Of a DNA stretch of 64,000 nucleotides, positions 1-64,000 are shown piece by piece (position 1 is the first letter of the stretch; the number at the start of each line of letters is the position of its first letter). The stretch is from the NCBI RefSeq assembly GCF_001436555.1, contig NZ_AYZR01000009.1:233593-297592 (forward strand). The letters run 5' to 3'. Source of the DNA: Lentilactobacillus senioris DSM 24302 = JCM 17472 (GTDB lineage Bacteria > Bacillota > Bacilli > Lactobacillales > Lactobacillaceae). Made by a program: the position numbers and the translations under genes. The notes below the pieces were generated by a model. That model saw only the letters and a program-made list of their open reading frames with translations. It had not been told where the DNA came from and did no database searches.

Positions 1-146
1 TGGGCTTCTGGCAAGAATGGAATATCATCGAATAATAGGCGTTCCATCATTTCCGGAGTGAAGTTTTCAATTTCTTCACCTGGGCGCTTAAGCAAAACCG
101 TCTTTAACTTACCGATTTCAGAACGAACGTGAATTGGAGCTGTCAT
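1..146 (-). CDS. arcA: Arginine deiminase ArcA, N-terminal part (cut by window edge)
   Basis: The first 48 codons are visible, from the ATG at 146 to the window edge. The protein begins [20 protein letters not shown] and continues through a region rich in Glu/Met with [10 protein letters not shown]. This is the conserved start of bacterial arginine deiminases, which hydrolyse arginine to citrulline and ammonia as the first step of the cytoplasmic ADI pathway. A GGAGG ribosome binding site at 156-160 fixes the start. The catalytic residues lie outside the window, and any arcB/arcC partners would lie beyond position 1. The upstream region carries possible CcpA, ArgR and CRP/FNR-type sites, which fits an arginine-induced, catabolite-repressed gene. 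Confidence 0.9.
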
Positions 147-179
147 AGATAAATACCTCCTAAATTTGATTACGGGTAA

Positions 180-203
180 AGTATATAATTGTAACCGCTT
201 TCT
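180..203 (-). promoter_or_regulatory. Probable arcA promoter -10 with overlapping cre site
   Basis: A TATACT -10 hexamer is read on the minus strand at 180-185, about 34 nt before the arcA ATG. No good -35 is visible, which suggests an activator-dependent promoter. The sequence TGTAACCGCTTTCT at 190-203 matches the catabolite-responsive element consensus TGWNANCGNTNWCA at all but the last position, so CcpA could block RNA polymerase here. Confidence 0.5.
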
Positions 204-246
204 TGAGGGCGTTTTTTTAGCGTTTAAAATGCGAAAAATTTGGCAT

Positions 247-260
247 TTAATAAACATTCA
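247..260. promoter_or_regulatory. Possible ArgR (ARG box-like) operator upstream of arcA
   Basis: Read on the minus strand, TGAATGTTTATTAA resembles the ARG box core TGAAT-N4-ATTCA with one mismatch in the right half and one non-A/T base in the spacer. It lies about 105 bp upstream of arcA, where an arginine-dependent regulator would be expected. This is a motif match only. Confidence 0.3.
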
Positions 261-421
261 TTAATAATTAACTCAATAAATTTTAGTAATATGTTTTAAT
301 TTTGTATTATTTAGCTTATGTTACAAACATGTTACAATTTTTTCTGAAAATATGAATTAATATTATAATCTATAGCTTTTTTTAGGGTAAATATACACTG
401 ATATTTTGTATTCATCGCAAA

Positions 422-437
422 TGTGAATATTTTCACG
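422..437. promoter_or_regulatory. CRP/FNR-type palindrome upstream of arcA
   Basis: The sequence TGTGAATATTTTCACG has the TGTGA-N6-TCACR form of CRP/FNR-family operators. Such regulators (ArcR, Flp) are known to control arc operons in lactic acid bacteria. It is about 275 bp from the arcA ATG, which is far for a direct activator site. A separate direct repeat of ATGTTACAA lies between it and arcA at 319-327 and 329-337, one helical turn apart. Confidence 0.35.
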
Positions 438-495
438 TTCAAACGGTATAAAAATAAATTTTCAATATTTATTATCATAAAAAAAGCCAAAAGAA

Positions 496-521
496 AAACC
501 CGATCAGATGATCGGGTTTTT
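496..521 (-). terminator. Intrinsic terminator after the glycerol facilitator gene
   Basis: Inverted repeat AAACCCGATCA/TGATCGGGTTT with a short loop and a T-run on the minus strand, just beyond the stop codon at 527. Confidence 0.85.
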
Positions 522-526
522 AAATA

Positions 527-1258
527 CTAACCGAAAAATATTTTTCCCAGTTCGATTGCGCAAATACTTGCCAAGATAGGAGCCACCACCGGAACAGCGG
601 CATAACCCCAATGGGAGTCCTTTTTATTAGGAATTGGCAATAATGCATGAATAATTCGAGGACCTAAATCCCGGGCAGGATTTAATGCCGGACCAGTAGC
701 TCCACCTAGGGAAGCCACCAAAGTCATAACTAAAAATCCTAAGGCAATGAAAACTGCAGCATTGTTAGTTTCAAAATAAGGTGCATGCGTTAAAATTGAC
801 GCCCCTAAAAAGAGCAAGAAGGAACCAACGAATTCATTAATAAATCCGTTCAATCGGCTGTGAGCCGCGTCAGTGGTACTAAACGTTCCTAAAATCGCTT
901 CTGCATCCTTAGTTTCATCATAGTATGGTTTGTAAGTTGCATACACTACTAACTGCCCCACCATGGCCCCTAGTAATTGCACCACAATAAATGGTAGTAC
1001 TTGGTTCCAAGAAAACATGCCAGCAACTGCCAACCCAATTGTAAACGCAGGATTAATTTGAGCGCCTGAGACGGTCCCAAACATCAAGGCGGGAATCATA
1101 ACCCCACAACCATATCCTACAGCAATTAACAGCCAATCACTGCCGTTTCCTTTAGTACCCTTTAATTCTACGTTGGCTACTGAGCCATTTCCTAGAATAA
1201 CCAAAATTGCCGTACCAATAAATTCTGCCAGTAACTTAACTGGGAATGAATAATCCAT
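527..1258 (-). CDS. glpF: Glycerol uptake facilitator (aquaglyceroporin, MIP family)
   Basis: A channel of the major intrinsic protein family with six predicted membrane spans and two half-helix NPA motifs, INPA near residue 70 and LNPARD near residue 195. The Asp after the second NPAR is typical of glycerol-conducting members, where water-selective aquaporins have Ser. It probably passes glycerol or other small neutral solutes such as dihydroxyacetone or lactic acid. Two ATGs stand in tandem at 1261 and 1258. The GGAGGAG site at 1263-1269 gives better spacing to the second, so I use 1258 (243 aa). A TATAAT-like -10 lies upstream. No glpK or glpD is nearby, so it appears to be a single-gene unit ending in a clear terminator. 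Confidence 0.88.
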   Translation of the reverse strand: MDYSFPVKLLAEFIGTAILVILGNGSVANVELKGTKGNGSDWLLIAVGYGCGVMIPALMFGTVSGAQINPAFTIGLAVAGMFSWNQVLPFIVVQLLGAMVGQLVVYATYKPYYDETKDAEAILGTFSTTDAAHSRLNGFINEFVGSFLLFLGASILTHAPYFETNNAAVFIALGFLVMTLVASLGGATGPALNPARDLGPRIIHALLPIPNKKDSHWGYAAVPVVAPILASICAIELGKIFFG

Positions 1259-1348
1259 CATACTCCTCCAATAATAGGTTCCTTAAAATAAGTGCTATAA
1301 AAATTATACAGTAAACCTGCATCTAAAATCCACTAAAATTTCACAAAG

Positions 1349-1394
1349 AAAAAAGGAACTTATCCCAGTCATAGACTGATTTAAGTTCCTCTTT
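1349..1394 (-). terminator. Intrinsic terminator after the MMPL transporter gene
   Basis: Stem AGGAACTTA/TAAGTTCCT enclosing an inner CAGTC/GACTG stem. A T-rich tract follows on the minus strand. Confidence 0.8.
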
Positions 1395-1408
1395 GTTAAA
1401 TAAAATTA

Positions 1409-4159
1409 CTATTTTGAACTTCGAGCCGTTCTAGTTTGATCACCAGAATTAGTCTTTGATGACTTACTCCATGGCATATGGAATGGTTCGTAAGTTAATT
1501 TGATCAATGCTGGGAAGACAATTGGAATAGCGATCACTAGGATCACCAATCCCAAGATAACCCCAACAGCTACTTGAATCAAAGTCATTACTCCGGATGG
1601 CATCAAGGCAGCAAAAGTACCACCTAAGATAACTACCGCAGAGATAACTACTGAGCCAATAATTCCAGCAGCTTGAACGATTCGTTGGCTTGGGAAAAGT
1701 GTATGGTCTGGATTATTGCGGTATTGCATAATCAAGAAGATACTGTAATCCACCCCTAATGCGATTAACATAATAAAGGTAAAGAATGGTGTATTCCAAG
1801 TCAAAGTGTCTTGATTCAAGACTTTACCACTAATCAATTCAGTCAACCCAAGGGAAGTAAAGTAAGTTAACAATAACATTACCATTACGTAAACTGGTTG
1901 AAGAAGTGAGTGTGAAATCAACATTAAGGCAAGTGTGATTCCGACAATCATAATGATAGCAGTTCGTAAGAAATCGCTAGTGGCGATGTTCTTAGTATCA
2001 TTCAAGTTAGAAGTTTGACCACCTACCGCTACAGTAGCATCCTTCATATCCGTTCCCTTCAAGTTATCCTTAACTACTTGTTGCAAGTTAGCAGCCCGGT
2101 TCATTGAAGTTTCGGTACTTGGGTCTGTCTTCAAGACAACGATCATCTTAACAGCCTTCTTATCAGAAGACATATAAGTATCTGTAGAAGTCTTAAAGGT
2201 TTGACTCTTCAAAACGTTATTAGGAATATAGAAGGTATCAGAAGCTGCGGATTTTTGTAATCCTTTAAGGTACTGGTTAGTTTGACCTAAACCATCGTTA
2301 ACGGTATCAATGCCGTTACCAGCAGCCATTAACTTAGTTTGCATTTGTTCTAACTCAGTTTGCAATAACTTAGCGTTAGTTCCGATATTCTTGGTATCAG
2401 ATGCTACTCCTTCAAGAGAAGATTGCATACCAGAAGCAGTTTGTTGTTGCTGAGCCGCTACTTGTGTTACGGCTGAAGTTAAGGCAGATTGTTGAATGCC
2501 ATTAAGTCCTTGACCAGCTGCAGTAAGTTGTTGGTTCAATTGTCCAACCATTTGGGCTGGAGTAGCACTTGTTCCAGCAGCTTGATAACTCTGTTGGATG
2601 GCCATCAACTGACTAGCAATGCTTTGAGTTGAAGTCCCAATATCACTTAGTGGAGTGGTATTGAAGTCAGAACTCTTCATGCCTTTAGAAACTTTCTTCA
2701 ATCCTTTTTGCATGGTATTAACGTTACCAGTCAACGTGTTTAATTGATCGCTGAGGTAAAGTTGTTTCAATGGTACTCCACCTGGTTGGGTAACAGTATT
2801 AACGGAATCGATCCCCTTTTCTTGTTGCACTTGTTTAGTAATACGATCGATTTCTTTAAGGTCTTTTTCATTATCCAACTTGTGATCAGATTTAATATAA
2901 ATCGTAGTTGGCTCAGCCGTTCCCTTGCTAAAGTGATCTTGAACTACTTCAAAGCCCTTTTTAGCAGAGATCCCGCTATTTAATTCAACCACGTTATCAT
3001 AATCTAATTGATTATTATAGTTAAGCACAAATGGCACCGTAGCTACCAAAGCAATCAACAAGGCAATGATTGGGTGAGCTACTGAATGCTTAGCCAAGAA
3101 TGTCCAAGTCCGACTCTTACTTTCACCCTTCAAGCTCTTAGAAGGCCAGAAAATTCGTTGACCTAACGTGGACATAAAGAATGGGTTAAGAGTTAATAGC
3201 ACTAGTAGCAAGACAGCAACCCCAACGGCCACCCCGACGGCTGACCGGTAAATAGAGAACTTAGCCAAGCCTAACGCTGAAAAACCAATTAACAATGAAG
3301 TTCCACTATATAAAATGGTCCGACCAGCGGTTTTACGAGCTGCAATGGTTGCTTCAACCTTGTCTTTACCTTGTGACAACTGGTTTTTAAATTCGTTGAA
3401 TAACAAGATGTTGTAGTCGGTCCCAATCCCGAAGAGAACCACCACCATAAAGATTTGGGTGAAATTAGAAATTGGGAAATTGAATTGGTCAACCAAATTC
3501 ATCACGATACTTTGAGATACCAAGTAGGAAACCCCAACTGATAGTAAAGAAATGAACGGTACAATCAATGAACGGAAGACAATAATTAAAACAATTAAGA
3601 TGAAGACTACCGTAATTAACTCCGTCTTCTTCAATCCTTGTTCCGTCACAATTCGGAAGTCATCATTTAAGATATCACTACCAGTAACGTAGGTTTTAAC
3701 TCCGTCCGTCTTGGCTGCTTTCGTAATATCTTTATTCATTTTGTCAACGGAATCACGTTTACCTACATCTAGTTGAACCAATTCCGTGGTTTTATCTTTA
3801 GAAATTAATTGCTTTTTAGTAATAGAATTTTGGTTTGGACTAGTTACCTTTTTAATATCAAAGTCCTTTTTGTCGCTATTGAAATCATCAATGGTTCTAT
3901 CAATAGCAGCTTGTTGACTGCTAGTAATCTTTTTATCGCCATTATTGAAAACCACTACGACTTGTCTAGTGTTTCCAATTTTATGCCCCCAGTGGGACTG
4001 AATGGTATCAGCCACCTGACTTTGGGCAGACGATGGAATTTTAGTTTCCCCTTTATCTGCAATCAGTTGGGAAACATTGGGTAGCATTACCATACTGGCT
4101 ATCAACACTGCAAGCCAGATGAAGAAGCTAACCGTATATCTACGAATAAATTTATTCAT
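1409..4159 (-). CDS. MMPL-family (RND superfamily) membrane transporter
   Basis: A 916-residue membrane protein with the duplicated MMPL layout: a membrane helix, an extracellular domain (about 40-175), helices 2-6, a long extracellular region with Gln/Ala-rich likely coiled coil (about 480-640), and helices 7-12. Each half carries the family's Gly-x-Asp-Tyr helix motif (GIGTDYNILLFNEF near 245, ALGVDYSIFLIMQY near 810), thought to serve proton coupling. Gram-positive relatives include YdgH/YdfJ of Bacillus. They export lipids or amphiphilic drugs, but the substrate here cannot be read from sequence. The gene starts 14 bp after the TetR-type regulator stop, so the two form an operon likely induced when TetR binds its ligand. 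Confidence 0.85.
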   Translation of the reverse strand: MNKFIRRYTVSFFIWLAVLIASMVMLPNVSQLIADKGETKIPSSAQSQVADTIQSHWGHKIGNTRQVVVVFNNGDKKITSSQQAAIDRTIDDFNSDKKDFDIKKVTSPNQNSITKKQLISKDKTTELVQLDVGKRDSVDKMNKDITKAAKTDGVKTYVTGSDILNDDFRIVTEQGLKKTELITVVFILIVLIIVFRSLIVPFISLLSVGVSYLVSQSIVMNLVDQFNFPISNFTQIFMVVVLFGIGTDYNILLFNEFKNQLSQGKDKVEATIAARKTAGRTILYSGTSLLIGFSALGLAKFSIYRSAVGVAVGVAVLLLVLLTLNPFFMSTLGQRIFWPSKSLKGESKSRTWTFLAKHSVAHPIIALLIALVATVPFVLNYNNQLDYDNVVELNSGISAKKGFEVVQDHFSKGTAEPTTIYIKSDHKLDNEKDLKEIDRITKQVQQEKGIDSVNTVTQPGGVPLKQLYLSDQLNTLTGNVNTMQKGLKKVSKGMKSSDFNTTPLSDIGTSTQSIASQLMAIQQSYQAAGTSATPAQMVGQLNQQLTAAGQGLNGIQQSALTSAVTQVAAQQQQTASGMQSSLEGVASDTKNIGTNAKLLQTELEQMQTKLMAAGNGIDTVNDGLGQTNQYLKGLQKSAASDTFYIPNNVLKSQTFKTSTDTYMSSDKKAVKMIVVLKTDPSTETSMNRAANLQQVVKDNLKGTDMKDATVAVGGQTSNLNDTKNIATSDFLRTAIIMIVGITLALMLISHSLLQPVYVMVMLLLTYFTSLGLTELISGKVLNQDTLTWNTPFFTFIMLIALGVDYSIFLIMQYRNNPDHTLFPSQRIVQAAGIIGSVVISAVVILGGTFAALMPSGVMTLIQVAVGVILGLVILVIAIPIVFPALIKLTYEPFHMPWSKSSKTNSGDQTRTARSSK

Positions 4160-4172
4160 CTTCTCGACCTCT

Positions 4173-4778
4173 CTAATCTATTGTGATCCACTCTTTTGGT
4201 GCCGTCTCACAGTAATACATAATAATCTGGGCAACTTCGTCTGGTGACTCAGGTTGGTCTTTAGACAACCAATGAAGAACAATCCCCATTAATGCGTTTA
4301 ACACAATTTCTTCAATATAATCCGGTGGGATATTATTATCATACGAAATTGTTCCCTGATAGGAATTAATATCCCGATGAATTTCTTGGCTAAACAAGTC
4401 TTTAACTCGGGTTAAAAACGCCGGATCGCCACGGGTACTTAGTAAAGCGATAATTAACTCTCGGTCTACCAAGAATTGGTTTAACGTTGAAATTACCGCT
4501 TTATAAGGTACCTCCCAAGCACCATCTCGTTGTTGTTCAATTGCTCTAGGAATTACTTCTTCTAAAATCTTTTGGAGTTTTTGCAATAGATTATCTTCAA
4601 CGTGGTTGAGTAAATCCACTTTGTCCAGATAATGAATGTAAAAAGTTCCGCGACTGATTTTAGCTTCACGAGTAATATCCGTCACGCTAATGTTGTTAAA
4701 TCCCTTTTGGTTAATCAACACCGTTAACGCTTCTTCGATCTTATGTTCTGTTTGAGCAGCCCGTTTATCATTTGCCAT
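4173..4778 (-). CDS. TetR/AcrR-family transcriptional regulator
   Basis: A regulator of about 200 residues. The N-terminal helix-turn-helix (roughly residues 15-55) includes ITREAKISRGTFYIHYLDK, the typical TetR recognition region. The rest is a helical ligand domain without recognisable detail. The start is the ATG at 4778 behind AGAGGTG. A longer frame with GTG at 4802 is ruled out because the promoter places the transcript start near 4803. It probably represses its own operon with the downstream MMPL transporter, since the direct repeat AAATTATAA (twice, 4808-4830) overlaps the promoter. Confidence 0.87.
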   Translation of the reverse strand: MANDKRAAQTEHKIEEALTVLINQKGFNNISVTDITREAKISRGTFYIHYLDKVDLLNHVEDNLLQKLQKILEEVIPRAIEQQRDGAWEVPYKAVISTLNQFLVDRELIIALLSTRGDPAFLTRVKDLFSQEIHRDINSYQGTISYDNNIPPDYIEEIVLNALMGIVLHWLSKDQPESPDEVAQIIMYYCETAPKEWITID

Positions 4779-4809
4779 CTCAACACCTCTTAATAATTTC
4801 ACATTGAAA

Positions 4810-4837
4810 ATTATAATGGTTTAAAATTATAAGTCAA
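4810..4837 (-). promoter_or_regulatory. Promoter of the tetR-MMPL operon
   Basis: TTGACT (-35, 4832-4837) and TATAAT (-10, 4810-4815) on the minus strand with a 16-bp spacer. An AAATTATAA direct repeat covers the spacer and -10 and is a candidate TetR operator. Confidence 0.7.
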
Positions 4838-4845
4838 CACGTTGT

Positions 4846-5757
4846 TCATAATTTTTCTGAAGGGACACTTTTTTTGTGAATAGCAAGAATAAAAACCGTA
4901 CTAACGGTTAAAATGGCACCTAATGTTTCCGCCCAATTGAAGGTCGTATTAAGAAATAAGACGGCTCCAAGTGTAGCTGCCAATGGTTCAAACACATCTA
5001 ATAAGCCAGCTACCGTTGGAGAAACATATTGCAGACTCTGAGTAAAACATACGTAAGCCAAGATGGTCCCAAAAATAATAATGAAACCAACGCCCAATAC
5101 TACTCCCAAAGTCATCGGTGGGGTGTTTACCCAAACCGGGTTGATAATTGAAAAGATAATTCCCCCAAATAGCATCCCCCAACCAGTAACAACCAACGTC
5201 CCATATCTGCCAATTAGGCTAACTGGAATCATAGTTTGCATTGCCCCAGCAAACGCTAATAATAGACCTAATCCCAATGCTGAAGGAGACATCGCTAAAT
5301 GCCCCAAGTCACCCTTAGTCACTAATAACCAGGTCCCTAAAAGAGCGACCACCACTGCGATCACTTCCTGATGACTAGGTAACTGACGGTACAAAATGAT
5401 GGTAATAATCACGATCATTATCGTCCCTAAACTCTGCATAATGGTAGCAGTTGCTGCATTACTAGCCTGCACCATTAATAGATAACAATATTGAACAGCG
5501 GCCAGGCCAAACACCGTATATGCTAATAACGTTAACCTTACTGAACGTGTTTCAAAAATTTTAGTTAACGACCGATGCTGGAAGAACTTTGCATAAAGTA
5601 AGATTACGATTCCCGCAATCAGCATTTTAATTCCCATTAACCATTCTGTTGATAAATTGACTTGGGCAAATAAGTATTGTGATACGGGGCCTTGAATTCC
5701 CCAAAAGATCCCGCCACTACTAGCCAAGACAATGCCTTTTTGCTTATTAGTTAACAC
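4846..5757 (-). CDS. EamA/DMT-family transporter
   Basis: A 303-residue protein with about ten hydrophobic segments in two repeated EamA halves, the form of the drug/metabolite transporter superfamily. Substrates in this family range from amino acids to nucleotide sugars and cannot be told here. The GTG at 5757 is chosen because a good TTAGGAGG site precedes it. The open frame extends 15 codons further upstream without a ribosome binding site. The gene stands alone and diverges from the phosphoglucomutase gene. Confidence 0.8.
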   Translation of the reverse strand: MLTNKQKGIVLASSGGIFWGIQGPVSQYLFAQVNLSTEWLMGIKMLIAGIVILLYAKFFQHRSLTKIFETRSVRLTLLAYTVFGLAAVQYCYLLMVQASNAATATIMQSLGTIMIVIITIILYRQLPSHQEVIAVVVALLGTWLLVTKGDLGHLAMSPSALGLGLLLAFAGAMQTMIPVSLIGRYGTLVVTGWGMLFGGIIFSIINPVWVNTPPMTLGVVLGVGFIIIFGTILAYVCFTQSLQYVSPTVAGLLDVFEPLAATLGAVLFLNTTFNWAETLGAILTVSTVFILAIHKKSVPSEKL

Positions 5758-5893
5758 TACTAGCCTCCTAATTAATAAAACCCATCGAGCCCAAACAGGC
5801 ACAATGAGTTTTTACTTTATATTATGTAAATTACACAGTTACATAAAATTTTATCATGTTTTCAAAAATAAGTTAATCTGCTTAGCGTTTAAA

Positions 5894-5922
5894 TTGACGC
5901 TTAACTCGATAATTTCTATAAT
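5894..5922 (+). promoter_or_regulatory. Promoter of the phosphoglucomutase gene
   Basis: TTGACG (5894-5899), 17-bp spacer and TATAAT (5917-5922). This is a near-consensus vegetative promoter about 50 bp upstream of the TTG start. Confidence 0.75.
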
Positions 5923-5970
5923 GGGAATATCAAAATACGAAACTAGTATTTACCCTTGGAGGGATTTAGT

Positions 5971-7713
5971 TTGACTCAAACTGCAGAACAAATTTACACT
6001 ACTTGGTTGGAACAAACCAATTTACCAAGTAACTTAGTTGCTGATCTAGAAGCAATGAAGAATCAGCCAGAAGTTATCGCTGATGCTTTTTCCGCCCCAC
6101 TATCTTTTGGAACGGCCGGTATGCGTGGAGTAATCGGTGCCGGGATTAACCGCATGAACATTTACACCGTTCGTCAGGCCGCTGAAGGTTTGGCCCGGTT
6201 TATGGATACTTTGGACGCTGATACTAAGGGCCGGGGAGTTGCCATTAGCTTTGATTCTCGGTATTTCTCTAAAGAATTTGCCCATGAATCAGCTAAGGTC
6301 TTAGGTCATCACCAGATCAAAACCTATGTATTTGACCAAATGCGGCCCACTCCGGAATTATCATTTGCCGTTCGCCATTTACATACATACGCTGGCATTA
6401 TGATTACCGCTAGTCATAACCCTAAACAATACAACGGCTTTAAAATTTACGGAGAAGACGGTGGCCAAATGCCACCAAGGGAATCTGATCAAATCACCGA
6501 ATACATTCGCCAAGCCAGCGATTTATTTACCATCGAAGTAGCTAACGAACCACAATTACGTAATGATAAGATTATGAATCTGATTGGTGAAGACGTCGAC
6601 CAAGCTTACCTCAAGGAACTCAAAACGGTTAACATCAATCATGATTTAATCGCTAAAACCGGTGCTAACATGAAGTTTGTATACACCCCCCTTCACGGAA
6701 CCGGGCAAGTCATTGCACGCCGGGCCTTAGAAGAAGCTGGCTTCAATGATTACGAAGTGGTGGCTACTCAAACCATCGCAGACCCAGAATTTCCTACTAC
6801 TCCGTTTCCCAATCCAGAATTTGCTCAGGCCTTTGACCTAGCTATTGAACTGGGAACTAAAATCGACGCCGACATTTTAATCGCTACCGATCCAGATGCT
6901 GATCGTTTAGGAGCAGCGGTTCGTCAACCAGATGGCACCTATAAACTTCTCACTGGTAACCAAATCGCCAGTGTGTTATTAAACTATATTCTAACTGCCA
7001 AGCAGGCTGCCGGAACCTTGCCTGCCAACGGTACAATTGTTAAATCAATTGTCTCCACCGAATTAGCAGCTGATATTGCCGCTTCCTACGGCGTAGCTAC
7101 TCAAAACGTCCTCACCGGCTTTAAGTACATTGCAGAAGCCATTCATGAGTATGAAACTAACCATGATCATACTTTCCTCTTTGGTTTTGAAGAAAGTTTT
7201 GGTTACCTAATTCAACCATTTGTCCGCGATAAAGATGCGGTACAAACCCTCTTGTTGTTGGCTGAAGTGGCCGCTTACTATAAAGCTAAAGGTCAAACCC
7301 TTTATGATGGCGTTAACGAAATGTATGAAAAATTTGGTTACTTTGAAGAAAAGACCATTTCTAAAGAAATGGATGGCCTAGCCGGTAAAGAACAAATTGC
7401 TAATATGCTAAAAGAACTACGGGCTAATCCACTAACTGAGTTGAATGGCCACCAAGTAATCAGCACCACCGATTACCAAACTGGGGTGCACGTAGACGCA
7501 GCCGGTAAAGAAACCAAGATCGCCTTGCCCACTTCTAACGTTTTGAAGTATTGGCTAGATGATGGAACTTGGTTAGCAGTTCGCCCTTCTGGGACCGAAC
7601 CCAAAATCAAATTCTACATTGGAACTAAAGACAGTAGTCAAGCAGCAGTAGACGCCCGGTTACAATCATATAGTGATGCGGTAGAAGAATTGATTGCCAA
7701 ATTAACTAAATAA
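5971..7713 (+). CDS. pgcA: Phosphoglucomutase/phosphomannomutase
   Basis: A cytoplasmic alpha-D-phosphohexomutase of 580 residues that interconverts glucose 1- and 6-phosphate. Four family motifs are visible in order: the phosphoserine loop TASHNPKQYNG (about 147), the Mg-binding loop DPDADR (about 309), the sugar-binding GFEESFGY (about 405) and the phosphate-binding RPSGTEPK (about 538). Length matches the PgcA type of Gram-positive bacteria. The start is TTG at 5971, seven bases after GGAGGG. An upstream in-frame TTG at 5956 overlaps that ribosome binding site and is rejected. The gene is a single unit with its own promoter and terminator and would feed cell-wall sugar nucleotides or glycolysis. 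Confidence 0.93.
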   Translation: MTQTAEQIYTTWLEQTNLPSNLVADLEAMKNQPEVIADAFSAPLSFGTAGMRGVIGAGINRMNIYTVRQAAEGLARFMDTLDADTKGRGVAISFDSRYFSKEFAHESAKVLGHHQIKTYVFDQMRPTPELSFAVRHLHTYAGIMITASHNPKQYNGFKIYGEDGGQMPPRESDQITEYIRQASDLFTIEVANEPQLRNDKIMNLIGEDVDQAYLKELKTVNINHDLIAKTGANMKFVYTPLHGTGQVIARRALEEAGFNDYEVVATQTIADPEFPTTPFPNPEFAQAFDLAIELGTKIDADILIATDPDADRLGAAVRQPDGTYKLLTGNQIASVLLNYILTAKQAAGTLPANGTIVKSIVSTELAADIAASYGVATQNVLTGFKYIAEAIHEYETNHDHTFLFGFEESFGYLIQPFVRDKDAVQTLLLLAEVAAYYKAKGQTLYDGVNEMYEKFGYFEEKTISKEMDGLAGKEQIANMLKELRANPLTELNGHQVISTTDYQTGVHVDAAGKETKIALPTSNVLKYWLDDGTWLAVRPSGTEPKIKFYIGTKDSSQAAVDARLQSYSDAVEELIAKLTK

Positions 7714-7730
7714 TAGCTTGTTTTTAAACT

Positions 7731-7773
7731 AAAAAGGGTAACTAATGACAAAATCATTAGTTACCCTTTTTTC
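7731..7773. terminator. Bidirectional terminator between converging genes
   Basis: AAAGGGTAACTAATGA/TCATTAGTTACCCTTT hairpin with A and T runs on both sides, serving pgcA and the converging small membrane gene. Confidence 0.85.
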
Positions 7774-8023
7774 ATGATTTATATCTGCTGGGATGCCACC
7801 AGTTTCGATCAATCAAATACATTAATAAAATTAGCGCAATTAACACCCCAGAACCCAGATCGAAGTTACCAAACCAAATACCAAGATAATGTTGGGCAAT
7901 ATTAGCTGCTGGAAAAGTAACAGCCATAATTATTACCCGTTTTAAAGACAAGTTGTGACCCTGCCAGCTGCCCAATATAAAGCAAATCAAAAGAAATACA
8001 TCAGTCAAAATAATGGATTGCAT
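7772..8023 (-). CDS. Small membrane protein of unknown function
   Basis: An 83-residue protein with about three hydrophobic segments (roughly 5-20, 27-45, 55-72) and a basic tail ending HPSRYKS. I do not recognise a family. An AGGAGATC ribosome binding site eight bases before the ATG supports translation. The start lies about 40 bp downstream of a possible 18-codon ORF on the same strand, and its end overlaps the shared terminator. Confidence 0.6.
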   Translation of the reverse strand: MQSIILTDVFLLICFILGSWQGHNLSLKRVIIMAVTFPAANIAQHYLGIWFGNFDLGSGVLIALILLMYLIDRNWWHPSRYKS

Positions 8024-8063
8024 TTAGTGATCTCCTAGTCTAAAACAGTCTTTACTTAATAAC

Positions 8064-8120
8064 CTAACCATTTATCCCCATTATCACCAGTACGACTAAA
8101 ATTAGCTTAAAATGATTCAT
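8064..8120 (-). CDS. Possible 18-residue hydrophobic peptide
   Basis: An ATG at 8120 follows an AAGGGGGAA ribosome binding site and opens an 18-codon frame, MNHFKLILVVLVIMGING. It reads as one short membrane helix after a charged start. It precedes the 83-residue membrane protein gene. It could be a small membrane peptide, a leader, or chance. Confidence 0.35.
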   Translation of the reverse strand: MNHFKLILVVLVIMGING

Positions 8121-8238
8121 AATTGTTTCCCCCTTAGATGTATTTATGTATAATACAAGGTTATTATACTATACTAGTTTTATTACCGGCCTAATTTCAG
8201 TAAAACACTTAGAATCTAACCGGAGAAAGCGAGCCCCA

Positions 8239-9111
8239 ATGAAAACTGCTGTAATTACTGATAGCGCGAGTTATCTAACCAAAGAACAAGCACAGAAATA
8301 TAACATTACTGTCTTGCCCATCACCGTTATTTTTGGGATGGACCAGTACGCAGAAGGGGTAGATATTTCGGCTACCGAGTTTTTAACTAAACTAGCCACC
8401 ACTGAAAAACTCCCCACTACTGCCCAAGTAACCATGGGTCAAATGCAGGAAGCCTTTGATGAACTAAGCGCTGCTGGTTACGAAGAAGTCATCTGTGTTA
8501 ATCTATCGTCTGGAATTACCACCTTTTACGAAAATTTAGTGGCGTATTCTCGTGATGTTACCAACATCAAGGTTTATCCGTTTGATTCTAAAATTGCCAG
8601 CGCAGGCGAAGCAGATTTAGCTTTACTAGCCGGAAAAATGGCTACAGAAGGTAAAAATGCCAATGAAATTATCCCCCGTTTAGAACAATTACGAGACTCC
8701 ATCAAAGTAGATTTAGTAGTCGATAATATTGGACACCTGCTACGAACTGGCCGAATCTCTAATACCTCAGCGTTTATTGGTAACATGCTGCGAATTAAAC
8801 CGATTCTCACTTTTGATCACGACGGCAAGATCGTTCCCCTAGCCAAGGAACACACAATGCGCCAAGCATTCAATAAAGTGCTAGCTACTATGGACGACTC
8901 GATTCTTGAGTTTACTACTCCCGTCAGAATTTCAATCGTGGATGCTAATAATCCAAAAACTAAAGCTAGTTGGACCGCTACCATCCAGGAACATTTTCCT
9001 AATGCCATTGTGGAAACCAACCAAATCGGCCCTTCCATCAGTGTACATACAGGTGAAAAAGCTATGGGAGTCCTGTGGGCAACTGATTGGCAGTATTTAA
9101 GTGAACTATAG
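8239..9111 (+). CDS. DegV-family fatty-acid-binding protein
   Basis: A 290-residue DegV protein beginning MKTAVITDSASYLTKE. The Asp-Ser of TDSAS, the PTTAQVTMGQM stretch and the SSGIT loop line the lipid pocket in this family. Members bind a fatty acid, and some (FakB) present it to the kinase FakA for phosphorylation and membrane lipid synthesis. I see no fakA nearby, so the partner is inferred. The start at 8239 fits the family's usual length. The open frame runs 31 codons further upstream, through the promoter region. Confidence 0.85.
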   Translation: MKTAVITDSASYLTKEQAQKYNITVLPITVIFGMDQYAEGVDISATEFLTKLATTEKLPTTAQVTMGQMQEAFDELSAAGYEEVICVNLSSGITTFYENLVAYSRDVTNIKVYPFDSKIASAGEADLALLAGKMATEGKNANEIIPRLEQLRDSIKVDLVVDNIGHLLRTGRISNTSAFIGNMLRIKPILTFDHDGKIVPLAKEHTMRQAFNKVLATMDDSILEFTTPVRISIVDANNPKTKASWTATIQEHFPNAIVETNQIGPSISVHTGEKAMGVLWATDWQYLSEL

Positions 9112-9115
9112 CAAA

Positions 9116-9166
9116 TAAAAAACAGCTAATAATGACCGCAATGGTCAAATTATTAGCTGCTTTTTT
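9116..9166. terminator. Bidirectional terminator between degV and the ABC-F gene
   Basis: CAGCTAATAATGACC paired with GGTCAAATTATTAGCTG, followed by a T-run on the plus strand and by A/T-rich sequence on the other side. Confidence 0.8.
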
Positions 9167-9190
9167 AATCCGGATTGAATTTATAATTTA

Positions 9191-10819
9191 TTATTCGCCG
9201 TACAATCCTTCTAACTGCTTCTTCACTTCTGGATGGGCAATAAACTCATCGTAAGTAGTTTCACGTCGGTCAATAATTCCGTTCGCGGAAACTTCGATGA
9301 TGTGATCAGCAATTGTTTGAATAAATTCGTGATCATGAGACGTAAAGATCAAAGAACCTGGGAAACCAACTAACGCTTCGTTTAACGCAGTAATGGATTC
9401 CAAATCCAAATGGTTAGTGGGATCATCTAGGAGTAATACGTTGTTTTTTTGCAACATTAACTTAGATAACATCACCCGGACTTTTTCCCCACCAGATAAG
9501 ACGTCCACGTGCTTGTTAACATCGTCCCCGGAGAAGAGCATCCGGCCTAAGAAACCACGTAAGAAGGCATCATCATCGTTACCTTTTTCAGCAAATTGAC
9601 GTAGCCAATCTAAAATGCGGACATCGTTGCCATCGAATTCTGATGTAAAGTCCCGAGGTAAATAACCTTGAGAAGTGGTTTGGCCCCAAGTAACGGTTCC
9701 CGTATCAGGTTCCATAGTGCCGGCAATAATTTGCATCAAGACGGTAGTAGCCAAATCAGAACGGCTAACCAAGGCGGTCTTGTCGCCAGGGCGCAAAGTA
9801 AAGGTAACGTTATCTAAAATCTTTACTCCGTCGATAGTTTTACTAATGTTATCCACCCGTAGCAAGTCGTTTCCGACCGGCCGGTTTTGTTCAAACTTAA
9901 TGAATGGGTATTTTCTAGATGAAGGCTTAATGTCATCCAACGAAATTTTGTCTAATTGTTTCTTTCGCGAAGTAGCCTGCTTAGATTTAGAAGCATTGGC
10001 ACTAAACCTAGCGATAAATTCTTGTAATTCCTTAATTTGGTCAGCTTTTTTTGCGTTGGCATCGGCCTTTAGTTTAGCTGCCAACTGGCTTGATTGAAGC
10101 CAGAAATCGTAATTACCAACGTACATTTGAATCTTCCCAAAGTCCACGTCACACATCATGGTACAAACCGCATTTAAGAAGTGGCGGTCATGAGAAACAA
10201 TGATGGTGATCTTAGGATAGTCAGCCAAGAAGTCTTCTAACCATTGAATGGTGTAGACGTCTAACCCGTTGGTTGGTTCGTCCAAAAGTAAGATATCAGG
10301 TTCACCAAACAAAGCCCGCGCTAGCAAGACCTTCACCTTTTGGCCTTCGTTTAATTCGCTCATCATTTCGTTGTGCAAATCTTCGGCAATCCCGACCGAT
10401 TGTAATAATGAAGAAGCATCTGCTTCGGCATTCCAACCGTCCATTTCCGCAAATTCAGCTTCTAAATCTGCAGCTTTCAAACCATCAGCTTCACTAAAGT
10501 CTTCCTTAGCATACAAGGCGTCCTTTTCGGTCATGATATCAAACAGTTTTTGGTTTCCTTGGATCACGGTTTGCATCACAGTTTGATCTTCGAAACCATA
10601 ATGATCTTGACTCAAACTAGACATCCGTTCATTCTTATCTACTGAAATGGTTCCGGTAGTGGGTTGAAGTTGACCCTGTAGTAATTTTAAGAACGTGGAT
10701 TTACCGGCCCCATTTGCTCCAATAATTCCGTAACAATTGCCCGGAGTGAATTTTAAATTAACGTCTTCATAAAGTTTCTTGCCCGAAAACTGCAAGCTCA
10801 TGTCAGTTACTGTAATCAT
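9191..10819 (-). CDS. ykpA: ABC-F ATPase, YkpA/YbiT type
   Basis: A soluble protein of 542 residues with two ABC nucleotide-binding domains joined by a charged linker (about 240-310, with FSANASKSKQATSRKK) and no membrane domain, as in ABC-F translation factors. Domain 1 has Walker A GANGAGKST near residue 37 and a variant signature LNEGQ with DEPTNGLD. Domain 2 has LSGGE and DDPTNHLD, but its Walker A position reads SRSDLATT and lacks the Lys. From memory, Bacillus YkpA has the same loss. ABC-F proteins act at the ribosome E site. Antibiotic resistance cannot be inferred. The ATG at 10819 follows AAGGAAG. The frame extends 14 codons upstream without support. Confidence 0.87.
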   Translation of the reverse strand: MITVTDMSLQFSGKKLYEDVNLKFTPGNCYGIIGANGAGKSTFLKLLQGQLQPTTGTISVDKNERMSSLSQDHYGFEDQTVMQTVIQGNQKLFDIMTEKDALYAKEDFSEADGLKAADLEAEFAEMDGWNAEADASSLLQSVGIAEDLHNEMMSELNEGQKVKVLLARALFGEPDILLLDEPTNGLDVYTIQWLEDFLADYPKITIIVSHDRHFLNAVCTMMCDVDFGKIQMYVGNYDFWLQSSQLAAKLKADANAKKADQIKELQEFIARFSANASKSKQATSRKKQLDKISLDDIKPSSRKYPFIKFEQNRPVGNDLLRVDNISKTIDGVKILDNVTFTLRPGDKTALVSRSDLATTVLMQIIAGTMEPDTGTVTWGQTTSQGYLPRDFTSEFDGNDVRILDWLRQFAEKGNDDDAFLRGFLGRMLFSGDDVNKHVDVLSGGEKVRVMLSKLMLQKNNVLLLDDPTNHLDLESITALNEALVGFPGSLIFTSHDHEFIQTIADHIIEVSANGIIDRRETTYDEFIAHPEVKKQLEGLYGE

Positions 10820-10890
10820 GTTTCGTTTTTCTTCCTTTCGGCTGGTTAAACATATTTGCAACCATTAACTACTATTTCAGTATTAATAAC

Positions 10891-10930
10891 AAAGTGCAAT
10901 TTCGACTTTAATTCATCGGAATTGCACTTT
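10891..10930 (-). terminator. Hairpin after the histidine phosphatase gene
   Basis: AAAGTGCAATT and AATTGCACTTT pair, extended by CGA/TCG. The T-run on the minus strand is interrupted, so termination may be partial. Confidence 0.55.
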
Positions 10931-11013
10931 TTCTCGAGTCGAAATTAACTATTCAAACTCGTCATTTGCATTCTTATCAAGATACCATAATTATCGCTTT
11001 CTCTCAACCAGGG

Positions 11014-11673
11014 TTAAACTTCCCCCAAGTTGTTGAAGTACTCTACTTGAATATCATCATCAGTGATAATTAACTTAGTCACACTCCCATTGGCAGTGGC
11101 TTGACCAATATCTAGCTTAGGAGCATAGCGGTCCACAATCGAACGAATCGTCATTCCGTGAGACACAATCAAAATTGTATCGCCATCATTAGTATTACGC
11201 CGAATCTTGTCAAAACCATAATCTAGTCGTTCCCAAAACATTGCGTTATTTTCCGCTTGGTTGTATAAATCTGCTCGTTGAATTAAATCTCTGGCCCGTT
11301 CGAGACCAAAATTATTCAAAACGCCGGCTTCAGTAGTTGTTTCTACTTGCGCCCCAACGAACTGCCACATTTGGCTCAAGTCACTACCTTCAAAATAACC
11401 ATGGAATTGTTCCCGCAATTCGGGATATTGATAACGCACCAGGTCATTATTATGGGGATTAGCCTTTAAAATTAATCGCGCCGTATCAATGGCCCTCCCG
11501 GAGTCACTAGAAAACGCCGCATTAAAATTAATTTGAGCTAGCCTTTGTCCTGCATTTTTAGCATCTTGTTGGCCTTTATCGGTTAGTGGTGAATCAATCC
11601 ATCCTTGAACCTTATTATAAAGATTCAAATAGGTTTGACCATGGCGAACTAAATATGCTGTAACTGTCTTCAT
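11014..11673 (-). CDS. Histidine phosphatase family protein (phosphoglycerate-mutase-like)
   Basis: A 219-residue cytoplasmic protein with the catalytic RHGQT motif at residues 10-14 (YLVRHGQTYLNL) and the second active-site His in VSHGMT near residue 170. Together these define the histidine phosphatase superfamily. It may be a broad phosphatase rather than the glycolytic mutase, since the full dPGM sequence pattern is not evident. The ribosome binding site GTGGGATG is weak. It stands alone between the ABC-F gene and the diverging aquaporin gene. Confidence 0.82.
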   Translation of the reverse strand: MKTVTAYLVRHGQTYLNLYNKVQGWIDSPLTDKGQQDAKNAGQRLAQINFNAAFSSDSGRAIDTARLILKANPHNNDLVRYQYPELREQFHGYFEGSDLSQMWQFVGAQVETTTEAGVLNNFGLERARDLIQRADLYNQAENNAMFWERLDYGFDKIRRNTNDGDTILIVSHGMTIRSIVDRYAPKLDIGQATANGSVTKLIITDDDIQVEYFNNLGEV

Positions 11674-11821
11674 GTCATCATCCCACTTTCTTGACGTTCT
11701 TAAGTTTAGTATAACGTATCCACCGCCTTCCGCCCACCATTAGAACTCCAATCCTTAGTATGGTAAAATAGATAGGCAATCTTTATACTAATGATTATAA
11801 TTTGATGGAGGTAATTTTAAG

Positions 11822-12472
11822 ATGCAAAAATACGTTGCTGAATTTATCGGTACGTTTATGTTAGTTTTTGCTGGTACCGGTGCGGTAGTCTTAGCCAAAG
11901 GCGATCCGTTAACTATTGGACTAGCTTTTGGTTTAGCAATTACCATTATGGCTTACGCATTTGGTAATGTTTCCGGCGGTAACTTTAATCCCGCAGTTTC
12001 ATTGGCTATGTTAATCAACAACCGGTTAAGCTTAACGGAATTTGTTGGTTACGTAATTTCCCAATTTCTAGGGGCAATTGCTGCTTCTGCTATTATTAAA
12101 ACCCTAGTGGGCGATTTAGGTTTAGCTACTAATCAACTTGGACAAACTGATTTTCCTAAAATCAGTGCCGGCACTGCATTCTGGGTGGAAGTTTTAATCA
12201 CTTTCATCTTCATCCTAGTTATTTTAATGGTCACTAGTGATCGTCTAGGCAATGCTAACTTGGCTCCACTAGCAATTGGTTTAGCTCTAGCATTCTTGAT
12301 TATCGTTGCTTTGAACTTAACCGGTGGTTCCTTGAACCCTGCTAGAAGTTTTGGCCCTGCCTTAATGGCTGGCGGTTCAGCACTTAGCCACTACTGGGTT
12401 TACTTATTAGCCCCATTAGTTGGTGGTGCGTTAGCAGCTTTTGTTGGCCGTTGGTTCGGTAGTGAAGCTTAA
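11822..12472 (+). CDS. Aquaporin-like MIP channel
   Basis: A 216-residue MIP-family channel with six spans and NPA motifs at FNPAVS (near 58) and LNPARS (near 178). The Ser after the second NPAR and the short loops resemble water-selective aquaporins, in contrast to the Asp in the glycerol facilitator at 527-1258. It most likely conducts water and perhaps small solutes. The GGAGGT site at 11806-11811 supports the ATG at 11822. It is a single-gene unit with a terminator. Confidence 0.86.
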   Translation: MQKYVAEFIGTFMLVFAGTGAVVLAKGDPLTIGLAFGLAITIMAYAFGNVSGGNFNPAVSLAMLINNRLSLTEFVGYVISQFLGAIAASAIIKTLVGDLGLATNQLGQTDFPKISAGTAFWVEVLITFIFILVILMVTSDRLGNANLAPLAIGLALAFLIIVALNLTGGSLNPARSFGPALMAGGSALSHYWVYLLAPLVGGALAAFVGRWFGSEA

Positions 12473-12486
12473 TTAAATAAAATCAA

Positions 12487-12538
12487 CAAAAAAAGAGCTC
12501 CTGAACTGGATTAAATCCGGTAGCAGGGGTTCTTTTTA
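12487..12538. terminator. Terminator after the aquaporin gene
   Basis: Stem AAAGAGCTCCTG/CAGGGGTTCTTT with an inner CTGGAT/ATCCGG stem. A T-run follows on the plus strand. It could also serve the small minus-strand ORF at 12583. Confidence 0.75.
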
Positions 12539-12582
12539 TTTGACTAAATGTATTATGCTTTCAACCACAAAGGTAACTAATA

Positions 12583-12729
12583 CTAAAAAAGGTAGCTACC
12601 AGCAACTAAATTAATGATTAGCGTAAATATATTAGCCTGAAAAGCAAATAAGCTGGCTAAGCTTATCGGCCAAAAAAGCCAATAAAGTAACTGAAACCAC
12701 TTTGAATATGATTTCAACATCTTGGGCAT
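12583..12729 (-). CDS. Probable 48-residue membrane protein
   Basis: An ATG at 12729 lies ten bases after AAGGAG and opens a 48-codon frame ending TAG at 12583-12585. The protein begins with a Lys/Ser-rich stretch (MPKMLKSYSKWFQ), then two hydrophobic segments (LLYWLFWPISLASLFAF and IFTLIINLVAGSYLF). I do not recognise it. It follows the NAD(P)-binding protein gene by 79 bp on the same strand and ends before the aquaporin terminator. The ribosome binding site and coherent hydrophobic pattern argue for a real gene. Its size means it would often be missed. Confidence 0.5.
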   Translation of the reverse strand: MPKMLKSYSKWFQLLYWLFWPISLASLFAFQANIFTLIINLVAGSYLF

Positions 12730-12808
12730 TTATGGAAAACTCCTTAATTTTAATCTACATATAGCAGAATTTAATAATAAAAATACTCATCAAATCACCT
12801 AATTATTT

Positions 12809-13447
12809 TTACATAAATGCTGGCTTGTCTCCATCAGTATTAGGTTTATTCACTCCGATAGAAGCTCGTTCATATTTTTGTGGATTTTGGACAATAGCCG
12901 TTACCACAGCGGCAATTGACTTGCGAGAAACTTCAGTCCCCTTAAAGGCTTCGGTGCGACCCGTTACTTCATAATCTACCTCATCCTTATCAGTTAGCCA
13001 TGCAGGCCGAATAATCGTGTAGTCGAGGTCAGAATCTTCAAATACTTTAGCAGCTTCAGCATAGTGAGTTAAATAATCACCTAGGGTTTCATTATTCCAC
13101 TTACCAAAGTTACCGGGAACTTCGTCATAGATTCCTAGTGTGGAAATCCAAACAATTCGTTTAACCCCAACGGTCCGCATAGTTTGCTCAATTAATTTAG
13201 CCATCTCAATAACGTCACCCGCTAAATTAGCGTAAACAATGTCGACACCTTGCATTGCGTCAGTAAGGGTGGCTTGATCCAAGACGTCACCAACGATAAT
13301 GTTAGCTCGTTTTTGCTGTTCAGAAGTTAAATTCAGCTTGTTAGGATTGCGGAGCATCAGAGTTAAGTTAACCCCTTCGTCAAGTAACATTGGTTCAGCC
13401 TGTTGAGCAATTCGTCCGGTTGCACCTAAAACTAAAACATTTGTCAT
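12809..13447 (-). CDS. NAD(P)-binding protein, NmrA/SDR-a like
   Basis: A 212-residue Rossmann protein beginning MTNVLVLGATGRIAQQ, where GATGRIA is the dinucleotide-binding loop of atypical short-chain dehydrogenases. It has a later WISTLGIYDE stretch and the YTIIRPAWLTD segment common in NmrA-like NAD(P)H-binding proteins. No catalytic Tyr-x3-Lys pair is evident, so it may be a redox sensor or a reductase of unknown substrate. AAGGAGGG supports the ATG at 13447. A 48-codon membrane ORF follows on the same strand. Confidence 0.78.
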   Translation of the reverse strand: MTNVLVLGATGRIAQQAEPMLLDEGVNLTLMLRNPNKLNLTSEQQKRANIIVGDVLDQATLTDAMQGVDIVYANLAGDVIEMAKLIEQTMRTVGVKRIVWISTLGIYDEVPGNFGKWNNETLGDYLTHYAEAAKVFEDSDLDYTIIRPAWLTDKDEVDYEVTGRTEAFKGTEVSRKSIAAVVTAIVQNPQKYERASIGVNKPNTDGDKPAFM

Positions 13448-13574
13448 CTTAATCCCTCCTTGAATAATTTTATGGTAGCATCACAACTTACTAATTACAA
13501 GTTAATATAGCAAATTACTTATTTTTTTATAGTTAATGGGCTGTTATTGGTTGATCACTATTAAACAATCTCCA

Positions 13575-13606
13575 TAAAAAAAGCATTCCATTACGGAATG
13601 CTTTTC
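13575..13606 (-). terminator. Terminator after the short 6-phosphogluconate dehydrogenase gene
   Basis: AGCATTCC/GGAATGCT hairpin with a T-run on the minus strand. Confidence 0.85.
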
Positions 13607-13620
13607 ATTAACCATTTAAA

Positions 13621-14523
13621 TTATTTCTTCATGTCCATTGCGTGACCACCGAAGCCGTTACGTAAAGCAGAAACAACTTTACCAGTAAAGCTATCGTCAG
13701 TCATTGAAGCGTAACGTTCGTACAATGAAGCAGTGATTACTGGAGTAGCAACGTTTTCTTTAAGGGCTTCTTGAACAGTCCACTTACCTTCACCAGATGA
13801 GTGCATAACACCAGCAATGGCTGAAAGTTTGTCGTCCTTAGAAAAAGCTTCTTCAGCTAATTCCATCAACCAACCACGAACAACTGAACCGTGGTTCCAA
13901 ACTTTAGCAACTGCTTCGTTATTGTAATCAAATTGGCTGTTTTCCAAAACGTCAAATCCTTCACCAATGGCACCCATCATACCGTATTCGATACCGTTGT
14001 GAACCATCTTCAAGAAGTGACCTGAACCAACTTTACCAGTGTAAAGGTAACCGTCTTTTTCTGCAATTCCTTCATACAATGGTTTCAAGTGTTCGAATTT
14101 TTCAGCACTTGGGCCACCGATCATGAAGTTACCGGCGTTCAAAGCACCGTTCATCCCACCAGAAGTACCACAATCGAAGAAGTTGATTCCTTCTTCAGCG
14201 GCTAACTTACCATGACGGATTGAGTCTTCATAAAATGAATTACCACCATCAATAAGGTAATCGCCTTCTGAAAGCAAACTAACCATGTCGCTAACGGTTG
14301 AATCAGTTGGGGCCCCAGCAGGAACCATGATCCAAACAGTGCGAGGACCATTTAATTTGCTAACCAAGTCAGCGTTACTAGTTGCACCAGTTGCACCAGC
14401 AGCAACAGCTAATTCAACACTTTCAGGGTTAAGGTCAAATGCTACTACTTCGTTACCGTTTCTAATCATGTTCTTAACAAGGTTAAGGCCCATTTTACCG
14501 AGACCGATCATACCAATTTGCAT
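13621..14523 (-). CDS. yqeC: 6-phosphogluconate dehydrogenase, short (NAD-type) form
   Basis: A 300-residue decarboxylating 6-phosphogluconate dehydrogenase of the short form (YqeC type). It makes ribulose 5-phosphate, CO2 and reduced cofactor. The N-terminal loop GLGKMG is followed by the beta-2 strand VVAFDLNPESV. The Asp there predicts NAD preference, unlike the Asn-Arg-Ser of the long paralogue at 54449. The conserved GTSGG and the catalytic [10 protein letters not shown] are intact. The ATG at 14523 follows AGAGGT. The frame begins six codons earlier without support. It stands alone, far from zwf, so it may have a separate role, for example in gluconate use or under a different redox state. 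Confidence 0.86.
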   Translation of the reverse strand: MQIGMIGLGKMGLNLVKNMIRNGNEVVAFDLNPESVELAVAAGATGATSNADLVSKLNGPRTVWIMVPAGAPTDSTVSDMVSLLSEGDYLIDGGNSFYEDSIRHGKLAAEEGINFFDCGTSGGMNGALNAGNFMIGGPSAEKFEHLKPLYEGIAEKDGYLYTGKVGSGHFLKMVHNGIEYGMMGAIGEGFDVLENSQFDYNNEAVAKVWNHGSVVRGWLMELAEEAFSKDDKLSAIAGVMHSSGEGKWTVQEALKENVATPVITASLYERYASMTDDSFTGKVVSALRNGFGGHAMDMKK

Positions 14524-14697
14524 TTCGTATACCTCTTTCATCTACTTTTTTCTAAGTTCCTATCACGGTTTTAATTATATGATTTGGACTAATTTTTCGC
14601 AAGAGAAAAACGAAAATTTTTTTCAAAATAGTCAAATTATGGAATTCATCAAATTTAAGAATCCCATTTTAAAGCGTTTTCTTTATTTTTATTAAAA

Positions 14698-14726
14698 TAA
14701 AAAAGGGGCTTCATTCGCCACCTTTT
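14698..14726 (-). terminator. Terminator after the first yfhO gene
   Basis: Nine-base-pair stem AAAAGG-GGC/GCC-CCTTTT with one bulged T and a U-rich tail on the minus strand. Confidence 0.65.
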
Positions 14727-14737
14727 GTAAATAATTT

Positions 14738-17323
14738 TCATTTTTTAAAAAGTTGCCAGCCTGCTGTTCCCAGCATCATTAAAATACTAATGATAGACAC
14801 TATGATACCAGCTTTTAATCCTTCAACTTGATAATCAAATTGTAACTGGTGTTTACCAGGAGTCAGCTTCACTCCCAAGAGACCATCTGCCACCTTTACA
14901 GTAGCAGCCCGTTTACCATCTGATCGTACCTGCCAGCCATCATTATATGGTAGACTCACCAATAAAATTGGTTTGGCTGCTGAAACATTTACCTCACCTT
15001 TAAAGTGACTGCCCTGACTAGTTAGTTGATCTGCATGTTCCACCTTTAAAGCATGCTGATTTAAATCTTGATACACTTTGTCAAATCTGGATTGGTCAAA
15101 GCTAGCTACTGATTGGGACAAATCATAAATTGGTTGTTTAGAATCAATTTCAATATCCGTTGTCTGTCCCTTAGTAACCTGGTTAATCTTAATAATTTGA
15201 GTTCCTAATCCCTGCAAAGTTGGATCTATGGCTTTGCCGTTAATCTTAACTTCAGTATCAGCTAATCGAACCTGAGGAACGTAGAGGTACTGCTGCCCAG
15301 TTAACTGGGATTTTACCGTTAACCGATATTGGAAACGATCATTATGCTTTGTCTGCTTTGTTTTAACTATTCGATCCAACACAAACGGATTTTCCGATCT
15401 ACCAACTTCCGCATTCACCAAAGAATTCAAATTATAAAATGGTTGATTAGCATTGAAATGAATATCTTCAATCTGCTTGTTAGTCATAAACCCTAGCCCA
15501 CTAGTTTGTTGGTTAACCACGGCTTTACTACGGTTACCATCAATAACCACGTCATACTTCAACCCTAATAATTGTTGAGCGACTGGAGTCGCCCCCATTG
15601 AGCCAATTCGTCTAACGTTACGACTATCAAACCCTAGGCTATTCAGCACGTGCCGAGTATTAGAATTGAGGGTTGAACTATAGGAATTAATTCCCCGATA
15701 ACCAAAGATTAAGGAATCATTATACCCATTGTAATCCACCGGAAATGATTTTCGTAAATCCAGATTATAAACGGTACTGCGGTAAAATTGCTTGTCATTT
15801 AGCTTACTAAACTGATCTTCCGACCGTTGGAATGCCTGTGAATACTGCTTAGTTTGCACCAAAGGCATGGTCCAATTAGCCTCTAAGAAGTTAAATCCCA
15901 TTTCCACACTAACCAATAATAAGATCAAATACTGTGATAGTTGATAATGATTTTTACCAGTGCCAATCACCATTACGGTAGCTAGCAAAAAGGCTGCCGC
16001 AAAAATAATATTCCAGTTACTTACAAAGTATTGGTAAGTTAGTAATTGATTTAAATCTTGCTGATTAGCTGTAAAGTTAGCCACTGCATAGCCAATTAAT
16101 ATGAGTACCATAATTAACACTGCTGTTTTGATCAGAACTTGCTTTTCAGCAAACATCCCTTGCAAATAACCCTCATAAGTTAACATGATTACTGCAAAAC
16201 TGAACAGATAAACCATTCTAAACGGAAAACCGGCTGGTTGTTGAAACATATGCCAAATCGTATTGAACGTTTCAATACCCATGCCTAGTAATATAGCCAA
16301 TAATAGCCAGCCAGCAGCACGTTTGTTAGGTTTGGTAATTCGAGAAGACCGGAAATAAACAATCGCTCCGATTAAAAAGAATGATCCAGAAAAAATACTA
16401 GGACCGTGCAATAACCGGCCGTCAAAGTTAGAAGCTCCCACCCCTAAATTTACCAACGAACTTGGTCCAAACGCTGGAAATGGAATGAAGCTCCACCAAG
16501 AAAAGACCCCTTTGCCAGTTGAGAGCATTGCTAATACCGTAGGCAATAACATAAATCCGCTTAGCAGCCCCGCTAACAAAGAAAACCAAATAAATCGAAA
16601 AATAACCGGACGAACTGATCTAAGGTAGTTAGTCCAATTAATATTTTGCGGACGTTGTTTTATTAGTAAATAAACTAAATAAATAACCGCAAAAACACAG
16701 ATTATGTAACCCATATAATAATTAATAATGATAGTAAAGGCTAAAGCGAAGGTGTATAACCAACTTTTTTGGTACTTGACCAACCGTTCTAAGCCCCAAA
16801 TTATGATGGGTAACCCGATCAAGGCATCTAGCCACATCAAATCATAAAAATACATAGCTACGAAACTACAAAAACCATAAGCAATTCCACCAGCTACTCC
16901 AACCAAACTAGTTGACTGGTACTTGCGTTGTAAAAACCAACTCATGGAAATACTGCTCAAAATAATTTTGCAACTAATTATGATGTTAATCGCCAGCGGT
17001 AATTGTGCCTTGGAGAAAAATACAATAATCAAGTTCAACGGACTCATCAAGTAATAAGTGTAAATTGGCAACATACCATCACCAATTGAAACCAAAAATG
17101 AATAACTACTTATTGAATGATGTAGTAGCTGACTTCTTAGATCAGCAAAGAATGGCAAGTATTGGGTTGCCAAATCACTGATCAGTAAACTTTTGCCGCC
17201 AAATGGGGCGATTTGCAAAATACTCAATATTATTGCTAATAAACCAATTGGGACTAACGTTGCCCATAAATAGTAATTAAATTTGGTCCGTTTTTTAGTT
17301 TTGGACGTACTTGTGTTAACCAT
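14738..17323 (-). CDS. yfhO: YfhO-family membrane protein (GT-C-like)
   Basis: An 861-residue protein with a short basic N-terminus, about twelve membrane helices up to residue 480, an extracytoplasmic beta-rich region, and a final membrane helix before LFKK. This is the YfhO layout. Family members resemble GT-C glycosyltransferases and in Bacillus and Listeria are needed for glycosylation of lipoteichoic or wall teichoic acid with undecaprenyl-linked sugars. The early loop Asp-Leu-Ala-Thr-Gln-Tyr-Leu-Pro (near residue 47) fits the conserved Asp/Gln loop. GGAG before the ATG supports the start. No csbB-type glycosyltransferase is adjacent. A second, longer copy lies at 46811. Confidence 0.85.
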   Translation of the reverse strand: MVNTSTSKTKKRTKFNYYLWATLVPIGLLAIILSILQIAPFGGKSLLISDLATQYLPFFADLRSQLLHHSISSYSFLVSIGDGMLPIYTYYLMSPLNLIIVFFSKAQLPLAINIIISCKIILSSISMSWFLQRKYQSTSLVGVAGGIAYGFCSFVAMYFYDLMWLDALIGLPIIIWGLERLVKYQKSWLYTFALAFTIIINYYMGYIICVFAVIYLVYLLIKQRPQNINWTNYLRSVRPVIFRFIWFSLLAGLLSGFMLLPTVLAMLSTGKGVFSWWSFIPFPAFGPSSLVNLGVGASNFDGRLLHGPSIFSGSFFLIGAIVYFRSSRITKPNKRAAGWLLLAILLGMGIETFNTIWHMFQQPAGFPFRMVYLFSFAVIMLTYEGYLQGMFAEKQVLIKTAVLIMVLILIGYAVANFTANQQDLNQLLTYQYFVSNWNIIFAAAFLLATVMVIGTGKNHYQLSQYLILLLVSVEMGFNFLEANWTMPLVQTKQYSQAFQRSEDQFSKLNDKQFYRSTVYNLDLRKSFPVDYNGYNDSLIFGYRGINSYSSTLNSNTRHVLNSLGFDSRNVRRIGSMGATPVAQQLLGLKYDVVIDGNRSKAVVNQQTSGLGFMTNKQIEDIHFNANQPFYNLNSLVNAEVGRSENPFVLDRIVKTKQTKHNDRFQYRLTVKSQLTGQQYLYVPQVRLADTEVKINGKAIDPTLQGLGTQIIKINQVTKGQTTDIEIDSKQPIYDLSQSVASFDQSRFDKVYQDLNQHALKVEHADQLTSQGSHFKGEVNVSAAKPILLVSLPYNDGWQVRSDGKRAATVKVADGLLGVKLTPGKHQLQFDYQVEGLKAGIIVSIISILMMLGTAGWQLFKK

Positions 17324-17481
17324 TTTTTACTCCACTCTATTTGAAATTTATCACCGCTAACATTGTATCGTACCAACCCTCTAAAGTCAGTTAATATAGT
17401 AGCTTTTAGCGTGATATTGGTTCTTTCTTAATACATTATGCTAAAATAAAAACTAACCTATTCAAGTGGAGGCCGTTGTCC

Positions 17482-18111
17482 ATGAATCCGGAATCCTTTT
17501 ATTTAACGTTTAAAAATATTTCAACAACGTTAGATAGTACCATTAAAGCTGCCGTGGCTGTGGGAGGTTGGCATAGTTATTCCGTCTTCTTCCTTATTAT
17601 TTTTTTAGGGTGTGCCTTTATCTTTTTAGCCTGGCTGCCTAGTGATATGTTAATTTTTTTGTGTGGCACTATTGCTAGTACAGGACGCTTAAATATTTGG
17701 CTCGTCATTCTAGTCGGTAGCCTAGCAGCTTTTTGTGGTAACCAACTAAAATATTTTTTGGCCCGGCATAATAAACGAGCCGCTAAAAAACTAAAAAATT
17801 CCAAAACCGAAAGTTACTTTAATCGGGATCAAAACGAGGCAGTAATCAGCGGTAATTTAATTCCGGCGGTTGGCAATCTAATTCCAATGCTAGCTGGTTA
17901 TAACAAGATGAACTACCATGATTTCACCAAGGATAACGCTAAGGGGGCCCTTCTATGGTTGTCGTTATTTGCCTTATTAGGTTTTGCTTCTACAGCGATT
18001 CCAATTGTCGCCCACAATATGGTTATTTCTTCTTTGGTAATTAGTTTGGCAGTTGGATTACTTTACCGGTTTGCCGTCAAGATCATCACCTCCGCCAAAA
18101 ATAATGACTAA
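17482..18111 (+). CDS. DedA/VTT-domain-like membrane protein, divergent
   Basis: A 209-residue membrane protein whose layout (amphipathic start, reentrant loop with LAWLPSDMLIFLCG, cytoplasmic basic loop, then NLIPAVGNLIPMLAGYNKM) follows DedA flippase-like proteins. DedA proteins move undecaprenyl phosphate or lipids across the membrane. The usual motif FGRF-P-R-AG with two Arg needed in Escherichia coli YqjA is here GNLIPAVGNLIPMLAG, with both Arg positions replaced, so transport by the standard mechanism is doubtful. The ATG at 17482 sits nine bases after GGAGG. An upstream TTG at 17476 is too close to that site. Confidence 0.68.
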   Translation: MNPESFYLTFKNISTTLDSTIKAAVAVGGWHSYSVFFLIIFLGCAFIFLAWLPSDMLIFLCGTIASTGRLNIWLVILVGSLAAFCGNQLKYFLARHNKRAAKKLKNSKTESYFNRDQNEAVISGNLIPAVGNLIPMLAGYNKMNYHDFTKDNAKGALLWLSLFALLGFASTAIPIVAHNMVISSLVISLAVGLLYRFAVKIITSAKNND

Positions 18112-18136
18112 ACAATTTAATTTTTCACAAGTTCCC

Positions 18137-18177
18137 GGTTGCTAAATGCCTATTTCAAAGGCTAGCAGCCTTTTTTG
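18137..18177 (+). terminator. Terminator after the DedA-like gene
   Basis: GGTTGCTA and TAGCAGCC arms with an inner GCC/GGC pairing, followed by TTTTTT. Confidence 0.75.
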
Positions 18178-18283
18178 TTACCTAACTGTCACATATCTTA
18201 ATATACTTGCAAAGTTTATGAGAAGTTGTAGTAGCATTGAATCCCTATAATGGCATTTGTACATTCAAGGAGGATTTACTTTC

Positions 18284-19183
18284 ATGAAAAAAACGACTCA
18301 AAAAATTATGAGCGCAGCACTTGGCTTATTAGCCGCCTTCACTGTTAGCACAACAGCGCTAGCAAGCAAAACTAAAATCGCAGATGTTTCTCAATATCAA
18401 GGTACGATCAATTGGAAGAAAGCTTCTAAAGAAATGCAGCTAGCTATTATCCGGGTTCAACACGGTAATACCGGAGATGCCGACTTTAGAATCGATACTC
18501 AAAAAGATATTAATGCTAAAGCAGCTTACAAATACGGCGTTCCATTTGGCCAATATGATTACACTGAATTTAGTAGTGTAGCTGATGCCAAAAAGGAAGC
18601 TAAAGACTTCTACAAACGGACTAACAGTCATGCTAAGTTCTTCGTATTAGACAACGAACACCGTAAAGGTAAGGGTAGCGAACAATCATACGTTAACGCC
18701 TGGTATTCAACCATGCGTAAGTTAACCAAAAAACCATTGATTTACTACACTTACGAAAGCTTCGTTAACCAATACAAGATTAACTTCTCTAAGTTTGATG
18801 GCTCCTGGATTGCCAACTACTCCAACAAGCCTTCAACTGTAAAAGCCGACTTATGGCAATACACTTCTAAAGGTCGTATTGGTGGAATCACCGCTAACAC
18901 GGTTGATTTAAGTAAAGCAATCAACCCTTCAGTAGTTAAGTCTTGGTACACAACTACCAAAGCTAGCTACTACAAGAGCGTTCCTGCTAGCAAGACTATT
19001 AAAACTTTACACAGGATCAATGAATACAAAACCGCTAATCTAACTGGTAAAGTTGCCTCAGTTAAAGCTGGCAAGACCCTAAAGGTTACTAAAATTGCTA
19101 GATCAAGTCACGGTGCCTACCGTTTCCAATTAAGCAATGGTAAGTACGTCAGTGCCAATAAAGAATTAGTTAAAGTCCAATAA
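18284..19183 (+). CDS. Secreted GH25 muramidase (lysozyme)
   Basis: A 299-residue exported enzyme that cleaves the MurNAc-GlcNAc bond of peptidoglycan. It has a signal peptide (residues 1-26, Lys-rich start, cleavage near TTALAS), a GH25 barrel (about 28-215) with the opening ADVSQYQGTINW and the acidic pair in FVLDNEHRKG, and a basic, Lys/Thr-rich C-terminal region of about 80 residues that probably binds the wall. AAGGAGGA supports the ATG at 18284. The TATAAT upstream at about 18246 is a likely -10. The NlpC/P60 gene follows after 34 bp, so the two wall hydrolases are probably co-transcribed and serve cell separation or remodelling. Confidence 0.9.
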   Translation: MKKTTQKIMSAALGLLAAFTVSTTALASKTKIADVSQYQGTINWKKASKEMQLAIIRVQHGNTGDADFRIDTQKDINAKAAYKYGVPFGQYDYTEFSSVADAKKEAKDFYKRTNSHAKFFVLDNEHRKGKGSEQSYVNAWYSTMRKLTKKPLIYYTYESFVNQYKINFSKFDGSWIANYSNKPSTVKADLWQYTSKGRIGGITANTVDLSKAINPSVVKSWYTTTKASYYKSVPASKTIKTLHRINEYKTANLTGKVASVKAGKTLKVTKIARSSHGAYRFQLSNGKYVSANKELVKVQ

Positions 19184-19217
19184 AAAAACGAAAACAACAT
19201 TTTAAGGAGAGTTTATT

Positions 19218-19703
19218 ATCAAAACCGACAGTCTTTCATTCTTATTCAAACCACTTATGATTTTTGCATTTGTCCTTAGCTTCTTCGGTGCAATGAATTT
19301 CAGCCAGGCTGATAATGCTAGTGCAGCAACCAAACAATACTCAGCTGTTTATAAAACCGCTAAAAAGCAACTTGGCAAGCCATATGTTTATGGTGCCGTA
19401 GGTCCTAGTTACTTTGATTGTTCAGGGTTCACTAAATACGTTTACAAGAAATCAATCAAGAAGACCTTACCTCGTACCGCACAAGCTCAATACAATGGAA
19501 CTAAAAAGGTTTCTAAAAACAAAGTTCAAAAAGGCGATTTAGTCTACTTTGGTTACAGCAAGCATAGTATTAGCCACGTTGGGATGTACATCGGTAACGG
19601 TAGAATGATCGACGCCCAAAACCGCGGTGTGATTACTGAACGAGTTTACTCACCATGGTGGCACGTAGTTGGTTTTTCACGCCCAGTAACTAACTTAAAA
19701 TAA
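19218..19703 (+). CDS. Secreted NlpC/P60 peptidase, probably with an ATC start
   Basis: A wall endopeptidase domain with the catalytic Cys in YFDCSGFTKYVYKK, the His in SISHVGMYIGNG and the third polar residue in MIDAQ. It would cut peptide stems of peptidoglycan outside the cell. The first standard start is the ATG at 19257, but it has no ribosome binding site and gives a signal peptide with no basic residue. An AAGGAGA site at 19204-19210 instead points to in-frame ATC at 19218 (or ATT at 19215). That start yields Met-Lys-Thr-Asp and a normal signal peptide ending near DNASAA. I therefore place the start at 19218 with caution. It follows the GH25 gene closely. Confidence 0.8.
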   Translation: MKTDSLSFLFKPLMIFAFVLSFFGAMNFSQADNASAATKQYSAVYKTAKKQLGKPYVYGAVGPSYFDCSGFTKYVYKKSIKKTLPRTAQAQYNGTKKVSKNKVQKGDLVYFGYSKHSISHVGMYIGNGRMIDAQNRGVITERVYSPWWHVVGFSRPVTNLK

Positions 19704-19745
19704 TATAATACTCAACCCGAATTATTCTTGAGCATTAAAAACAGC

Positions 19746-19798
19746 AAAAAACAATTAATAGTCCGATCTATAAAAGGTCACTATTAATTGTTTTTTTT
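19746..19798. terminator. Terminator after the muramidase-NlpC operon
   Basis: Perfect 12-bp stem ACAATTAATAGT/ACTATTAATTGT followed by eight T on the plus strand. Confidence 0.85.
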
Positions 19799-19862
19799 GT
19801 TAAGTAAAGAAAAAATAAGTTGAGCATAGCAAATTTCTATAGTGTTGCATCTTCTGAAATTA

Positions 19863-19898
19863 AAAAACTAGCAATGACAATAATCATTGCTAGTTTTT
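19863..19898. terminator. Second terminator-like hairpin in the 19.7-20.1 kb spacer
   Basis: AAAAACTAGCAATGA/TCATTGCTAGTTTTT, a symmetric hairpin with T-runs either way. It could back up either the plus-strand operon or the minus-strand RNA. Confidence 0.7.
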
Positions 19899-19914
19899 GG
19901 CATTAAATATAAAT

Positions 19915-20094
19915 AAAAAAGGCGTGCCTAAAGGCACGCCTTTTTGCGGCATTCAACTAAGAATGGACTAGTGAAGCTCCACAACCTCAACTAATCAGAC
20001 ACCTACAATACGGTAGATATGTGTCCCGCTCGAAAAATCACTTAAATCGCTTGCGCGAACAACCGAAGTTGCGTGATAGCTCGACTCATCGCAT
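19915..20094 (-). ncRNA. Candidate stand-alone structured RNA, about 180 nt (class not recognised; 6S-like size)
   Basis: A near-consensus extended -10 promoter on the minus strand would start a transcript near 20094. It would end at a GC-rich terminator (19916-19945). In between there is no ORF but dense structure: CAAC-UUCG-GUUG and UCGC-GCAA-GCGA tetraloop hairpins, a GACAC...GUGUC hairpin with an inner CUAC/GUAG helix, and long-range pairings near the ends (AGCU with AGCU, CAC with GUG, AGU with ACU). Length and end-to-end pairing recall 6S RNA, but I could not confirm the class. It is not SRP RNA, tmRNA or RNase P as far as I can see. Confidence 0.6.
19916..19945 (-). terminator. Terminator of the minus-strand RNA gene
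   Basis: AAAGGCGTGCC/GGCACGCCTTT with a four-base loop and six T following on the minus strand. Confidence 0.85.
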
Positions 20095-20100
20095 AAAAAT

Positions 20101-20128
20101 ATTATAACACGTTTATAAGCATCTTCAA
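20101..20128 (-). promoter_or_regulatory. Extended -10 promoter of the minus-strand RNA
   Basis: TTGAAG (20123-20128), 16-bp spacer and TGTTATAAT (20101-20109), which combines a consensus -10 with the TGn extension. It lies in the 3' flank of the unknown gene ending at 20133 and leads to no ORF. Confidence 0.7.
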
Positions 20129-20132
20129 ACTA

Positions 20133-20585
20133 CTAATCTTCAGTATTTCCTTCTACTGCATCAATTTTAGCCTGAACCCAATCATTCATTTCAGTTTCGT
20201 AATTAGTTAAATGCTCATGAAACTCATCAGCGTTAGCAACTACATCAATTCGTAGTCCCGATTGATTAACCTTTTCGCCTACCGCGACCAAATAAACGTT
20301 AACGCCAGCCTCTTCTTCATCACTCATAAACTTCTCAATTCGAGCTGGTTCGTCTAGTGGTAAGTTTACAACGTTAGTTTCTACTCTGATTGCTAAAGCT
20401 TCCCCCACTAACAATTGAGCACCACCTAGCTGATTCTTGCCAATTTGGTCGCTGACAAAATCATAGAGTGGTTGCATAGTCTTGGCAACATCCTTTTTAA
20501 GTTTTGCCATTGTTGTTTCAAAAACTTTGACGGTGATTTTTTCATTATTAATTTGATCAATTAAATCTGCAATATTTTGTTTCAT
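20133..20585 (-). CDS. Hypothetical cytoplasmic protein
   Basis: A 150-residue acidic protein with no membrane segment or signal peptide. The first 65 residues look helical (IADLIDQINNEKITVKVFETTMAKLKKD). The middle has alternating hydrophobic stretches suggestive of beta strands (VNVYLVAVGEKV, LRIDVVANAD). I do not recognise a family. Its ATG overlaps the stop of the upstream membrane protein gene by four bases (ATGA), so the two are translationally coupled and probably work together. Confidence 0.72.
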   Translation of the reverse strand: MKQNIADLIDQINNEKITVKVFETTMAKLKKDVAKTMQPLYDFVSDQIGKNQLGGAQLLVGEALAIRVETNVVNLPLDEPARIEKFMSDEEEAGVNVYLVAVGEKVNQSGLRIDVVANADEFHEHLTNYETEMNDWVQAKIDAVEGNTED

Positions 20586-21019
20586 TTTTGTTTACCTCGT
20601 TGGTGAGCTGTCACCTGTTCAATCCGGTGATTAATGTAAAGGCGGCGGAGTTTGAAGACCTGCATAAACCAATTAACGCTAAGTACGATACCAAAAGCCG
20701 CCACCGAACCGATCAAAACCCTCACGGTTAATAATCCAGTGGCTCCGGTAATCATCGTAATAAAAACTCCAATTAAGCCAATTCCATAAATCGCCACCAC
20801 GGCCGCCATCAAATAATAGCCTAAACGCAACCGCAAAGCAGCTAAAATAATGGTTACTGCATACAAACCAATCGCTGTAATAACGGTTTGCAAAAATTCA
20901 CCTTGAGGAACTGCCTTCACCAATTTTACCGCTGGAATTAATGTCAACGCCATTACTCCCAAATACACAATTAAGGTCACAATGGCCAAACTAATTACTC
21001 GTTTGCTTTGCTCTTGCAT
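20582..21019 (-). CDS. Small integral membrane protein of unknown function
   Basis: A 145-residue protein with about four membrane helices between residues 10 and 115 and a strongly basic C-terminal tail (FKLRRLYINHRIEQ, ending HQRGKQK). The ATG at 21019 lies five bases after GGAGG. The frame begins four codons earlier at a TTG that overlaps the ribosome binding site. It is coupled to the downstream hypothetical gene and separated from lplA upstream by a terminator. Confidence 0.72.
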   Translation of the reverse strand: MQEQSKRVISLAIVTLIVYLGVMALTLIPAVKLVKAVPQGEFLQTVITAIGLYAVTIILAALRLRLGYYLMAAVVAIYGIGLIGVFITMITGATGLLTVRVLIGSVAAFGIVLSVNWFMQVFKLRRLYINHRIEQVTAHQRGKQK

Positions 21020-21033
21020 CTTATCCTCCAAAA

Positions 21034-21066
21034 TAAAAAGATAAATTCTAGGTTAGAATTTATCTT
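21034..21066 (-). terminator. Terminator after lplA
   Basis: AAGATAAATTCTA/TAGAATTTATCTT with a three-base loop and a T-rich tail on the minus strand, just before the next gene's ribosome binding site. Confidence 0.8.
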
Positions 21067-21100
21067 AAGGTTATTAATTATCTTAACGTATTTTCTTAGT

Positions 21101-22111
21101 TTAGAAAAGCATAGAGAGAAAGTCATCTTCTGAAATACCAGCAAAGTATTGATTCAAGTCAACATCTGCTAAAGCTTCCGCTACACTTTGGCGATCAAAT
21201 CGGACCCCTTTGAGTTTGTCGGCTAGTTCAGTAGCGTCTTTAGGGCCAAAGTAATCACCGAAAAAGACCACGTTTTGAATTTTACCATCGTCAATTTGTA
21301 AACGAGCATCAATCGTTCCGTTGGTAAAGTGCTGACGTTTTTTCACTGAAAATTCTGGTGAATTACCGTAAACCCAGTCCCAATTATTATAAAGGTCATC
21401 AAAAATCTTATCAATAGCGGCGTTATCTTCATCAGTTAATTGATATTCCCTGTCAGCAATTTCTTGAAGATCGTCCACGTGGAATAATTCCTTCAATAGA
21501 ATGTCTCGGAATTCTGGGGTGGTGATGTTTTGATATTCACTATTAAGATATGGTTTGAGGTTAGTTACCCGTGACCGGACGGACTTAATTCCTTTGGACT
21601 TAATTTTGTCTTCAGGAACGGTTAGAGCTTTGCCTACTACAGACAAATCAACGTCCAACATCAAAGTGCCATGGGAGAAAGTCTTGCCGTGTTTGGTGTA
21701 CATGGCATTACCAGAGAACTTCTTGCCATCGATTAAAATATCGTTACGGCCACTAACTTCTGCAGACGTTGCGCCCATATCATGTAAAGCGTCCACAATT
21801 GGTTGGACAAATGACTTAAAGTCACCAAATTCCTTACTATCACTATCCACCACAAAACTAAAGCACAAGTTGCCTAAGTCTTGATAGACAGCTCCCCCAC
21901 CTGATAAGCGGCGGGTAACTACAATGTTATTTTCATCCACATACTGCTTGTTAACTTCTTCAAGCGTATTTTGGTTGCGCCCTACAATAATACAAGGTCC
22001 TTCGATGTAGAACAGAAGCAATGGCTCGTCAAAGTTCTTCTCATTCATTAAGTAAGTTTCCGTAGCTAGGTTTCGACGGATATCATTAGATTTCATTGAA
22101 ACGTAATACAT
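21101..22111 (-). CDS. lplA: Lipoate-protein ligase A
   Basis: A 336-residue cytoplasmic enzyme that activates lipoate with ATP and attaches it to lipoyl domains of 2-oxoacid dehydrogenases or GcvH. The lipoate-binding motif RRLSGGGAVYQDLGNLCFSF (near residue 70) and the catalytic-Lys region KKFSGNAMYTKHGKTFSHG are intact. A C-terminal accessory domain follows (about 250-336). The ATG at 22111 after AAGGGAG matches the family start MYYVSMKSND. The frame runs 20 codons further upstream without support. No dehydrogenase complex gene is in this window. Confidence 0.92.
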   Translation of the reverse strand: MYYVSMKSNDIRRNLATETYLMNEKNFDEPLLLFYIEGPCIIVGRNQNTLEEVNKQYVDENNIVVTRRLSGGGAVYQDLGNLCFSFVVDSDSKEFGDFKSFVQPIVDALHDMGATSAEVSGRNDILIDGKKFSGNAMYTKHGKTFSHGTLMLDVDLSVVGKALTVPEDKIKSKGIKSVRSRVTNLKPYLNSEYQNITTPEFRDILLKELFHVDDLQEIADREYQLTDEDNAAIDKIFDDLYNNWDWVYGNSPEFSVKKRQHFTNGTIDARLQIDDGKIQNVVFFGDYFGPKDATELADKLKGVRFDRQSVAEALADVDLNQYFAGISEDDFLSMLF

Positions 22112-22269
22112 TGACAGGACTCCCTTTATTTTTGATGAGTTTATCATAGCACTTTTTGTAAGCGATAACAATCTTTCGTAAAAGACATTTTTAAGCGCTC
22201 AGGGATTACATCCGCGGCTAGGAATGGTAAAATTAAAGAGAAAACAAAGTATAGGTTGAGGTGATAATC

Positions 22270-22731
22270 ATGAATCAACAATACAAAAATGTCTTAGTTC
22301 CAGTCGACGGCTCCAAAGCAACTGCTAATTTGCTAAAGCGAGCTATCGAAGTTGCCAAAGAAAACCACGCCCATTTGGATATCTTGAATGTTTTAGAAGT
22401 CAATCAATTTAACCAAACATACGGCGGAGCTGTCAGTGGTGACGTAGTTTTTAAATTAACGGAAAACACCGAAGAACAGTTACACGAAATGGAACAAACC
22501 GCTCGTGATGCAGGACTTGATGATGTTGACATTCATATTCGTTTTGGTAATCCTAAGCCAATCATTGCCAACGAATTCCCTGCAGACCACAATACCGACG
22601 TCATCGTGATTGCCTCTACTGGACTTAGTGCCGTTGAACGAATTATCATGGGATCTGTTACTAGCTTTGTGTCCAGAAATGCTAAATGTGACGTTTTAAT
22701 CGTTAAATTACCTAAAGATGCCAAAAAGTAA
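22270..22731 (+). CDS. Universal stress protein UspA family
   Basis: A 153-residue single-domain Usp. It begins with the beta-strand YKNVLVPVDGSKAT and ends with the nucleotide-binding region VIVIASTGLSAVERIIMGSVTSFVSRNAKCDVLIVK, read here as GLSAVERIIMGS-VTSFV. The G-2x-G-9x-G(S/T) pattern typical of ATP-binding Usps is largely present. Role is general stress response. The exact ligand is unknown. GAGGTG supports the ATG at 22270, three codons inside the open frame. Confidence 0.88.
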   Translation: MNQQYKNVLVPVDGSKATANLLKRAIEVAKENHAHLDILNVLEVNQFNQTYGGAVSGDVVFKLTENTEEQLHEMEQTARDAGLDDVDIHIRFGNPKPIIANEFPADHNTDVIVIASTGLSAVERIIMGSVTSFVSRNAKCDVLIVKLPKDAKK

Positions 22732-22742
22732 TTATAATTACC

Positions 22743-22779
22743 AGGGATTCGGTTACTTGTAGCCGCGTCTCTTTTTTTA
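22743..22779 (+). terminator. Probable terminator between usp and the pseudouridine synthase gene
   Basis: AGGGAT/GTCTCT and CGGTTA/TAGCCG pair, with wobbles, followed by TTTTTTT. The next gene's ribosome binding site lies right after it. Confidence 0.55.
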
Positions 22780-22796
22780 TTTAAGGGAGAAATATA

Positions 22797-23687
22797 ATGA
22801 CCAAATGGTTGTTTCACCGCCAACTAGATTCTGCAGTGACCGCTCAAAGCCTTCGCACCTTATTATCAGATGAATGGCTATTGCCTAAATACTTAATCCG
22901 GCAACTACGGATCAATCAGCGGGTGTTAGTTAATCATCAATATCATCCCGTCAACACAATTGTCCACGCTGGTGACCAAATCCAGTTAGAGTTTGTTACA
23001 TCTGATTTTACCCACCTGCCCCACCCCATTACCGTTGATCCTGCCGGAACTGTTGAAGTAGTGTATGAAGACCACGACCTCTTAATTGTAAATAAGCACC
23101 GTGGCGAAAAAACTCACCCTAACCAACCAGGAGAATTAGGCAGCACCCTTAACTTTGCTGCCAATTATTTGGCAAGTAAAGGTGAAGCGCCGTACATGGT
23201 TCACCGCCTGGACATGGAAACTAGTGGAGCTCTGATCATCGCTAAAAACCCCGTAGCCGTCCCTATTTTAAACCGCCAAATTAGTAATAAAATTATTGAG
23301 CGAACTTACTTAACCTGGGTCCACGGAGTTGGATTGCCTAAATCTGGCACAATTGATTTGCCCATCGGCCGGGATCCGGAAGATAAACGAAAACGGAAGG
23401 TGAACGGAATCAACGCTCAATCTGCTCTAACTCATTATCAAGTACTAAAAGAACAAGCTGGAAATTCCTTATTGCAAGTTAACCTAAAAACCGGTCGGAC
23501 TCACCAAATCCGAGTGCATTTGGCAGCTAGTGGCCATTCTTTAATCGGCGATCCCCTTTACAGTAACGATAATATTGAACAACCAATGCTGTTACATTCC
23601 TGGCAGGTGGTCTTCCCACTGCTATTCAGTCATCAATGGCAAACTGTAATGGCCCCCGTTCCAAAAGGTTTCGAGCCATCAAGTTAA
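22797..23687 (+). CDS. RluA-family RNA pseudouridine synthase
   Basis: A 296-residue enzyme that isomerises uridine to pseudouridine in rRNA or tRNA. An S4-like N-terminal region (about 1-80) leads into the catalytic domain, with VVYEDHDLLIVNKHRGEKTH and the active-site motif HRLDMETSGALI, in which Asp is the nucleophile. KTGRTHQIRVHLAA follows near residue 230. All are intact. The target base is unknown, since RluA paralogues are hard to separate. AGGGAG supports the ATG. Confidence 0.9.
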   Translation: MTKWLFHRQLDSAVTAQSLRTLLSDEWLLPKYLIRQLRINQRVLVNHQYHPVNTIVHAGDQIQLEFVTSDFTHLPHPITVDPAGTVEVVYEDHDLLIVNKHRGEKTHPNQPGELGSTLNFAANYLASKGEAPYMVHRLDMETSGALIIAKNPVAVPILNRQISNKIIERTYLTWVHGVGLPKSGTIDLPIGRDPEDKRKRKVNGINAQSALTHYQVLKEQAGNSLLQVNLKTGRTHQIRVHLAASGHSLIGDPLYSNDNIEQPMLLHSWQVVFPLLFSHQWQTVMAPVPKGFEPSS

Positions 23688-23691
23688 CCAC

Positions 23692-23726
23692 AAAAAAAGC
23701 CAACCGCAAATGCGGTTGGCTTTTTA
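23692..23726. terminator. Bidirectional terminator between the pseudouridine synthase and phosphoketolase genes
   Basis: AGCCAACCGCA/TGCGGTTGGCT hairpin with a two-base loop and A/T runs on both sides. Confidence 0.85.
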
Positions 23727-23744
23727 GCTTAATAAGTAATCAAA

Positions 23745-26144
23745 TTACTTGTTAAGTGGTTCCCACTTCCAGTTTACAACTTCTGGTAAGTCGGTACCTT
23801 CTTCACGGATGTAGGCATTGTGCTTAGCAACCATGTTGTTCATTTCGTGAATGAAGCTCATTCCCTTAACGCTGTATTCTGGAGTGTTATTAACAACATC
23901 AGCAGCAACGTGGAAACGATCCATTTCGTTAAGAACTCGCATATCGAATGGAGTAGTAATATCACCTTGTTCACGGTAACCATGAACGTGTAGGTTATGG
24001 TTGTGACGATCGAAGAAGATTGACTTAATCATATCTTCGAAGCCGTGGTAAAGGAAGAAGACTGGGGCATCAGTTGTAAACAAAGTATCAAATTCTTCGT
24101 CAGTCAAACCACGAGGGTCAACATCTGGACGACGTAATTTAAGAATGTCAACAACGTTGATGTAACGAATCTTCATTTCTGGGAAGTTCTTGTTCAAGAT
24201 TGAAATAGCAGCAAGGGCTTCCAAGTTAGGTTCTGAACCAGCAGCAGCGATAACAACATCAGGTTTTTGACCTTGATCAGTAGATGCCCAATCAATGTAG
24301 CCAAGACCATTGTTTACCAAGTTAGTTGCTTCTTCAATTGAGTACCATTGTGGACGTGGGTGCTTTGAAGTAACGATCAAGTTGATAGTTTCGCGAAGTT
24401 GGAATGCAGTGTTACCAACAGCTAACAAGGTGTTAGCATCAGCTGGTAAGTATTCGCGGATAAGTTCAGGTTTCTTTTCAGCCATGTGAGTAAGCATACC
24501 TGGATCTTGGTGAGTGTAACCATTGTGATCTTGTTGGAATACAGTTGAAGTGTTAACAAAGTTCAATGATGGGTAATCATGACGCCATGATTGTTCTGAA
24601 GCTTTACGTAACCACTTCATGTGTTGAGTCAACATTGAGTCAACTACTCGTCCGAAGGCTTCGTAAGTTGAGAAGAAGCCGTGACGACCAGTCAAGACAT
24701 AACCTTCCAACCAACCTTCAGCTTGATGTTCTGAAAGTTGTGAATCGATTAATTGACCTGAGTGAGCAACATCTTCGTCATAAGGAAGGTTGATATCTTC
24801 CATCCATTGACGAGGAGTAGCAGCAAGCAAGCCATAAAGACGGTTTGACTTAGTTTCATCAGGACCAAATGAACGGAATGAATCTGGGTTCATCTTAGTA
24901 ACAGCGCCTAACCATTCTGACCAAACGATCATATCTGATTTTTCTTCAGCACCGTGTTCCTTAATGTCAACAGCAAATTCCTTGTAATCAGGAAGTTTTA
25001 ATGGTTCTGGGTGGATACCACCGTTAGTGATTGGGTTCATAGCCATCCGTTGGTCACCCTTAGGAGTGGTGTCAGCAATTTCTTGCTTCAATGAACCGTC
25101 TTCGTTGAATAATTCTTCTGGCTTGTATGACTTCATCCATTCAACAAATTGATCTGCATCTTGCATATCATTAGCTGAAAGGTTCAATGGAACTTGGTGA
25201 GCACGGAATGAGCCTTCGATAGGGTCACCATTATCATCAAGAACAGGACCAGTCCAACCCTTAGGTGAACGAACGATGATCATTGGCCATACAGGAAGAG
25301 TTGCAGTTTCTGCAGTTTCGTTTTCACGAGCATTCTTTTGAATAGCTTTGATTTCTTCGATAACAGTATCCATAGTCTTAGCCATCTTTTCGTGCATTGG
25401 CATATGGTTGTTCCAGTTATCAAGACCATCACCAGTTTCAACGAAGTATGGCTTCCAGCCCATACCTTCGAAGTACTTAGTAAGTTCTTCGTCACTCATT
25501 CGTGAAAGAATAGTTGGGTTAGAAATCTTGAAACCATTCAAGTTAAGGATAGGCAATACAGCACCATCTTTAACTGGGTTAATAAATTTGTCTGAGAACC
25601 ATGAAGCAGCTAATGGACCTGATTCAGCTTCCCCATCACCAACTTCAACAGCGGCAATAACGTCTGGGTTATCAAAGATAGCACCAGTACCATGAGAAAT
25701 TGAGTAACCAAGTTCGCCACCTTCATGCATTGAACCTGGAGTTTCAGGAGCAGCATGAGAAGCAATTCCGCCTGGGAATGAGAATTGTTTGAATAACTTA
25801 GCCATACCTTCTTCATCTTGAGTGATGTTAGGGTAAATTTCAGTGTATGAACCGTCAAGGTATGAGTTAGATACCATAACTTGTCCACCGTGACCAGAAC
25901 CTTCAATATAGAACATGTTCAAATCATACTTCTTAATAGCACGGTTTAAATGTGCGTAAATGAAAGTTTGAGATGCAATAGTTCCCCAGTGTCCAATAGG
26001 CTTAACCTTAACGTCTTCTGGTTTAAGCGCGGTCTTCAACAATGGGTTGTTACGTAAGAACAATTGACCAACTGATACGTAGTTAGCAGCGTTCCAGTAC
26101 TTGTCAACAAGTTCTAAATATTCTTTTGAATCGTAATCTGCCAT
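23745..26144 (-). CDS. xpkA: Phosphoketolase (xylulose 5-phosphate/fructose 6-phosphate)
   Basis: A 799-residue thiamine-diphosphate enzyme that splits xylulose 5-phosphate into acetyl phosphate and glyceraldehyde 3-phosphate. This is the defining step of heterolactic fermentation. Recognisable blocks are [37 protein letters not shown] and the ThDP/Mg-binding [20 protein letters not shown]. The length matches bacterial phosphoketolases. The ATG at 26144 follows AAGGAGTG. A TTG one codon earlier is in frame but less well spaced. It receives carbon from Zwf/Gnd and from XylA/XylB. A promoter lies about 90 bp upstream, and a GntR-type regulator gene lies just beyond it. Confidence 0.97.
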
Positions 26145-26232
26145 CAATTAACACTCCTTCATAAATGTCCAAATTTAAAGTTACAAGAATGTTCGTAAAA
26201 CTCAAATGTCCTTTGAATATTTTACAACCCCT

Positions 26233-26260
26233 ATCTTAATCGTTTTTTGATAAAAGTCAA
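26233..26260 (-). promoter_or_regulatory. Promoter of the phosphoketolase gene
   Basis: TTGACT (26255-26260), 16-bp spacer and TAAGAT (26233-26238), read on the minus strand and giving a leader of about 80 nt. The rest of the 26145-26445 spacer is AT-rich with no further structure I can name. Confidence 0.6.
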
Positions 26261-26416
26261 CCTTTTTATAAATTGATACGGTCCAATTATCCAAAGCTGT
26301 AAAATACTCACTGAACACCCCAATTATGGACTGTTTCGCCATATTAGTCCACCAATTGATCTGCAGTTTACAGGAGAAAAATTAAACTGAAATTAAAAAA
26401 ATAAATTTAATTCAAC

Positions 26417-26447
26417 AAAAAAATCCATCAAATTTGATGGATTTTTT
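26417..26447 (-). terminator. Terminator after the GntR regulator gene
   Basis: AATCCATCAAA/TTTGATGGATT with a T-run on the minus strand. The stop codon at 26446-26448 touches the stem. Confidence 0.85.
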
Positions 26448-27177
26448 AGCCGTTTTCGTCTAAGTTGACAAACGTATTGTAATTTAAGTATTTATAATGC
26501 AAGCGCATATTGGAAACTTCAAACGGAGTTCCGTCATCTAAGAAGAAAATCCCTTCCATGATACCGACTGGTTCCACTGGTTTCAAATTCAATAGCTCTT
26601 GATCTTCTGGTGTTGAAGGTGCTGCCGCAATCGTCATGAACGATTTAGTAACCGTTTTACCAGTTGAACCTTCCAAAAAGTTAAAAATAGAACCCTCAAC
26701 AGTTTCCACTGACAGGCCCGGTGCTACCTTGATGGGAATATACCCTAGTTCAATCATAAACGGTTGGTCGTCAAAGGACCGTAATCGTTTAATTTCATAA
26801 ACAAAATCTCCTGGATTCAAGAAGAGTTCGGTCTGCAATTCTTCATTTGCCGGAATTACCCGAAATTCTAGTAACTTGATACTAGGGATTTTGCCGTCAC
26901 TCTTAAAACTGTCAGTAACCCCTAGGTTAGAGCCTTCATATTGAAATATAGTTTGGTTTTTTTGGTACAACGGATTAATAAACGTTCCTGATCCTCGTTT
27001 TTTAAAAATGATTCCCTGATTAGCCATAATATTTAAGGCTCGCTTAACCGTGCTACGACTAACATCGTATTCCACCATCAAACTCCGTTCATCCGGTAGT
27101 TTTTGGGTTGGAAATTCATCATTTTGAATTCGTTGTTTCAAATCGGCCAAGATTTTTCGATAAACTAAATCAGCCAT
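26446..27177 (-). CDS. GntR-family (HutC/UTRA) transcriptional regulator
   Basis: A 243-residue regulator. The winged helix (residues 1-70) carries RSLMVEYDVSRSTVKRALNIM and the wing KKRGSGTFI. The UTRA ligand domain follows (about 85-235). UTRA members usually bind a sugar phosphate or similar metabolite. It lies directly upstream of, and in the same direction as, the phosphoketolase gene, but a terminator separates them. Control of xpkA is a reasonable guess but not shown. The ATG at 27177 follows AGGAG. Confidence 0.85.
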   Translation of the reverse strand: MADLVYRKILADLKQRIQNDEFPTQKLPDERSLMVEYDVSRSTVKRALNIMANQGIIFKKRGSGTFINPLYQKNQTIFQYEGSNLGVTDSFKSDGKIPSIKLLEFRVIPANEELQTELFLNPGDFVYEIKRLRSFDDQPFMIELGYIPIKVAPGLSVETVEGSIFNFLEGSTGKTVTKSFMTIAAAPSTPEDQELLNLKPVEPVGIMEGIFFLDDGTPFEVSNMRLHYKYLNYNTFVNLDENG

Positions 27178-27331
27178 GATTGCTCCTATTCTTTTCCATT
27201 CGTTGACACTATCACTAGAATAGTATACCAGAAGTAACCCGGAATACCACCCAAAAAAACAATCCTCCCTTTCCTAAACGGAATTCAATAACTATAATAG
27301 GTAGATAACAAAACGACTAGGAGGACTTGGC

Positions 27332-27835
27332 ATGTCTAAAAAAAAGGATAAAAAAATCCATAAAACTTTAGTAGAACAAATTCTAGATAAAAATAAAATT
27401 AATTATCAACAAATTATTTTCCCTACCTATCAAAAAAACGATGTTGCTCAGTTAGATGTTTCCCATACCGGCTACGACGAAGGCCATATCTACAAAACTT
27501 TGGTCTTAACTGGTAAAACGACCGGCCCTGTTGTCGGTGTGGTGCCCATCAATACTCATTTGGACGAAAAAAAATTAGCCAAAGCATCTGGTAACAAAAA
27601 AGTGTCTATGGTGCCTTTAAAAGATCTCTTAAAAACCACCGGCTACGAACATGGTGCCAACACTCCAATTGGGATTTGGGAAAAATATAAATATCCCATT
27701 TACATCGATACCCGGGCCGAAGAACAGGGTGAAATCATCGTTTCTTCCGGTCAAATTGGCCGGTCAGTTCAACTCAATGCTACTGATATGAAAACCTTGG
27801 TTCACGGTACCTTCACTGACTTAGAGGAGAAATAG
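27332..27835 (+). CDS. ybaK: YbaK/EbsC-type aminoacyl-tRNA deacylase
   Basis: A 167-residue editing-domain protein of the YbaK family, which hydrolyses Cys-tRNA(Pro) made in error by prolyl-tRNA synthetase. The N-terminus is unusually Lys-rich (MSKKKDKKIHKT). Family features include KTLVLTGKTTGPVVGVVP, the conserved KLAKASGNKKVSM with its catalytic Lys, and GGISPIG-like GANTPIGIW. AGGAGG supports the ATG. Its last codons (TTAGAGGAGAAATAG) form the ribosome binding site of the next gene, so they are probably co-transcribed. Confidence 0.88.
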   Translation: MSKKKDKKIHKTLVEQILDKNKINYQQIIFPTYQKNDVAQLDVSHTGYDEGHIYKTLVLTGKTTGPVVGVVPINTHLDEKKLAKASGNKKVSMVPLKDLLKTTGYEHGANTPIGIWEKYKYPIYIDTRAEEQGEIIVSSGQIGRSVQLNATDMKTLVHGTFTDLEEK

Positions 27836-27837
27836 CT

Positions 27838-28599
27838 ATTAACCTTACCTTACTTGGACACAATGCAATAATAGTAGCTTTGAATCTGGTTATCATCCCA
27901 CTAGCCTTTACGGGGGCATTATCATGGTTAAATCGTCAGACCAAAAAAATACTGGTCACTTACTACGGTCCTAATAGTCAGGTCTGGTTGGGTGGCTTAG
28001 GTATCATGATTCATGAAGCTAGTCATTTAATAACCGCCCTTATCTTTCGTCATCAGATTGATGCCGTTAAGTTACTTCAGTTTCCTTCCGCCGACCAGCA
28101 AACTTTAGGTTACGTCCGCCACTCTTGGAACCAGCAAAGTAAATACCAACAGCTCGGTAATTTTTTCATCGGCTTAGCACCTGTAGTAGGCTGCTCATTA
28201 GCATTAGCTGGATTGGGCTTTTGGTTAGTTCCCAACTTAATGCACGGCTTGATGATCTGGGGGATAAACTTAAGTAGTGGCCAATTGGCGGCCAGCCCTG
28301 ATCTAAGAATCGATAAATGGTGGCACATCCTATTATTCATGATTTTAGCTACCAATATTAGCTGGGGCGGCTTTGATTTAAGTCCTGCTGATTTGCAAAA
28401 TACCGGTGCCGGAGCTTGGCTTTGGGGGACTGTTTTAGTAATCGGAACGTTAGTGTTGACCTTGATTAGCCCTCAAGGAATTTGGCTAGTTTGGCTAAAT
28501 TATTTAGGCTGGAGTTGGGCAATTTTGTTAGGCTTTGCCCTACTTTTATCCCTCTTCCTACAATTAATTTTAAGAATCGTAATCCGTTTTACTAAATAG
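27838..28599 (+). CDS. Membrane protein with HExxH motif (M50-like), probably with an ATT start
   Basis: A membrane protein of about 253 residues with five to six hydrophobic segments. The sequence GIMIHEASHLITALIF has the HExxH zinc-binding form inside a membrane segment, as in M50/site-2-type peptidases. I cannot find the usual third ligand motif with confidence, so activity is uncertain. The AGAGGAGA site at 27823-27830, inside the end of ybaK, is followed eight bases later by in-frame ATT at 27838. No ATG, GTG or TTG in any frame lies in the right window. The first standard in-frame start is TTG at 27880, without a ribosome binding site. I place the start at 27838 with caution. Confidence 0.68.
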   Translation: MNLTLLGHNAIIVALNLVIIPLAFTGALSWLNRQTKKILVTYYGPNSQVWLGGLGIMIHEASHLITALIFRHQIDAVKLLQFPSADQQTLGYVRHSWNQQSKYQQLGNFFIGLAPVVGCSLALAGLGFWLVPNLMHGLMIWGINLSSGQLAASPDLRIDKWWHILLFMILATNISWGGFDLSPADLQNTGAGAWLWGTVLVIGTLVLTLISPQGIWLVWLNYLGWSWAILLGFALLLSLFLQLILRIVIRFTK

Positions 28600-28632
28600 G
28601 TTTGACGAACCGATTCGCTTAATAATATACTG

Positions 28633-28670
28633 ATAACCTCGCACCAAACGAATTATGAAAATGAGGTTAT
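28633..28670 (+). promoter_or_regulatory. Inverted repeat masking the ribosome binding site of the DUF1097 gene
   Basis: ATAACCTC (28633-28640) and GAGGTTAT (28663-28670) form a perfect 8-bp stem with a 22-nt loop. The right arm is the ribosome binding site of the gene starting at 28676. In RNA this would hide the site until opened by temperature, ligand, protein or translation. Confidence 0.5.
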
Positions 28671-28675
28671 GAGTG

Positions 28676-29197
28676 ATGAAAATTCCTAAAGTAGTTTGGA
28701 TCGACGCCATCGGGGTGGGACTATTTACTACGGTGTACTGTTTAATTATGAGTGGGTTTAACTTATGGATGGGTTCCGCTGCTTTTATCGCAGTTTCGTA
28801 TTTTTTTGGAGCCGGCTTTCCTAAGGATAAAACCGGTAATATCTTGCTAAGCTTTGCCTTAGGAATTTTGTGGGGGCTATTAGCTCATTGGTTGCTGCTC
28901 AATGCCTGGTTAGCTCAGGTATGGCCATCTGCAATTATATTTGGCATCTTAACGTTTATTGTCTTATTTTTGCAGGGGACTATTTTGCCATTTACCATTG
29001 TTCCGGCTTGGCTAATTGCTTGGGGAACCACCATGCTGATTATTTCCAACCTAATGATTCATAATTGGCTAATCTTTAGCCTGCAATTATTTGCTTCCAT
29101 GGTTTTAGGAATCGTAGTAATTGGTTTTGCATCGGATTATTTTAAACGGTGGCTGCTAAATAAATCTAATAATAAAAAAGATAATCGCCCTAATTAA
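28676..29197 (+). CDS. DUF1097-like membrane protein
   Basis: A 173-residue protein with about five membrane helices and a basic, hydrophilic C-terminus (KRWLLNKSNNKKDNRPN). The pattern (short start, GAGFPKDKTGNILLSF loop between helices 2 and 3) resembles the DUF1097 family, whose function is unknown. The ATG at 28676 follows GAGG, which sits in a hairpin arm. The stop codon is inside the downstream terminator loop. Confidence 0.68.
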   Translation: MKIPKVVWIDAIGVGLFTTVYCLIMSGFNLWMGSAAFIAVSYFFGAGFPKDKTGNILLSFALGILWGLLAHWLLLNAWLAQVWPSAIIFGILTFIVLFLQGTILPFTIVPAWLIAWGTTMLIISNLMIHNWLIFSLQLFASMVLGIVVIGFASDYFKRWLLNKSNNKKDNRPN

Positions 29198-29216
29198 GGG
29201 TGGTTATCCTTTTTAT
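29175..29216. terminator. Bidirectional terminator, end of the nrd-suf operon and of the DUF1097 gene
   Basis: GATAATCGCCCT/AGGGTGGTTATC (one wobble) with T-runs in both directions. It is the only clear terminator I see for the seven-gene operon. Confidence 0.85.
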
Positions 29217-30622
29217 TATCCAATACTGCCATCCATTTGATATTTAATCAGCCGGTCTAGTTCCACGGCGTATTCCATGGGAAGTTGTTTGGTGAACGGC
29301 TCTAAAAAGCCCATCACAATTAATTGGGCGGCACTTTTTTCGTCTAATCCCCGACTCTGTAAATAATAAAGTTGCTCCGCCGAAATTTTAGATACGTGGG
29401 CTTCATGTTCAATCGTTCCGTCGTTGACATCGATATCATTAACCGGAAACGTGTCACTAGCACTTTGATCATCTAGCAAAATCGTATCACATTCCACGTG
29501 AGATTTAGCATGGTGCGCCTCCTTGGTAAATTTAATCAACCCACGATAGTCAGCTCGTCCCCCACCATGGCAAATTGCCTTGGAAACGATGCTACTACTA
29601 GTATTAGGAGCCAAATGAATCATTTTAGCACCGGTATCTTGGTGCATTGAATTTCCGGCAGCTGCAATCGATAACATCAACCCGGTCGCGTGTTCTCCCA
29701 CCAAATAAACACTGGGATATTTCATGGTAACCTTAGAGCCTAAATTACCGTCAATCCATTCCATCGTAGCTCCGGCTTCTGCTTGAGCGCGCTTGGTTTC
29801 TAAACTATAAACGTTAGTGGACCAATTTTGAATGGTGGTATAACGACAATAGCCTCCCGGCTTCACAAATACTTCCACTACCGCGGCATGCAAACTATCT
29901 TCGGAATAATTGGGCGCCGTGCATCCCTCAACGTAGTTTACACTCGCCCCCGCTTCCACAATAATTAACGTTCGTTCAAACTGACCAGTCCGACCAGCAT
30001 TGATGCGAAAATAACTTTGAATGGGAATATCAGCGTGAACGTTAGCAGGAACATACAAGAAAGTACCGCCCGACCACACAGCTGTATTTAATGCCGCAAA
30101 CTTATTATCGGTTGCCGCAATTAGTTGGCCAAAGTACTGCCGCACTAGTTCTGGATGTCGTTGAAGCGCCGTATCGGTATCCATAAATAAAATTCCCTGT
30201 TCCGCCAATTCCCGTTTTAAATTACTATAAACCGCTTCTGATTCATATTGCGCTCCCGAGCCCGCCAAATATTTACGTTCGGCTTCTGGCACCCCGATCA
30301 GTTCAAAGGTTTCCTTGATCTCATCCGGTACATCTTCCCAATCACGGGCAACGTGATCAGTAGCCCGCTGAAAATATTGAATCTGATCCAGGTTTAAATT
30401 AGATAAATCCGGGCCGTATTTAGGCATCGGCATTTGTAAATAGAGTTGGTACGCCTGTAGTCGTAAGTCTAACATCCATTGCGGTTCTTGCTTAACTGCC
30501 GAAATAGTTCTAATAGTTGCTTCATTAATCCCAGCCCCCGTAGAAAAAACCGGGGTAGTATCAGCCATAGGTCCCCGTTCATCGGTTAAATTTTGATCGT
30601 TTAGTTGTGATTGATCAGTCAT
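29216..30622 (-). CDS. sufB: Fe-S cluster assembly scaffold SufB
   Basis: A 468-residue SufB, the scaffold that builds Fe-S clusters with SufC and SufD. The beta-helix core includes VEGCTAPNYSEDSLHAAVVE, with its conserved Cys, and SKAICHGGGRADYRG. The C-terminal SADTFP-like block reads QSASDTFPVNDIDVNDG. The end YLQSRGLDEKSAAQLIVMGF is shared with SufD. The ATG at 30622 follows GGGAGG, overlapping the sufU end by eight bases. The frame runs 13 codons upstream into sufU. It is the last gene of the nrdDG-suf operon, a usual place for sufB in Firmicutes. Confidence 0.95.
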   Translation of the reverse strand: MTDQSQLNDQNLTDERGPMADTTPVFSTGAGINEATIRTISAVKQEPQWMLDLRLQAYQLYLQMPMPKYGPDLSNLNLDQIQYFQRATDHVARDWEDVPDEIKETFELIGVPEAERKYLAGSGAQYESEAVYSNLKRELAEQGILFMDTDTALQRHPELVRQYFGQLIAATDNKFAALNTAVWSGGTFLYVPANVHADIPIQSYFRINAGRTGQFERTLIIVEAGASVNYVEGCTAPNYSEDSLHAAVVEVFVKPGGYCRYTTIQNWSTNVYSLETKRAQAEAGATMEWIDGNLGSKVTMKYPSVYLVGEHATGLMLSIAAAGNSMHQDTGAKMIHLAPNTSSSIVSKAICHGGGRADYRGLIKFTKEAHHAKSHVECDTILLDDQSASDTFPVNDIDVNDGTIEHEAHVSKISAEQLYYLQSRGLDEKSAAQLIVMGFLEPFTKQLPMEYAVELDRLIKYQMDGSIG

Positions 30623-31058
30623 TTTCGGACCTCCCTTCTTGGATGCCAGTTTGAAGCGCATGCCAAGCTAAAGTACCACATCGCACCCGCGTAGGAAAAT
30701 TATGCAACGTTGCAAACGCCACTAGGTCTCCTAAGCTCTCGGTTGCGGTTGGTTGAGCCAGCACCAGTTTTTGAAAAGCGGTCCATACATCGGCAATCTC
30801 CATTACTGTTTTACCTTGCAATAGGCTCACCATCATACTGGCAGATGCCTTACTGATGATACAGCCATCTCCAGTAAAACTAATTTCAGCTAGCCGCTGA
30901 CCATCTCCATCCCATTTGCCGTAAACGGTTAAATCATCCCCACAGTCAGGATTTTTTAAATGGCATTTAAAATCATAATCAACTAATTCACTGAAGCCGA
31001 CCGGATAATTAGCGTGGGTTAAAATAATTTTTTGGTAGAGTTGTTCAATCTCATTCAT
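30615..31058 (-). CDS. sufU: SufU sulfur-transfer/scaffold protein
   Basis: A 147-residue IscU-like zinc protein that accepts sulfur from SufS. The three ligand motifs are present: NPDCGDD (near 38), GDGCIISKASASMM (near 65) and TRVRCGTLAWHAL (near 125). Together with the zinc-binding Asp they match SufU of Gram-positive bacteria. Its ATG overlaps the sufS stop by four bases and its end overlaps sufB, so translation is coupled. Confidence 0.94.
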   Translation of the reverse strand: MNEIEQLYQKIILTHANYPVGFSELVDYDFKCHLKNPDCGDDLTVYGKWDGDGQRLAEISFTGDGCIISKASASMMVSLLQGKTVMEIADVWTAFQKLVLAQPTATESLGDLVAFATLHNFPTRVRCGTLAWHALQTGIQEGRSEND

Positions 31059-32230
31059 AATAATAAGCCCTCCACTTGATCTAAAGCGGCTAAAAAGCGA
31101 TCCACTTCGGCGCTAGTGGTAGCCGCAGAAATACTGGCACGTACCACACTATCCGTTTGCAAAGCTTGCATTAACGGGGCCGCACACATTTGCCCGGCGC
31201 GCACTGCTACGTTGGCAGCGTCTAAAATCGTGGCTACATCGTGGGCGTGAATCTGTTTAAAATTAAAACTTACAGCCCCGTGGTGGTCACCAGCCACTTG
31301 CGAGCCATAAATTTGAATCGGAAAATGAGACTGCAGGCCCGCCATTAACCGGCGCATTAACTTTTGTTCGTGAGCTTGAATAGCAGTAAAACCTAAACGT
31401 TGCAAATAGTTAACCGCTGCTCCCAACCCTAGTACCCCCGCAATATTGGGGGTACCAGCTTCTAACCTTAACGGTAATGGCTGCCAAGTAGCGTCCTGTT
31501 GAGTCACCTCTTGAATCATCTCCCCGCCAAACCGCACTGGCCGAAGTTGTTCTAATAAGGATTGCCGACCGTATAATACCCCGATACCAGTCGGACCAAA
31601 CATTTTATGACCAGAAAAAGCTAAAAAGTCTGCTCCTAACGCCTGGACATCAATGGGTAAATGTCCCGCCACCTGAGCAGCGTCAGCCACTAAAATACCA
31701 CCATGTTGGTGGACCAATTCAGCCACTGGGGCTAACTCTAATTTGGTCCCTAAAACGTTGGAAACTAGGGTTAATGCCACAATTTTAGTATGATCTGTCA
31801 GCTGCTGTCTCAATTGCTTAATATCAATTTGGCCGTCAACGGTAACGTTTAAATACTTCAATTGCGCACCAGTTTGCTGAGCTACTTGCTGCCAGGGGAC
31901 CAGGTTAGAATGATGCTCCATTAAACTCACCATGATTTCATCTCCGGGCTGTAATACTTGCCGGGCGTATCCAGCTGCCACCATGTTTAAACTATCGGTG
32001 GTACCACTGGTAAAGACGATCTCTGCTGAATTAGTCGCATGAATAAAATTTTTAACTTGTTCCCTAACCGCTTCGTATTGACTAGTCACCTGGTGCGCTA
32101 AACCATACATCCCACGGTGAACGTTTACTTTTTGAAACTGGTAATAATTAGTCACGGTCGTTAACACTTCATCAGGCATCGGGGTGGTAGCCGCATTGTC
32201 TAAGTAAGCTACTGGTTGATAATTGGTCAT
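31055..32230 (-). CDS. sufS: Cysteine desulfurase SufS
   Basis: A 391-residue PLP enzyme (aminotransferase class V) that removes sulfur from cysteine and passes it to SufU. YLDNAATTPMP opens the protein, LMEHHSNLVPWQQ and the PLP-Lys in FSGHKMFGPTGIG follow, and the active-site Cys is in VRAGQMCAAPLM near residue 350. Its start overlaps the sufD stop by four bases. Confidence 0.95.
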   Translation of the reverse strand: MTNYQPVAYLDNAATTPMPDEVLTTVTNYYQFQKVNVHRGMYGLAHQVTSQYEAVREQVKNFIHATNSAEIVFTSGTTDSLNMVAAGYARQVLQPGDEIMVSLMEHHSNLVPWQQVAQQTGAQLKYLNVTVDGQIDIKQLRQQLTDHTKIVALTLVSNVLGTKLELAPVAELVHQHGGILVADAAQVAGHLPIDVQALGADFLAFSGHKMFGPTGIGVLYGRQSLLEQLRPVRFGGEMIQEVTQQDATWQPLPLRLEAGTPNIAGVLGLGAAVNYLQRLGFTAIQAHEQKLMRRLMAGLQSHFPIQIYGSQVAGDHHGAVSFNFKQIHAHDVATILDAANVAVRAGQMCAAPLMQALQTDSVVRASISAATTSAEVDRFLAALDQVEGLLL

Positions 32231-33267
32231 TTAACAACTCCCCCTTCTAATACTGGTTGCATAAAAGTGTTAATTAAAATTTGTTCAGCTAAGAATAGCG
32301 GTAATCCCCGACTTTGCAAATAGTATAATTGTTCTTCATCGTACTGCCCAATACTAGCAGCGTGGCCAGCTTGCACGTCATTTTCATCAATTAATAACAT
32401 CGGATTGGCACTTCCTAGCACCTCTGGACCAGCAGTTAATAGCCGATTTTCTTGGTCCGCATTAGCTCCGTGAGCACCGTGTTCAATTTGGCCTACACTA
32501 GTGAAGTTCATCTTAGCGTTATCAAATAACACCCCGCGCATTTTAATTCGACTAAAAGTGTGAGGCGCAAAATGTTGAATTTGGGTCTGTAAATTAAATT
32601 GATCATCTTGACGAGCTAAACTACCAGCATAAAAGTAACCACTGGCCCCGGGCTGCGCTAATTTAATTTTTAAATTGCCTAGTAACTTTCCCCGTAACCT
32701 AGGAATAACCGTCCAACTACACCTAGCAGATTGTTGCACCGCTAACTCACCTAACAGTAAATGGTTTCCTGATTGTTCAGCATGCCATTCAGTTCGACAG
32801 TCTAGTTGACCGGCCACTTCACCAGCAAATACGATGCTACTTTGTGGTGTCTCAGCAGTGAAATGAAAGTCAGTAGTAAGATTTAGTCGACTATTCGCGC
32901 CTATGTTGAGTAAGACAATCAATGGTGTAGCGGCTGAGTCGACATTAATTTTAAGCTGTAAAGGCTCGTTAAGTTCAACGTTGGCTGGCAAGGTAATTGC
33001 TAGCCCCTGCCAAGCTTTAACTAATTGATCGGCTACGAACTGATCTGGTTGGGTAGTCAACCTCGCTAATTGTTCTCTCTGCCAGTCCGTTAGGTTATGA
33101 CGCTGGATTTGCTTGATAGTTCCGCCCAACTGCGTAAATTTCGTCAAATTGGCTTCAGTCACATTCCAGTCCCAGCATAACGGCTCGGTCACTGCCCAAA
33201 TAAAATCAGCGGGATCATACTTAAAGCCCATCATTCGGGGGTAATTTTTCAGCGTTGAATTTTTCAA
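32227..33267 (-). CDS. sufD: SufD subunit of the SufBCD complex
   Basis: A 346-residue SufD, the beta-helix partner of SufB. Divergent in sequence, as is common for SufD, but with the family end block GANADQENRLLTAGPEV-like, LLIDENDVQAGHAASIGQYD and EEQLYYLQSRGL, which pairs with the C-terminus of SufB. It starts within the end of sufC (four-base overlap) and ends within sufS. Confidence 0.92.
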   Translation of the reverse strand: MKNSTLKNYPRMMGFKYDPADFIWAVTEPLCWDWNVTEANLTKFTQLGGTIKQIQRHNLTDWQREQLARLTTQPDQFVADQLVKAWQGLAITLPANVELNEPLQLKINVDSAATPLIVLLNIGANSRLNLTTDFHFTAETPQSSIVFAGEVAGQLDCRTEWHAEQSGNHLLLGELAVQQSARCSWTVIPRLRGKLLGNLKIKLAQPGASGYFYAGSLARQDDQFNLQTQIQHFAPHTFSRIKMRGVLFDNAKMNFTSVGQIEHGAHGANADQENRLLTAGPEVLGSANPMLLIDENDVQAGHAASIGQYDEEQLYYLQSRGLPLFLAEQILINTFMQPVLEGGVVK

Positions 33268-34016
33268 TGATTGTCACCAGCTTCTGCCAATTGAGAGTAG
33301 CCGGTCGCTTCTAATTGGGTGGCTAATTCCGGACCACCAGTTGCTACGATATGACCGTTCATCATGATGTGGACTACGTCCGGCACTACATAATTTAATA
33401 ATCGTTGGTAATGGGTCACCATCAACGCGCTGAAATTATCATCGCGCATTGCATTAATTCCCTTAGCCACAATTTTGAGAGCATCAATATCTAGCCCGGA
33501 ATCAATTTCATCTAAAATAGCTAAACTAGGCTTTAACATCATTAACTGCAAAATTTCATTACGCTTTTTCTCTCCACCAGAAAAGTCAGCATTGAGTCCC
33601 CGTTCAGCAACTTGCGGATCAATTTCTAAAAACTGTATGGTTTGTTTAAGCTTCTGTAAAAAGGGCAATACTGGTACTGCTTGGCCGTTATTTTGAGCGT
33701 TCAACGCCGCATGAATAAAATCAGCATTAGAAATTCCAGCAACCTCCATAGGATATTGCATCGCTAAAAAAACACCACGTTGGGCCCGTTCATCCACCGT
33801 TAATTGGGTAATATCTTCCCCATTAAAAATTAATTTACCGGCAGTAATTTCATAACGCGGATTGCCCATAATAGTCTCTGACAGCGTCGATTTACCGGTA
33901 CCATTCGGCCCCATTAGGGCGTGGACTTCTCCAGAGTTAATTTGGAGATTCACTCCCGTTAAAATCTCTTCCCCAGCAACTGCAACGTGCAAATCATCAA
34001 TGATTAAACTGCTCAT
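33264..34016 (-). CDS. sufC: SufC ATPase of the Fe-S assembly complex
   Basis: A 250-residue ABC-type ATPase that drives SufBCD. Walker A GPNGTGKST (near 35), the Q-loop region MAMQYP-like FLAMQYPMEVAG, signature FSGGEKKRNEI and Walker B LAILDEIDSGLD are intact, with the H-loop in VTHYQRLL. AAAGGAG overlaps the nrdG stop and lies only 11 bp from it, so sufC is transcribed with nrdDG rather than starting the suf cluster on its own. Confidence 0.95.
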   Translation of the reverse strand: MSSLIIDDLHVAVAGEEILTGVNLQINSGEVHALMGPNGTGKSTLSETIMGNPRYEITAGKLIFNGEDITQLTVDERAQRGVFLAMQYPMEVAGISNADFIHAALNAQNNGQAVPVLPFLQKLKQTIQFLEIDPQVAERGLNADFSGGEKKRNEILQLMMLKPSLAILDEIDSGLDIDALKIVAKGINAMRDDNFSALMVTHYQRLLNYVVPDVVHIMMNGHIVATGGPELATQLEATGYSQLAEAGDNH

Positions 34017-34027
34017 TTTAAACTCCT

Positions 34028-34615
34028 TTACCGAATTAATTTATCCCAGATCACCACTTGATCTTGTTGCAAGGACTTAGGGACGTCAATAATTCTTTGG
34101 TTACTACTGCCACGAAATTGTAAGGTCAAATCTTTCAAGTCTTCCATAAATCGGCCATCAACTAAAATATCTAGATAACTTAGTAGCTCCAATTTGTCGA
34201 TGGATTCTTGCATTAACTCATCCCATTTATATCCAGTCCACGACCAGATATCTTTATCATGGCCAAATTCCTTACGAATTCGTTTGCATAGTCGTAAGCT
34301 CACCTGTGTATTCAAAAAGGGCTCTCCCCCTAAGAGAGTTAAGCCCTGAACGTAGCTTTGACTGAGATCTGTGATAATTTGATCCTCTAATTCTTGTGTG
34401 TATGGCCGGCCATAATGAAAATTTTGTGCGGCTTTGTTGTAACAGCCTGGACAATTAAATAAACAACCAGAGACATATAAGCTACACCGAATCCCCTCAC
34501 CATCCACCATATTGAAGGGCTTGTAGTCAGCAATATAATTACGGCTCCGCTCTGCAGCTAACCATTGTTGTGGTTGCGGGTTGTTGGGAAGCCGTTTAGG
34601 ACTATTAGTCATCAT
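34028..34615 (-). CDS. nrdG: Anaerobic ribonucleotide reductase activating protein NrdG
   Basis: A 195-residue radical SAM enzyme that puts the glycyl radical on NrdD. The cluster motif CxxxCxxC appears as GCLFNCPGCYN near residue 52, followed by TLLGGEPFLN with the SAM-contacting GGE. The ATG at 34615 overlaps nrdD by 11 bases. Its [4Fe-4S] cluster makes it a client of the Suf system encoded directly downstream. Confidence 0.94.
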   Translation of the reverse strand: MMTNSPKRLPNNPQPQQWLAAERSRNYIADYKPFNMVDGEGIRCSLYVSGCLFNCPGCYNKAAQNFHYGRPYTQELEDQIITDLSQSYVQGLTLLGGEPFLNTQVSLRLCKRIRKEFGHDKDIWSWTGYKWDELMQESIDKLELLSYLDILVDGRFMEDLKDLTLQFRGSSNQRIIDVPKSLQQDQVVIWDKLIR

Positions 34616-36776
34616 TTAAAGCCCCCAATTTCATGTTTTTCACCCGAGAAGCAATTTCTTTATGTCTGCCCTTTACCATCGGTCTAATCATTGGGTTACC
34701 CAAGTAACCGCAGGTCCGTTTGACCACGTCACAGGTTTTAGGATCCCGGTTGCCACATTGGGGACACTCAAAGCCACGCGCGGTGGGTTTGAAATCTCCG
34801 TCGAATCCGCATTGATAACAGTGATCAATGGAAGCATTAGTTCCCAAATAGCCTACGTGATCGTAAGCCCAAGTCCAAACGGCTTCTAAAGCCGCCGGAT
34901 TTTGTTTAAGGTTTGGATATTCACAGTAGTGGATGAATCCTCCAGAAGCGTACTTAGGATAGTCTTCTTCAAAGGTTAATTTTTCAAACGGAGTCGGATT
35001 TTTACGAACATCGTAGTGAAAACTGTTGGTGTAGTATTCTTTATCCGTAATATCTTTGATCCGCCCAAATTTTTCAATATCGTCCTCACAAAAAGTATCA
35101 GTCAAGGATTCAGCCGGAGTGGAATACACACTAAAGTGATAACCATATTCTTCTTCCCAGGCAACGCAAGCATCGTGGAGGTATTTTACGATAGCGACCG
35201 TAAAATCATGAGCCGCTTGATTAGTTTCCCAATTAGGACCAAAAAAGGCGGTTCCCACTTCGTAAAGACCGATATACCCTAGTGAAATGGTGGCCCTGCT
35301 GTTCTTAAATAGTTCATCTACAGAATCAGTGTCCTTTAAGCGCACTCCGAAAGCACCATTCTTGTACAACGTTGGCGCATTCACCGGTTGGGCCTCTTTA
35401 CAGCGTTCAATCCTAAATAGTAAGGCTTTTTTAGTTAGGGCCAATTTATCGTCCAGAATTTCCCAAAATAGTGACTCATCCCCCTGAGCCTGTAACGCAA
35501 TCCGAGGTAAATTAATCGTCACGACCCCTAGATTCATACGGCCACTATTTACTTCTTCTCCCTGTTCATTTTTCCAGCCCTGTAAAAAACTCCGACAACC
35601 CATAGGAGCCTTAAAGCTCCCTGTCAATTCTACAATCTTGTCGTACATCAAAACGTCAGGATACATTCGTTTAGTAGCACACTTGACCGCTAATTCCTTC
35701 ACATCATAATTTGGATCAGTTGGATCTAGGTTGACTCCCCGCTTAAGAGTAAACACCAATTTCGGAAAAATGGCGGTCCGGTGTTGCTTGCCTAGTCCTT
35801 TAATCCGCACTTGCAAGATTGCCTTTTGGATTTCCTTTTCAATCCACGATGTCCCTAAGCCAAAGCCCACGGTGGTAAATGGGGTTTGCCCGTTTGACGA
35901 GAACAAGGTGTTTACTTCATATTCCAATGCCTGCATGGCATCATAGATATCTTTTTTAGTTTTAGTTCGAGCAAATTCTTCTCGTTTATCAGCCGTTACC
36001 CACTCAGCCGCTTCTGAAAGATGCTTTTGGTAGTTTAATTCTGCATAAGGAGCAAGTAATTCGTCGGTCCGATCAGAAGAGCAGCCGCCGTATTGGCTAG
36101 AAGCTACGTTGGCAATAATTTGAGACATTTGGGCGGTAGCGGTTTGGATAGATCTAGGAGATTCTACTTCGGCGTTACCAATTTCAAAGCCATTAGCTAA
36201 CATTCCCTTAAAATCAATTAAACAACAGTTAGTCATCGAAGTGAGCGGTGAATAATCTAGATCATGAAAGTGAATGTCACCACGCAAATGGGCCTTAGCC
36301 ACCGTTTCTGGCATCATCGTTAGTCCCATGGATTTACCCACCATTCCAGCAGTTAGATCCCGACGCGTGCTGAAGATATTACTGTCCTTATTGGCGTTTT
36401 CGTGGACTAATTGATCGGTTTCACTAAATAATTGATTTAGCTTGTGTTGGGGGTCAATCGCCTTTTTCCACTTGTTCATATCTTGTTGCCGATATAGATC
36501 GTACTTGGCTACTAAATCCGCTTGGTCATTAGCTAGTAGCACTCTGCGAAAAATCAACCGAATTTCTTGAACGGTAATTTCAGTTTCTTTGGTATTAATT
36601 TGCTCTAAAATTTGTTGCAATAACGTTTGGCGTAATTGAGGATCAACAGTTAAATTATTTACTACTAATTCGATTTTATAAGGATAAAATTTAACCCGCT
36701 CACCATCCATTTTAACTGCGGTTGCTGGGCCAGCAGTTATTGTTCGAGCGGTTGATTGAATCGTTTGATTTTCCAT
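34605..36776 (-). CDS. nrdD: Anaerobic (class III) ribonucleoside-triphosphate reductase NrdD
   Basis: A 723-residue glycyl-radical enzyme making deoxynucleotides without oxygen. An ATP-cone lies at the N-terminus (about 20-110). The long barrel follows with SMTNCCLIDFKGML. The C-terminal zinc site has CYQCGFDGDF and CPQCGNRD, and the radical Gly is in RTCGYLGN near residue 695. The ATG at 36776 follows GTAGGAGG. A ten-codon upstream extension has no support. NrdR-box-like sites upstream suggest control by dNTP level. It heads the nrdDG-sufCDSUB operon. Confidence 0.96.
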   Translation of the reverse strand: MENQTIQSTARTITAGPATAVKMDGERVKFYPYKIELVVNNLTVDPQLRQTLLQQILEQINTKETEITVQEIRLIFRRVLLANDQADLVAKYDLYRQQDMNKWKKAIDPQHKLNQLFSETDQLVHENANKDSNIFSTRRDLTAGMVGKSMGLTMMPETVAKAHLRGDIHFHDLDYSPLTSMTNCCLIDFKGMLANGFEIGNAEVESPRSIQTATAQMSQIIANVASSQYGGCSSDRTDELLAPYAELNYQKHLSEAAEWVTADKREEFARTKTKKDIYDAMQALEYEVNTLFSSNGQTPFTTVGFGLGTSWIEKEIQKAILQVRIKGLGKQHRTAIFPKLVFTLKRGVNLDPTDPNYDVKELAVKCATKRMYPDVLMYDKIVELTGSFKAPMGCRSFLQGWKNEQGEEVNSGRMNLGVVTINLPRIALQAQGDESLFWEILDDKLALTKKALLFRIERCKEAQPVNAPTLYKNGAFGVRLKDTDSVDELFKNSRATISLGYIGLYEVGTAFFGPNWETNQAAHDFTVAIVKYLHDACVAWEEEYGYHFSVYSTPAESLTDTFCEDDIEKFGRIKDITDKEYYTNSFHYDVRKNPTPFEKLTFEEDYPKYASGGFIHYCEYPNLKQNPAALEAVWTWAYDHVGYLGTNASIDHCYQCGFDGDFKPTARGFECPQCGNRDPKTCDVVKRTCGYLGNPMIRPMVKGRHKEIASRVKNMKLGALNDD

Positions 36777-36913
36777 AATTAGCCTCCTACCTAAATTTTT
36801 AACCATTGTCTAACTCACTATTTCGAGCTAATTTGACTAGTCATTCGGCCTAACTTCAGACCTTCAATATTGTTAATCTTACTCGGATAATTTTTGGAAT
36901 ATAAGTCTTGAAG

Positions 36914-36961
36914 TCTCAATATGTATGTGCTTATCTCAATCAAAAACACTACATCTTGTGT
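36914..36961. promoter_or_regulatory. NrdR-box pair upstream of nrdD
   Basis: ACACTACATCTTGTGT (36946-36961) matches the NrdR consensus acaCwAtATaTwGtgt at 14 of 16 positions. A weaker match at 36914-36929 starts exactly 32 bp away, about three helical turns, the spacing typical of paired NrdR boxes. A TTGATT/TATTGA hexamer pair lies between and within them on the minus strand. The rest of the 36777-37019 spacer shows only the adjacent terminator. Confidence 0.6.
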
Positions 36962-36983
36962 TTCAAAGCTATTTGTGGATTAA

Positions 36984-37017
36984 AAAACTTTCTTGAAATA
37001 ATTTCAAGAAAGTTTTG
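36984..37017 (-). terminator. Terminator after the HD-domain gene
   Basis: AAAACTTTCTTGAA/TTCAAGAAAGTTTT hairpin directly after the stop codon at 37020, with a T-run on the minus strand. Confidence 0.8.
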
Positions 37018-37019
37018 AA

Positions 37020-37664
37020 TTAACGCTCACCGTTCCATTCAGCTTTAAATTCTGCTAAATAATCTAACATTACCTGATTACGATGTTGACCAATTTTTTT
37101 GGCGGGGGCGGTATTTAATTGATCGGCCAATTTAAGCAACTTTTCGTAAAAATGGTTGATCGTGGTTCCTGGTTGTCGGTATTCTTCTTTAGTCATTTTT
37201 TCTCGCGGTGCAATCAACGGATCGTAAACCGTTTCGCCAAAATGCCCACTATAGTAAATAGCCCGCGTAATGCCAATGGCGCCAATCGCATCCAAGCGAT
37301 CAGCGTCTTGGACAATTTGACCTTCTAGCGATAGCGTCTGACGTTCAACTAAATTCGCACTAAACGACATATTGCTAATAATATCCATCACCGCACTCGC
37401 TTGATCACTTTCAAATTCCGCTGTCGCCAATAACTTTTCCATCTCATTTTGCTTGGCAGCCAGATCAGTGACTAATTTATCATCAGCCAAATCATGCATG
37501 TAAGCTGCCGCTAACACAATCGCCCTATTAGCTTGGGGCAGGTCCCGTAAAATTAATTCTGCATTTTTGACTACCCGTTGAATATGATCGAAATTATGTC
37601 CGGTTGTATCAGCCTGCATCTGCTGTTGAACTGTTAAGGCAATAAGAGATATATTTTCAGACAT
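37020..37664 (-). CDS. HD-domain phosphohydrolase
   Basis: A 214-residue protein with the metal-binding HD pattern: GHNFDHIQRV (near 22), the HD pair in AAYMHDLADDKL (near 52) and the distal Asp in QDADRLDAIG (near 118). This order and length match the YpgQ/YedJ type of small HD hydrolases, some of which cleave nucleotides or pyrophosphate. The substrate is unknown. The ribosome binding site before the ATG is weak. Confidence 0.82.
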   Translation of the reverse strand: MSENISLIALTVQQQMQADTTGHNFDHIQRVVKNAELILRDLPQANRAIVLAAAYMHDLADDKLVTDLAAKQNEMEKLLATAEFESDQASAVMDIISNMSFSANLVERQTLSLEGQIVQDADRLDAIGAIGITRAIYYSGHFGETVYDPLIAPREKMTKEEYRQPGTTINHFYEKLLKLADQLNTAPAKKIGQHRNQVMLDYLAEFKAEWNGER

Positions 37665-37747
37665 GGAGAAAACCTGACTTTCTGTTTTTCTTTAGAATAA
37701 CATGAAAACAACGAATTAATTAGTGTTTATATTATTAGTTGCCCCAC

Positions 37748-37780
37748 AAAAAAACGCCCAGCTTCCGCTCGGCGTTTTTC
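37748..37780 (-). terminator. Terminator after adhE
   Basis: AACGCC-GAGC/GCTG-GGCGTT hairpin with a GGAA loop and a T-run on the minus strand. Confidence 0.8.
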
Positions 37781-37821
37781 TTATCCCGCAATCTAATTAT
37801 ATATATTATTCAGGTGCTAAT

Positions 37822-40452
37822 TTACTTCTTTTCTACTCCCCGACCATCGTATTCATCGATCATAATTTGCTTAAGATCAGCCATTAATGGTTCTTTAGGG
37901 TTAGCAGTAGTACATTGGTCTTCGTAAGCCAACTTAGCTAATTCATCAACGGTAGCGTCAAATTGAGCTTTATCAACGCCCCAATCTTTCAAGCTAAGAG
38001 AAACGCCAACTGAATGGGCCAATTCAATAATCTTGTTTACCAAGGCTTCTTTCAATTCTTCGTCACTATCGCCTTTGAGGCCAACGTAGCGAGCAATTTC
38101 AGCGTAATCCTTGTCAGCTCTAAATGATTCGTACTTAGGCCAAACGGCAATCTTCTTAGGCAACTTGAAGTTGTAACGAATAACGTGTGGCATAGTGATA
38201 GCGATGGCAATTCCGTGGGTTAAGCCAAATTCTCCCCCGAGTTTATGGGCGATAGAGTGGTTGATTCCCAAGAAGGCATTCCCAAATGCCATCCCAGCTA
38301 ATGTAGCTGCGTTATGCATTTCCGCTCTAGCAGTTGGGTCACCATTGTAAGAATCAGTCAAGTTTTCAAAGACTAACTTAATTGCTTGAAGTGACAATGG
38401 CCGAGTGTAATCTGAGGCCATTACGGAAACAAATGATTCAATTCCGTGACAGAGAACGTCCAATCCAGAAGCAGCAACGGTACCCTTAGGGACGGTTTCC
38501 ACAAATTGAGGATCAATAATGGCAACGTCAGGAGTCAACGCATAATCAGCTAATGGGTATTTAACGTGTGTCTTAGAATCGGTGATAACGGCAAATGGAG
38601 TTACTTCTGAACCAGTCCCAGAGGTGGTTGGAATGGCTACAAATTGAGCTTTCTTAGGCTTATTGAACCGGTATGCCCGTTTTCTGATGTCTAAGAATTT
38701 TTGCTTAGCGCCAAAGAAGCTAGCTTCTGGATCTTCGTAGAATAACCACATGTTCTTAGCGGCATCCAATGGTGAACCACCACCTAAAGCAATGATGGTG
38801 TCTGGTTGGAAGGCCCGCATTTGAGCGACCCCTTTGTTAACCGTATCAGTAGTTGGATCTGGTTCAACACTTGAGAATAATGAGTATTGAATTTCGTTAG
38901 GGCGACGCTTTAATTCGTCTAAGACGATGTCAACGTAGCCGTGTTCTACCATTGATGGACTAGTAACGATGAAGACTTTTTCGATGCCAGGCATGCTGTC
39001 CAAGTAACGAACAGAAGTCTTTTCGAAGTATACCCGTGGTAATTTAATCCATTGCATATTATTTCGCCTCTTTGCGATAGTTTTGATGTTCAAGAGGTCA
39101 TAATCAGTAACGTTGTGAGAAATTGAGTTAGCACCCCAGGAACCAGTTCCTAAAGTCATGGAAGGAGTCATTTGGTTGTACAAGTCACCAATCCCACCGA
39201 ACCCACCAGGAGTATTAACTAAGACCCGGGCAGACTTCATTTGCTTACCAAATTCAACGGCCAAATCTTCATCAGTGGTTTGAATCCCAGCAGTATGACC
39301 AAGACCACCATAGTTCAACAATGCTTCACAAACAGCAAAGGCTTCGTCATGACCGTTAACTCGGTAGAATGACAATACCGGACTTAATTTTTCACCAGAA
39401 AGTGGGAACTTAGGACCAATTTCACCATTAGCTAATTCAGCAGCAAGGACCTTAGTGTTTTCAGGAACCTTAATTCCGGCTAATTCAGCAATTTGGATGG
39501 CTGATTTACCAGCGATGGGTCCTTTAACGCCGCCCCGCTTAGCATCAAACATTGCGTCAGCCAAGGCCGCTTTGTCTTCAGCGTTAATGAAGAAAACGCC
39601 GTTACGTTCAAATTGTTCCTTGATGTCGTCGTAGATGGCGTCATCAACTACCGCACTGTTTTCAGTAGCACAGATCATCCCGTTATCAAATGTCTTGGAA
39701 AGAACGATATCATTAACGGCACGGGCGATATTAGCCGTTTTTTCAATGTAAACCGGACCGTTACCTGGACCGACACCTAAAGCTGGCTTTCCAGTTGAGT
39801 AAGCAGCCTTAACCATTCCAGGACCACCAGTTGCCAAAGTACTAGCAACGTCTGGATGATTAATTAACTTAGTAGTGGCTTCTAAGCTAGGTTCTTCAAT
39901 CCATTGGATAATTCCTTCTGGTGCCCCAGCAGCAACCGCAGCGTCTCGAACTACTTTGGCAGCGGCAACGGAAGATTTCATTGCTTGAGGATGGAAACTA
40001 AAGATAATTGGGTTTCTAGTCTTCATAGAAATAATAGACTTAAATAATGTGGTAGAAGTTGGGTTAGTAACTGGAGTGATTCCGGCTAAAACTCCAAGTG
40101 GTTCCGCCACTTTAATTAATTGGCGTTCCTTATCATCTTCAATGATCCCAACGGTTTTATGATCTCGAATATGGTGCCAAATTTCTTCAGTCGCAAAAAT
40201 ATTTTTAACGGCTTTATCTTCAGCCACCCCACGACCAGTTTCATCAGCTGCCATAATGGCTAAATCCATGTGGGCATCTAAGCCGGCCATTACCATTTGG
40301 TGAGTAATATAGTCGACTTTGGCTTGGTCAAACGAATCCATTTCGTGTAATGCGTCAACGGCATTAGCAACTAATCCGTTAATTACATCGTCAACACTAG
40401 TAGTTTTTACTTCAACATCTTGTTTTGGTTTGTTTTGGTTTTCCTTTGCCAT
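37822..40452 (-). CDS. adhE: Bifunctional acetaldehyde-CoA/alcohol dehydrogenase AdhE
   Basis: An 876-residue fusion reducing acetyl-CoA to acetaldehyde and then ethanol, with two NADH used. The N-terminal aldehyde dehydrogenase half (1-440) has the catalytic Cys in DNGMICATENS near 250. The C-terminal iron-dependent alcohol dehydrogenase half has the GGGSPLDAAKNMW nucleotide loop and the metal-binding His in SGLDVLCHGIESF and GINHSIAHKLGGEFGLTHG. AdhE forms spirosomes and balances redox in heterofermentation. TTGGAGGC supports the ATG at 40452. A Rex-type operator at the transcription start suggests derepression at high NADH. Confidence 0.97.
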   Translation of the reverse strand: MAKENQNKPKQDVEVKTTSVDDVINGLVANAVDALHEMDSFDQAKVDYITHQMVMAGLDAHMDLAIMAADETGRGVAEDKAVKNIFATEEIWHHIRDHKTVGIIEDDKERQLIKVAEPLGVLAGITPVTNPTSTTLFKSIISMKTRNPIIFSFHPQAMKSSVAAAKVVRDAAVAAGAPEGIIQWIEEPSLEATTKLINHPDVASTLATGGPGMVKAAYSTGKPALGVGPGNGPVYIEKTANIARAVNDIVLSKTFDNGMICATENSAVVDDAIYDDIKEQFERNGVFFINAEDKAALADAMFDAKRGGVKGPIAGKSAIQIAELAGIKVPENTKVLAAELANGEIGPKFPLSGEKLSPVLSFYRVNGHDEAFAVCEALLNYGGLGHTAGIQTTDEDLAVEFGKQMKSARVLVNTPGGFGGIGDLYNQMTPSMTLGTGSWGANSISHNVTDYDLLNIKTIAKRRNNMQWIKLPRVYFEKTSVRYLDSMPGIEKVFIVTSPSMVEHGYVDIVLDELKRRPNEIQYSLFSSVEPDPTTDTVNKGVAQMRAFQPDTIIALGGGSPLDAAKNMWLFYEDPEASFFGAKQKFLDIRKRAYRFNKPKKAQFVAIPTTSGTGSEVTPFAVITDSKTHVKYPLADYALTPDVAIIDPQFVETVPKGTVAASGLDVLCHGIESFVSVMASDYTRPLSLQAIKLVFENLTDSYNGDPTARAEMHNAATLAGMAFGNAFLGINHSIAHKLGGEFGLTHGIAIAITMPHVIRYNFKLPKKIAVWPKYESFRADKDYAEIARYVGLKGDSDEELKEALVNKIIELAHSVGVSLSLKDWGVDKAQFDATVDELAKLAYEDQCTTANPKEPLMADLKQIMIDEYDGRGVEKK

Positions 40453-40478
40453 GTGTAAGCCTCCAAGAGGAAAAATGA

Positions 40479-40528
40479 TTGTTATTTATTTCACAAAAAT
40501 ATCATATCACGTTTTCAAAAAATGTAAA
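40479..40528 (-). promoter_or_regulatory. adhE promoter with Rex operator
   Basis: On the minus strand, TTTACA (40523-40528), 16-bp spacer and TATGAT (40501-40506) form the promoter. TTGTGAAATAAATAACAA (40479-40496) matches the Rex consensus TTGTGAA-N4-TTCACAA with two mismatches in the right half. It covers the predicted start of transcription, where NAD-bound Rex would repress. Confidence 0.65.
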
Positions 40529-40560
40529 CAGTAATTGCTCAATATTTTACAAATAAATTT

Positions 40561-40605
40561 AAAAAAAGAGTTAAACGCTGTTATACCAACGTTTAACTCT
40601 TTTTA
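40561..40605 (-). terminator. Terminator after the DUF1836 gene
   Basis: AAAGAGTTAAACG/CGTTTAACTCTTT hairpin with T-runs either way. Confidence 0.85.
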
Positions 40606-40666
40606 TTAACTCTATAATTAGATTGCATTTTATGAAAACGATTCCATTGCCTTAACGTGAACGATT

Positions 40667-41194
40667 TCACTTATCGTGAACTTTAGGCAACGGCTTAGTA
40701 ATGATTTCTAACAACTTTTGCGACTCTAACCGATCAATAATAGTATTTACAGCTACTTGTAATAATTTGTCGTTTAAATTAGTTTCAGCCAACGCCTGGG
40801 TATTGCGCTGGTTAATATTTTTTAACGAAAACGTTAGTCGCTTCATGAAATTATCGTAAGCCTGTTGTGGATAAATCTTGGCAGTCACTTGATCCATCCC
40901 CCGCCGGATAGTTTCCAACGAAAACGTAGGCTTTAACAAGCTAATCAAAATAATATCGGCAATTTGCATCGTTTGATATTTCTTTTTCACCGGTGCCATA
41001 ATCGCCTTTTTCTTGACGTAGTTATTAATCATTGCCGGGGTGATGGGATCGATTTCTAATGGTCCTAACAAACCATTCACTAAAGCAGTCACTTGATCCA
41101 TGTAGAGTTCGAACTTGGGTAACTCATTCCAAAGTGGCAGTTCAACTGCTTTAATTTTAGCTTCCCACGCTTGGTAACGTTCTTTTTCTGACAT
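40667..41194 (-). CDS. DUF1836 protein (putative MerR-like DNA-binding)
   Basis: A 175-residue soluble protein. The segment ITPAMINNYVKKKAIMAPVKKKYQTMQIADIILISLLK (cited here only as residues 50-88) looks like a winged-helix MerR-like head and is the hallmark of DUF1836. The rest is helical with no ligand motif. Function is unknown, and a regulator is plausible. AAGGAGG supports the ATG. It follows the P-type ATPase gene by 67 bp on the same strand, so the two may be co-transcribed. Confidence 0.75.
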   Translation of the reverse strand: MSEKERYQAWEAKIKAVELPLWNELPKFELYMDQVTALVNGLLGPLEIDPITPAMINNYVKKKAIMAPVKKKYQTMQIADIILISLLKPTFSLETIRRGMDQVTAKIYPQQAYDNFMKRLTFSLKNINQRNTQALAETNLNDKLLQVAVNTIIDRLESQKLLEIITKPLPKVHDK

Positions 41195-41261
41195 TTTGAG
41201 TGCCTCCTTTTTCTATCATCTAGTATATCATACCAGATGACAGGCATTCAAAAACGACATT

Positions 41262-43610
41262 TTAAACTGCATCCTTAAATCTCTTACTTCGATTCAAATA
41301 GCTCACGATCACTCCTTGCACCGCAATATAAACCGGATAAACGGTCAAAATAAGCGGAACAGCGAACAACCAGATAGCAGGATTGAAGAAGGAAACTAAT
41401 GAGAATAGCGAATTAAAGAAAATAATAATGGTGACAAAGGCAATTAAAACTCCCAAGTCTAATATAATTTTTAATCGGTTGAGCGGACGCGACACCATCA
41501 CCAAGGACAACCAACAAATCGTTCCGGTCAACAAAACGCACAGAGTCGAAGTAAAGCGATAATCTAAATGGAAAGTAAATCCTAGTACTTCAATTATCAT
41601 AATGTAGCTAACTACCAAGAGTGCTGCCGGTAACGAAATTTTGAGCACCTGCTTCAAAAATTGATTGGTAATTTTACCAAAGTTAGGTTGTAAGGCCAAC
41701 ACAAATGATGGAAAGCCAACCATTAAGGAGGTAATCGGCGTTAGTTGAATTGGTTCAAATGGATAACCAGTTGTCATAAAAATAAAGATAAACGATAAGG
41801 CCACGGAATACATCGTTTTAATCAAATACATCGAAGCCACTTGCTCGATGTTATTAATAACTCGCCGACCCTCATTCAATACGCCGACCATTGAATTAAA
41901 ATCCGAATCAATTAGGACAAAGTCCGCAATACTCTTAGTACTTTCACTTCCAGAAGCCATTGCAATTCCGCAATCAGCTTGCCTAAGGGCCAATAAATCA
42001 TTCACCCCATCACCGGTCATCGCTACGGTATGCTTGTCATCTTGCATGGCTTTAATCAAGCGTTGCTTTTGGTCCGGAGTTACTCGGCCAAAAACCGTCT
42101 CACTCAAAGCCACCTCAGCAAGCTGATCATCAGAAACTTTGCTCATATCAACGAAATTTTGGGCGTCTTCAATCCCCGCATTACGGGCAATCGTAGAAAC
42201 AGTGGTCGGATCATCCCCAGAAATTACCTTAATTTTAACTCCCTGCTTCCTAAAAAAGGCAAAGGTACTAACGGCATTAGGTCGAATCACATCGGTAATT
42301 AAGACTAGACCCCATAACTCTGGAGCTACCACCTGATCACCATCGATGCCACTAGCCGTCGCCACAGCCAAAACCCGAAAGCCTTGTTTGGCATAATCAT
42401 CAATAGTGGTTTGAACATCAGCATTCATATCTACATTCTTAAAAATAAATTGAGGTGCTCCTAATACCACCGTTGTCCCTTCAGGTAGCGTTACTGCACT
42501 CCATTTGCGGGCTGAAGAAAACGGATGAACCGCTGTCGGTTGCACAGATGGATCAGCAATCCCCGCTTTGATAGCTCGAGCAGTTTCATTTTCGTCACCA
42601 GTGCCATAAGCTACCTGGGCTACTAACTTAGTAACTTCCGCATCTGATTTAGAATTCAACGGTACAATCTTATCTAGTCGCAGATCCCCACTAGTAATCG
42701 TTCCCGTCTTGTCCAAACAGATTGTGTCCACCCGCGCTAAAGTTTCAATCGCTGGTAAATCCCGGACCAACACCCGTTTACGAGCCAAATTAGCAGCTGA
42801 AACTGCCAGAGTCACCGAAGTTAACAGCACTAACCCTTCCGGAATCATCCCGGTCATCGCTGCCACCGTTCCTAAAATAGCCCGATTGACGTCGTTACTA
42901 CTAATCATTTTAGAAATAAATAACGCAATCCCTAACGGAATGATGACGTAGGTCAACGTTTTAATAATTTTGTTAATGGTTGCTAGCAAAATGCTATTAG
43001 TATCGCTACCACTTCGAGCCTCTTCAGACAAATGGTTAACAAAGGTATCCTTACCCACTTTAGTAGCCCTCATCTGAGCAGAACCACTTTCAACATAAGT
43101 AGCGGATATAATTGGATCACCCACTATTTTGGTAATGGTCTGGGCTTCTCCCGTGATTTGAGATTCATTAACTTCCAAATGCTGACTGGTCAAAATGACC
43201 CCGTCAACTGGCACTTGGTCCCCTCGTTCTAGCAAAATCACATCATCTAAAACTAATTCTTCTGGCATTACTGATTGAATTTTACCATCTCGAATAACTT
43301 GGACTTTACCCTCCGCCAGGATAGCCATCTTATCAATTTGGCGTTTAGACCTAATTTCTTGAATAATTCCAATTGCAGTATTAAAGAAAACAATTCCTAA
43401 GAACAGTAAGTTTTTATAGCTACCGGTATAAAGCACAAATAGCCCTAACATAACGTTAATTAAGTTAAACAACGTGACAATGTTAGTCTTAAAAATTTCT
43501 TTGATGCTGTGCGTCAACGGTGCCGGAGAAGTATTTTGATTTCCCTTGGCGATTTGTTGGGCTACTTGTTCGCTAGTCAGCCCGGTTATTTTTTCTACTT
43601 GTTCTGCCAT
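41262..43610 (-). CDS. P-type cation-transporting ATPase (P2-like, CtpE/YfgQ group)
   Basis: A 782-residue ion pump. TGE in ITGEAQTITK (actuator domain, near 150), the phosphorylated Asp in CLDKTGTITSG (near 300) and TGDGVND (near 510) are intact. The M4 helix reads MTGMIPEGLVLLTS, and PEGL there is typical of P2-type pumps for calcium, magnesium or related ions and of actinobacterial CtpE. There is no N-terminal metal-binding domain and no CPC motif, so heavy-metal export is unlikely. The ion is not certain. The ATG at 43610 follows GAGGTG. A GTG three codons earlier overlaps that site. Confidence 0.87.
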   Translation of the reverse strand: MAEQVEKITGLTSEQVAQQIAKGNQNTSPAPLTHSIKEIFKTNIVTLFNLINVMLGLFVLYTGSYKNLLFLGIVFFNTAIGIIQEIRSKRQIDKMAILAEGKVQVIRDGKIQSVMPEELVLDDVILLERGDQVPVDGVILTSQHLEVNESQITGEAQTITKIVGDPIISATYVESGSAQMRATKVGKDTFVNHLSEEARSGSDTNSILLATINKIIKTLTYVIIPLGIALFISKMISSNDVNRAILGTVAAMTGMIPEGLVLLTSVTLAVSAANLARKRVLVRDLPAIETLARVDTICLDKTGTITSGDLRLDKIVPLNSKSDAEVTKLVAQVAYGTGDENETARAIKAGIADPSVQPTAVHPFSSARKWSAVTLPEGTTVVLGAPQFIFKNVDMNADVQTTIDDYAKQGFRVLAVATASGIDGDQVVAPELWGLVLITDVIRPNAVSTFAFFRKQGVKIKVISGDDPTTVSTIARNAGIEDAQNFVDMSKVSDDQLAEVALSETVFGRVTPDQKQRLIKAMQDDKHTVAMTGDGVNDLLALRQADCGIAMASGSESTKSIADFVLIDSDFNSMVGVLNEGRRVINNIEQVASMYLIKTMYSVALSFIFIFMTTGYPFEPIQLTPITSLMVGFPSFVLALQPNFGKITNQFLKQVLKISLPAALLVVSYIMIIEVLGFTFHLDYRFTSTLCVLLTGTICWLSLVMVSRPLNRLKIILDLGVLIAFVTIIIFFNSLFSLVSFFNPAIWLFAVPLILTVYPVYIAVQGVIVSYLNRSKRFKDAV

Positions 43611-43756
43611 TGTCAGCACCTCACTTTACCTAATTGTACAAAATTTGGTGCCAAAAACCTATTTATTGACCCCGATCGCAAGAAAAGCTTTAGCACTTTA
43701 ATTCACGGATGTTAATTATGTTAAAATAAAGCCATTACAACTAACGGAGGTTCACC

Positions 43757-44599
43757 ATGGAAGCGGATAATTTATTAACCTTAGCAGACGAAAATAAAAT
43801 GCCCCAAGTAGGGTTTGGAACCTATTTGATCAATAAACAAGACGAAATGGATGCTGCTGTCAAAACTGCCTTTGAAGCTGGCTATCGCTTATTTGATACA
43901 GCTCAAATGTACCGAAATGAACAGGTTTTAGCAGCGGCCTTAAACCATAATGGCATTGCTCGTCAGGATGTTTTCATTACCGATAAGGTGGCTAATGAAA
44001 ATCAAGGTTATGAATTAACCGTGGCCAGCGTGGACTTTTCTTTGGAACAACTAGGTACCGATTATATCGACTTAATGTTAGTCCATTGGCCCATCAACAC
44101 CAAGTTTTTTGATACTTGGCGGGCATTAGAAGACGTCAAAAAAGCTGGTAAAGTCAAGTCTATTGGGGTAAGTAACTATAACCGCGCCATGTTAGAATTA
44201 CTCAAAACTCAAGCTACTGAAATGCCAGTCGTTAACCAAATTGAAAACCACCCTTACCTGACTTCTCAAGGGTTAGTAGATTACGATCATGCAGAAGAAA
44301 TTGTTACTCAAGCTTGGAGTCCTCTTGGTCGTGGTGCCGTGTTGGACAATCCAATGATTCAAAAAATGGCTGACCACCACGACCGAAGCGTTGCCCAAAT
44401 CATTTTGCGGTGGCAAGTTCAACGTGGACTATCTATGATTCCTAAGTCTGTTAATCCAGCTAGAATTAAAGAGAATCTTCAAATCTTTGACTTTGAACTA
44501 AGTGCCGATGAAATGTCGATGTTAGATATTCTTAACCGCAACGAACGAACCGGTAACGATCCAGAAGAAGTTTACGAATTGGGACATCAATATAGATAA
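43757..44599 (+). CDS. Aldo/keto reductase
   Basis: A 280-residue NADPH-dependent reductase with the catalytic tetrad: Asp and Tyr in RLFDTAQMYRNEQVL, Lys in FITDKVANEN and His in MLVHWPIN. KSIGVSNYN and the C-terminal IPKSVNPARIKEN cofactor-binding block are present. It reduces small aldehydes or ketones such as methylglyoxal or diketogluconate, and the substrate is not defined. ACGGAGG supports the ATG at 43757. It diverges from the P-type ATPase gene. Confidence 0.9.
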   Translation: MEADNLLTLADENKMPQVGFGTYLINKQDEMDAAVKTAFEAGYRLFDTAQMYRNEQVLAAALNHNGIARQDVFITDKVANENQGYELTVASVDFSLEQLGTDYIDLMLVHWPINTKFFDTWRALEDVKKAGKVKSIGVSNYNRAMLELLKTQATEMPVVNQIENHPYLTSQGLVDYDHAEEIVTQAWSPLGRGAVLDNPMIQKMADHHDRSVAQIILRWQVQRGLSMIPKSVNPARIKENLQIFDFELSADEMSMLDILNRNERTGNDPEEVYELGHQYR

Positions 44600-44601
44600 C
44601 T

Positions 44602-44658
44602 AAAAAAGATCGAACTAGCTAGATTCTGCACAGATAATTACTAATTCGGTCTTTTTAA
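44602..44658. terminator. Terminator between converging aldo/keto reductase and hsp20 genes
   Basis: AAAAAGA-CGAA-TAG pairs with CTA-TTCG-TCTTTTT around a 22-nt loop. The stem has bulges. Confidence 0.55.
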
Positions 44659-44684
44659 TTTTTAATATTTAACTCAAAATTTAT

Positions 44685-45107
44685 TTAATCAATTTCAATG
44701 TGGTGAGCGCCAGTAGCTTCTGGATCCTTCTTAGGTAACGTAATAGTTAAGACCCCACCATCATAGCTAGCTTTGATCATTTCAGCATTCACACTAGGTA
44801 GGTAAAATGACCGGGCGACGTTTTGGTTAGAACGTTCATGCCGGATTACCCGACCATCATCATTGTGGACTTCAGAGTCTGATTCATGTTGAGCCTTAAT
44901 GGTTAAGTTGTCGTCTTGATAACTAATATTAATTCCCTTCTTCTTGAAGCCAGGAAGTTCAGCACTAACCACAAAGTTATCATCGTTTTCGACGATATCA
45001 ACATCAAAACTACCATTATTAACTGAACCTAAAAATGCTTTACCAAAGTTACTAAAAAAGTCGTCTTGAGGATCAAAAATCCCAAAATTACGATTGTTAT
45101 TTGCCAT
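44685..45107 (-). CDS. Small heat shock protein Hsp20
   Basis: A 140-residue alpha-crystallin chaperone. The N-terminal arm (1-38) is short and aromatic-rich. The crystallin domain has DIVENDDNFVVSAELPGFKKK, and its family end motif reads ASYDGGVLTITLPKK. The tail carries no clear I-x-I. It holds unfolding proteins in soluble form during stress. GAAGGGAG supports the ATG. I find no CIRCE element or CtsR box upstream, so its control is not evident. Confidence 0.9.
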   Translation of the reverse strand: MANNNRNFGIFDPQDDFFSNFGKAFLGSVNNGSFDVDIVENDDNFVVSAELPGFKKKGINISYQDDNLTIKAQHESDSEVHNDDGRVIRHERSNQNVARSFYLPSVNAEMIKASYDGGVLTITLPKKDPEATGAHHIEID

Positions 45108-45273
45108 AGTCTAATCTCCCTTCAAAATCGTGATGCAGAGCCGTTTATAACAACTTTCCACCAGCTTTTTACCCTTCTAGAATACCACCACATTAATAAA
45201 AGATTAAGAAAAACGACTTGAACGATAATATCGCTTTTAAAAACTTGGTTGGTCAGCGTATAATAGGAAGTAG

Positions 45274-45291
45274 TTTGGTATTTATACCAAA
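45274..45291. promoter_or_regulatory. Operator-like palindrome before the CNNM/CorC gene
   Basis: TTTGGTAT-TT-ATACCAAA is a perfect 8-bp dyad lying just after a TATAAT -10 (45259-45264). A partial copy, TTTATACCAGA, recurs at 45315-45325. The bound regulator is unknown. Confidence 0.45.
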
Positions 45292-45338
45292 TAATTTAAT
45301 TCTAAGGGAATTTTTTATACCAGAAATGAGGAATAAAA

Positions 45339-46715
45339 TTGGCTGACAGTCAGATATTTATCAATTTGACTATTATCATTATCACCTTCATCGCGGCGGC
45401 TTTCTTTGTTGCCAGCGAATTTGCTTTGGTGCAGTCTCGATTAAGCGCTCTGGAAGAACGTCGAAAAGAGAAGAAGGGAAATAGCAAAAAAATTGACCGT
45501 GAAATCAAAATGGTCACGAACCTAAACGAATACCTTTCAACCACTCAAGTAGGGGTATCACTTGCCGGAATCATCTTAGGTTGGTTAGGTGAATCGTTTG
45601 TCGTTACTATTTTGGTGGATATTATGGAAATCCATAATTCACCAATCAACCCCACTACGGCTCATGCCATCGGTGCGGTAGTCGGAATTATTATTTTGAC
45701 TTACCTAGAAGTGGTGCTGACAGAAATTGTTCCTAAAAATATTAGTATCGACATGCCACTTAAAGTCTTAGATATTGTTTCCACACCATTACACTACTTC
45801 CACATTTTGTTTTACCCATTTGTTTGGTTGTTGAATACCTCAGCCAGCGGGATCGTCAAAATGATGGGGATTAAGGTAGCAGATGAAAACGACGAGGCTT
45901 TTTCTCAAGCTGAAATCTTGAATCTATCTCGCAACGCCGTTAAATCTGGCGAACTAGAACAAAACGATTATTTATACATGCGTCGGGCTTTTGAACTAAA
46001 CGATAAGGTCGCCAAAGACATTATGATCGACCGGACTCAATTGGTGGTTATTGACATTACCACTACGGTTAAGGAAGCCGTCCAAATTTACTTACAAGAA
46101 AAATTTAGTCGACTTCCGGTCGTTGCTGATAACGACAAAGATAAAATTTTAGGTTACGTTTACAGCTACGATCTTATTCGTCAATCTCAGGTTGATTCAT
46201 CTATCCGAGTGGATCGGTTACTTAGAAATATCTCCACTACTCCTGAAATGACTCCAATTGCCGATGTATTACACCAAATGATTCAAAAGCGTACCCCTAT
46301 CGTAGTGGTAGTTGATGAATACGGTGGAACTTCGGGAATTATCACTGACAAGGATATCTACGAAGAACTTTTCGGAACGGTACGAGATGAAATTGATCCA
46401 GCCTTTACGGAATACGTCTTCAAGCAACCAAATGGTACTTACCAAGTAAATGGCCGTATCACTACTCATGATTTTGAGCGTTACTTTAATCGAGACGTTC
46501 CGGAATTTGAAGATTCTGACTCAGTTACTATGGCCGGCTACTTCTTAGATAACTACCCTGACCTAAAACGGGGAGACATCATTTCTTTAGATCACTTTGA
46601 ATTTAAAATTGTAGATTACGAAAATTCCTTTATCAATTGGTTTGAAGTTACCATTAACGAACCTACTAAATCTGATCCATCATCAGTTGATGAAGAATTC
46701 GATTCTGAATTTTAA
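45339..46715 (+). CDS. CNNM/CorC-family (hemolysin-like) membrane protein
   Basis: A 458-residue protein with the CNNM transmembrane domain (about 1-190, four segments, STTQVGVSLAGIILGWLGE and the conserved EIVPKNI), a CBS pair (about 205-335, with DIMIDRTQLVVID, FSRLPVVADN and VVVDEYGGTSGIIT) and a C-terminal CorC/HlyC domain (about 355-440). Family members export or take up magnesium or confer cobalt resistance, often sensing nucleotides at the CBS pair. The start is TTG at 45339 after GAGGAAT. A dyad near the transcription start suggests specific control. Confidence 0.88.
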   Translation: MADSQIFINLTIIIITFIAAAFFVASEFALVQSRLSALEERRKEKKGNSKKIDREIKMVTNLNEYLSTTQVGVSLAGIILGWLGESFVVTILVDIMEIHNSPINPTTAHAIGAVVGIIILTYLEVVLTEIVPKNISIDMPLKVLDIVSTPLHYFHILFYPFVWLLNTSASGIVKMMGIKVADENDEAFSQAEILNLSRNAVKSGELEQNDYLYMRRAFELNDKVAKDIMIDRTQLVVIDITTTVKEAVQIYLQEKFSRLPVVADNDKDKILGYVYSYDLIRQSQVDSSIRVDRLLRNISTTPEMTPIADVLHQMIQKRTPIVVVVDEYGGTSGIITDKDIYEELFGTVRDEIDPAFTEYVFKQPNGTYQVNGRITTHDFERYFNRDVPEFEDSDSVTMAGYFLDNYPDLKRGDIISLDHFEFKIVDYENSFINWFEVTINEPTKSDPSSVDEEFDSEF

Positions 46716-46739
46716 ATACGAATAATCAAGAGTAAATCT

Positions 46740-46768
46740 TATGCTGGGGCTTGCTCCAGCATTTTTTA
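46740..46768 (+). terminator. Terminator after the CNNM/CorC gene
   Basis: TGCTGGGGC/GCTCCAGCA hairpin followed by TTTTTTATT. Confidence 0.85.
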
Positions 46769-46810
46769 TTAATACAGAATTCATTAGGTTTTTACCTGGA
46801 GGAACCCATT

Positions 46811-49800
46811 TTGAAAAACATGTTCAAAAAAACCCCGCTGATAGTCCCATATACCATTGCTTTTGCTTTACTAGCTGGAACTATGTTTGTTTGTCTAGCG
46901 ATGGCAGATAAATCTTTCGTTTGGTTTAAAGACGGGATGGCACAACATTTTCCAATCCTAACGCAACTTCGTTCAATGTTAGAACACTTCATTAGTAATC
47001 CCAGCAGTGGCTTTACTCATTGGGATTGGTCACTAGGCTTAGGGGCCGACCAATTAACTAATTTTTCGTACTATGTAATTGGAGATCTTTTTAACTACTT
47101 AATTATCTTCTTCCCTAAAAACAACATTGAGTTTGCTTACGGTGCTTTGATTTTATTACGTCTTTACTGTATTGGATTGGCGTTTTTGTTATACACCACT
47201 AGTTACAAATTTAGTAAACCTAGCAAATTAATTGGTACATTATCTTATACCTTTGCCGGCTTTGTTTTGTATTCTAGCTTGCACCATCCCTTCTTCTTGC
47301 TCCCCATGATTTTCTTTCCACTATTAGCCTACGGAATTGACCGGATCGTTTATAACCACTCCTTCTTGCCATTTTCATTAGCAGTATTTTTAGTGGTATT
47401 AGGTAACTTCTACTTTGCCTGGATGTTAGCCATCGCTACTGTTATTTATGCCTTAATTCGAATTGGGAGTCGCTTCAACCAATCCCAGTTTAAATTTTGG
47501 CGATCAGTTGGCCGTCTGCTTGCTGGAGGTATTTTGGGAGCTTTAATGGGCTTGATTGTCTTCTTGCCTACCGTTTTGTTCGCCCTTAAATCTACTCGTA
47601 TTTCCGGGAAATTCGCTAGTGGGTTACTGTTTTATACACCTCAATACTACTTAGGAATTCCTAATAGCATCTTAAATGTCGGCTCATTAAACTTCTGGTT
47701 AATTATCGGAGTTAGTTCGATTTCTTTTCTAGGGGTTGTGTATTCCTTTAAGCATTTCCGGGAACATTTATGGCTAAATATTGGAAATCTAATTGTCTTA
47801 ATCGGGATTTTAATCCCAGCTGTCGGTGCCGTCTTCAACGGTCTATCAGCCCCATCTAATCGTTGGGCATTATTAGGAGTTCTAGGATTTAGTTTTGCCG
47901 CAATGATTTTAGTCGATAATATCCACATTCTCTCAGGAAGTGATATTGCCACCTTTTTAGCAACCTCCATTTTACTAATCTTTTTAGTTTGGCTAGGTCA
48001 CGGTGGTATCTTAAATCTCCAACACCAAGAATATATTGCTTATGGCCTTCTATTTTTAACTCTTATCGTGATTATGATGTCTATCATGTTTGGGTGGAGT
48101 AAAACCACTAGTGGGATTGTGTTAGGCGTACTCGTTACATTTAATCTCTTTACTAATATTTTAGGCACGTACAGCTTAAATAGTGGTGCAGCAGTCGGTT
48201 CCCAATTAAATAAAGGATTAGCTCAACAGTACAGCGATAATTACTATAATGGTGCCAATAAATACGTGGCCAAGCAAACTGGATTTTTTAGAACCGCCCT
48301 TATGAACCACTATCTACCTGGTTCTGTATCTAATTTTACAAATACAAATACCAACATAGGAATGAATAGCGGTGTTAACGATGAGTCGTCTTATCTTACC
48401 CTGCAAAACGGTTATATAGGTGATTTTTCAACCGCCATTGCTAACAGTCAGTTTTCATTTAACACTCCTTTAGCTGAAAATGATTACCGAACTGCGGCAA
48501 ACAACTTACTAGGAGTTAGATATTTCTACGTTAAAGCTAACAAATTAGATGACGCTGTGCCTTATGGTTATCAGCCAGTTAAGGATGCAGACAGAAAAGT
48601 TAAAAAGTTCCAAGCCAAATCCACTCAAAATTACTCCCATTACGTTGATAATCCATACAATACCGTTTTGGTGAAATCAAATAATGCATTGCCTCTTATC
48701 TATACTCAAAAGCAAACTATTTCTGACAATGTCTTTAATAAAATGGACGGTTTGGATAGAGAACGAGCTATGACTCAAGGGGCTCAGGTTTCAGAAGCCA
48801 AGAATCAAACCACCGAATTAAATTACCAGTCACCAAGAAAGAATATTAAATACAGCGTTGAAGTACACACGGACCGGGTTATTGATTCTAAGCAACAATT
48901 AACCGCCTCTCGTTTAGGCCTCTTAGGCAAAGATGATCAGACAATTAACAAGGCCTTAAATGGTAACCACGCTCAATTAAATCTAGATAGTAATGCTAGT
49001 GCAACTGATAAACTAATTAGTCAAAACAAAATTTTACTTCAACAAAACAAGCGTCAAAATGCTAATAGCTTAAAAGAAATGGTATCCGACGCCAACGGTC
49101 ACCAATTAAAGTACACGTTGAATGTCAATAATCCTAATCAAACTAAAAACGCAGAACTTTACTTAGTATTAGACGGCATTTCCATTGACGATAATACTGT
49201 TCAGGATAAAAATAATATTGATGCTAATGACCACATCCTTAACAACACTAATTATTCTCAAATGGAACAAATTACGGACCACCGAAATAATTTCTTATAT
49301 CCTAATTATGCTGCTTATAATTTAACGGCCAAAACTTTTAACAACGATACTGGTTTTTCTCAATATCCATACACTAGCCTTTCAAATTACCAGCCTATCA
49401 AATCAGTTACCCTCAACTTAGGTTATTCTACCCAGGCCCGTAACAAAGTCGATCTTAATTTTACCGCCGTTAAAGGACTGAAATTTAAGAGTGCTAAGTT
49501 AGTTGCTATGCCGTTTAACAAGCAATATGATACTCAAATGCAAAACCTCAAGAAGACTGGCTTAACTAACTTAAAAGTAGACCAAAATACTGTTACTGGA
49601 ACTGCTAACAATCAAAATAGTAGTATTATGGTTAGCTCAATTCCTTATTCTACTGGTTGGCAGTTAACGATTGATGGTAAAAAAGCTAGCACTTTTGTAG
49701 TTAATAAGGGCTTTGTCGGCGCTCGCATGCCAGCCGGCAACCATCAAATTAAATTAATCTACACCACCCCTGGATTACAGATCGGTAAAATTGCTACAAT

Positions 49801-49885
49801 CGCTGCTTGGATTATCTTTGCTGGATTAGCAATTTTACGAATAATCTTGAGAACTAACAAGTCCAAAAAATCAGGCAGCTTTTAA
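46811..49885 (+). CDS. yfhO: YfhO-family membrane protein, large paralogue
   Basis: A 1024-residue relative of the YfhO at 14738. It has about a dozen helices in the first 470 residues with the Asp/Gln loop FKDGMAQHFPILTQL (near residue 42), an enlarged extracytoplasmic region of about 500 residues rich in Asn and Gln, and a final helix before a basic tail. It probably transfers a sugar from a lipid carrier to teichoic acid or another surface polymer. The extra domain length may set a different acceptor. The start is TTG at 46811, eight bases after GGAGG. An ATG nine bases later is the alternative. Confidence 0.85.
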   Translation: MKNMFKKTPLIVPYTIAFALLAGTMFVCLAMADKSFVWFKDGMAQHFPILTQLRSMLEHFISNPSSGFTHWDWSLGLGADQLTNFSYYVIGDLFNYLIIFFPKNNIEFAYGALILLRLYCIGLAFLLYTTSYKFSKPSKLIGTLSYTFAGFVLYSSLHHPFFLLPMIFFPLLAYGIDRIVYNHSFLPFSLAVFLVVLGNFYFAWMLAIATVIYALIRIGSRFNQSQFKFWRSVGRLLAGGILGALMGLIVFLPTVLFALKSTRISGKFASGLLFYTPQYYLGIPNSILNVGSLNFWLIIGVSSISFLGVVYSFKHFREHLWLNIGNLIVLIGILIPAVGAVFNGLSAPSNRWALLGVLGFSFAAMILVDNIHILSGSDIATFLATSILLIFLVWLGHGGILNLQHQEYIAYGLLFLTLIVIMMSIMFGWSKTTSGIVLGVLVTFNLFTNILGTYSLNSGAAVGSQLNKGLAQQYSDNYYNGANKYVAKQTGFFRTALMNHYLPGSVSNFTNTNTNIGMNSGVNDESSYLTLQNGYIGDFSTAIANSQFSFNTPLAENDYRTAANNLLGVRYFYVKANKLDDAVPYGYQPVKDADRKVKKFQAKSTQNYSHYVDNPYNTVLVKSNNALPLIYTQKQTISDNVFNKMDGLDRERAMTQGAQVSEAKNQTTELNYQSPRKNIKYSVEVHTDRVIDSKQQLTASRLGLLGKDDQTINKALNGNHAQLNLDSNASATDKLISQNKILLQQNKRQNANSLKEMVSDANGHQLKYTLNVNNPNQTKNAELYLVLDGISIDDNTVQDKNNIDANDHILNNTNYSQMEQITDHRNNFLYPNYAAYNLTAKTFNNDTGFSQYPYTSLSNYQPIKSVTLNLGYSTQARNKVDLNFTAVKGLKFKSAKLVAMPFNKQYDTQMQNLKKTGLTNLKVDQNTVTGTANNQNSSIMVSSIPYSTGWQLTIDGKKASTFVVNKGFVGARMPAGNHQIKLIYTTPGLQIGKIATIAAWIIFAGLAILRIILRTNKSKKSGSF

Positions 49886-49951
49886 CAACCCTAGTTACAA
49901 AAAATATGCTAGCATAGATTAAAACGTCTGCCGTTAAAAGGAGGAGCCACT

Positions 49952-50419
49952 TTGGAACCAATTAGATTACTCTACATTTCCATAGAAGGAAATACTCGCT
50001 CATTTGCGGATAAATTACAAAATTACGCCAACGGAATGCATGATCAAAATAGCAAATACCCCCAAGTAGAGCTTAAGGAAATTTCAGATCAATCAGATTT
50101 TGAAAATGAGACTCAGCCCTATTTCATCTCAGTTCCGACATACTTAACTGGCGGAAACGGAATCGATTCTGGTGTGACCGAGTTAATGACTAATAGTTTC
50201 GGCGAATATCTCGCTTATAACGATAACGCCAAATACTGTTGGGGAGTCATTGGAAGTGGTAATCGTAACTTTAACGAACAGTACTGTCTAACGGCTCGTC
50301 GTTATGCTGAAGCTTTTGATGCTCCGTTTATCGCAGATTTCGAATTACGCGGTACCGGTCGTGATGTTGAACGAATTTATCAAATCTTAATTGCCGAAAC
50401 TCAAAAACATGAGAATTAA
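49952..50419 (+). CDS. nrdI: NrdI flavodoxin-like protein
   Basis: A 155-residue flavodoxin that supplies oxidant to the class Ib reductase NrdEF to build its dimanganese-tyrosyl radical. The phosphate loop ISIEGNTRSFADKL, the 50s-type loop TGGNGIDSG and the GSGNRNFNEQYC flavin-binding stretch are intact. It starts at TTG 49952 after AAAAGGAGG. nrdE, nrdF and nrdH are not in this window, so nrdI is detached from its partners here. It shares the window with the anaerobic nrdDG system. Confidence 0.9.
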   Translation: MEPIRLLYISIEGNTRSFADKLQNYANGMHDQNSKYPQVELKEISDQSDFENETQPYFISVPTYLTGGNGIDSGVTELMTNSFGEYLAYNDNAKYCWGVIGSGNRNFNEQYCLTARRYAEAFDAPFIADFELRGTGRDVERIYQILIAETQKHEN

Positions 50420-50423
50420 ATCA

Positions 50424-50463
50424 AAAACAAGCTAATATCATTTGATATTAGCTTGTTTTTTTG
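50424..50463. terminator. Bidirectional terminator between nrdI and the MFS gene
   Basis: AACAAGCTAATATCA/TGATATTAGCTTGTT hairpin followed by T-runs. Confidence 0.85.
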
Positions 50464-50470
50464 TTGTAAA

Positions 50471-51640
50471 TTAACTTTTGAGTTGCTTAGTACTGCGCTT
50501 ATTTTTAATCATTAGTAGCACTAGGAAAATCATGATTAATGCCGCGCTACTCGTAAAGAGTACTTGATAGGTAGAATGCTGTAGCAAAAGGCCACCGTAA
50601 ACCGGACCAATTGCCCGTCCTGCTGAGACAAAGACGTTAAACATCCCTTGATACGTTCCCCGCTGTTCAGGCGTAGACAAAGTGTCAATCCAAGCTGGAA
50701 TACCTGGAAACCCAATAATTTCTCCTAAGGTGGTTGTGATCATCACAATTACGAACGCTGAATACTCTTTGGCAAAACTCAGTGCCAAAAATGATAGTCC
50801 AAATAATGCCACTCCAACATAGGTTTGCGAACTCAATTTAAAATGACTACCAACCCGGTTAGCAATTGGTTGTAGTAACACAATCATAATTCCATTTAAG
50901 GTCCATAAGAGACTATACTTTTCAAACGAAATGCCTAAGCTAGTCATATGAACTGAAAGGACACTTTCCCATAAAGCGTAAGCCATGTATAACGTCAAAA
51001 CTACAAAACAAATCAAAAGTACTAAGCTATTCAACTTGCCCTTTACACGACCAGCACTTTTTTTCTCACCAGCGGTTCGATCAAATTTAACGTTGAAATC
51101 CACAATGGTGATAAAAAATAAAATAAGATAAAAAATTGCAGCAACCGTAAAAACTACGGTTACCCCCTTGGCTAGTAAGAAACCGACTAGCAAAGTTCCA
51201 ATCACTACCCCCAGGTTGGTCCCCATGTATAAAATGTTAAACACTGTTCTAGTTGAGCGACTCTTGATAGTGGCTGAATACGAATTTAGTAACGTCAAGC
51301 AAGCTCCGTCACCAAATCCCACGAACATTAACATAATTCCAAAAATTGGCCAATCATGGGCAAAAATTAAGGTCACAATCCCGATCGTAGACGTTAACAC
51401 ACTAATGATAGCAGTTTTATATGGCGACCACCGATCGAATAACAGGCCCCCTACGTAATTTCCTAGTACCATAAACATTGACATTAAAAATAGTGTAACT
51501 CCAGCTAATGTTAACGATTTATGTAGATAATTATGCATGTACACCGTTACCAGCGGCCATAAAAAGGCCGAACCGGCATTCAAAAGTAGCGAATAAATCA
51601 ACACCGAGCTAAAGCGAATTTCAGTCCGTTGCTTTATCAC
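50471..51640 (-). CDS. MFS transporter
   Basis: A 389-residue major facilitator with twelve predicted helices. The helix 2-3 loop reads GGLLFDRWSPYK, a variant of the MFS loop motif, and the central cytoplasmic loop (about 185-205) is Lys-rich. It looks like a drug/proton antiporter (DHA1-like), but the substrate is unknown. The start is GTG at 51640 with an AGAAGG site at a rather long spacing. It stands alone and converges with nrdI. Confidence 0.8.
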   Translation of the reverse strand: MIKQRTEIRFSSVLIYSLLLNAGSAFLWPLVTVYMHNYLHKSLTLAGVTLFLMSMFMVLGNYVGGLLFDRWSPYKTAIISVLTSTIGIVTLIFAHDWPIFGIMLMFVGFGDGACLTLLNSYSATIKSRSTRTVFNILYMGTNLGVVIGTLLVGFLLAKGVTVVFTVAAIFYLILFFITIVDFNVKFDRTAGEKKSAGRVKGKLNSLVLLICFVVLTLYMAYALWESVLSVHMTSLGISFEKYSLLWTLNGIMIVLLQPIANRVGSHFKLSSQTYVGVALFGLSFLALSFAKEYSAFVIVMITTTLGEIIGFPGIPAWIDTLSTPEQRGTYQGMFNVFVSAGRAIGPVYGGLLLQHSTYQVLFTSSAALIMIFLVLLMIKNKRSTKQLKS

Positions 51641-51733
51641 TTTTTATCAAACCTTCTTTCTGATTATTCTCCTGTTCTTATTGTCGCATACTTTAAAGAA
51701 CAAATCAGGGAGAAGACTATCTTAATCTCAAAT

Positions 51734-51780
51734 AAAAAAGCGATAATTGACTCTTCAAAAAGAGTCGATTCTCGCTTTAT
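51734..51780 (-). terminator. Terminator after the secreted Ig-like protein gene
   Basis: AAAGCGA and TCGCTTT outer arms with ATTGACTCTT/AAGAGTCGAT inner arms, then a T-rich tail on the minus strand. Confidence 0.8.
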
Positions 51781-51794
51781 TAGTTCAACTTAAA

Positions 51795-52535
51795 TTATTT
51801 CAAGTTAAAGTAGTAAGTTGCAGCTGGACGACCAGCAATGCTTTGCTTAGCAACTTTTTCTTTGCTGTTAACTAAGTAAAAACGCTTGTTGCTGCTGAAG
51901 TGAATGTAGAACTTCTTAGTGGTCTTGCTACCTTTTGGTTGGTAGTTGATTTGCCAGAACTTAGGTGAATTAGCCTTCACATTGTAAGATGCATAACTAA
52001 CAACAGTCTTAACTTTCTTACCATTCTTATAAAGGTAAGAGTTAAAACCTTTGCTTTGGCTAAATGAATATACCAAGTTGTAGCCGTTATGGCTATTTGA
52101 TTTCCAAGTTCCGGTAGGTGTAGAAATGTTTACGTTAGAAGACTTGCTGCTTGATGAGTTAGTCTTAGAAGTACTTGATGAGTTCGCAGATTTAGCTTGA
52201 ACCGTAATAATACGGAAGAAGTAAGAAGTTGAGGAACGACGAGCGTAAACGTAAAGTTTTTGGTTAGTCTTAACAGCTGATTTTAATTTAACTGTGTATT
52301 TTCCGGTAGTCTTAGAAGCAGTCGACTTAGCAAGAGTCTTGCCAGCTGAGCCTCTACCAGTCCGGACGACAATTCCGACACCCTTAGTTGCCTTTCCAGT
52401 AATAGTTTTTGAGTTATTCACCACTGGATTAACACTGAGTGAAGGTGATGCAGTTTTTGCGCTAGCAGAAGTGGATCCCACAAAAAGTGCAACAGCCAAA
52501 GCGGCAATAAATGATGCAAGTTTGAATTTCTTCAT
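51795..52535 (-). CDS. Secreted protein with bacterial Ig-like domain
   Basis: A 246-residue exported protein. The signal peptide (1-27) is MKKFKLASFIAAL followed by a hydrophobic core ending TSASAKT. Residues about 30-105 look like a Big_6-type Ig fold (SLSVNPVVNNSKTITGKATK ... SKTTGKYTVKL). A Ser/Thr-rich linker (about 110-140) leads to a C-terminal domain of some 105 residues rich in Tyr, Lys and Phe that I do not recognise. There is no LPxTG anchor, so it is free or bound to the wall by charge. AAGGAGT supports the ATG at 52535. Confidence 0.75.
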   Translation of the reverse strand: MKKFKLASFIAALAVALFVGSTSASAKTASPSLSVNPVVNNSKTITGKATKGVGIVVRTGRGSAGKTLAKSTASKTTGKYTVKLKSAVKTNQKLYVYARRSSTSYFFRIITVQAKSANSSSTSKTNSSSSKSSNVNISTPTGTWKSNSHNGYNLVYSFSQSKGFNSYLYKNGKKVKTVVSYASYNVKANSPKFWQINYQPKGSKTTKKFYIHFSSNKRFYLVNSKEKVAKQSIAGRPAATYYFNLK

Positions 52536-52776
52536 TTTAAATGACTCCTTCGTCAAATTTTTTTCAAACTCAATTATAGCCACCTAGTCCGTATATTTCA
52601 TTATATTTCGGTCAGTCAGCTCTTCTTTATAGATTTCTTAACAATCCGTTCGACCATTAAGAATTCAAGTTCACCCTTTTGTTGAACCGCTTTCTGTTAT
52701 ATAATATTTCATGAATGGTATAGACACATATATGCCGCTCTACTTAGTTAATAATGATGAGATAGGAGTGAACGAT

Positions 52777-54246
52777 TTGCCAAAAGAAAGACGCGCATTA
52801 ATCATGTTATTTGGAGGGACTGGGGACCTTGCTACCCGTAAGTTATATCCTGCCCTCTTTAACCTTTACAAGAAGGGAAACCTACGAGACCATTTTGCCG
52901 TCATCGGTACTGCTCGTAACAAAATTAACGACGCTGAATTCCAAGAACTTGTAGCCAAATCAGTTGCTAAGGAAAGTGATGACAAAAAGCTAATTGCTAA
53001 TTTTGCTAGTCATTTTTACTACGAGGCTCACGACGTTACGGATGTTAAACACTACTCCGTTCTTCGCGAAAAAGCTGATGAATTAGACAAGAAGTATGAC
53101 TTACAGGGTAACCGAGTATTTTACATTTCTATGGCCCCTAACTTCTTTGGTACCGTGGCTAAGAACCTTAAAACTCAAAACTTGCTAACTGAAAACGGTG
53201 AATTTAACCGTTTAGTAATCGAAAAACCATTTGGTCGTGATTACGAATCGGCTAAGCAATTAAACGATGAATTAAGTGCTTCATTCGATGAAAACCAAAT
53301 TTTCCGAATTGATCACTATCTTGGAAAAGAAATGATTCAAAATATCGAAGCTATTCGCTTCGGTAATACCATTTTCGAAGCTCTTTGGAATAACCGTTAT
53401 ATTGATAACATCCAAATCACTTTGGCTGAAGACTTAGGGGTTGAAGAACGAGCTGGTTACTACGATAACTCTGGTGCTCTTCGTGACATGGTTCAAAACC
53501 ATATTATGCAAATTGTTAGTTTGCTAGCAATGGAACAACCAGTTGCCTTCAAAGATGTCGATATTCGTTCTGAAAAGGTAAAAGCTCTTCGAAGCCTTCG
53601 AGTTTACGATGTAGTAGAAGCTTCTGCTAACTTCGTTCGGGGTCAATACGGTTCTGACAATAGCAACAAGAGTTATCGTGAAGAAGATGGCGTTCCTGCT
53701 GATTCTAACACCGAAACTTTTGTAGCTGGTAAGTTACTATTTGATAATTATCGTTGGTCAGGAACTCCATTTTACATTCGGACTGGTAAGAAATTAGCTG
53801 GTAAGTTCACCCGAGTGGACGTAGTCTTTAAGAAACCATTAGTTGATATTTTTGCCTTTCCACAAAGTGGTAGCACCCCACTTAACGATAACGTTTTGAC
53901 TATCTTTGTTGAACCTAACCAAGGATTCTCATTACGGGTTAACGCTAAAAATAACGAACAAGGTTTCCATACCGAACCAGTGGACCTGGAATACATGGAA
54001 GACCAAAAGAACACTCCTCAACCTTATGAACGTTTAATTCACGACGTCTTAAAGGGTGATGGAACTAACTTCTCTAGTTGGCCAGAAGTGGCTTCTGCTT
54101 GGAAGTTTGTTGATCAAATTCGCCGAGTATGGGATATTCAACAACCTAACTTCCCTAACTACATCCCTGGTTCCATGGGCCCTGTTGCTGCAGATGAATT
54201 ATTGGCTCGTGACCATCGTCAATGGGTTTACAAAATTAACCGTTAA
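52777..54246 (+). CDS. zwf: Glucose-6-phosphate 1-dehydrogenase
   Basis: A 489-residue enzyme that oxidises glucose 6-phosphate to 6-phosphogluconolactone, the entry to the phosphoketolase pathway. The NADP loop reads FGGTGDLATRKLYPAL. The catalytic block FRIDHYLGKEMIQN contains the active-site His and the substrate Lys (near residue 180). The start is TTG at 52777 after AGGAG at eight bases. An in-frame ATG at 52711 is too close to the TATAAT at 52700-52705 to be used and would make the protein longer than the family. gnd follows 200 bp downstream after a terminator, so the two are neighbours but not clearly one operon. Confidence 0.95.
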   Translation: MPKERRALIMLFGGTGDLATRKLYPALFNLYKKGNLRDHFAVIGTARNKINDAEFQELVAKSVAKESDDKKLIANFASHFYYEAHDVTDVKHYSVLREKADELDKKYDLQGNRVFYISMAPNFFGTVAKNLKTQNLLTENGEFNRLVIEKPFGRDYESAKQLNDELSASFDENQIFRIDHYLGKEMIQNIEAIRFGNTIFEALWNNRYIDNIQITLAEDLGVEERAGYYDNSGALRDMVQNHIMQIVSLLAMEQPVAFKDVDIRSEKVKALRSLRVYDVVEASANFVRGQYGSDNSNKSYREEDGVPADSNTETFVAGKLLFDNYRWSGTPFYIRTGKKLAGKFTRVDVVFKKPLVDIFAFPQSGSTPLNDNVLTIFVEPNQGFSLRVNAKNNEQGFHTEPVDLEYMEDQKNTPQPYERLIHDVLKGDGTNFSSWPEVASAWKFVDQIRRVWDIQQPNFPNYIPGSMGPVAADELLARDHRQWVYKINR

Positions 54247-54254
54247 TTAAATCA

Positions 54255-54294
54255 AAAAAGTCCTTTAGTTATAGTCACTAAGGGGCTTTTTTTA
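54255..54294 (+). terminator. Terminator after zwf
   Basis: AAGTCCTTTAG/CTAAGGGGCTT with one mismatch and wobbles, then seven T. Confidence 0.75.
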
Positions 54295-54378
54295 TTTGTC
54301 TTCTTTACTTTCTTAAAGTTAGTTGTAAAATTAATACCAAATCACTTACAGAAATTTTTTCTGAAAATAAGTTTTTGT

Positions 54379-54419
54379 TTCACAATTAAATTGTGAAGTG
54401 TTACACTACTGATGTAACA
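54379..54419. promoter_or_regulatory. Two adjacent palindromes upstream of gnd
   Basis: TTCACAAT-TAA-ATTGTGAA (54379-54397) is a perfect 8-bp dyad. TGTTAC-N9-GTAACA (54399-54419) follows one base later. The half-sites of the first resemble Rex or CRP sites but in the reverse order, so it is not a standard box of either. Together they sit where the gnd promoter should be. Confidence 0.45.
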
Positions 54420-54448
54420 AATTTTATAATTAAAAAGGATGGGATCTA

Positions 54449-55876
54449 ATGGCTGATCAAAAAGCAAATATCGGCGTTGTTGGAATGGCCGTCATGGGTA
54501 AGAACCTTGCCCTCAACATTGAAAGTCGCGGCTACACTGTTGGTATTTACAACCGTAGTGCATCAAAAACTGAAGACGTAATGAAGGATCACAGTGAAAA
54601 GAAACTAGTACCTAGTTACTCAGTTGAAGACTTTGTGAACTCACTTGAAACTCCTCGTCGGATCATCATGATGGTTAAAGCTGGTAAACCAACTGACGCT
54701 GTCATCGATGAATTACTTCCCCTTCTTGATAAAGGTGACGTTTTAATTGATGGTGGGAACACTAACTTCCACGACACAATGGAACGTAATGCTCGTCTAG
54801 ATAAATCTGGAATTAACTTTATCGGTATGGGTGTTTCCGGTGGTGAACTTGGTGCCTTACAAGGTCCTTCCCTTATGCCTGGTGGTCAAAAGGAAGCTTA
54901 TGATTTAGTTGCTCCTATCTTAAACCAAATTGCCGCTAAAGCTCCAGAAGACGGCGAAGCTTGTGTTGCTTACATCGGTCCTAACGGTGCTGGCCACTAT
55001 GTTAAGATGGTCCACAACGGTATCGAATATGGTGATGAAGAATTAATCGACGAAAGCTACAACATTTTACGTAACGTTGCTGGCTTATCCGTTCCAGAAA
55101 TGGCTGATATTTTTGCCGACTGGAATGAAGGTGAATTGAACAGTTACTTAATCGAAATCACCGCTGATATTTTAACTCGCAAAGACAACTTAGGTACTGA
55201 TAACCCAATCGTTGACATGATCTTAGATCGTGGTGCTAACAAGGGTACTGGTAAGTGGAGTTCCCAAGATGCTCTTGAAATTGGCGTTGACCAATCAGTA
55301 ATTACCGAATCAGTTTACGCTCGATTCATTTCAATGATCAAAGAAGAACGGGTTAAGGCTTCTAAAGTCCTTCCCGCTCCTTCTGGAGAAGTTGAATTCA
55401 ACCCAGATGAAATCGTTGAAAAAGTTCGTGAAGCTCTCTACTTCGGTAAAGTAATGAGTTACGCTCAAGGCTTTGCTCAATTAAAAGCTGCTTCTGAAGA
55501 ATATGATTGGAACTTGAAGATGGGCGAACTTGCTAAGATTTGGCGTGCCGGTTGTATCATTCGGGCTCAATTCCTTCAAAACATTACTAATGCTTACGAA
55601 AAGAACCCAGAACTTGATAACTTATTATTAGATCCATACTTCACTGATATTGCTGCTAAATATCAAGACGCTGCTCGTGACGTAGTTATCTTAGCTACCA
55701 AAGCTGGTGTACCAGTACCATCACTTTCAGCTGCCGTTGCTTACTACGATTCATACCGAGCAGAAGTATTGCCACAAAACTTACTTCAAGCTCAACGGGA
55801 TTACTTCGGTGCTCACACTTATGAACGTGTTGACCGCCCAGGTAACTTCCATTACCCATGGTACGAAGAACAATAA
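54449..55876 (+). CDS. gnd: 6-phosphogluconate dehydrogenase, long (NADP-type) form
   Basis: A 475-residue decarboxylating enzyme giving ribulose 5-phosphate and CO2. The cofactor loop [12 protein letters not shown] is followed by [11 protein letters not shown], where Asn-Arg-Ser marks NADP preference. [14 protein letters not shown] and the catalytic [13 protein letters not shown] are intact. The C-terminal helical domain has the full length of the classical homodimer. AAGGATGGG supports the ATG. It is the partner of zwf in the oxidative pentose phosphate route feeding phosphoketolase. A short NAD-type paralogue lies at 13621. Confidence 0.96.
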
Positions 55877-55886
55877 TAGCTCAAAA

Positions 55887-55917
55887 TAAAAAAGGACTGA
55901 AAATTCAGTCCTTTTTG
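55887..55917. terminator. Terminator after gnd
   Basis: AAAGGACTGAA/TTCAGTCCTTT hairpin, T-run on both sides. It converges with the small gene ending at 55923. Confidence 0.85.
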
Positions 55918-55922
55918 TTTTG

Positions 55923-56144
55923 CTATTCATAATTAGTGCCAGTTAACTGCCGCCAAGTTTGGCGTCTTAGTTCCCCTGGTAATTTACCTTGATCAGCAGC
56001 TACTTCCATCAAGTGAGTAGCCACCTTTTGAAATTCGAATCGGGGAACTCGAATTGAAAGAACTGCCTGAGTATTCAGCAATTCCGCTACTCTGGGTGAA
56101 GCCGTTTCGATTTGCGGTTCAGTTAATTGAATTTTCTTTGCCAT
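55923..56144 (-). CDS. Small hypothetical protein
   Basis: A 73-residue soluble, basic protein (MAKKIQLTEPQIETASPRVAEL ..., given only in part) with two likely helices and no membrane segment. I do not recognise it. TCGGAGGG supports the ATG at 56144. It follows another small unknown gene by 74 bp on the same strand and ends at the gnd terminator. Confidence 0.6.
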   Translation of the reverse strand: MAKKIQLTEPQIETASPRVAELLNTQAVLSIRVPRFEFQKVATHLMEVAADQGKLPGELRRQTWRQLTGTNYE

Positions 56145-56218
56145 TTCGCTGCCCTCCGATCATTAGGATTACTTAAATGATAGCAAGGCCGAAAAACAAT
56201 TTCGAATTTAACGCCTAA

Positions 56219-56563
56219 TTATTGTCCCTGTTCTAAACTCATTGCATGTTCGTGGTACCATTCATCCCAGGTTCCAACAGCAAGTTGACCTTCAGCGGTG
56301 TAATCCGGATTAATTTTAGTTAAAATCTGGGTAAAAGCCGGCTGATATTCTTTTAGTAGCAACTTACGTAATTCTTCTGGTTGGTATGCAGAATTTTCCG
56401 CAATAAATTCATTAATATCACTCATCCAGTAATCAACTGAGTATTGAGCAAATATTTCTAGCGTATTATTTTGGTAGTGTTTGAGGTAGGCCACGATAAA
56501 TTCTTTTACCGCGCTAATAGTTGCCGCTTCATCTAATTGTTGAAATGCATTTTTCTCTGCCAT
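56219..56563 (-). CDS. Small hypothetical protein
   Basis: A 114-residue acidic, mostly helical soluble protein with several aromatic residues (FIVAYLKHYQNNTLEIF, EYQPAFTQIL). No family is recognised. AGGAGG eight bases before the ATG supports translation. It may share a transcript with the 73-residue gene downstream. Confidence 0.62.
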   Translation of the reverse strand: MAEKNAFQQLDEAATISAVKEFIVAYLKHYQNNTLEIFAQYSVDYWMSDINEFIAENSAYQPEELRKLLLKEYQPAFTQILTKINPDYTAEGQLAVGTWDEWYHEHAMSLEQGQ

Positions 56564-56656
56564 AATGAACCTCCTAAAAATTATCTAATTCCATTATTAC
56601 ACTTTTTAGCAATTTGAAGCAGTTTATTTACTAAAAGATAACTTGATTCTTGAAAG

Positions 56657-56685
56657 TTGCTTTTTATTTATAAGCCTGTTAAACT
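56657..56685 (+). promoter_or_regulatory. Promoter of the M-box transcript
   Basis: TTGCTT (56657-56662), 17-bp spacer and TAAACT (56680-56685). The transcript would start near 56692, just before the riboswitch. Confidence 0.55.
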
Positions 56686-56702
56686 AATAGTAGAAATGAA
56701 TA

Positions 56703-56860
56703 GAGATTAGCTGTTAGGTGAGGCTCCTATACGGAAAATGCTACTGCTCAGAAACGTCGAAAAACGCCAATGAGTCAGCTGTTCTTGTCAAATTAAGGCT
56801 TGAACTAACGTAGCTGTTATTTTATAACTACGCTGTATAGTGCTAAAACTCAACGATTGG
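56703..56860 (+). ncRNA. M-box (ykoK leader) magnesium riboswitch
   Basis: The highly conserved M-box blocks occur in order: GTTAGGTGAGGCTCCTATAC (56713-56732), CTGCTCAGAAACGTC (56744-56758) with ACGCCAATGAGTCA (56763-56776), and GCTGTATAGTGCTAAA near 56832-56847 ending ACGATTG. This RNA folds on several Mg ions and normally switches off a magnesium transporter gene. Here no transporter follows. The next ORF has 29 codons. Confidence 0.92.
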
Positions 56861-56905
56861 CTGTAATTTTTGGTGTGCAGTCAATCAAACGGCTGGACAC
56901 TTTTT
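56855..56905 (+). promoter_or_regulatory. Expression platform of the M-box (attenuator)
   Basis: Two mutually exclusive hairpins share one strand: GATTGGCTG with CAGTCAATC (antiterminator-like), and GTGTGCAG with CTGGACAC followed by TTTTT (terminator). The overlap in GTGCAGTC means only one can form, as expected of a transcription-attenuating riboswitch. Confidence 0.65.
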
Positions 56906-56939
56906 CATTTCATAAAAAAATTTTCGGAGGTGAATGTTG

Positions 56940-57029
56940 ATGACAGCTGAAGTCTATGACCCTGGATCGTCGTCTAAACATCAGTCTAGCATGGGAAAAT
57001 CAGTTGGCATTAACGTCGCTGATTTATAA
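56940..57029 (+). CDS. 29-residue ORF under M-box control
   Basis: GGAGGTG at 56926-56932 precedes an ATG at 56940 by seven bases. The frame encodes 29 residues starting MTAEVYDPGSSSKHQSS and ending NVADL. It is polar, with no membrane helix, so unlike the MgtS or MgtR small proteins. I do not recognise it, and nothing after the stop continues it in another frame. The last third lies inside the left arm and loop of a 17-bp hairpin, so translation could affect folding downstream. It may be a leader peptide, a small protein, or the stump of a lost gene. Confidence 0.5.
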   Translation: MTAEVYDPGSSSKHQSSMGKSVGINVADL

Positions 57030-57062
57030 TCATTAGAGAAGTTTCCCAATTGATTTTCCCAT
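56991..57062 (+). repeat. Long inverted repeat overlapping the 29-codon ORF
   Basis: Arms 56991-57007 and 57046-57062 pair over 17 bp with one G-U wobble. The left arm includes GGGAAAATCAGTTGG, and the 38-nt loop holds the ORF's end and stop. No T-run follows directly, so it does not look like a plain terminator. Confidence 0.7.
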
Positions 57063-57163
57063 CAACATCAAATTGTATTTTTCAATTCTGTTTTAGCTAA
57101 GCTTCTTTTAAGCGCCTTTTATTAGTCGCTGCACACTAAAGAACAATAAGTTTAATGTTTACT

Positions 57164-57435
57164 AAAGCAAAGGGAAAGTCGTTTGGGATAACTTCTCGGT
57201 GGTTTCAGGTCCTATAGGGCTGGCGCCTTGGGATCTGATCGAAAACTTCGATACGCTTCACTGGTCAGGGAACTGATTGGGGAGATTTTATTTCAACGCA
57301 ATTTAATCGATAGCCGGGTAATCACGAGGAACATACCTCTGAGAAGTAACGGAAGTGCTTCTTACACACTGACTGCCCATTATCGCTAATAAAAAATTAT
57401 AAAAGACCTGACGTTTAAGCGTCAGGTCTTTTTTT
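57164..57435 (+). ncRNA. Unrecognised structured RNA region ending in a strong terminator
   Basis: About 270 nt without an ORF. A closing stem GGG-AAA-GTC (57172-57180) pairs with GAC-TG-CCC (near 57371-57378). Inside are ATCGAA-AAC-TTCGAT, CTGATC/GGTCAG, CAGGTCC/GGGATCTG (one wobble), GAGG-AACATA-CCTC and AGAAG/CTTCT. A terminator follows at 57400-57435. This density of nested helices is far from random. It is not tmRNA, RNase P or a riboswitch class I can name. Confidence 0.5.
57400..57435 (+). terminator. Terminator of the structured RNA region
   Basis: AAGACCTGACG/CGTCAGGTCTT with a short loop and seven T. Confidence 0.85.
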
Positions 57436-57819
57436 GTGGGGTCAATTTAAATGTGATTGGTGCTTATCATAAAACGGCTTCACCCCACTACTTTTTCCGT
57501 CCAACATAAAAATGCCAAATAGCGATTTAAAAAGCAAATCGAACTATTCAGCATTTTTTCATTGGTAATCAAAAGTACCCGTGAGGTTCAACACTCTATC
57601 TAAAACGGCTTTCACCTTCAATCAGCCCCCTAGCTATAAAAAACGAGAAGTGATAGAAAATCCGTATCGAACTATCCCGTTTTCTTAGGTTAATTGTCGC
57701 TAATTCCCGAAGGCCTCAGCACTCTAATCAAAATCGGCTTTCACCTAACTTATTTCCTCCGCCTAAATAAATAACAGCAAATAGCGTCCATTTAGGCAGA
57801 GCTATTGGCTGTTATTTTC
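57436..57819 (+). repeat. Three tandem copies of a ~130-bp hairpin unit (candidate multi-copy RNA)
   Basis: Units start near 57436, 57581 and 57709. Each has a 5' stem-loop with a conserved loop of the form CACTCTATC-AAAACGG, a pyrimidine-rich linker, and a 3' terminator-like hairpin (57508-57559, 57640-57683, 57769-57819) containing a shared ATAG/CTAT helix. The 5' stem changes in both arms between copies: GTGGGGT/ACCCCAC, GTGAGG/CTTTCAC and GAAGGCC/GGCTTTC. A fourth partial loop, CACTTTATCC, overlaps the xylB stop at 57853. G-U pairs in copies 2 and 3 favour the plus strand as the RNA. Confidence 0.6.
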
Positions 57820-57856
57820 TTAGTGCTCAGAAATAAACCACGTTAGGCTTAGCACT

Positions 57857-59368
57857 TTATCCTAGATTTTCTCTTCTAAAGTTTACCAACTCATGGGTAA
57901 TTTCTTTGGTTTGGTTGTAAACCTTAGCGTAGGTTTGGTGCAATTGTTTGTATTTTTCAACGTTTTCTGGATTTGGTACAAAAACGTTAGTATATTCCAC
58001 AAATTTTTCAGTACATTCATGAATATTCTTGAACCAACCCATTCCAACAGCAGCCAACATTGCAGCTCCCATTCCAGGACCTTGTTCGTTCTTCAATGAC
58101 ACTACCTTAGTATTGAAAATATCAGCCTGAATTTGTTGCCACATTGCACTCTTGGCCCCGCCGCCAATCGCAACTACGGTATCAAATTTAGCGCCCTTTT
58201 CACGGTAAATTTCCATAATATCTTCAAATGAGAAGGTAATCCCTTCTAAGACGGCCCGGACAAAGTCACTCTTCTTGTGAATACCATCAATACCAATGAA
58301 GCTACCACGTACATCTGCATCCGCATATGGTGCCCGTTCTCCTACAATATAAGGAGCAAATAGTAACCCATTAGCTCCGACCGTAGAATCAGCCGCACTA
58401 TTAACAAAGTCGTTAAAGTCTTCATCAGCCCCGAAGGTTTTCTTAAACCAGCTTAATGAGAAACCAGCTGCTAAAGTAACCCCCATTGAATAGTAAGAGT
58501 TAGGAACGGCATGGTCTTCAAACTGAAGAACCCCATTATAGTTAGTTCGAGCATCGTCTTCAAACTTCAAGATAACACCAGAAGTACCAATACTAGATAA
58601 GACCTTATTAGGAGTATCAATACCAGCCCCTACTGCACCACAGGCGTTATCGGCCCCGCCGCCGAACGTCTTAGTAGCTGTAGAAAGCCCAGAAAACTCT
58701 GCGTATTGGGGAGTAATGTTACCAGTATCTTCGATAGATTCCACTAATGGTGGGCACATTTCGGCTGGAATTTGGAAGACGTCTAAGATTTCCTGACTCC
58801 AATCAGCCTTTTCAATATCTAGCATCACGGTCCCAGTCGCGTCAGAATAATCCATCGCTAATTTACCGGTCATCCGGTAACGCAAGTAGTCCTTTGGTAA
58901 TAGCATGGTTTTAGCCTTGGCAAAAATTTCCGGTTCGTTTTCCTTCACCCAAAGTAACTTAGGCAAAGTGAACCCTTCTAATGGTCGGTTATGGGTAATA
59001 TCAATGAATTTTTGACCCATAGCCGCCATAATTTCTTCACACTGCTTAGTAGAACGAGTATCATTCCAAAGCATTGCTGGACGAAGTACCTTGCCATTTT
59101 CATCTAGTAAAACTAAACCGTGCATTTGGCCTGAGTAACTAATTCCTTCGATTTCGTCGACACCAATGTGGTCGTTTAAGATTAATCGAACAATCGAAAC
59201 CGTCGTTGCGTAAACCCAATCTTCGGGATTTTGTTCAGCGTAACCTGGTTTGGGTTGTTGTAAATCATAGTCAACGCTTTCCTGTGCTACGATCTTTCCT
59301 TCTGGAGTGACCGCAGAAACTTTAACGGCACTGGTACCTAAATCAACGCCAAGAACATATTGAGCCAT
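57857..59368 (-). CDS. xylB: Xylulokinase
   Basis: A 503-residue FGGY-family kinase that phosphorylates D-xylulose to xylulose 5-phosphate, the substrate of phosphoketolase. The N-terminal ATP loop [14 protein letters not shown], the substrate region [14 protein letters not shown] and [10 protein letters not shown], and the C-terminal [18 protein letters not shown] are intact. The ATG at 59368 follows AGGAGGAAG. The frame begins 12 codons earlier without support. It is second in the xylAB operon. Its stop overlaps the start of a tandem repeat array rather than a simple terminator. Confidence 0.96.
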
Positions 59369-59440
59369 AATTTCTTCCTCCTGACAGAAAAGGGATTGGC
59401 TCATAGCGAACCAATCACCTTTTTTGTTTGATTAACTATC

Positions 59441-60790
59441 TTAGTTGTTACCCAAAGTGTTAACGATGTAGTGGTTAATCGTATCTTTGATTTGTTCCAA
59501 GTGGTCTGAGTGAGTAGCAGCAATCAAGTCTGATTGTGGAATGTCAATTGCGTATTCTTCAAGTGACTTGAAGTCAGCCTTGCCGTTTTCGATATCAGCA
59601 CCGATGCCTGAGTCAAATGATGAGTAACGCTTGGAAACGATATCTTCAAGGTAACCATCGCTCTTAAGCTTGTCAGCTACCCGCAATCCGGCTGCAAAGC
59701 TATCCATCCCGATGATGTGGCCATAGAAGAGGTCTTCTGGTTCGAATGATGAACGACGTGGCTTAGAATCAAAGTTCAAACCACCTTTAGGTCCGATACT
59801 ACCTGCTTCAAGTACTTCATACATAACAGCAGTAGTTTCGTATAAGTTTGAAGGATATTCATCAATATCCCAACCAATTAATTTGTCACCTTCATTGGCG
59901 TCCAATGAACCTAACATGTTAGCTTCACGAGCAGTCCGAACTTCGTGTTGGTAAGTGTGGCCAGCTAAGTTAGCGTGGTTACCTTCCAAGTTCAACTTGA
60001 AGTCTTTGTCCAAGTCGTAATCTTTCAAGAAGTTCATAGTAGTAGCAGCATCAAAGTCATATTGGTGAGTCATTGGTTCTTTTGGCTTTGGTTCAAGTAA
60101 CATTTGGCCATCGTAACCAATTTCGTTAGCGTAATCTTTAGCCATGTGGAAGAACTTAGCTAAGTGTTCTTGTTCACGCTTCATGTCAGTGTTCCAAAGT
60201 GATTCGTAACCTTCACGACCACCCCAGAAGACGTAGTTTTGTGAACCAACTTGCTTAGCAATATCCAAACTGTTCTTAAGTTGAGCAGCTGAGTAGGCAA
60301 AGATGTCAGCATATGGAGAACTGGCACCACCAGCAACGAAACGTGGGTTAGTAAACAAACTTGAAGTGTTCCAAAGAACTTGCATGCCTGTTTCTTTTTG
60401 GTTAGCAACGATCTTATCAACCACTTTTTGCAAGTTAGCATTAGTTTCACGAAGAGTGTTACCTTCTGGAGCTAAGTCACGATCGTGGAATGCAAAGAAT
60501 TGAACGCCTAATTTTTGGTAGAATTCAAAAGCGTAGTCTACTTTAGCCATTGCTAAGTCCATTGGGTCAGTGTACTTGTCGTATGGACGTTGAGCAGTAC
60601 CGTCACCGAATGGATCAACCAAGCGTTGGTCAAATGTGTGCCAGTAGGCAACTGAGAAACGCAACCAGTCTTTCATCTTCTTACCAGCAATGACTTCTTC
60701 TGGGTTGTAGTAGTGGAATCCTAAACCAGAATTAAGGTCTGAATTACCAACGTATTCAATCTTGTTAATACCTTTCCATAAATCACTCAT
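59441..60790 (-). CDS. xylA: Xylose isomerase (class II)
   Basis: A 449-residue metal-dependent isomerase converting D-xylose to D-xylulose. [13 protein letters not shown] carries the catalytic His and Asp. [22 protein letters not shown] and [10 protein letters not shown] supply metal ligands. The length and the N-terminal 50 residues mark the class II type. CGGAGGC supports the ATG at 60790. It heads the operon xylA-xylB, expressed divergently from xylT, under a xylO-type operator and a cre site. Confidence 0.97.
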
Positions 60791-60823
60791 GTTTGAATGC
60801 CTCCGAATATGTGTTTTGACTTT

Positions 60824-60894
60824 TTAGTTTGTTTACACAACCAACTTACAAAACTCAGTATAATTGCTCATCAGAAAAAATGCAAGCACTTTCA
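60824..60894 (-). promoter_or_regulatory. xylA promoter with xylO operator and cre
   Basis: On the minus strand, TTGCAT (60880-60885), 17-bp spacer and TATACT (60857-60862) form the promoter. Just after the start point lies a 25-bp operator (60824-60848) with TTAGTTTGTT and AACCAACTTA arms, like the XylR operator of Bacillus. TGCAAGCACTTTCA (60881-60894) matches cre at 12 of 14 positions and overlaps the -35. Confidence 0.75.
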
Positions 60895-60977
60895 AGTAGT
60901 TTTTTTCAATTTTTTTGTCTTCATTATAAGTAATTAGTTTAAATTCATTTGGATATTATTAGAAATAACACTTTTTT

Positions 60978-61053
60978 TGAAAGCGGTTGCCATTTTTTAG
61001 TTTGTGGGATATACTAATAATTGTTTAATAAGTTTATACAACCAACCAACTGA
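60978..61053 (+). promoter_or_regulatory. xylT promoter with cre and two operator-like sites
   Basis: TTGCCA (60987-60992), 17-bp spacer and TATACT (61010-61015). TGAAAGCGGTTGCC (60978-60991) is a cre-like site over the -35. TTAGT-N11-ACTAA (60997-61017) covers the -10, and a 25-bp site at 61029-61053 matches the xylA operator at 18 of 25 positions. The remaining part of the 60791-61091 spacer is AT-rich. Confidence 0.65.
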
Positions 61054-61091
61054 CTTTATTTTGAACTTAGTAATTTTTTGAGGTGAAATTA

Positions 61092-62468
61092 ATGCAAAAT
61101 ATTGATAATAGTGGGACTAAGACCCACCATGTTTCAGCCGCTTTTGTTTATTTCTTCGGCGCATTAGGCGGATTACTCTTCGGTTACGATACCGGGGTTA
61201 TCTCAGGAGCCATCTTATTCATCGAAAAACAACTTAAATTAAACGCTTGGCAACAAGGTTGGGTTGTTTCTGCCGTACTATTAGGGGCCATCTTAGGGGC
61301 TGCTGTTATTGGACCAATGTCTGATAAGTACGGTCGTCGTAAATTAGTTCTTTTATCTTCAATTATTTTCTTCGTTGGGGCTTTAGGTTCTGCTTTCTCC
61401 CCTGAATTTTGGACTTTAATTATTTCTCGAATCATCTTAGGGATGGCCGTTGGGGCTGCTTCTGCTTTGATTCCTACTTACTTAGCTGAACTATCACCAG
61501 CTGACAAACGGGGTTCCATGTCTAGTTTGTTCCAATTGATGGTTATGACTGGGATCTTAATCGCCTACATCACTAACTACACCTTCTCAGGCATGTACAC
61601 TGGTTGGCGTTGGATGCTTGGTTTTGCTGCTATTCCAGCTGCCTTGCTTTTCTTTGGAGCTTTGATCTTGCCAGAAAGTCCTCGTTTCTTAGTTAAACAA
61701 GGTAAAAATGAAGAAGCTAAGCACGTTTTAGCTACTATGAATAACAACAACATGACCGTTGTTAATGAAGAATTAACTGATATTAAGGCTCAAGCTCAAA
61801 TCAAGAGTGGTGGCTGGAAAGAATTATTCAGTAAATTCGTTCACCCTGCCCTAGTAATTGGGGTTGGCCTTGCTATCTTCCAACAAGTAATGGGATGTAA
61901 TACCGTGCTTTACTATGCTCCAACCATCTTCACCGACGTTGGCTTTGGTGTTTCCGCTGCTTTAATTGCTCACATCGGAATTGGGATCTTTAACGTATTA
62001 GTTACCGCCGTAGCCGTAATGATCATGGATAAGATTGATCGTAAAAAGATGCTAATCGGTGGTGCCGTCGGAATGGGAATTTCTCTTTTAATCATGAGTA
62101 TTTCAATGCACTTCTCAGGTGGTAGTACTTTAGCTGCTTGGATCTGTGTTTTAGCACTTACCGTTTACATCGCTTTCTTCTCAGCAACCTGGGGACCAGT
62201 TATGTGGGTTATGATTGGTGAAGTTTTCCCACTTAACATTCGTGGTTTAGGTAACTCCTTTGCCAGTGTTATTAACTGGTCTGCCAACATGGTTGTTTCC
62301 TTAACTTTCCCTCCATTGTTGAACTTCTTTGGTACTGGTAGCCTCTTTATTGGTTACGCTGTTCTTTGTTTCGCTTCTATCTGGTTTGTTCACTCAAAAG
62401 TTTTCGAAACCCGGAACAAATCTTTGGAAGAAATCGAAGAAAAACTACGCCAAGAATCAGCAAACTAA
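61092..62468 (+). CDS. xylT: Sugar:H+ symporter, probably D-xylose (XylT-like)
   Basis: A 458-residue sugar porter of the major facilitator superfamily with twelve helices. Signature motifs are GYDTGVISGA (helix 1), DKYGRRKLVL (loop 2-3), ILGMAVGAASALIPTYLAEL (helix 4), PESPRFLVKQGK (after helix 6) and IDRKKML (loop 8-9). The helix 7 block is FQQVMGCNTVLYYAPTIF. It lies between xylA and the ROK regulator with shared operators, so D-xylose is the likely substrate, though arabinose porters are close relatives. The ATG at 61092 follows GAGGTG. A GTG three codons earlier overlaps that site. Confidence 0.9.
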   Translation: MQNIDNSGTKTHHVSAAFVYFFGALGGLLFGYDTGVISGAILFIEKQLKLNAWQQGWVVSAVLLGAILGAAVIGPMSDKYGRRKLVLLSSIIFFVGALGSAFSPEFWTLIISRIILGMAVGAASALIPTYLAELSPADKRGSMSSLFQLMVMTGILIAYITNYTFSGMYTGWRWMLGFAAIPAALLFFGALILPESPRFLVKQGKNEEAKHVLATMNNNNMTVVNEELTDIKAQAQIKSGGWKELFSKFVHPALVIGVGLAIFQQVMGCNTVLYYAPTIFTDVGFGVSAALIAHIGIGIFNVLVTAVAVMIMDKIDRKKMLIGGAVGMGISLLIMSISMHFSGGSTLAAWICVLALTVYIAFFSATWGPVMWVMIGEVFPLNIRGLGNSFASVINWSANMVVSLTFPPLLNFFGTGSLFIGYAVLCFASIWFVHSKVFETRNKSLEEIEEKLRQESAN

Positions 62469-62488
62469 TATTTCCATCCTCTCTTCAC

Positions 62489-62523
62489 AAAAAACGATCA
62501 ACTTTTCAGTTGATCGTTTTTTT
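62489..62523. terminator. Bidirectional terminator between xylT and xylR
   Basis: AAAACGATCAAC/GTTGATCGTTTT hairpin with a six-base loop and T-runs. Confidence 0.85.
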
Positions 62524-62533
62524 ATGTTCTTAT

Positions 62534-63691
62534 TTAATTAATGGAAAAGTGAAGGTCGTAATTCATCATATCAAGCACTCTGTGAGTGATTAAAGAGCAT
62601 GAACCCAATAATGTAGCCTTATCTGCATCATCGATCAAATAGACGTTAGGAATGCTGCTATCGATCATTCTCATTTGCTCATCGATAGCATTTAACATTT
62701 CTGGCATTTCTTCAATTAGCGGCGAGCTAATGAAGAAAGAATGGGTGTCAAAAGTTTTAGCAATGTTATACATCAAAAAGGCAATAGTTTCTACGAATAG
62801 ATCTAATCGTTTAATAACAATCGGGTTGCTCTTCCGGTATAGATCCACCACGTCATTTCTAAACAGTGGCTCTCCATATTCGTCACTAATTGCCGTGATA
62901 ATTGCATCTTCCGAACAAATTGATTCTACCGTCTGATATTTGCCGTTGTGCATGGTTAACGTGCGACCCACTTCCCCGGCCTCGCCGGTGGCGCCCCGAT
63001 AGATCGTATGGTTTAAAATAATCCCAGCCCCGATCCCTTTATGGATACTGATGGTAATGGAATTTTCGGTCGATTGTTCATCGTTAAAGTCTCGTTCGTA
63101 TAACGCAGCCATGTTAGCTTCATTATCAATAGTAATTTTAACGTGGGGATACATTTTCCAGAGCTCTTGTTTTAAGTCTATTCCACCTAAATTTAGGAAT
63201 GGTGAGTATAAGATTTGACCGTCTTTTACGATCCCGTGGTAAGAAATAGATATTCCCATCAATCCAACTTCGCTCTTAATTTTTGGCAAAGTAGATTCGA
63301 TTAAATCATGGATAATGTCCAAAATTTCATGAATATCCCGTTGATAAATTCTAATTTCACCACTTTTAACAATCTCACCATTTAAGTAGTTAAACATGTA
63401 ATGTAAGTTGCGGTAGGCAATATCTAAGCTAACCGTTACCCCATACGTTGCATTAATGGTTACCATAGTCGGTTTACGGCCTCCGTTATTAGAAGCTTCC
63501 CCATCTCCAACTTCCTTAATCAGTCCCGTTAACATAAGATCATTATAGATAGAAGAAACAGTTGATTTGTTAAGAGAAAGATCTCGAGCAATTTGAGCTC
63601 TTGAGGTAACACCAGAATTAAAAATATTTTGAAGAATTAATTTACCATTAGTTTGTCGTACTAATTGTTTGCTGGTTAGTCCATCATCCAT
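62534..63691 (-). CDS. xylR: ROK-family repressor XylR
   Basis: A 385-residue regulator. The N-terminal winged helix (about 10-70) reads GVTSRAQIARDLSLNKSTVS. The ROK domain follows with GIGAGIILNHTIYRGATGEAG. The kinase zinc motif CxCG is absent and the ExGH position reads GEVGRTL, so it is a sensor rather than a sugar kinase. XylR proteins release xylO when xylose binds. AAAGGAT supports the ATG at 63691. An operator-like site about 100 bp upstream suggests it also controls itself. Confidence 0.9.
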   Translation of the reverse strand: MDDGLTSKQLVRQTNGKLILQNIFNSGVTSRAQIARDLSLNKSTVSSIYNDLMLTGLIKEVGDGEASNNGGRKPTMVTINATYGVTVSLDIAYRNLHYMFNYLNGEIVKSGEIRIYQRDIHEILDIIHDLIESTLPKIKSEVGLMGISISYHGIVKDGQILYSPFLNLGGIDLKQELWKMYPHVKITIDNEANMAALYERDFNDEQSTENSITISIHKGIGAGIILNHTIYRGATGEAGEVGRTLTMHNGKYQTVESICSEDAIITAISDEYGEPLFRNDVVDLYRKSNPIVIKRLDLFVETIAFLMYNIAKTFDTHSFFISSPLIEEMPEMLNAIDEQMRMIDSSIPNVYLIDDADKATLLGSCSLITHRVLDMMNYDLHFSIN

Positions 63692-63785
63692 AGGATTATC
63701 CTTTCAAATGTAATAGATTAATTTATTTTTAAAACGCTTCAACTATATATAATATAACATTTTTTGCGGTTTTTGGGGAGGTTAA

Positions 63786-63806
63786 TTAGTTTAACCAACC
63801 AACTTA
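63786..63806. promoter_or_regulatory. xylO-like site upstream of xylR
   Basis: TTAGTTT and AACCAACTTA arms, as in the xylA operator but with the spacing shortened to 21 bp in total. The flanking 63692-63944 stretch is AT-rich with a TATATT -10-like run and no ORF. Confidence 0.55.
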
Positions 63807-63944
63807 GTTTGTCTACTATTGGGGATCACTAAAGCATTAATATAATAAAATTTTTTATTTACTATAATTAATAAAATTATTTTAGCAATTATCCTACTAA
63901 CCAATGTAATAAATATTATTGCTATACTTTCCAATTTTATATAC

Positions 63945-63978
63945 AAAAAAGGACCTCTATTTCTAGAGATCCTTTTAA
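63945..63978 (-). terminator. Terminator of the rRNA operon
   Basis: AAAAGGATCTCT/AGAGGTCCTTTT (one wobble) with a T-run on the minus strand, directly after the 5S rRNA end. Confidence 0.8.
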
Positions 63979-63984
63979 CAATTA

Positions 63985-64000
63985 GCGTGGCAACGTCCTA
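63985..64000 (-). rRNA. rrf: 5S ribosomal RNA, 3' end (cut by window edge)
   Basis: Read on the minus strand, TAGGACGTTGCCACGC is the 3' end of lactobacillar 5S rRNA, followed a few bases later by a terminator. The rest of the rRNA operon lies beyond position 64000. Confidence 0.8.

Follow-up and report, generated by a model that had tools for sequence, protein, structure and literature searches.

A covarying hairpin repeat anchored behind stop codons in the Lactobacillales, probably a 3′-UTR RNA element

Multi-copy small RNAs such as LhrC and the csRNAs come as several tandem structured copies and are free-standing genes. EFAR elements are variably assembled from modules, and stem-loop 'empty' sites occur; we take EFAR and Efa-1 to be the same element. 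In the accessible parts of the respective papers, Efa-1 of E. faecalis is described as a double hairpin of 163 bp present in 65 copies (PMC2267715), and EFAR is listed as an enterococcal miniature inverted-repeat element (MITE) (PMC3733652). The accessible text of PMC3049150 reports that SPRITE, BOX, and RUP of S. pneumoniae are enriched between convergent genes, that SPRITE is terminator-like and lies near gene 3′ ends, and that, apart from BOX relatives in S. suis, other streptococci almost lack the three. According to the sections available of PMC3733652, REPs are 20–40 bp long, and the GTAG REPs are palindromic repeats able to supply the stop codon of a gene. Neither the term Enterococcus nor the term EFAR occurs in the available portions of PMC2229807 and PMC10969869.

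The element analyzed here resembles EFAR/Efa-1, as far as the partly accessible descriptions alone allow a comparison, in being an intergenic structured repeat of similar size in the same order, but Efa-1 consists of two adjacent stem-loops whereas our units are each predicted to form one long hairpin. The enterococcal branch of the family could be EFAR-related. With SPRITE, BOX, and RUP, likewise compared by partial description only, it shares the behavior of a small structured repeat; unlike them, it occurs in several families of the order, starts at the stop codon, and covaries order-wide. A palindromic repeat that supplies a stop codon is also reminiscent of the REP/BIME-RAYT system in what is accessible of its description, but REPs are much shorter, and our source genome lacks the Y1 transposase. 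Membership in RAYT/REP was rejected because PF01797 was absent from the source genome and from four further copy-bearing genomes (G014, G002, G001, and G009). Tandem structured copies are common to the element and LhrC/csRNA, but the element is not free-standing and is placed behind stop codons. In the literature searched, whose coverage lacks most subscription papers, no published description of the family was recognized, and the stop-codon anchoring in sense orientation together with the order-wide covariation is new as far as these searches show. Bacterial small repeats are usually seen as parasites of one or a few species that lie anywhere between genes, whereas this element has been kept in place, strand, and fold across much of the Lactobacillales while its arms were rewritten many times. 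It thereby allows a direct test of whether a dispersed repeat works as a general 3′-UTR module. It also concerns food and gut bacteria, whose 3′-end biology is little known.

The window, which is the whole stretch of 64,000 nucleotides analyzed, comes from a Lentilactobacillus genome of 1.57 Mb and carries xylB, an FGGY kinase gene (PF00370/PF02782), on the minus strand at 57857–59404. Among named genomes, the closest xylB product is that of L. senioris YQ005 (99% identical). The minus strand also carries a xylose isomerase-like gene; a ROK-family gene and a sugar transporter lie farther on. Beginning with the xylB stop and read on the minus strand, three units of ~129 nt follow (57859–57470), and the TAA stop itself (57859–57857) forms the opening three bases of the first unit. 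Counted from the stop, the units are C (57728–57859), B (57601–57726), whose pairing is degenerate, and A (57470–57598). Covariance model R1, which was built partly from these same units, scored C at 83.6 bits over 57730–57859, B at 105.4 bits, and A at 123.8 bits. According to the sequence and the folds, the inner hairpin of unit A (57508–57559) has T runs on both strands and a bulge of the form ATAG-UU-CGA...UCG-CUAT. Behind the array, a minus-strand spacer that contains GTGGGGT (57433–57469) leads to the native intrinsic terminator of xylB, which was found by a terminator scan and has a 13-bp stem and a T tract (57401–57432, minus strand).

The true limits of the unit were derived by aligning 13 units. 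In this alignment, the minus-strand unit opens with TA(A/G)AGTGCTGA and closes with GAAGCCGTTTTA, with variations. The unit is predicted to fold from foot to loop into a single long imperfect hairpin, in which a variable outer arm is followed by a near-constant middle of the kind CGG-AGCUU-CGAGCAUUAA / UUAAGCGGAA-AAGCU and a variable terminator-like inner stem. The predicted folds of typical copies have a 2×2 GA/GA loop close to the foot and a UU bulge within the inner stem. Compared with 200 shuffles, the minus strand gave z-scores of −6.39 for A, −5.50 for C, and −1.60 for B, and 16 of the 200 shuffles folded as well as B. The z-scores confirm units A and C; B is weak and degenerate. On the plus strand the values were −5.96 (A), −5.52 (C), and −0.77 (B). 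The z-score alone thus does not choose the strand.

The initial annotation had proposed three full ~130-bp units and a partial fourth in this region. Hairpin-forming repeats of ~129 bp are indeed present beyond chance, as judged by BLASTN and the covariance model, but the phase of that proposal was wrong, and its strand is the less likely one. The partial fourth unit corresponds to the 5′ end of unit C. GTGGGGT at 57436, taken as the arm pairing with ACCCCAC, lies outside the units, and the partner of ACCCCAC (57483–57489) is GTGAGGT (57581–57587); the stems of the annotation thus mostly join arms of different units. In its phase, units 1 and 3 folded better than shuffles on the plus strand (z −3.65 and −4.23), but unit 2 did not (z 0.27). 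This phase, whose units straddle the true ones, was rejected because of the result for unit 2 and because the register changes from stem to stem.

A BLASTN search of the source genome with 57433–57862 located 11 sites at E below 2e-5, counting that in the window (best non-self E 8e-55), which makes the element an interspersed repeat. By BLASTN, unit A is 96% identical over 128 bases to the copy at C8:264324–264451 of the same genome. R1 gave 34 matches up to E 1 in this genome, some copies being counted on both strands, and 19 of them reached E 5e-10 or better; at E 0.01, it matched 26 of 60 genomes, the source included. A second covariance model, R2, built from 118 copies, matched 181 of 396 Lactobacillaceae genomes (the source included) in 21 of 38 genera at E 1e-5. 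Homologues were therefore found in the Lactobacillaceae by the covariance-model search that the initial annotation had called for, and they keep the pairing. In the order sample, R2 matched 22 of 245 genomes, of which ten belong to the Lactobacillaceae and 12 to four other families, some with several copies. Copies per genome in the family and order surveys are those among the best 9 or 14 candidates scored. Three of 299 genomes matched in the class sample (the source, one of the same order, and one from another family of the class); this sample includes unmatched Lactobacillales genomes, the share of other orders in it is not given, and it serves as a rough specificity control only. Rfam release 15 had no family that matched the element above the gathering cut-off in the window and ten copy-bearing loci, and its E-value mode returned only sub-threshold matches. 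A possible degenerate further copy lies on the plus strand of the window at 19711–19834, with an R1 core match at 19739–19806 (E 2.9e-4) and arms recognized by eye; it adjoins a Ref68 sRNA match (19974–20093, minus strand).

Units occur singly or head to tail, and array length differs between close genomes: behind asnS there is one unit in the source genome versus four in G014, and behind xylB three units versus one in L. senioris YQ005, which by eye is a fusion of the C and A halves. Plasmids and phages were rejected as main carriers of the Lactobacillaceae type, as plasmid searches matched three Pediococcus records only and the phage search gave no match. An enterococcal-type query matched 74 plasmid records, and many of the 60 listed represent one deacetylase gene with its 3′ end. 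Copies of E. faecium type are also carried by 72 GenBank 'Listeria phage' records (e.g., OR848435.1 and OR846818.1), in 22 of the 72 at ≥95% identity, and by the Klebsiella plasmid records CP069367–CP069369 at 72–91% identity, which suggests enterococcal contamination or mislabeling.

For quantitative analysis, 220 copies were grouped into the sets A2 (90 copies), A3 (43 copies from G026), A5 (51 copies), and A6 (36 copies from other families). The copies of A5 and A6 were picked from best-scoring lists; for A5, six of 57 matches were dropped, each overlapping a better match on the opposite strand, and A6 includes two weak partial matches. ORFs and terminators were called with simple scripts of our own. 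For 116 of the 220 copies, the start lies no more than 10 nt from the stop codon of a same-strand ORF. The commonest start offset is −3 (45 copies), where the TAA or TAG of the element itself serves as the stop. The remaining copies lie behind another unit (46), in neither position (39), or near a stop or undecided (19), and only 3/220 show the reverse arrangement, in which the copy ends no more than 10 nt from the stop of an ORF on the other strand. In A6, only 8 of the 36 copies are anchored at a stop. Annotated genes give the same kind of picture. In E. faecium pCBA713402, the annotated asnS ends exactly where the match starts (L230:2501), and four units, counted by eye, are followed by a strong terminator. 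A polysaccharide deacetylase gene ends at L232:2003 with the match beginning at 2001. In Pediococcus damnosus, where the initial 27 bases of the query remained unaligned, the match starts at L233:2001 behind an ABC gene that ends at 1985. On a plasmid of Lactiplantibacillus plantarum, 24 bases separate the end of the nearest annotated gene (1480) from the match (1504).

The eight preceding genes scanned in the source genome are mixed and have no common pathway. Those passing NCBI cut-offs encode AsnS, a dipeptidase of family C69, a hydrolase of the proline iminopeptidase family, and an aggregation-promoting factor, and those assigned by Pfam encode cyclopropane fatty acid synthase-like, alpha/beta hydrolase, release-factor-like, and GW-domain proteins. 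The gene at L009:4122–5324, which precedes a four-unit array in this genome, has matches to several release-factor-like Pfam families, baeRF 3 and 6 among them, and its product also matches a ribosome hibernation factor model below the cut-off. An asnS gene precedes the element in both E. faecium and Lentilactobacillus. The two proteins are only 37% identical, so a shared old site is doubtful. At the strict limit applied, the asnS search found only 3 of 24 genomes.

Covariation is very strong: the arms vary between copies yet remain paired. In A2 (88 distinct sequences among the 90 copies, 13 of which built the first model), standard pairs occupy 92.4% of cells versus 63.4% after shuffling, and 40 of 42 pairs show two-sided changes. 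The covariation score was 0.70 versus 0.19 for shuffled alignments and ≤0.13 for controls with slid partners. Having been fitted to the structure, the alignment leans towards it; the margin is nonetheless large. The family alignment thus bears out the compensatory arm changes, and with them the selection on RNA structure, that the initial annotation had read from the window. In G026, the 43 copies have 33 distinct pairs of outer arms, 23 of which are perfectly complementary, and the outer stem comprises 585 Watson–Crick, 6 G–U, 2 A–C, and 8 other pairs. Wobble intermediates are therefore nearly absent, which also fits a correction of palindromes by template switching at the DNA level. The element lets the origin of such compensatory change, almost without wobble intermediates, be tested.

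If the gene-sense RNA alone mattered, G–U pairs would be tolerated and A–C pairs would not. On the gene-sense strand, the ratio of G–U to A–C was 230:61 in A2, 48:32 in A3, 139:11 in A5, and 79:20 in A6. The gene-sense strand folded better than its complement in 202 of the 220 copies (89/90, 27/43, 51/51, and 35/36, respectively), G026 being the weak case. This strand was assigned by the covariance model, and it coincides with the strand of the preceding gene, information that the model did not have. The excess of G–U over A–C on the gene-sense strand, which is the minus strand at xylB, makes the plus strand the less likely functional one.

Terminator-like hairpins (a GC-containing stem with a T tract) were found inside units in the sense direction in 67/90 copies of A2, 35/43 of A3, 42/51 of A5, and 16/36 of A6, compared with shuffled means of 17.4, 3.4, 11.6, and 4.6. 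The terminator-like hairpin that the initial annotation had given to every unit is thus present in most units but not in every copy. In the antisense direction, the counts were 59/90, 36/43, 42/51, and 10/36. A stricter terminator scan did not list the hairpins of the three window units. A separate sense terminator within 220 nt downstream was found for 29 of 54 arrays in A2, 0 of 38 in A3, 15 of 37 in A5, and 9 of 15 in A6 (shuffled means 1.4, 0.6, 0.2, and 1.2); for these counts, antisense duplicates were removed, and copies without an upstream sense ORF or with a flank of <150 nt were excluded. In G026, the inner hairpin of the element may be the sole terminator. By eye, several copies of this genome (L094–L133) are trailed by degenerate 3′-half repeats in tandem, in which the locus-specific arm is retained.

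Occupied and empty 3′ UTRs were compared at xylB by reading five other loci by eye, from seven fetched. Apart from the fused unit of L. senioris YQ005, no unit was seen by eye behind xylB in L. kribbianus, L. laojiaonis, L. kosonis, and Limosilactobacillus kribbianus. A terminator directly follows the xylB TAA in L. kribbianus; it resembles, with the same start, the terminator downstream of the array in the window, where three units lie between.

The computations establish the structure, the strand preference, the place, and the spread across the Lactobacillales. As for function, we think that the element is probably a 3′-UTR RNA element, transcribed with the preceding gene, that would act as a terminator and 3′-end structure and would have spread as a small repeat. 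In the transcript of the preceding gene, here xylB, it would form the first part of the 3′ UTR, and its inner hairpin would halt transcription, imperfectly, in both directions. Transcripts that read through could form the whole hairpin, by which the 3′ end of the mRNA would be capped and protected, or cut by a double-strand RNase of the RNase III type. Tandem units might serve as back-up stops between convergent genes, and insertion, duplication, and recombination would account for the spread and the changes in copy number, with the pairing retained for the sake of the RNA fold. A complete stop at the inner hairpin would leave the 3′ arm untranscribed, and its covariation would then call for another cause; the covarying outer arms mean that some transcripts include the 3′ arm or that a DNA-level correction of palindromes contributes. 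Against this proposal stand the z-scores in the window, which pick no strand, the weakness of unit B, the absence of the hairpins of the units from the stricter scan, and G026, with no separate terminators, a better gene-sense fold in only 27 of 43 copies, and almost no wobble. The 39 copies found neither at a stop nor behind a unit, the low anchored fraction of A6, and the part of the model in setting the gene-sense strand also count against it. An extension of the proposal, which we regard as rather improbable, starts from the foot of the hairpin being the stop codon or a few nucleotides away, so that the hairpin would close only once the terminating ribosome has gone. Folding might then signal that the ribosome has been released and determine what becomes of the mRNA 3′ end, the spread would be aimed at the stop codons of translated mRNAs, and the element would form an order-wide class of RNA elements coupled to translation termination.

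A different and less likely explanation, which still deserves weight, is that the element is an EFAR-like MITE whose hairpin is needed as folded DNA for movement, the sites at stop codons reflecting targeting of terminators or mere harmlessness. The classification of EFAR as a MITE in the accessible part of PMC3733652, the interspersed and tandem copies, the occupied and empty xylB sites, the array lengths that differ between close genomes, and the almost perfectly paired outer arms of G026 all suit this explanation. So does the exact 5′-end motif, which occurs 18 times in the source genome (control, 0), seven times outside listed elements; of these seven, one adjoins an element, and the two in the window are not elements. 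All eight exact 3′-end motifs, however, lie within listed elements, and no insertion sequence with both ends was therefore seen in this one genome. The lack of Y1 transposase in the copy-bearing genomes named above also speaks against movement as a MITE; PF01797, the only transposase family searched, is present in G026 and G412. A function as DNA only would not lead one to expect the sense orientation and the G–U excess, and a target duplication is not established, as there is one filled/empty comparison, at xylB, between diverged species.

RNA-based alternatives to the proposed 3′-UTR element fare less well. The initial annotation had suggested a likeness to multi-copy small RNAs, which would make the array a set of separate trans-acting small RNAs of ~130 nt on the plus strand. 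The units are multi-copy and structured, A and C fold well on that strand, and terminator-like hairpins occur on it too, but the copies lie in sense orientation behind stop codons (116/220 versus 3/220), the G–U excess is on the opposite strand, and a consensus scan, the only promoter search made, found no plus-strand promoter inside the array, for any unit. The linkers, for which binding to ribosome binding sites had been suggested, belong to the hairpin and are conserved in it: TTTCCTCCG, one such 'linker', is complementary to the conserved gene-strand CGGAGGAAATAA, in which GAAATAA pairs with TTATTTC. The 8-bp pseudoknot proposed for unit C is not conserved either, being reduced to 6 bp in one and absent from the other of two further C-type copies of the source genome inspected by eye. 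We consider independent plus-strand small RNAs highly implausible. It also seems quite unlikely that processing of the 3′ UTR, by RNase III for instance, yields stable hairpin RNAs that have their own functions. Long conserved paired units, several per gene, and the conserved middle motifs in the 3′ UTR would agree with such processing, but these RNAs would be without a known target.

On the plus strand of the window, 56703–57432 contains an M-box riboswitch (RF00380) with no long ORF directly behind it. For 56900–57400, Rfam gave no match up to E 0.1. A conserved ORF of 29 codons lies behind the M-box at 56941–57030, and L. kribbianus has a related peptide of 28 codons. Behind the M-box, conserved non-coding sequence of ~370 nt also extends as far as a terminator, and the M-box stretch of 745 bases is 95% identical to that of L. 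senioris YQ005 and 75% identical to that of L. kribbianus.
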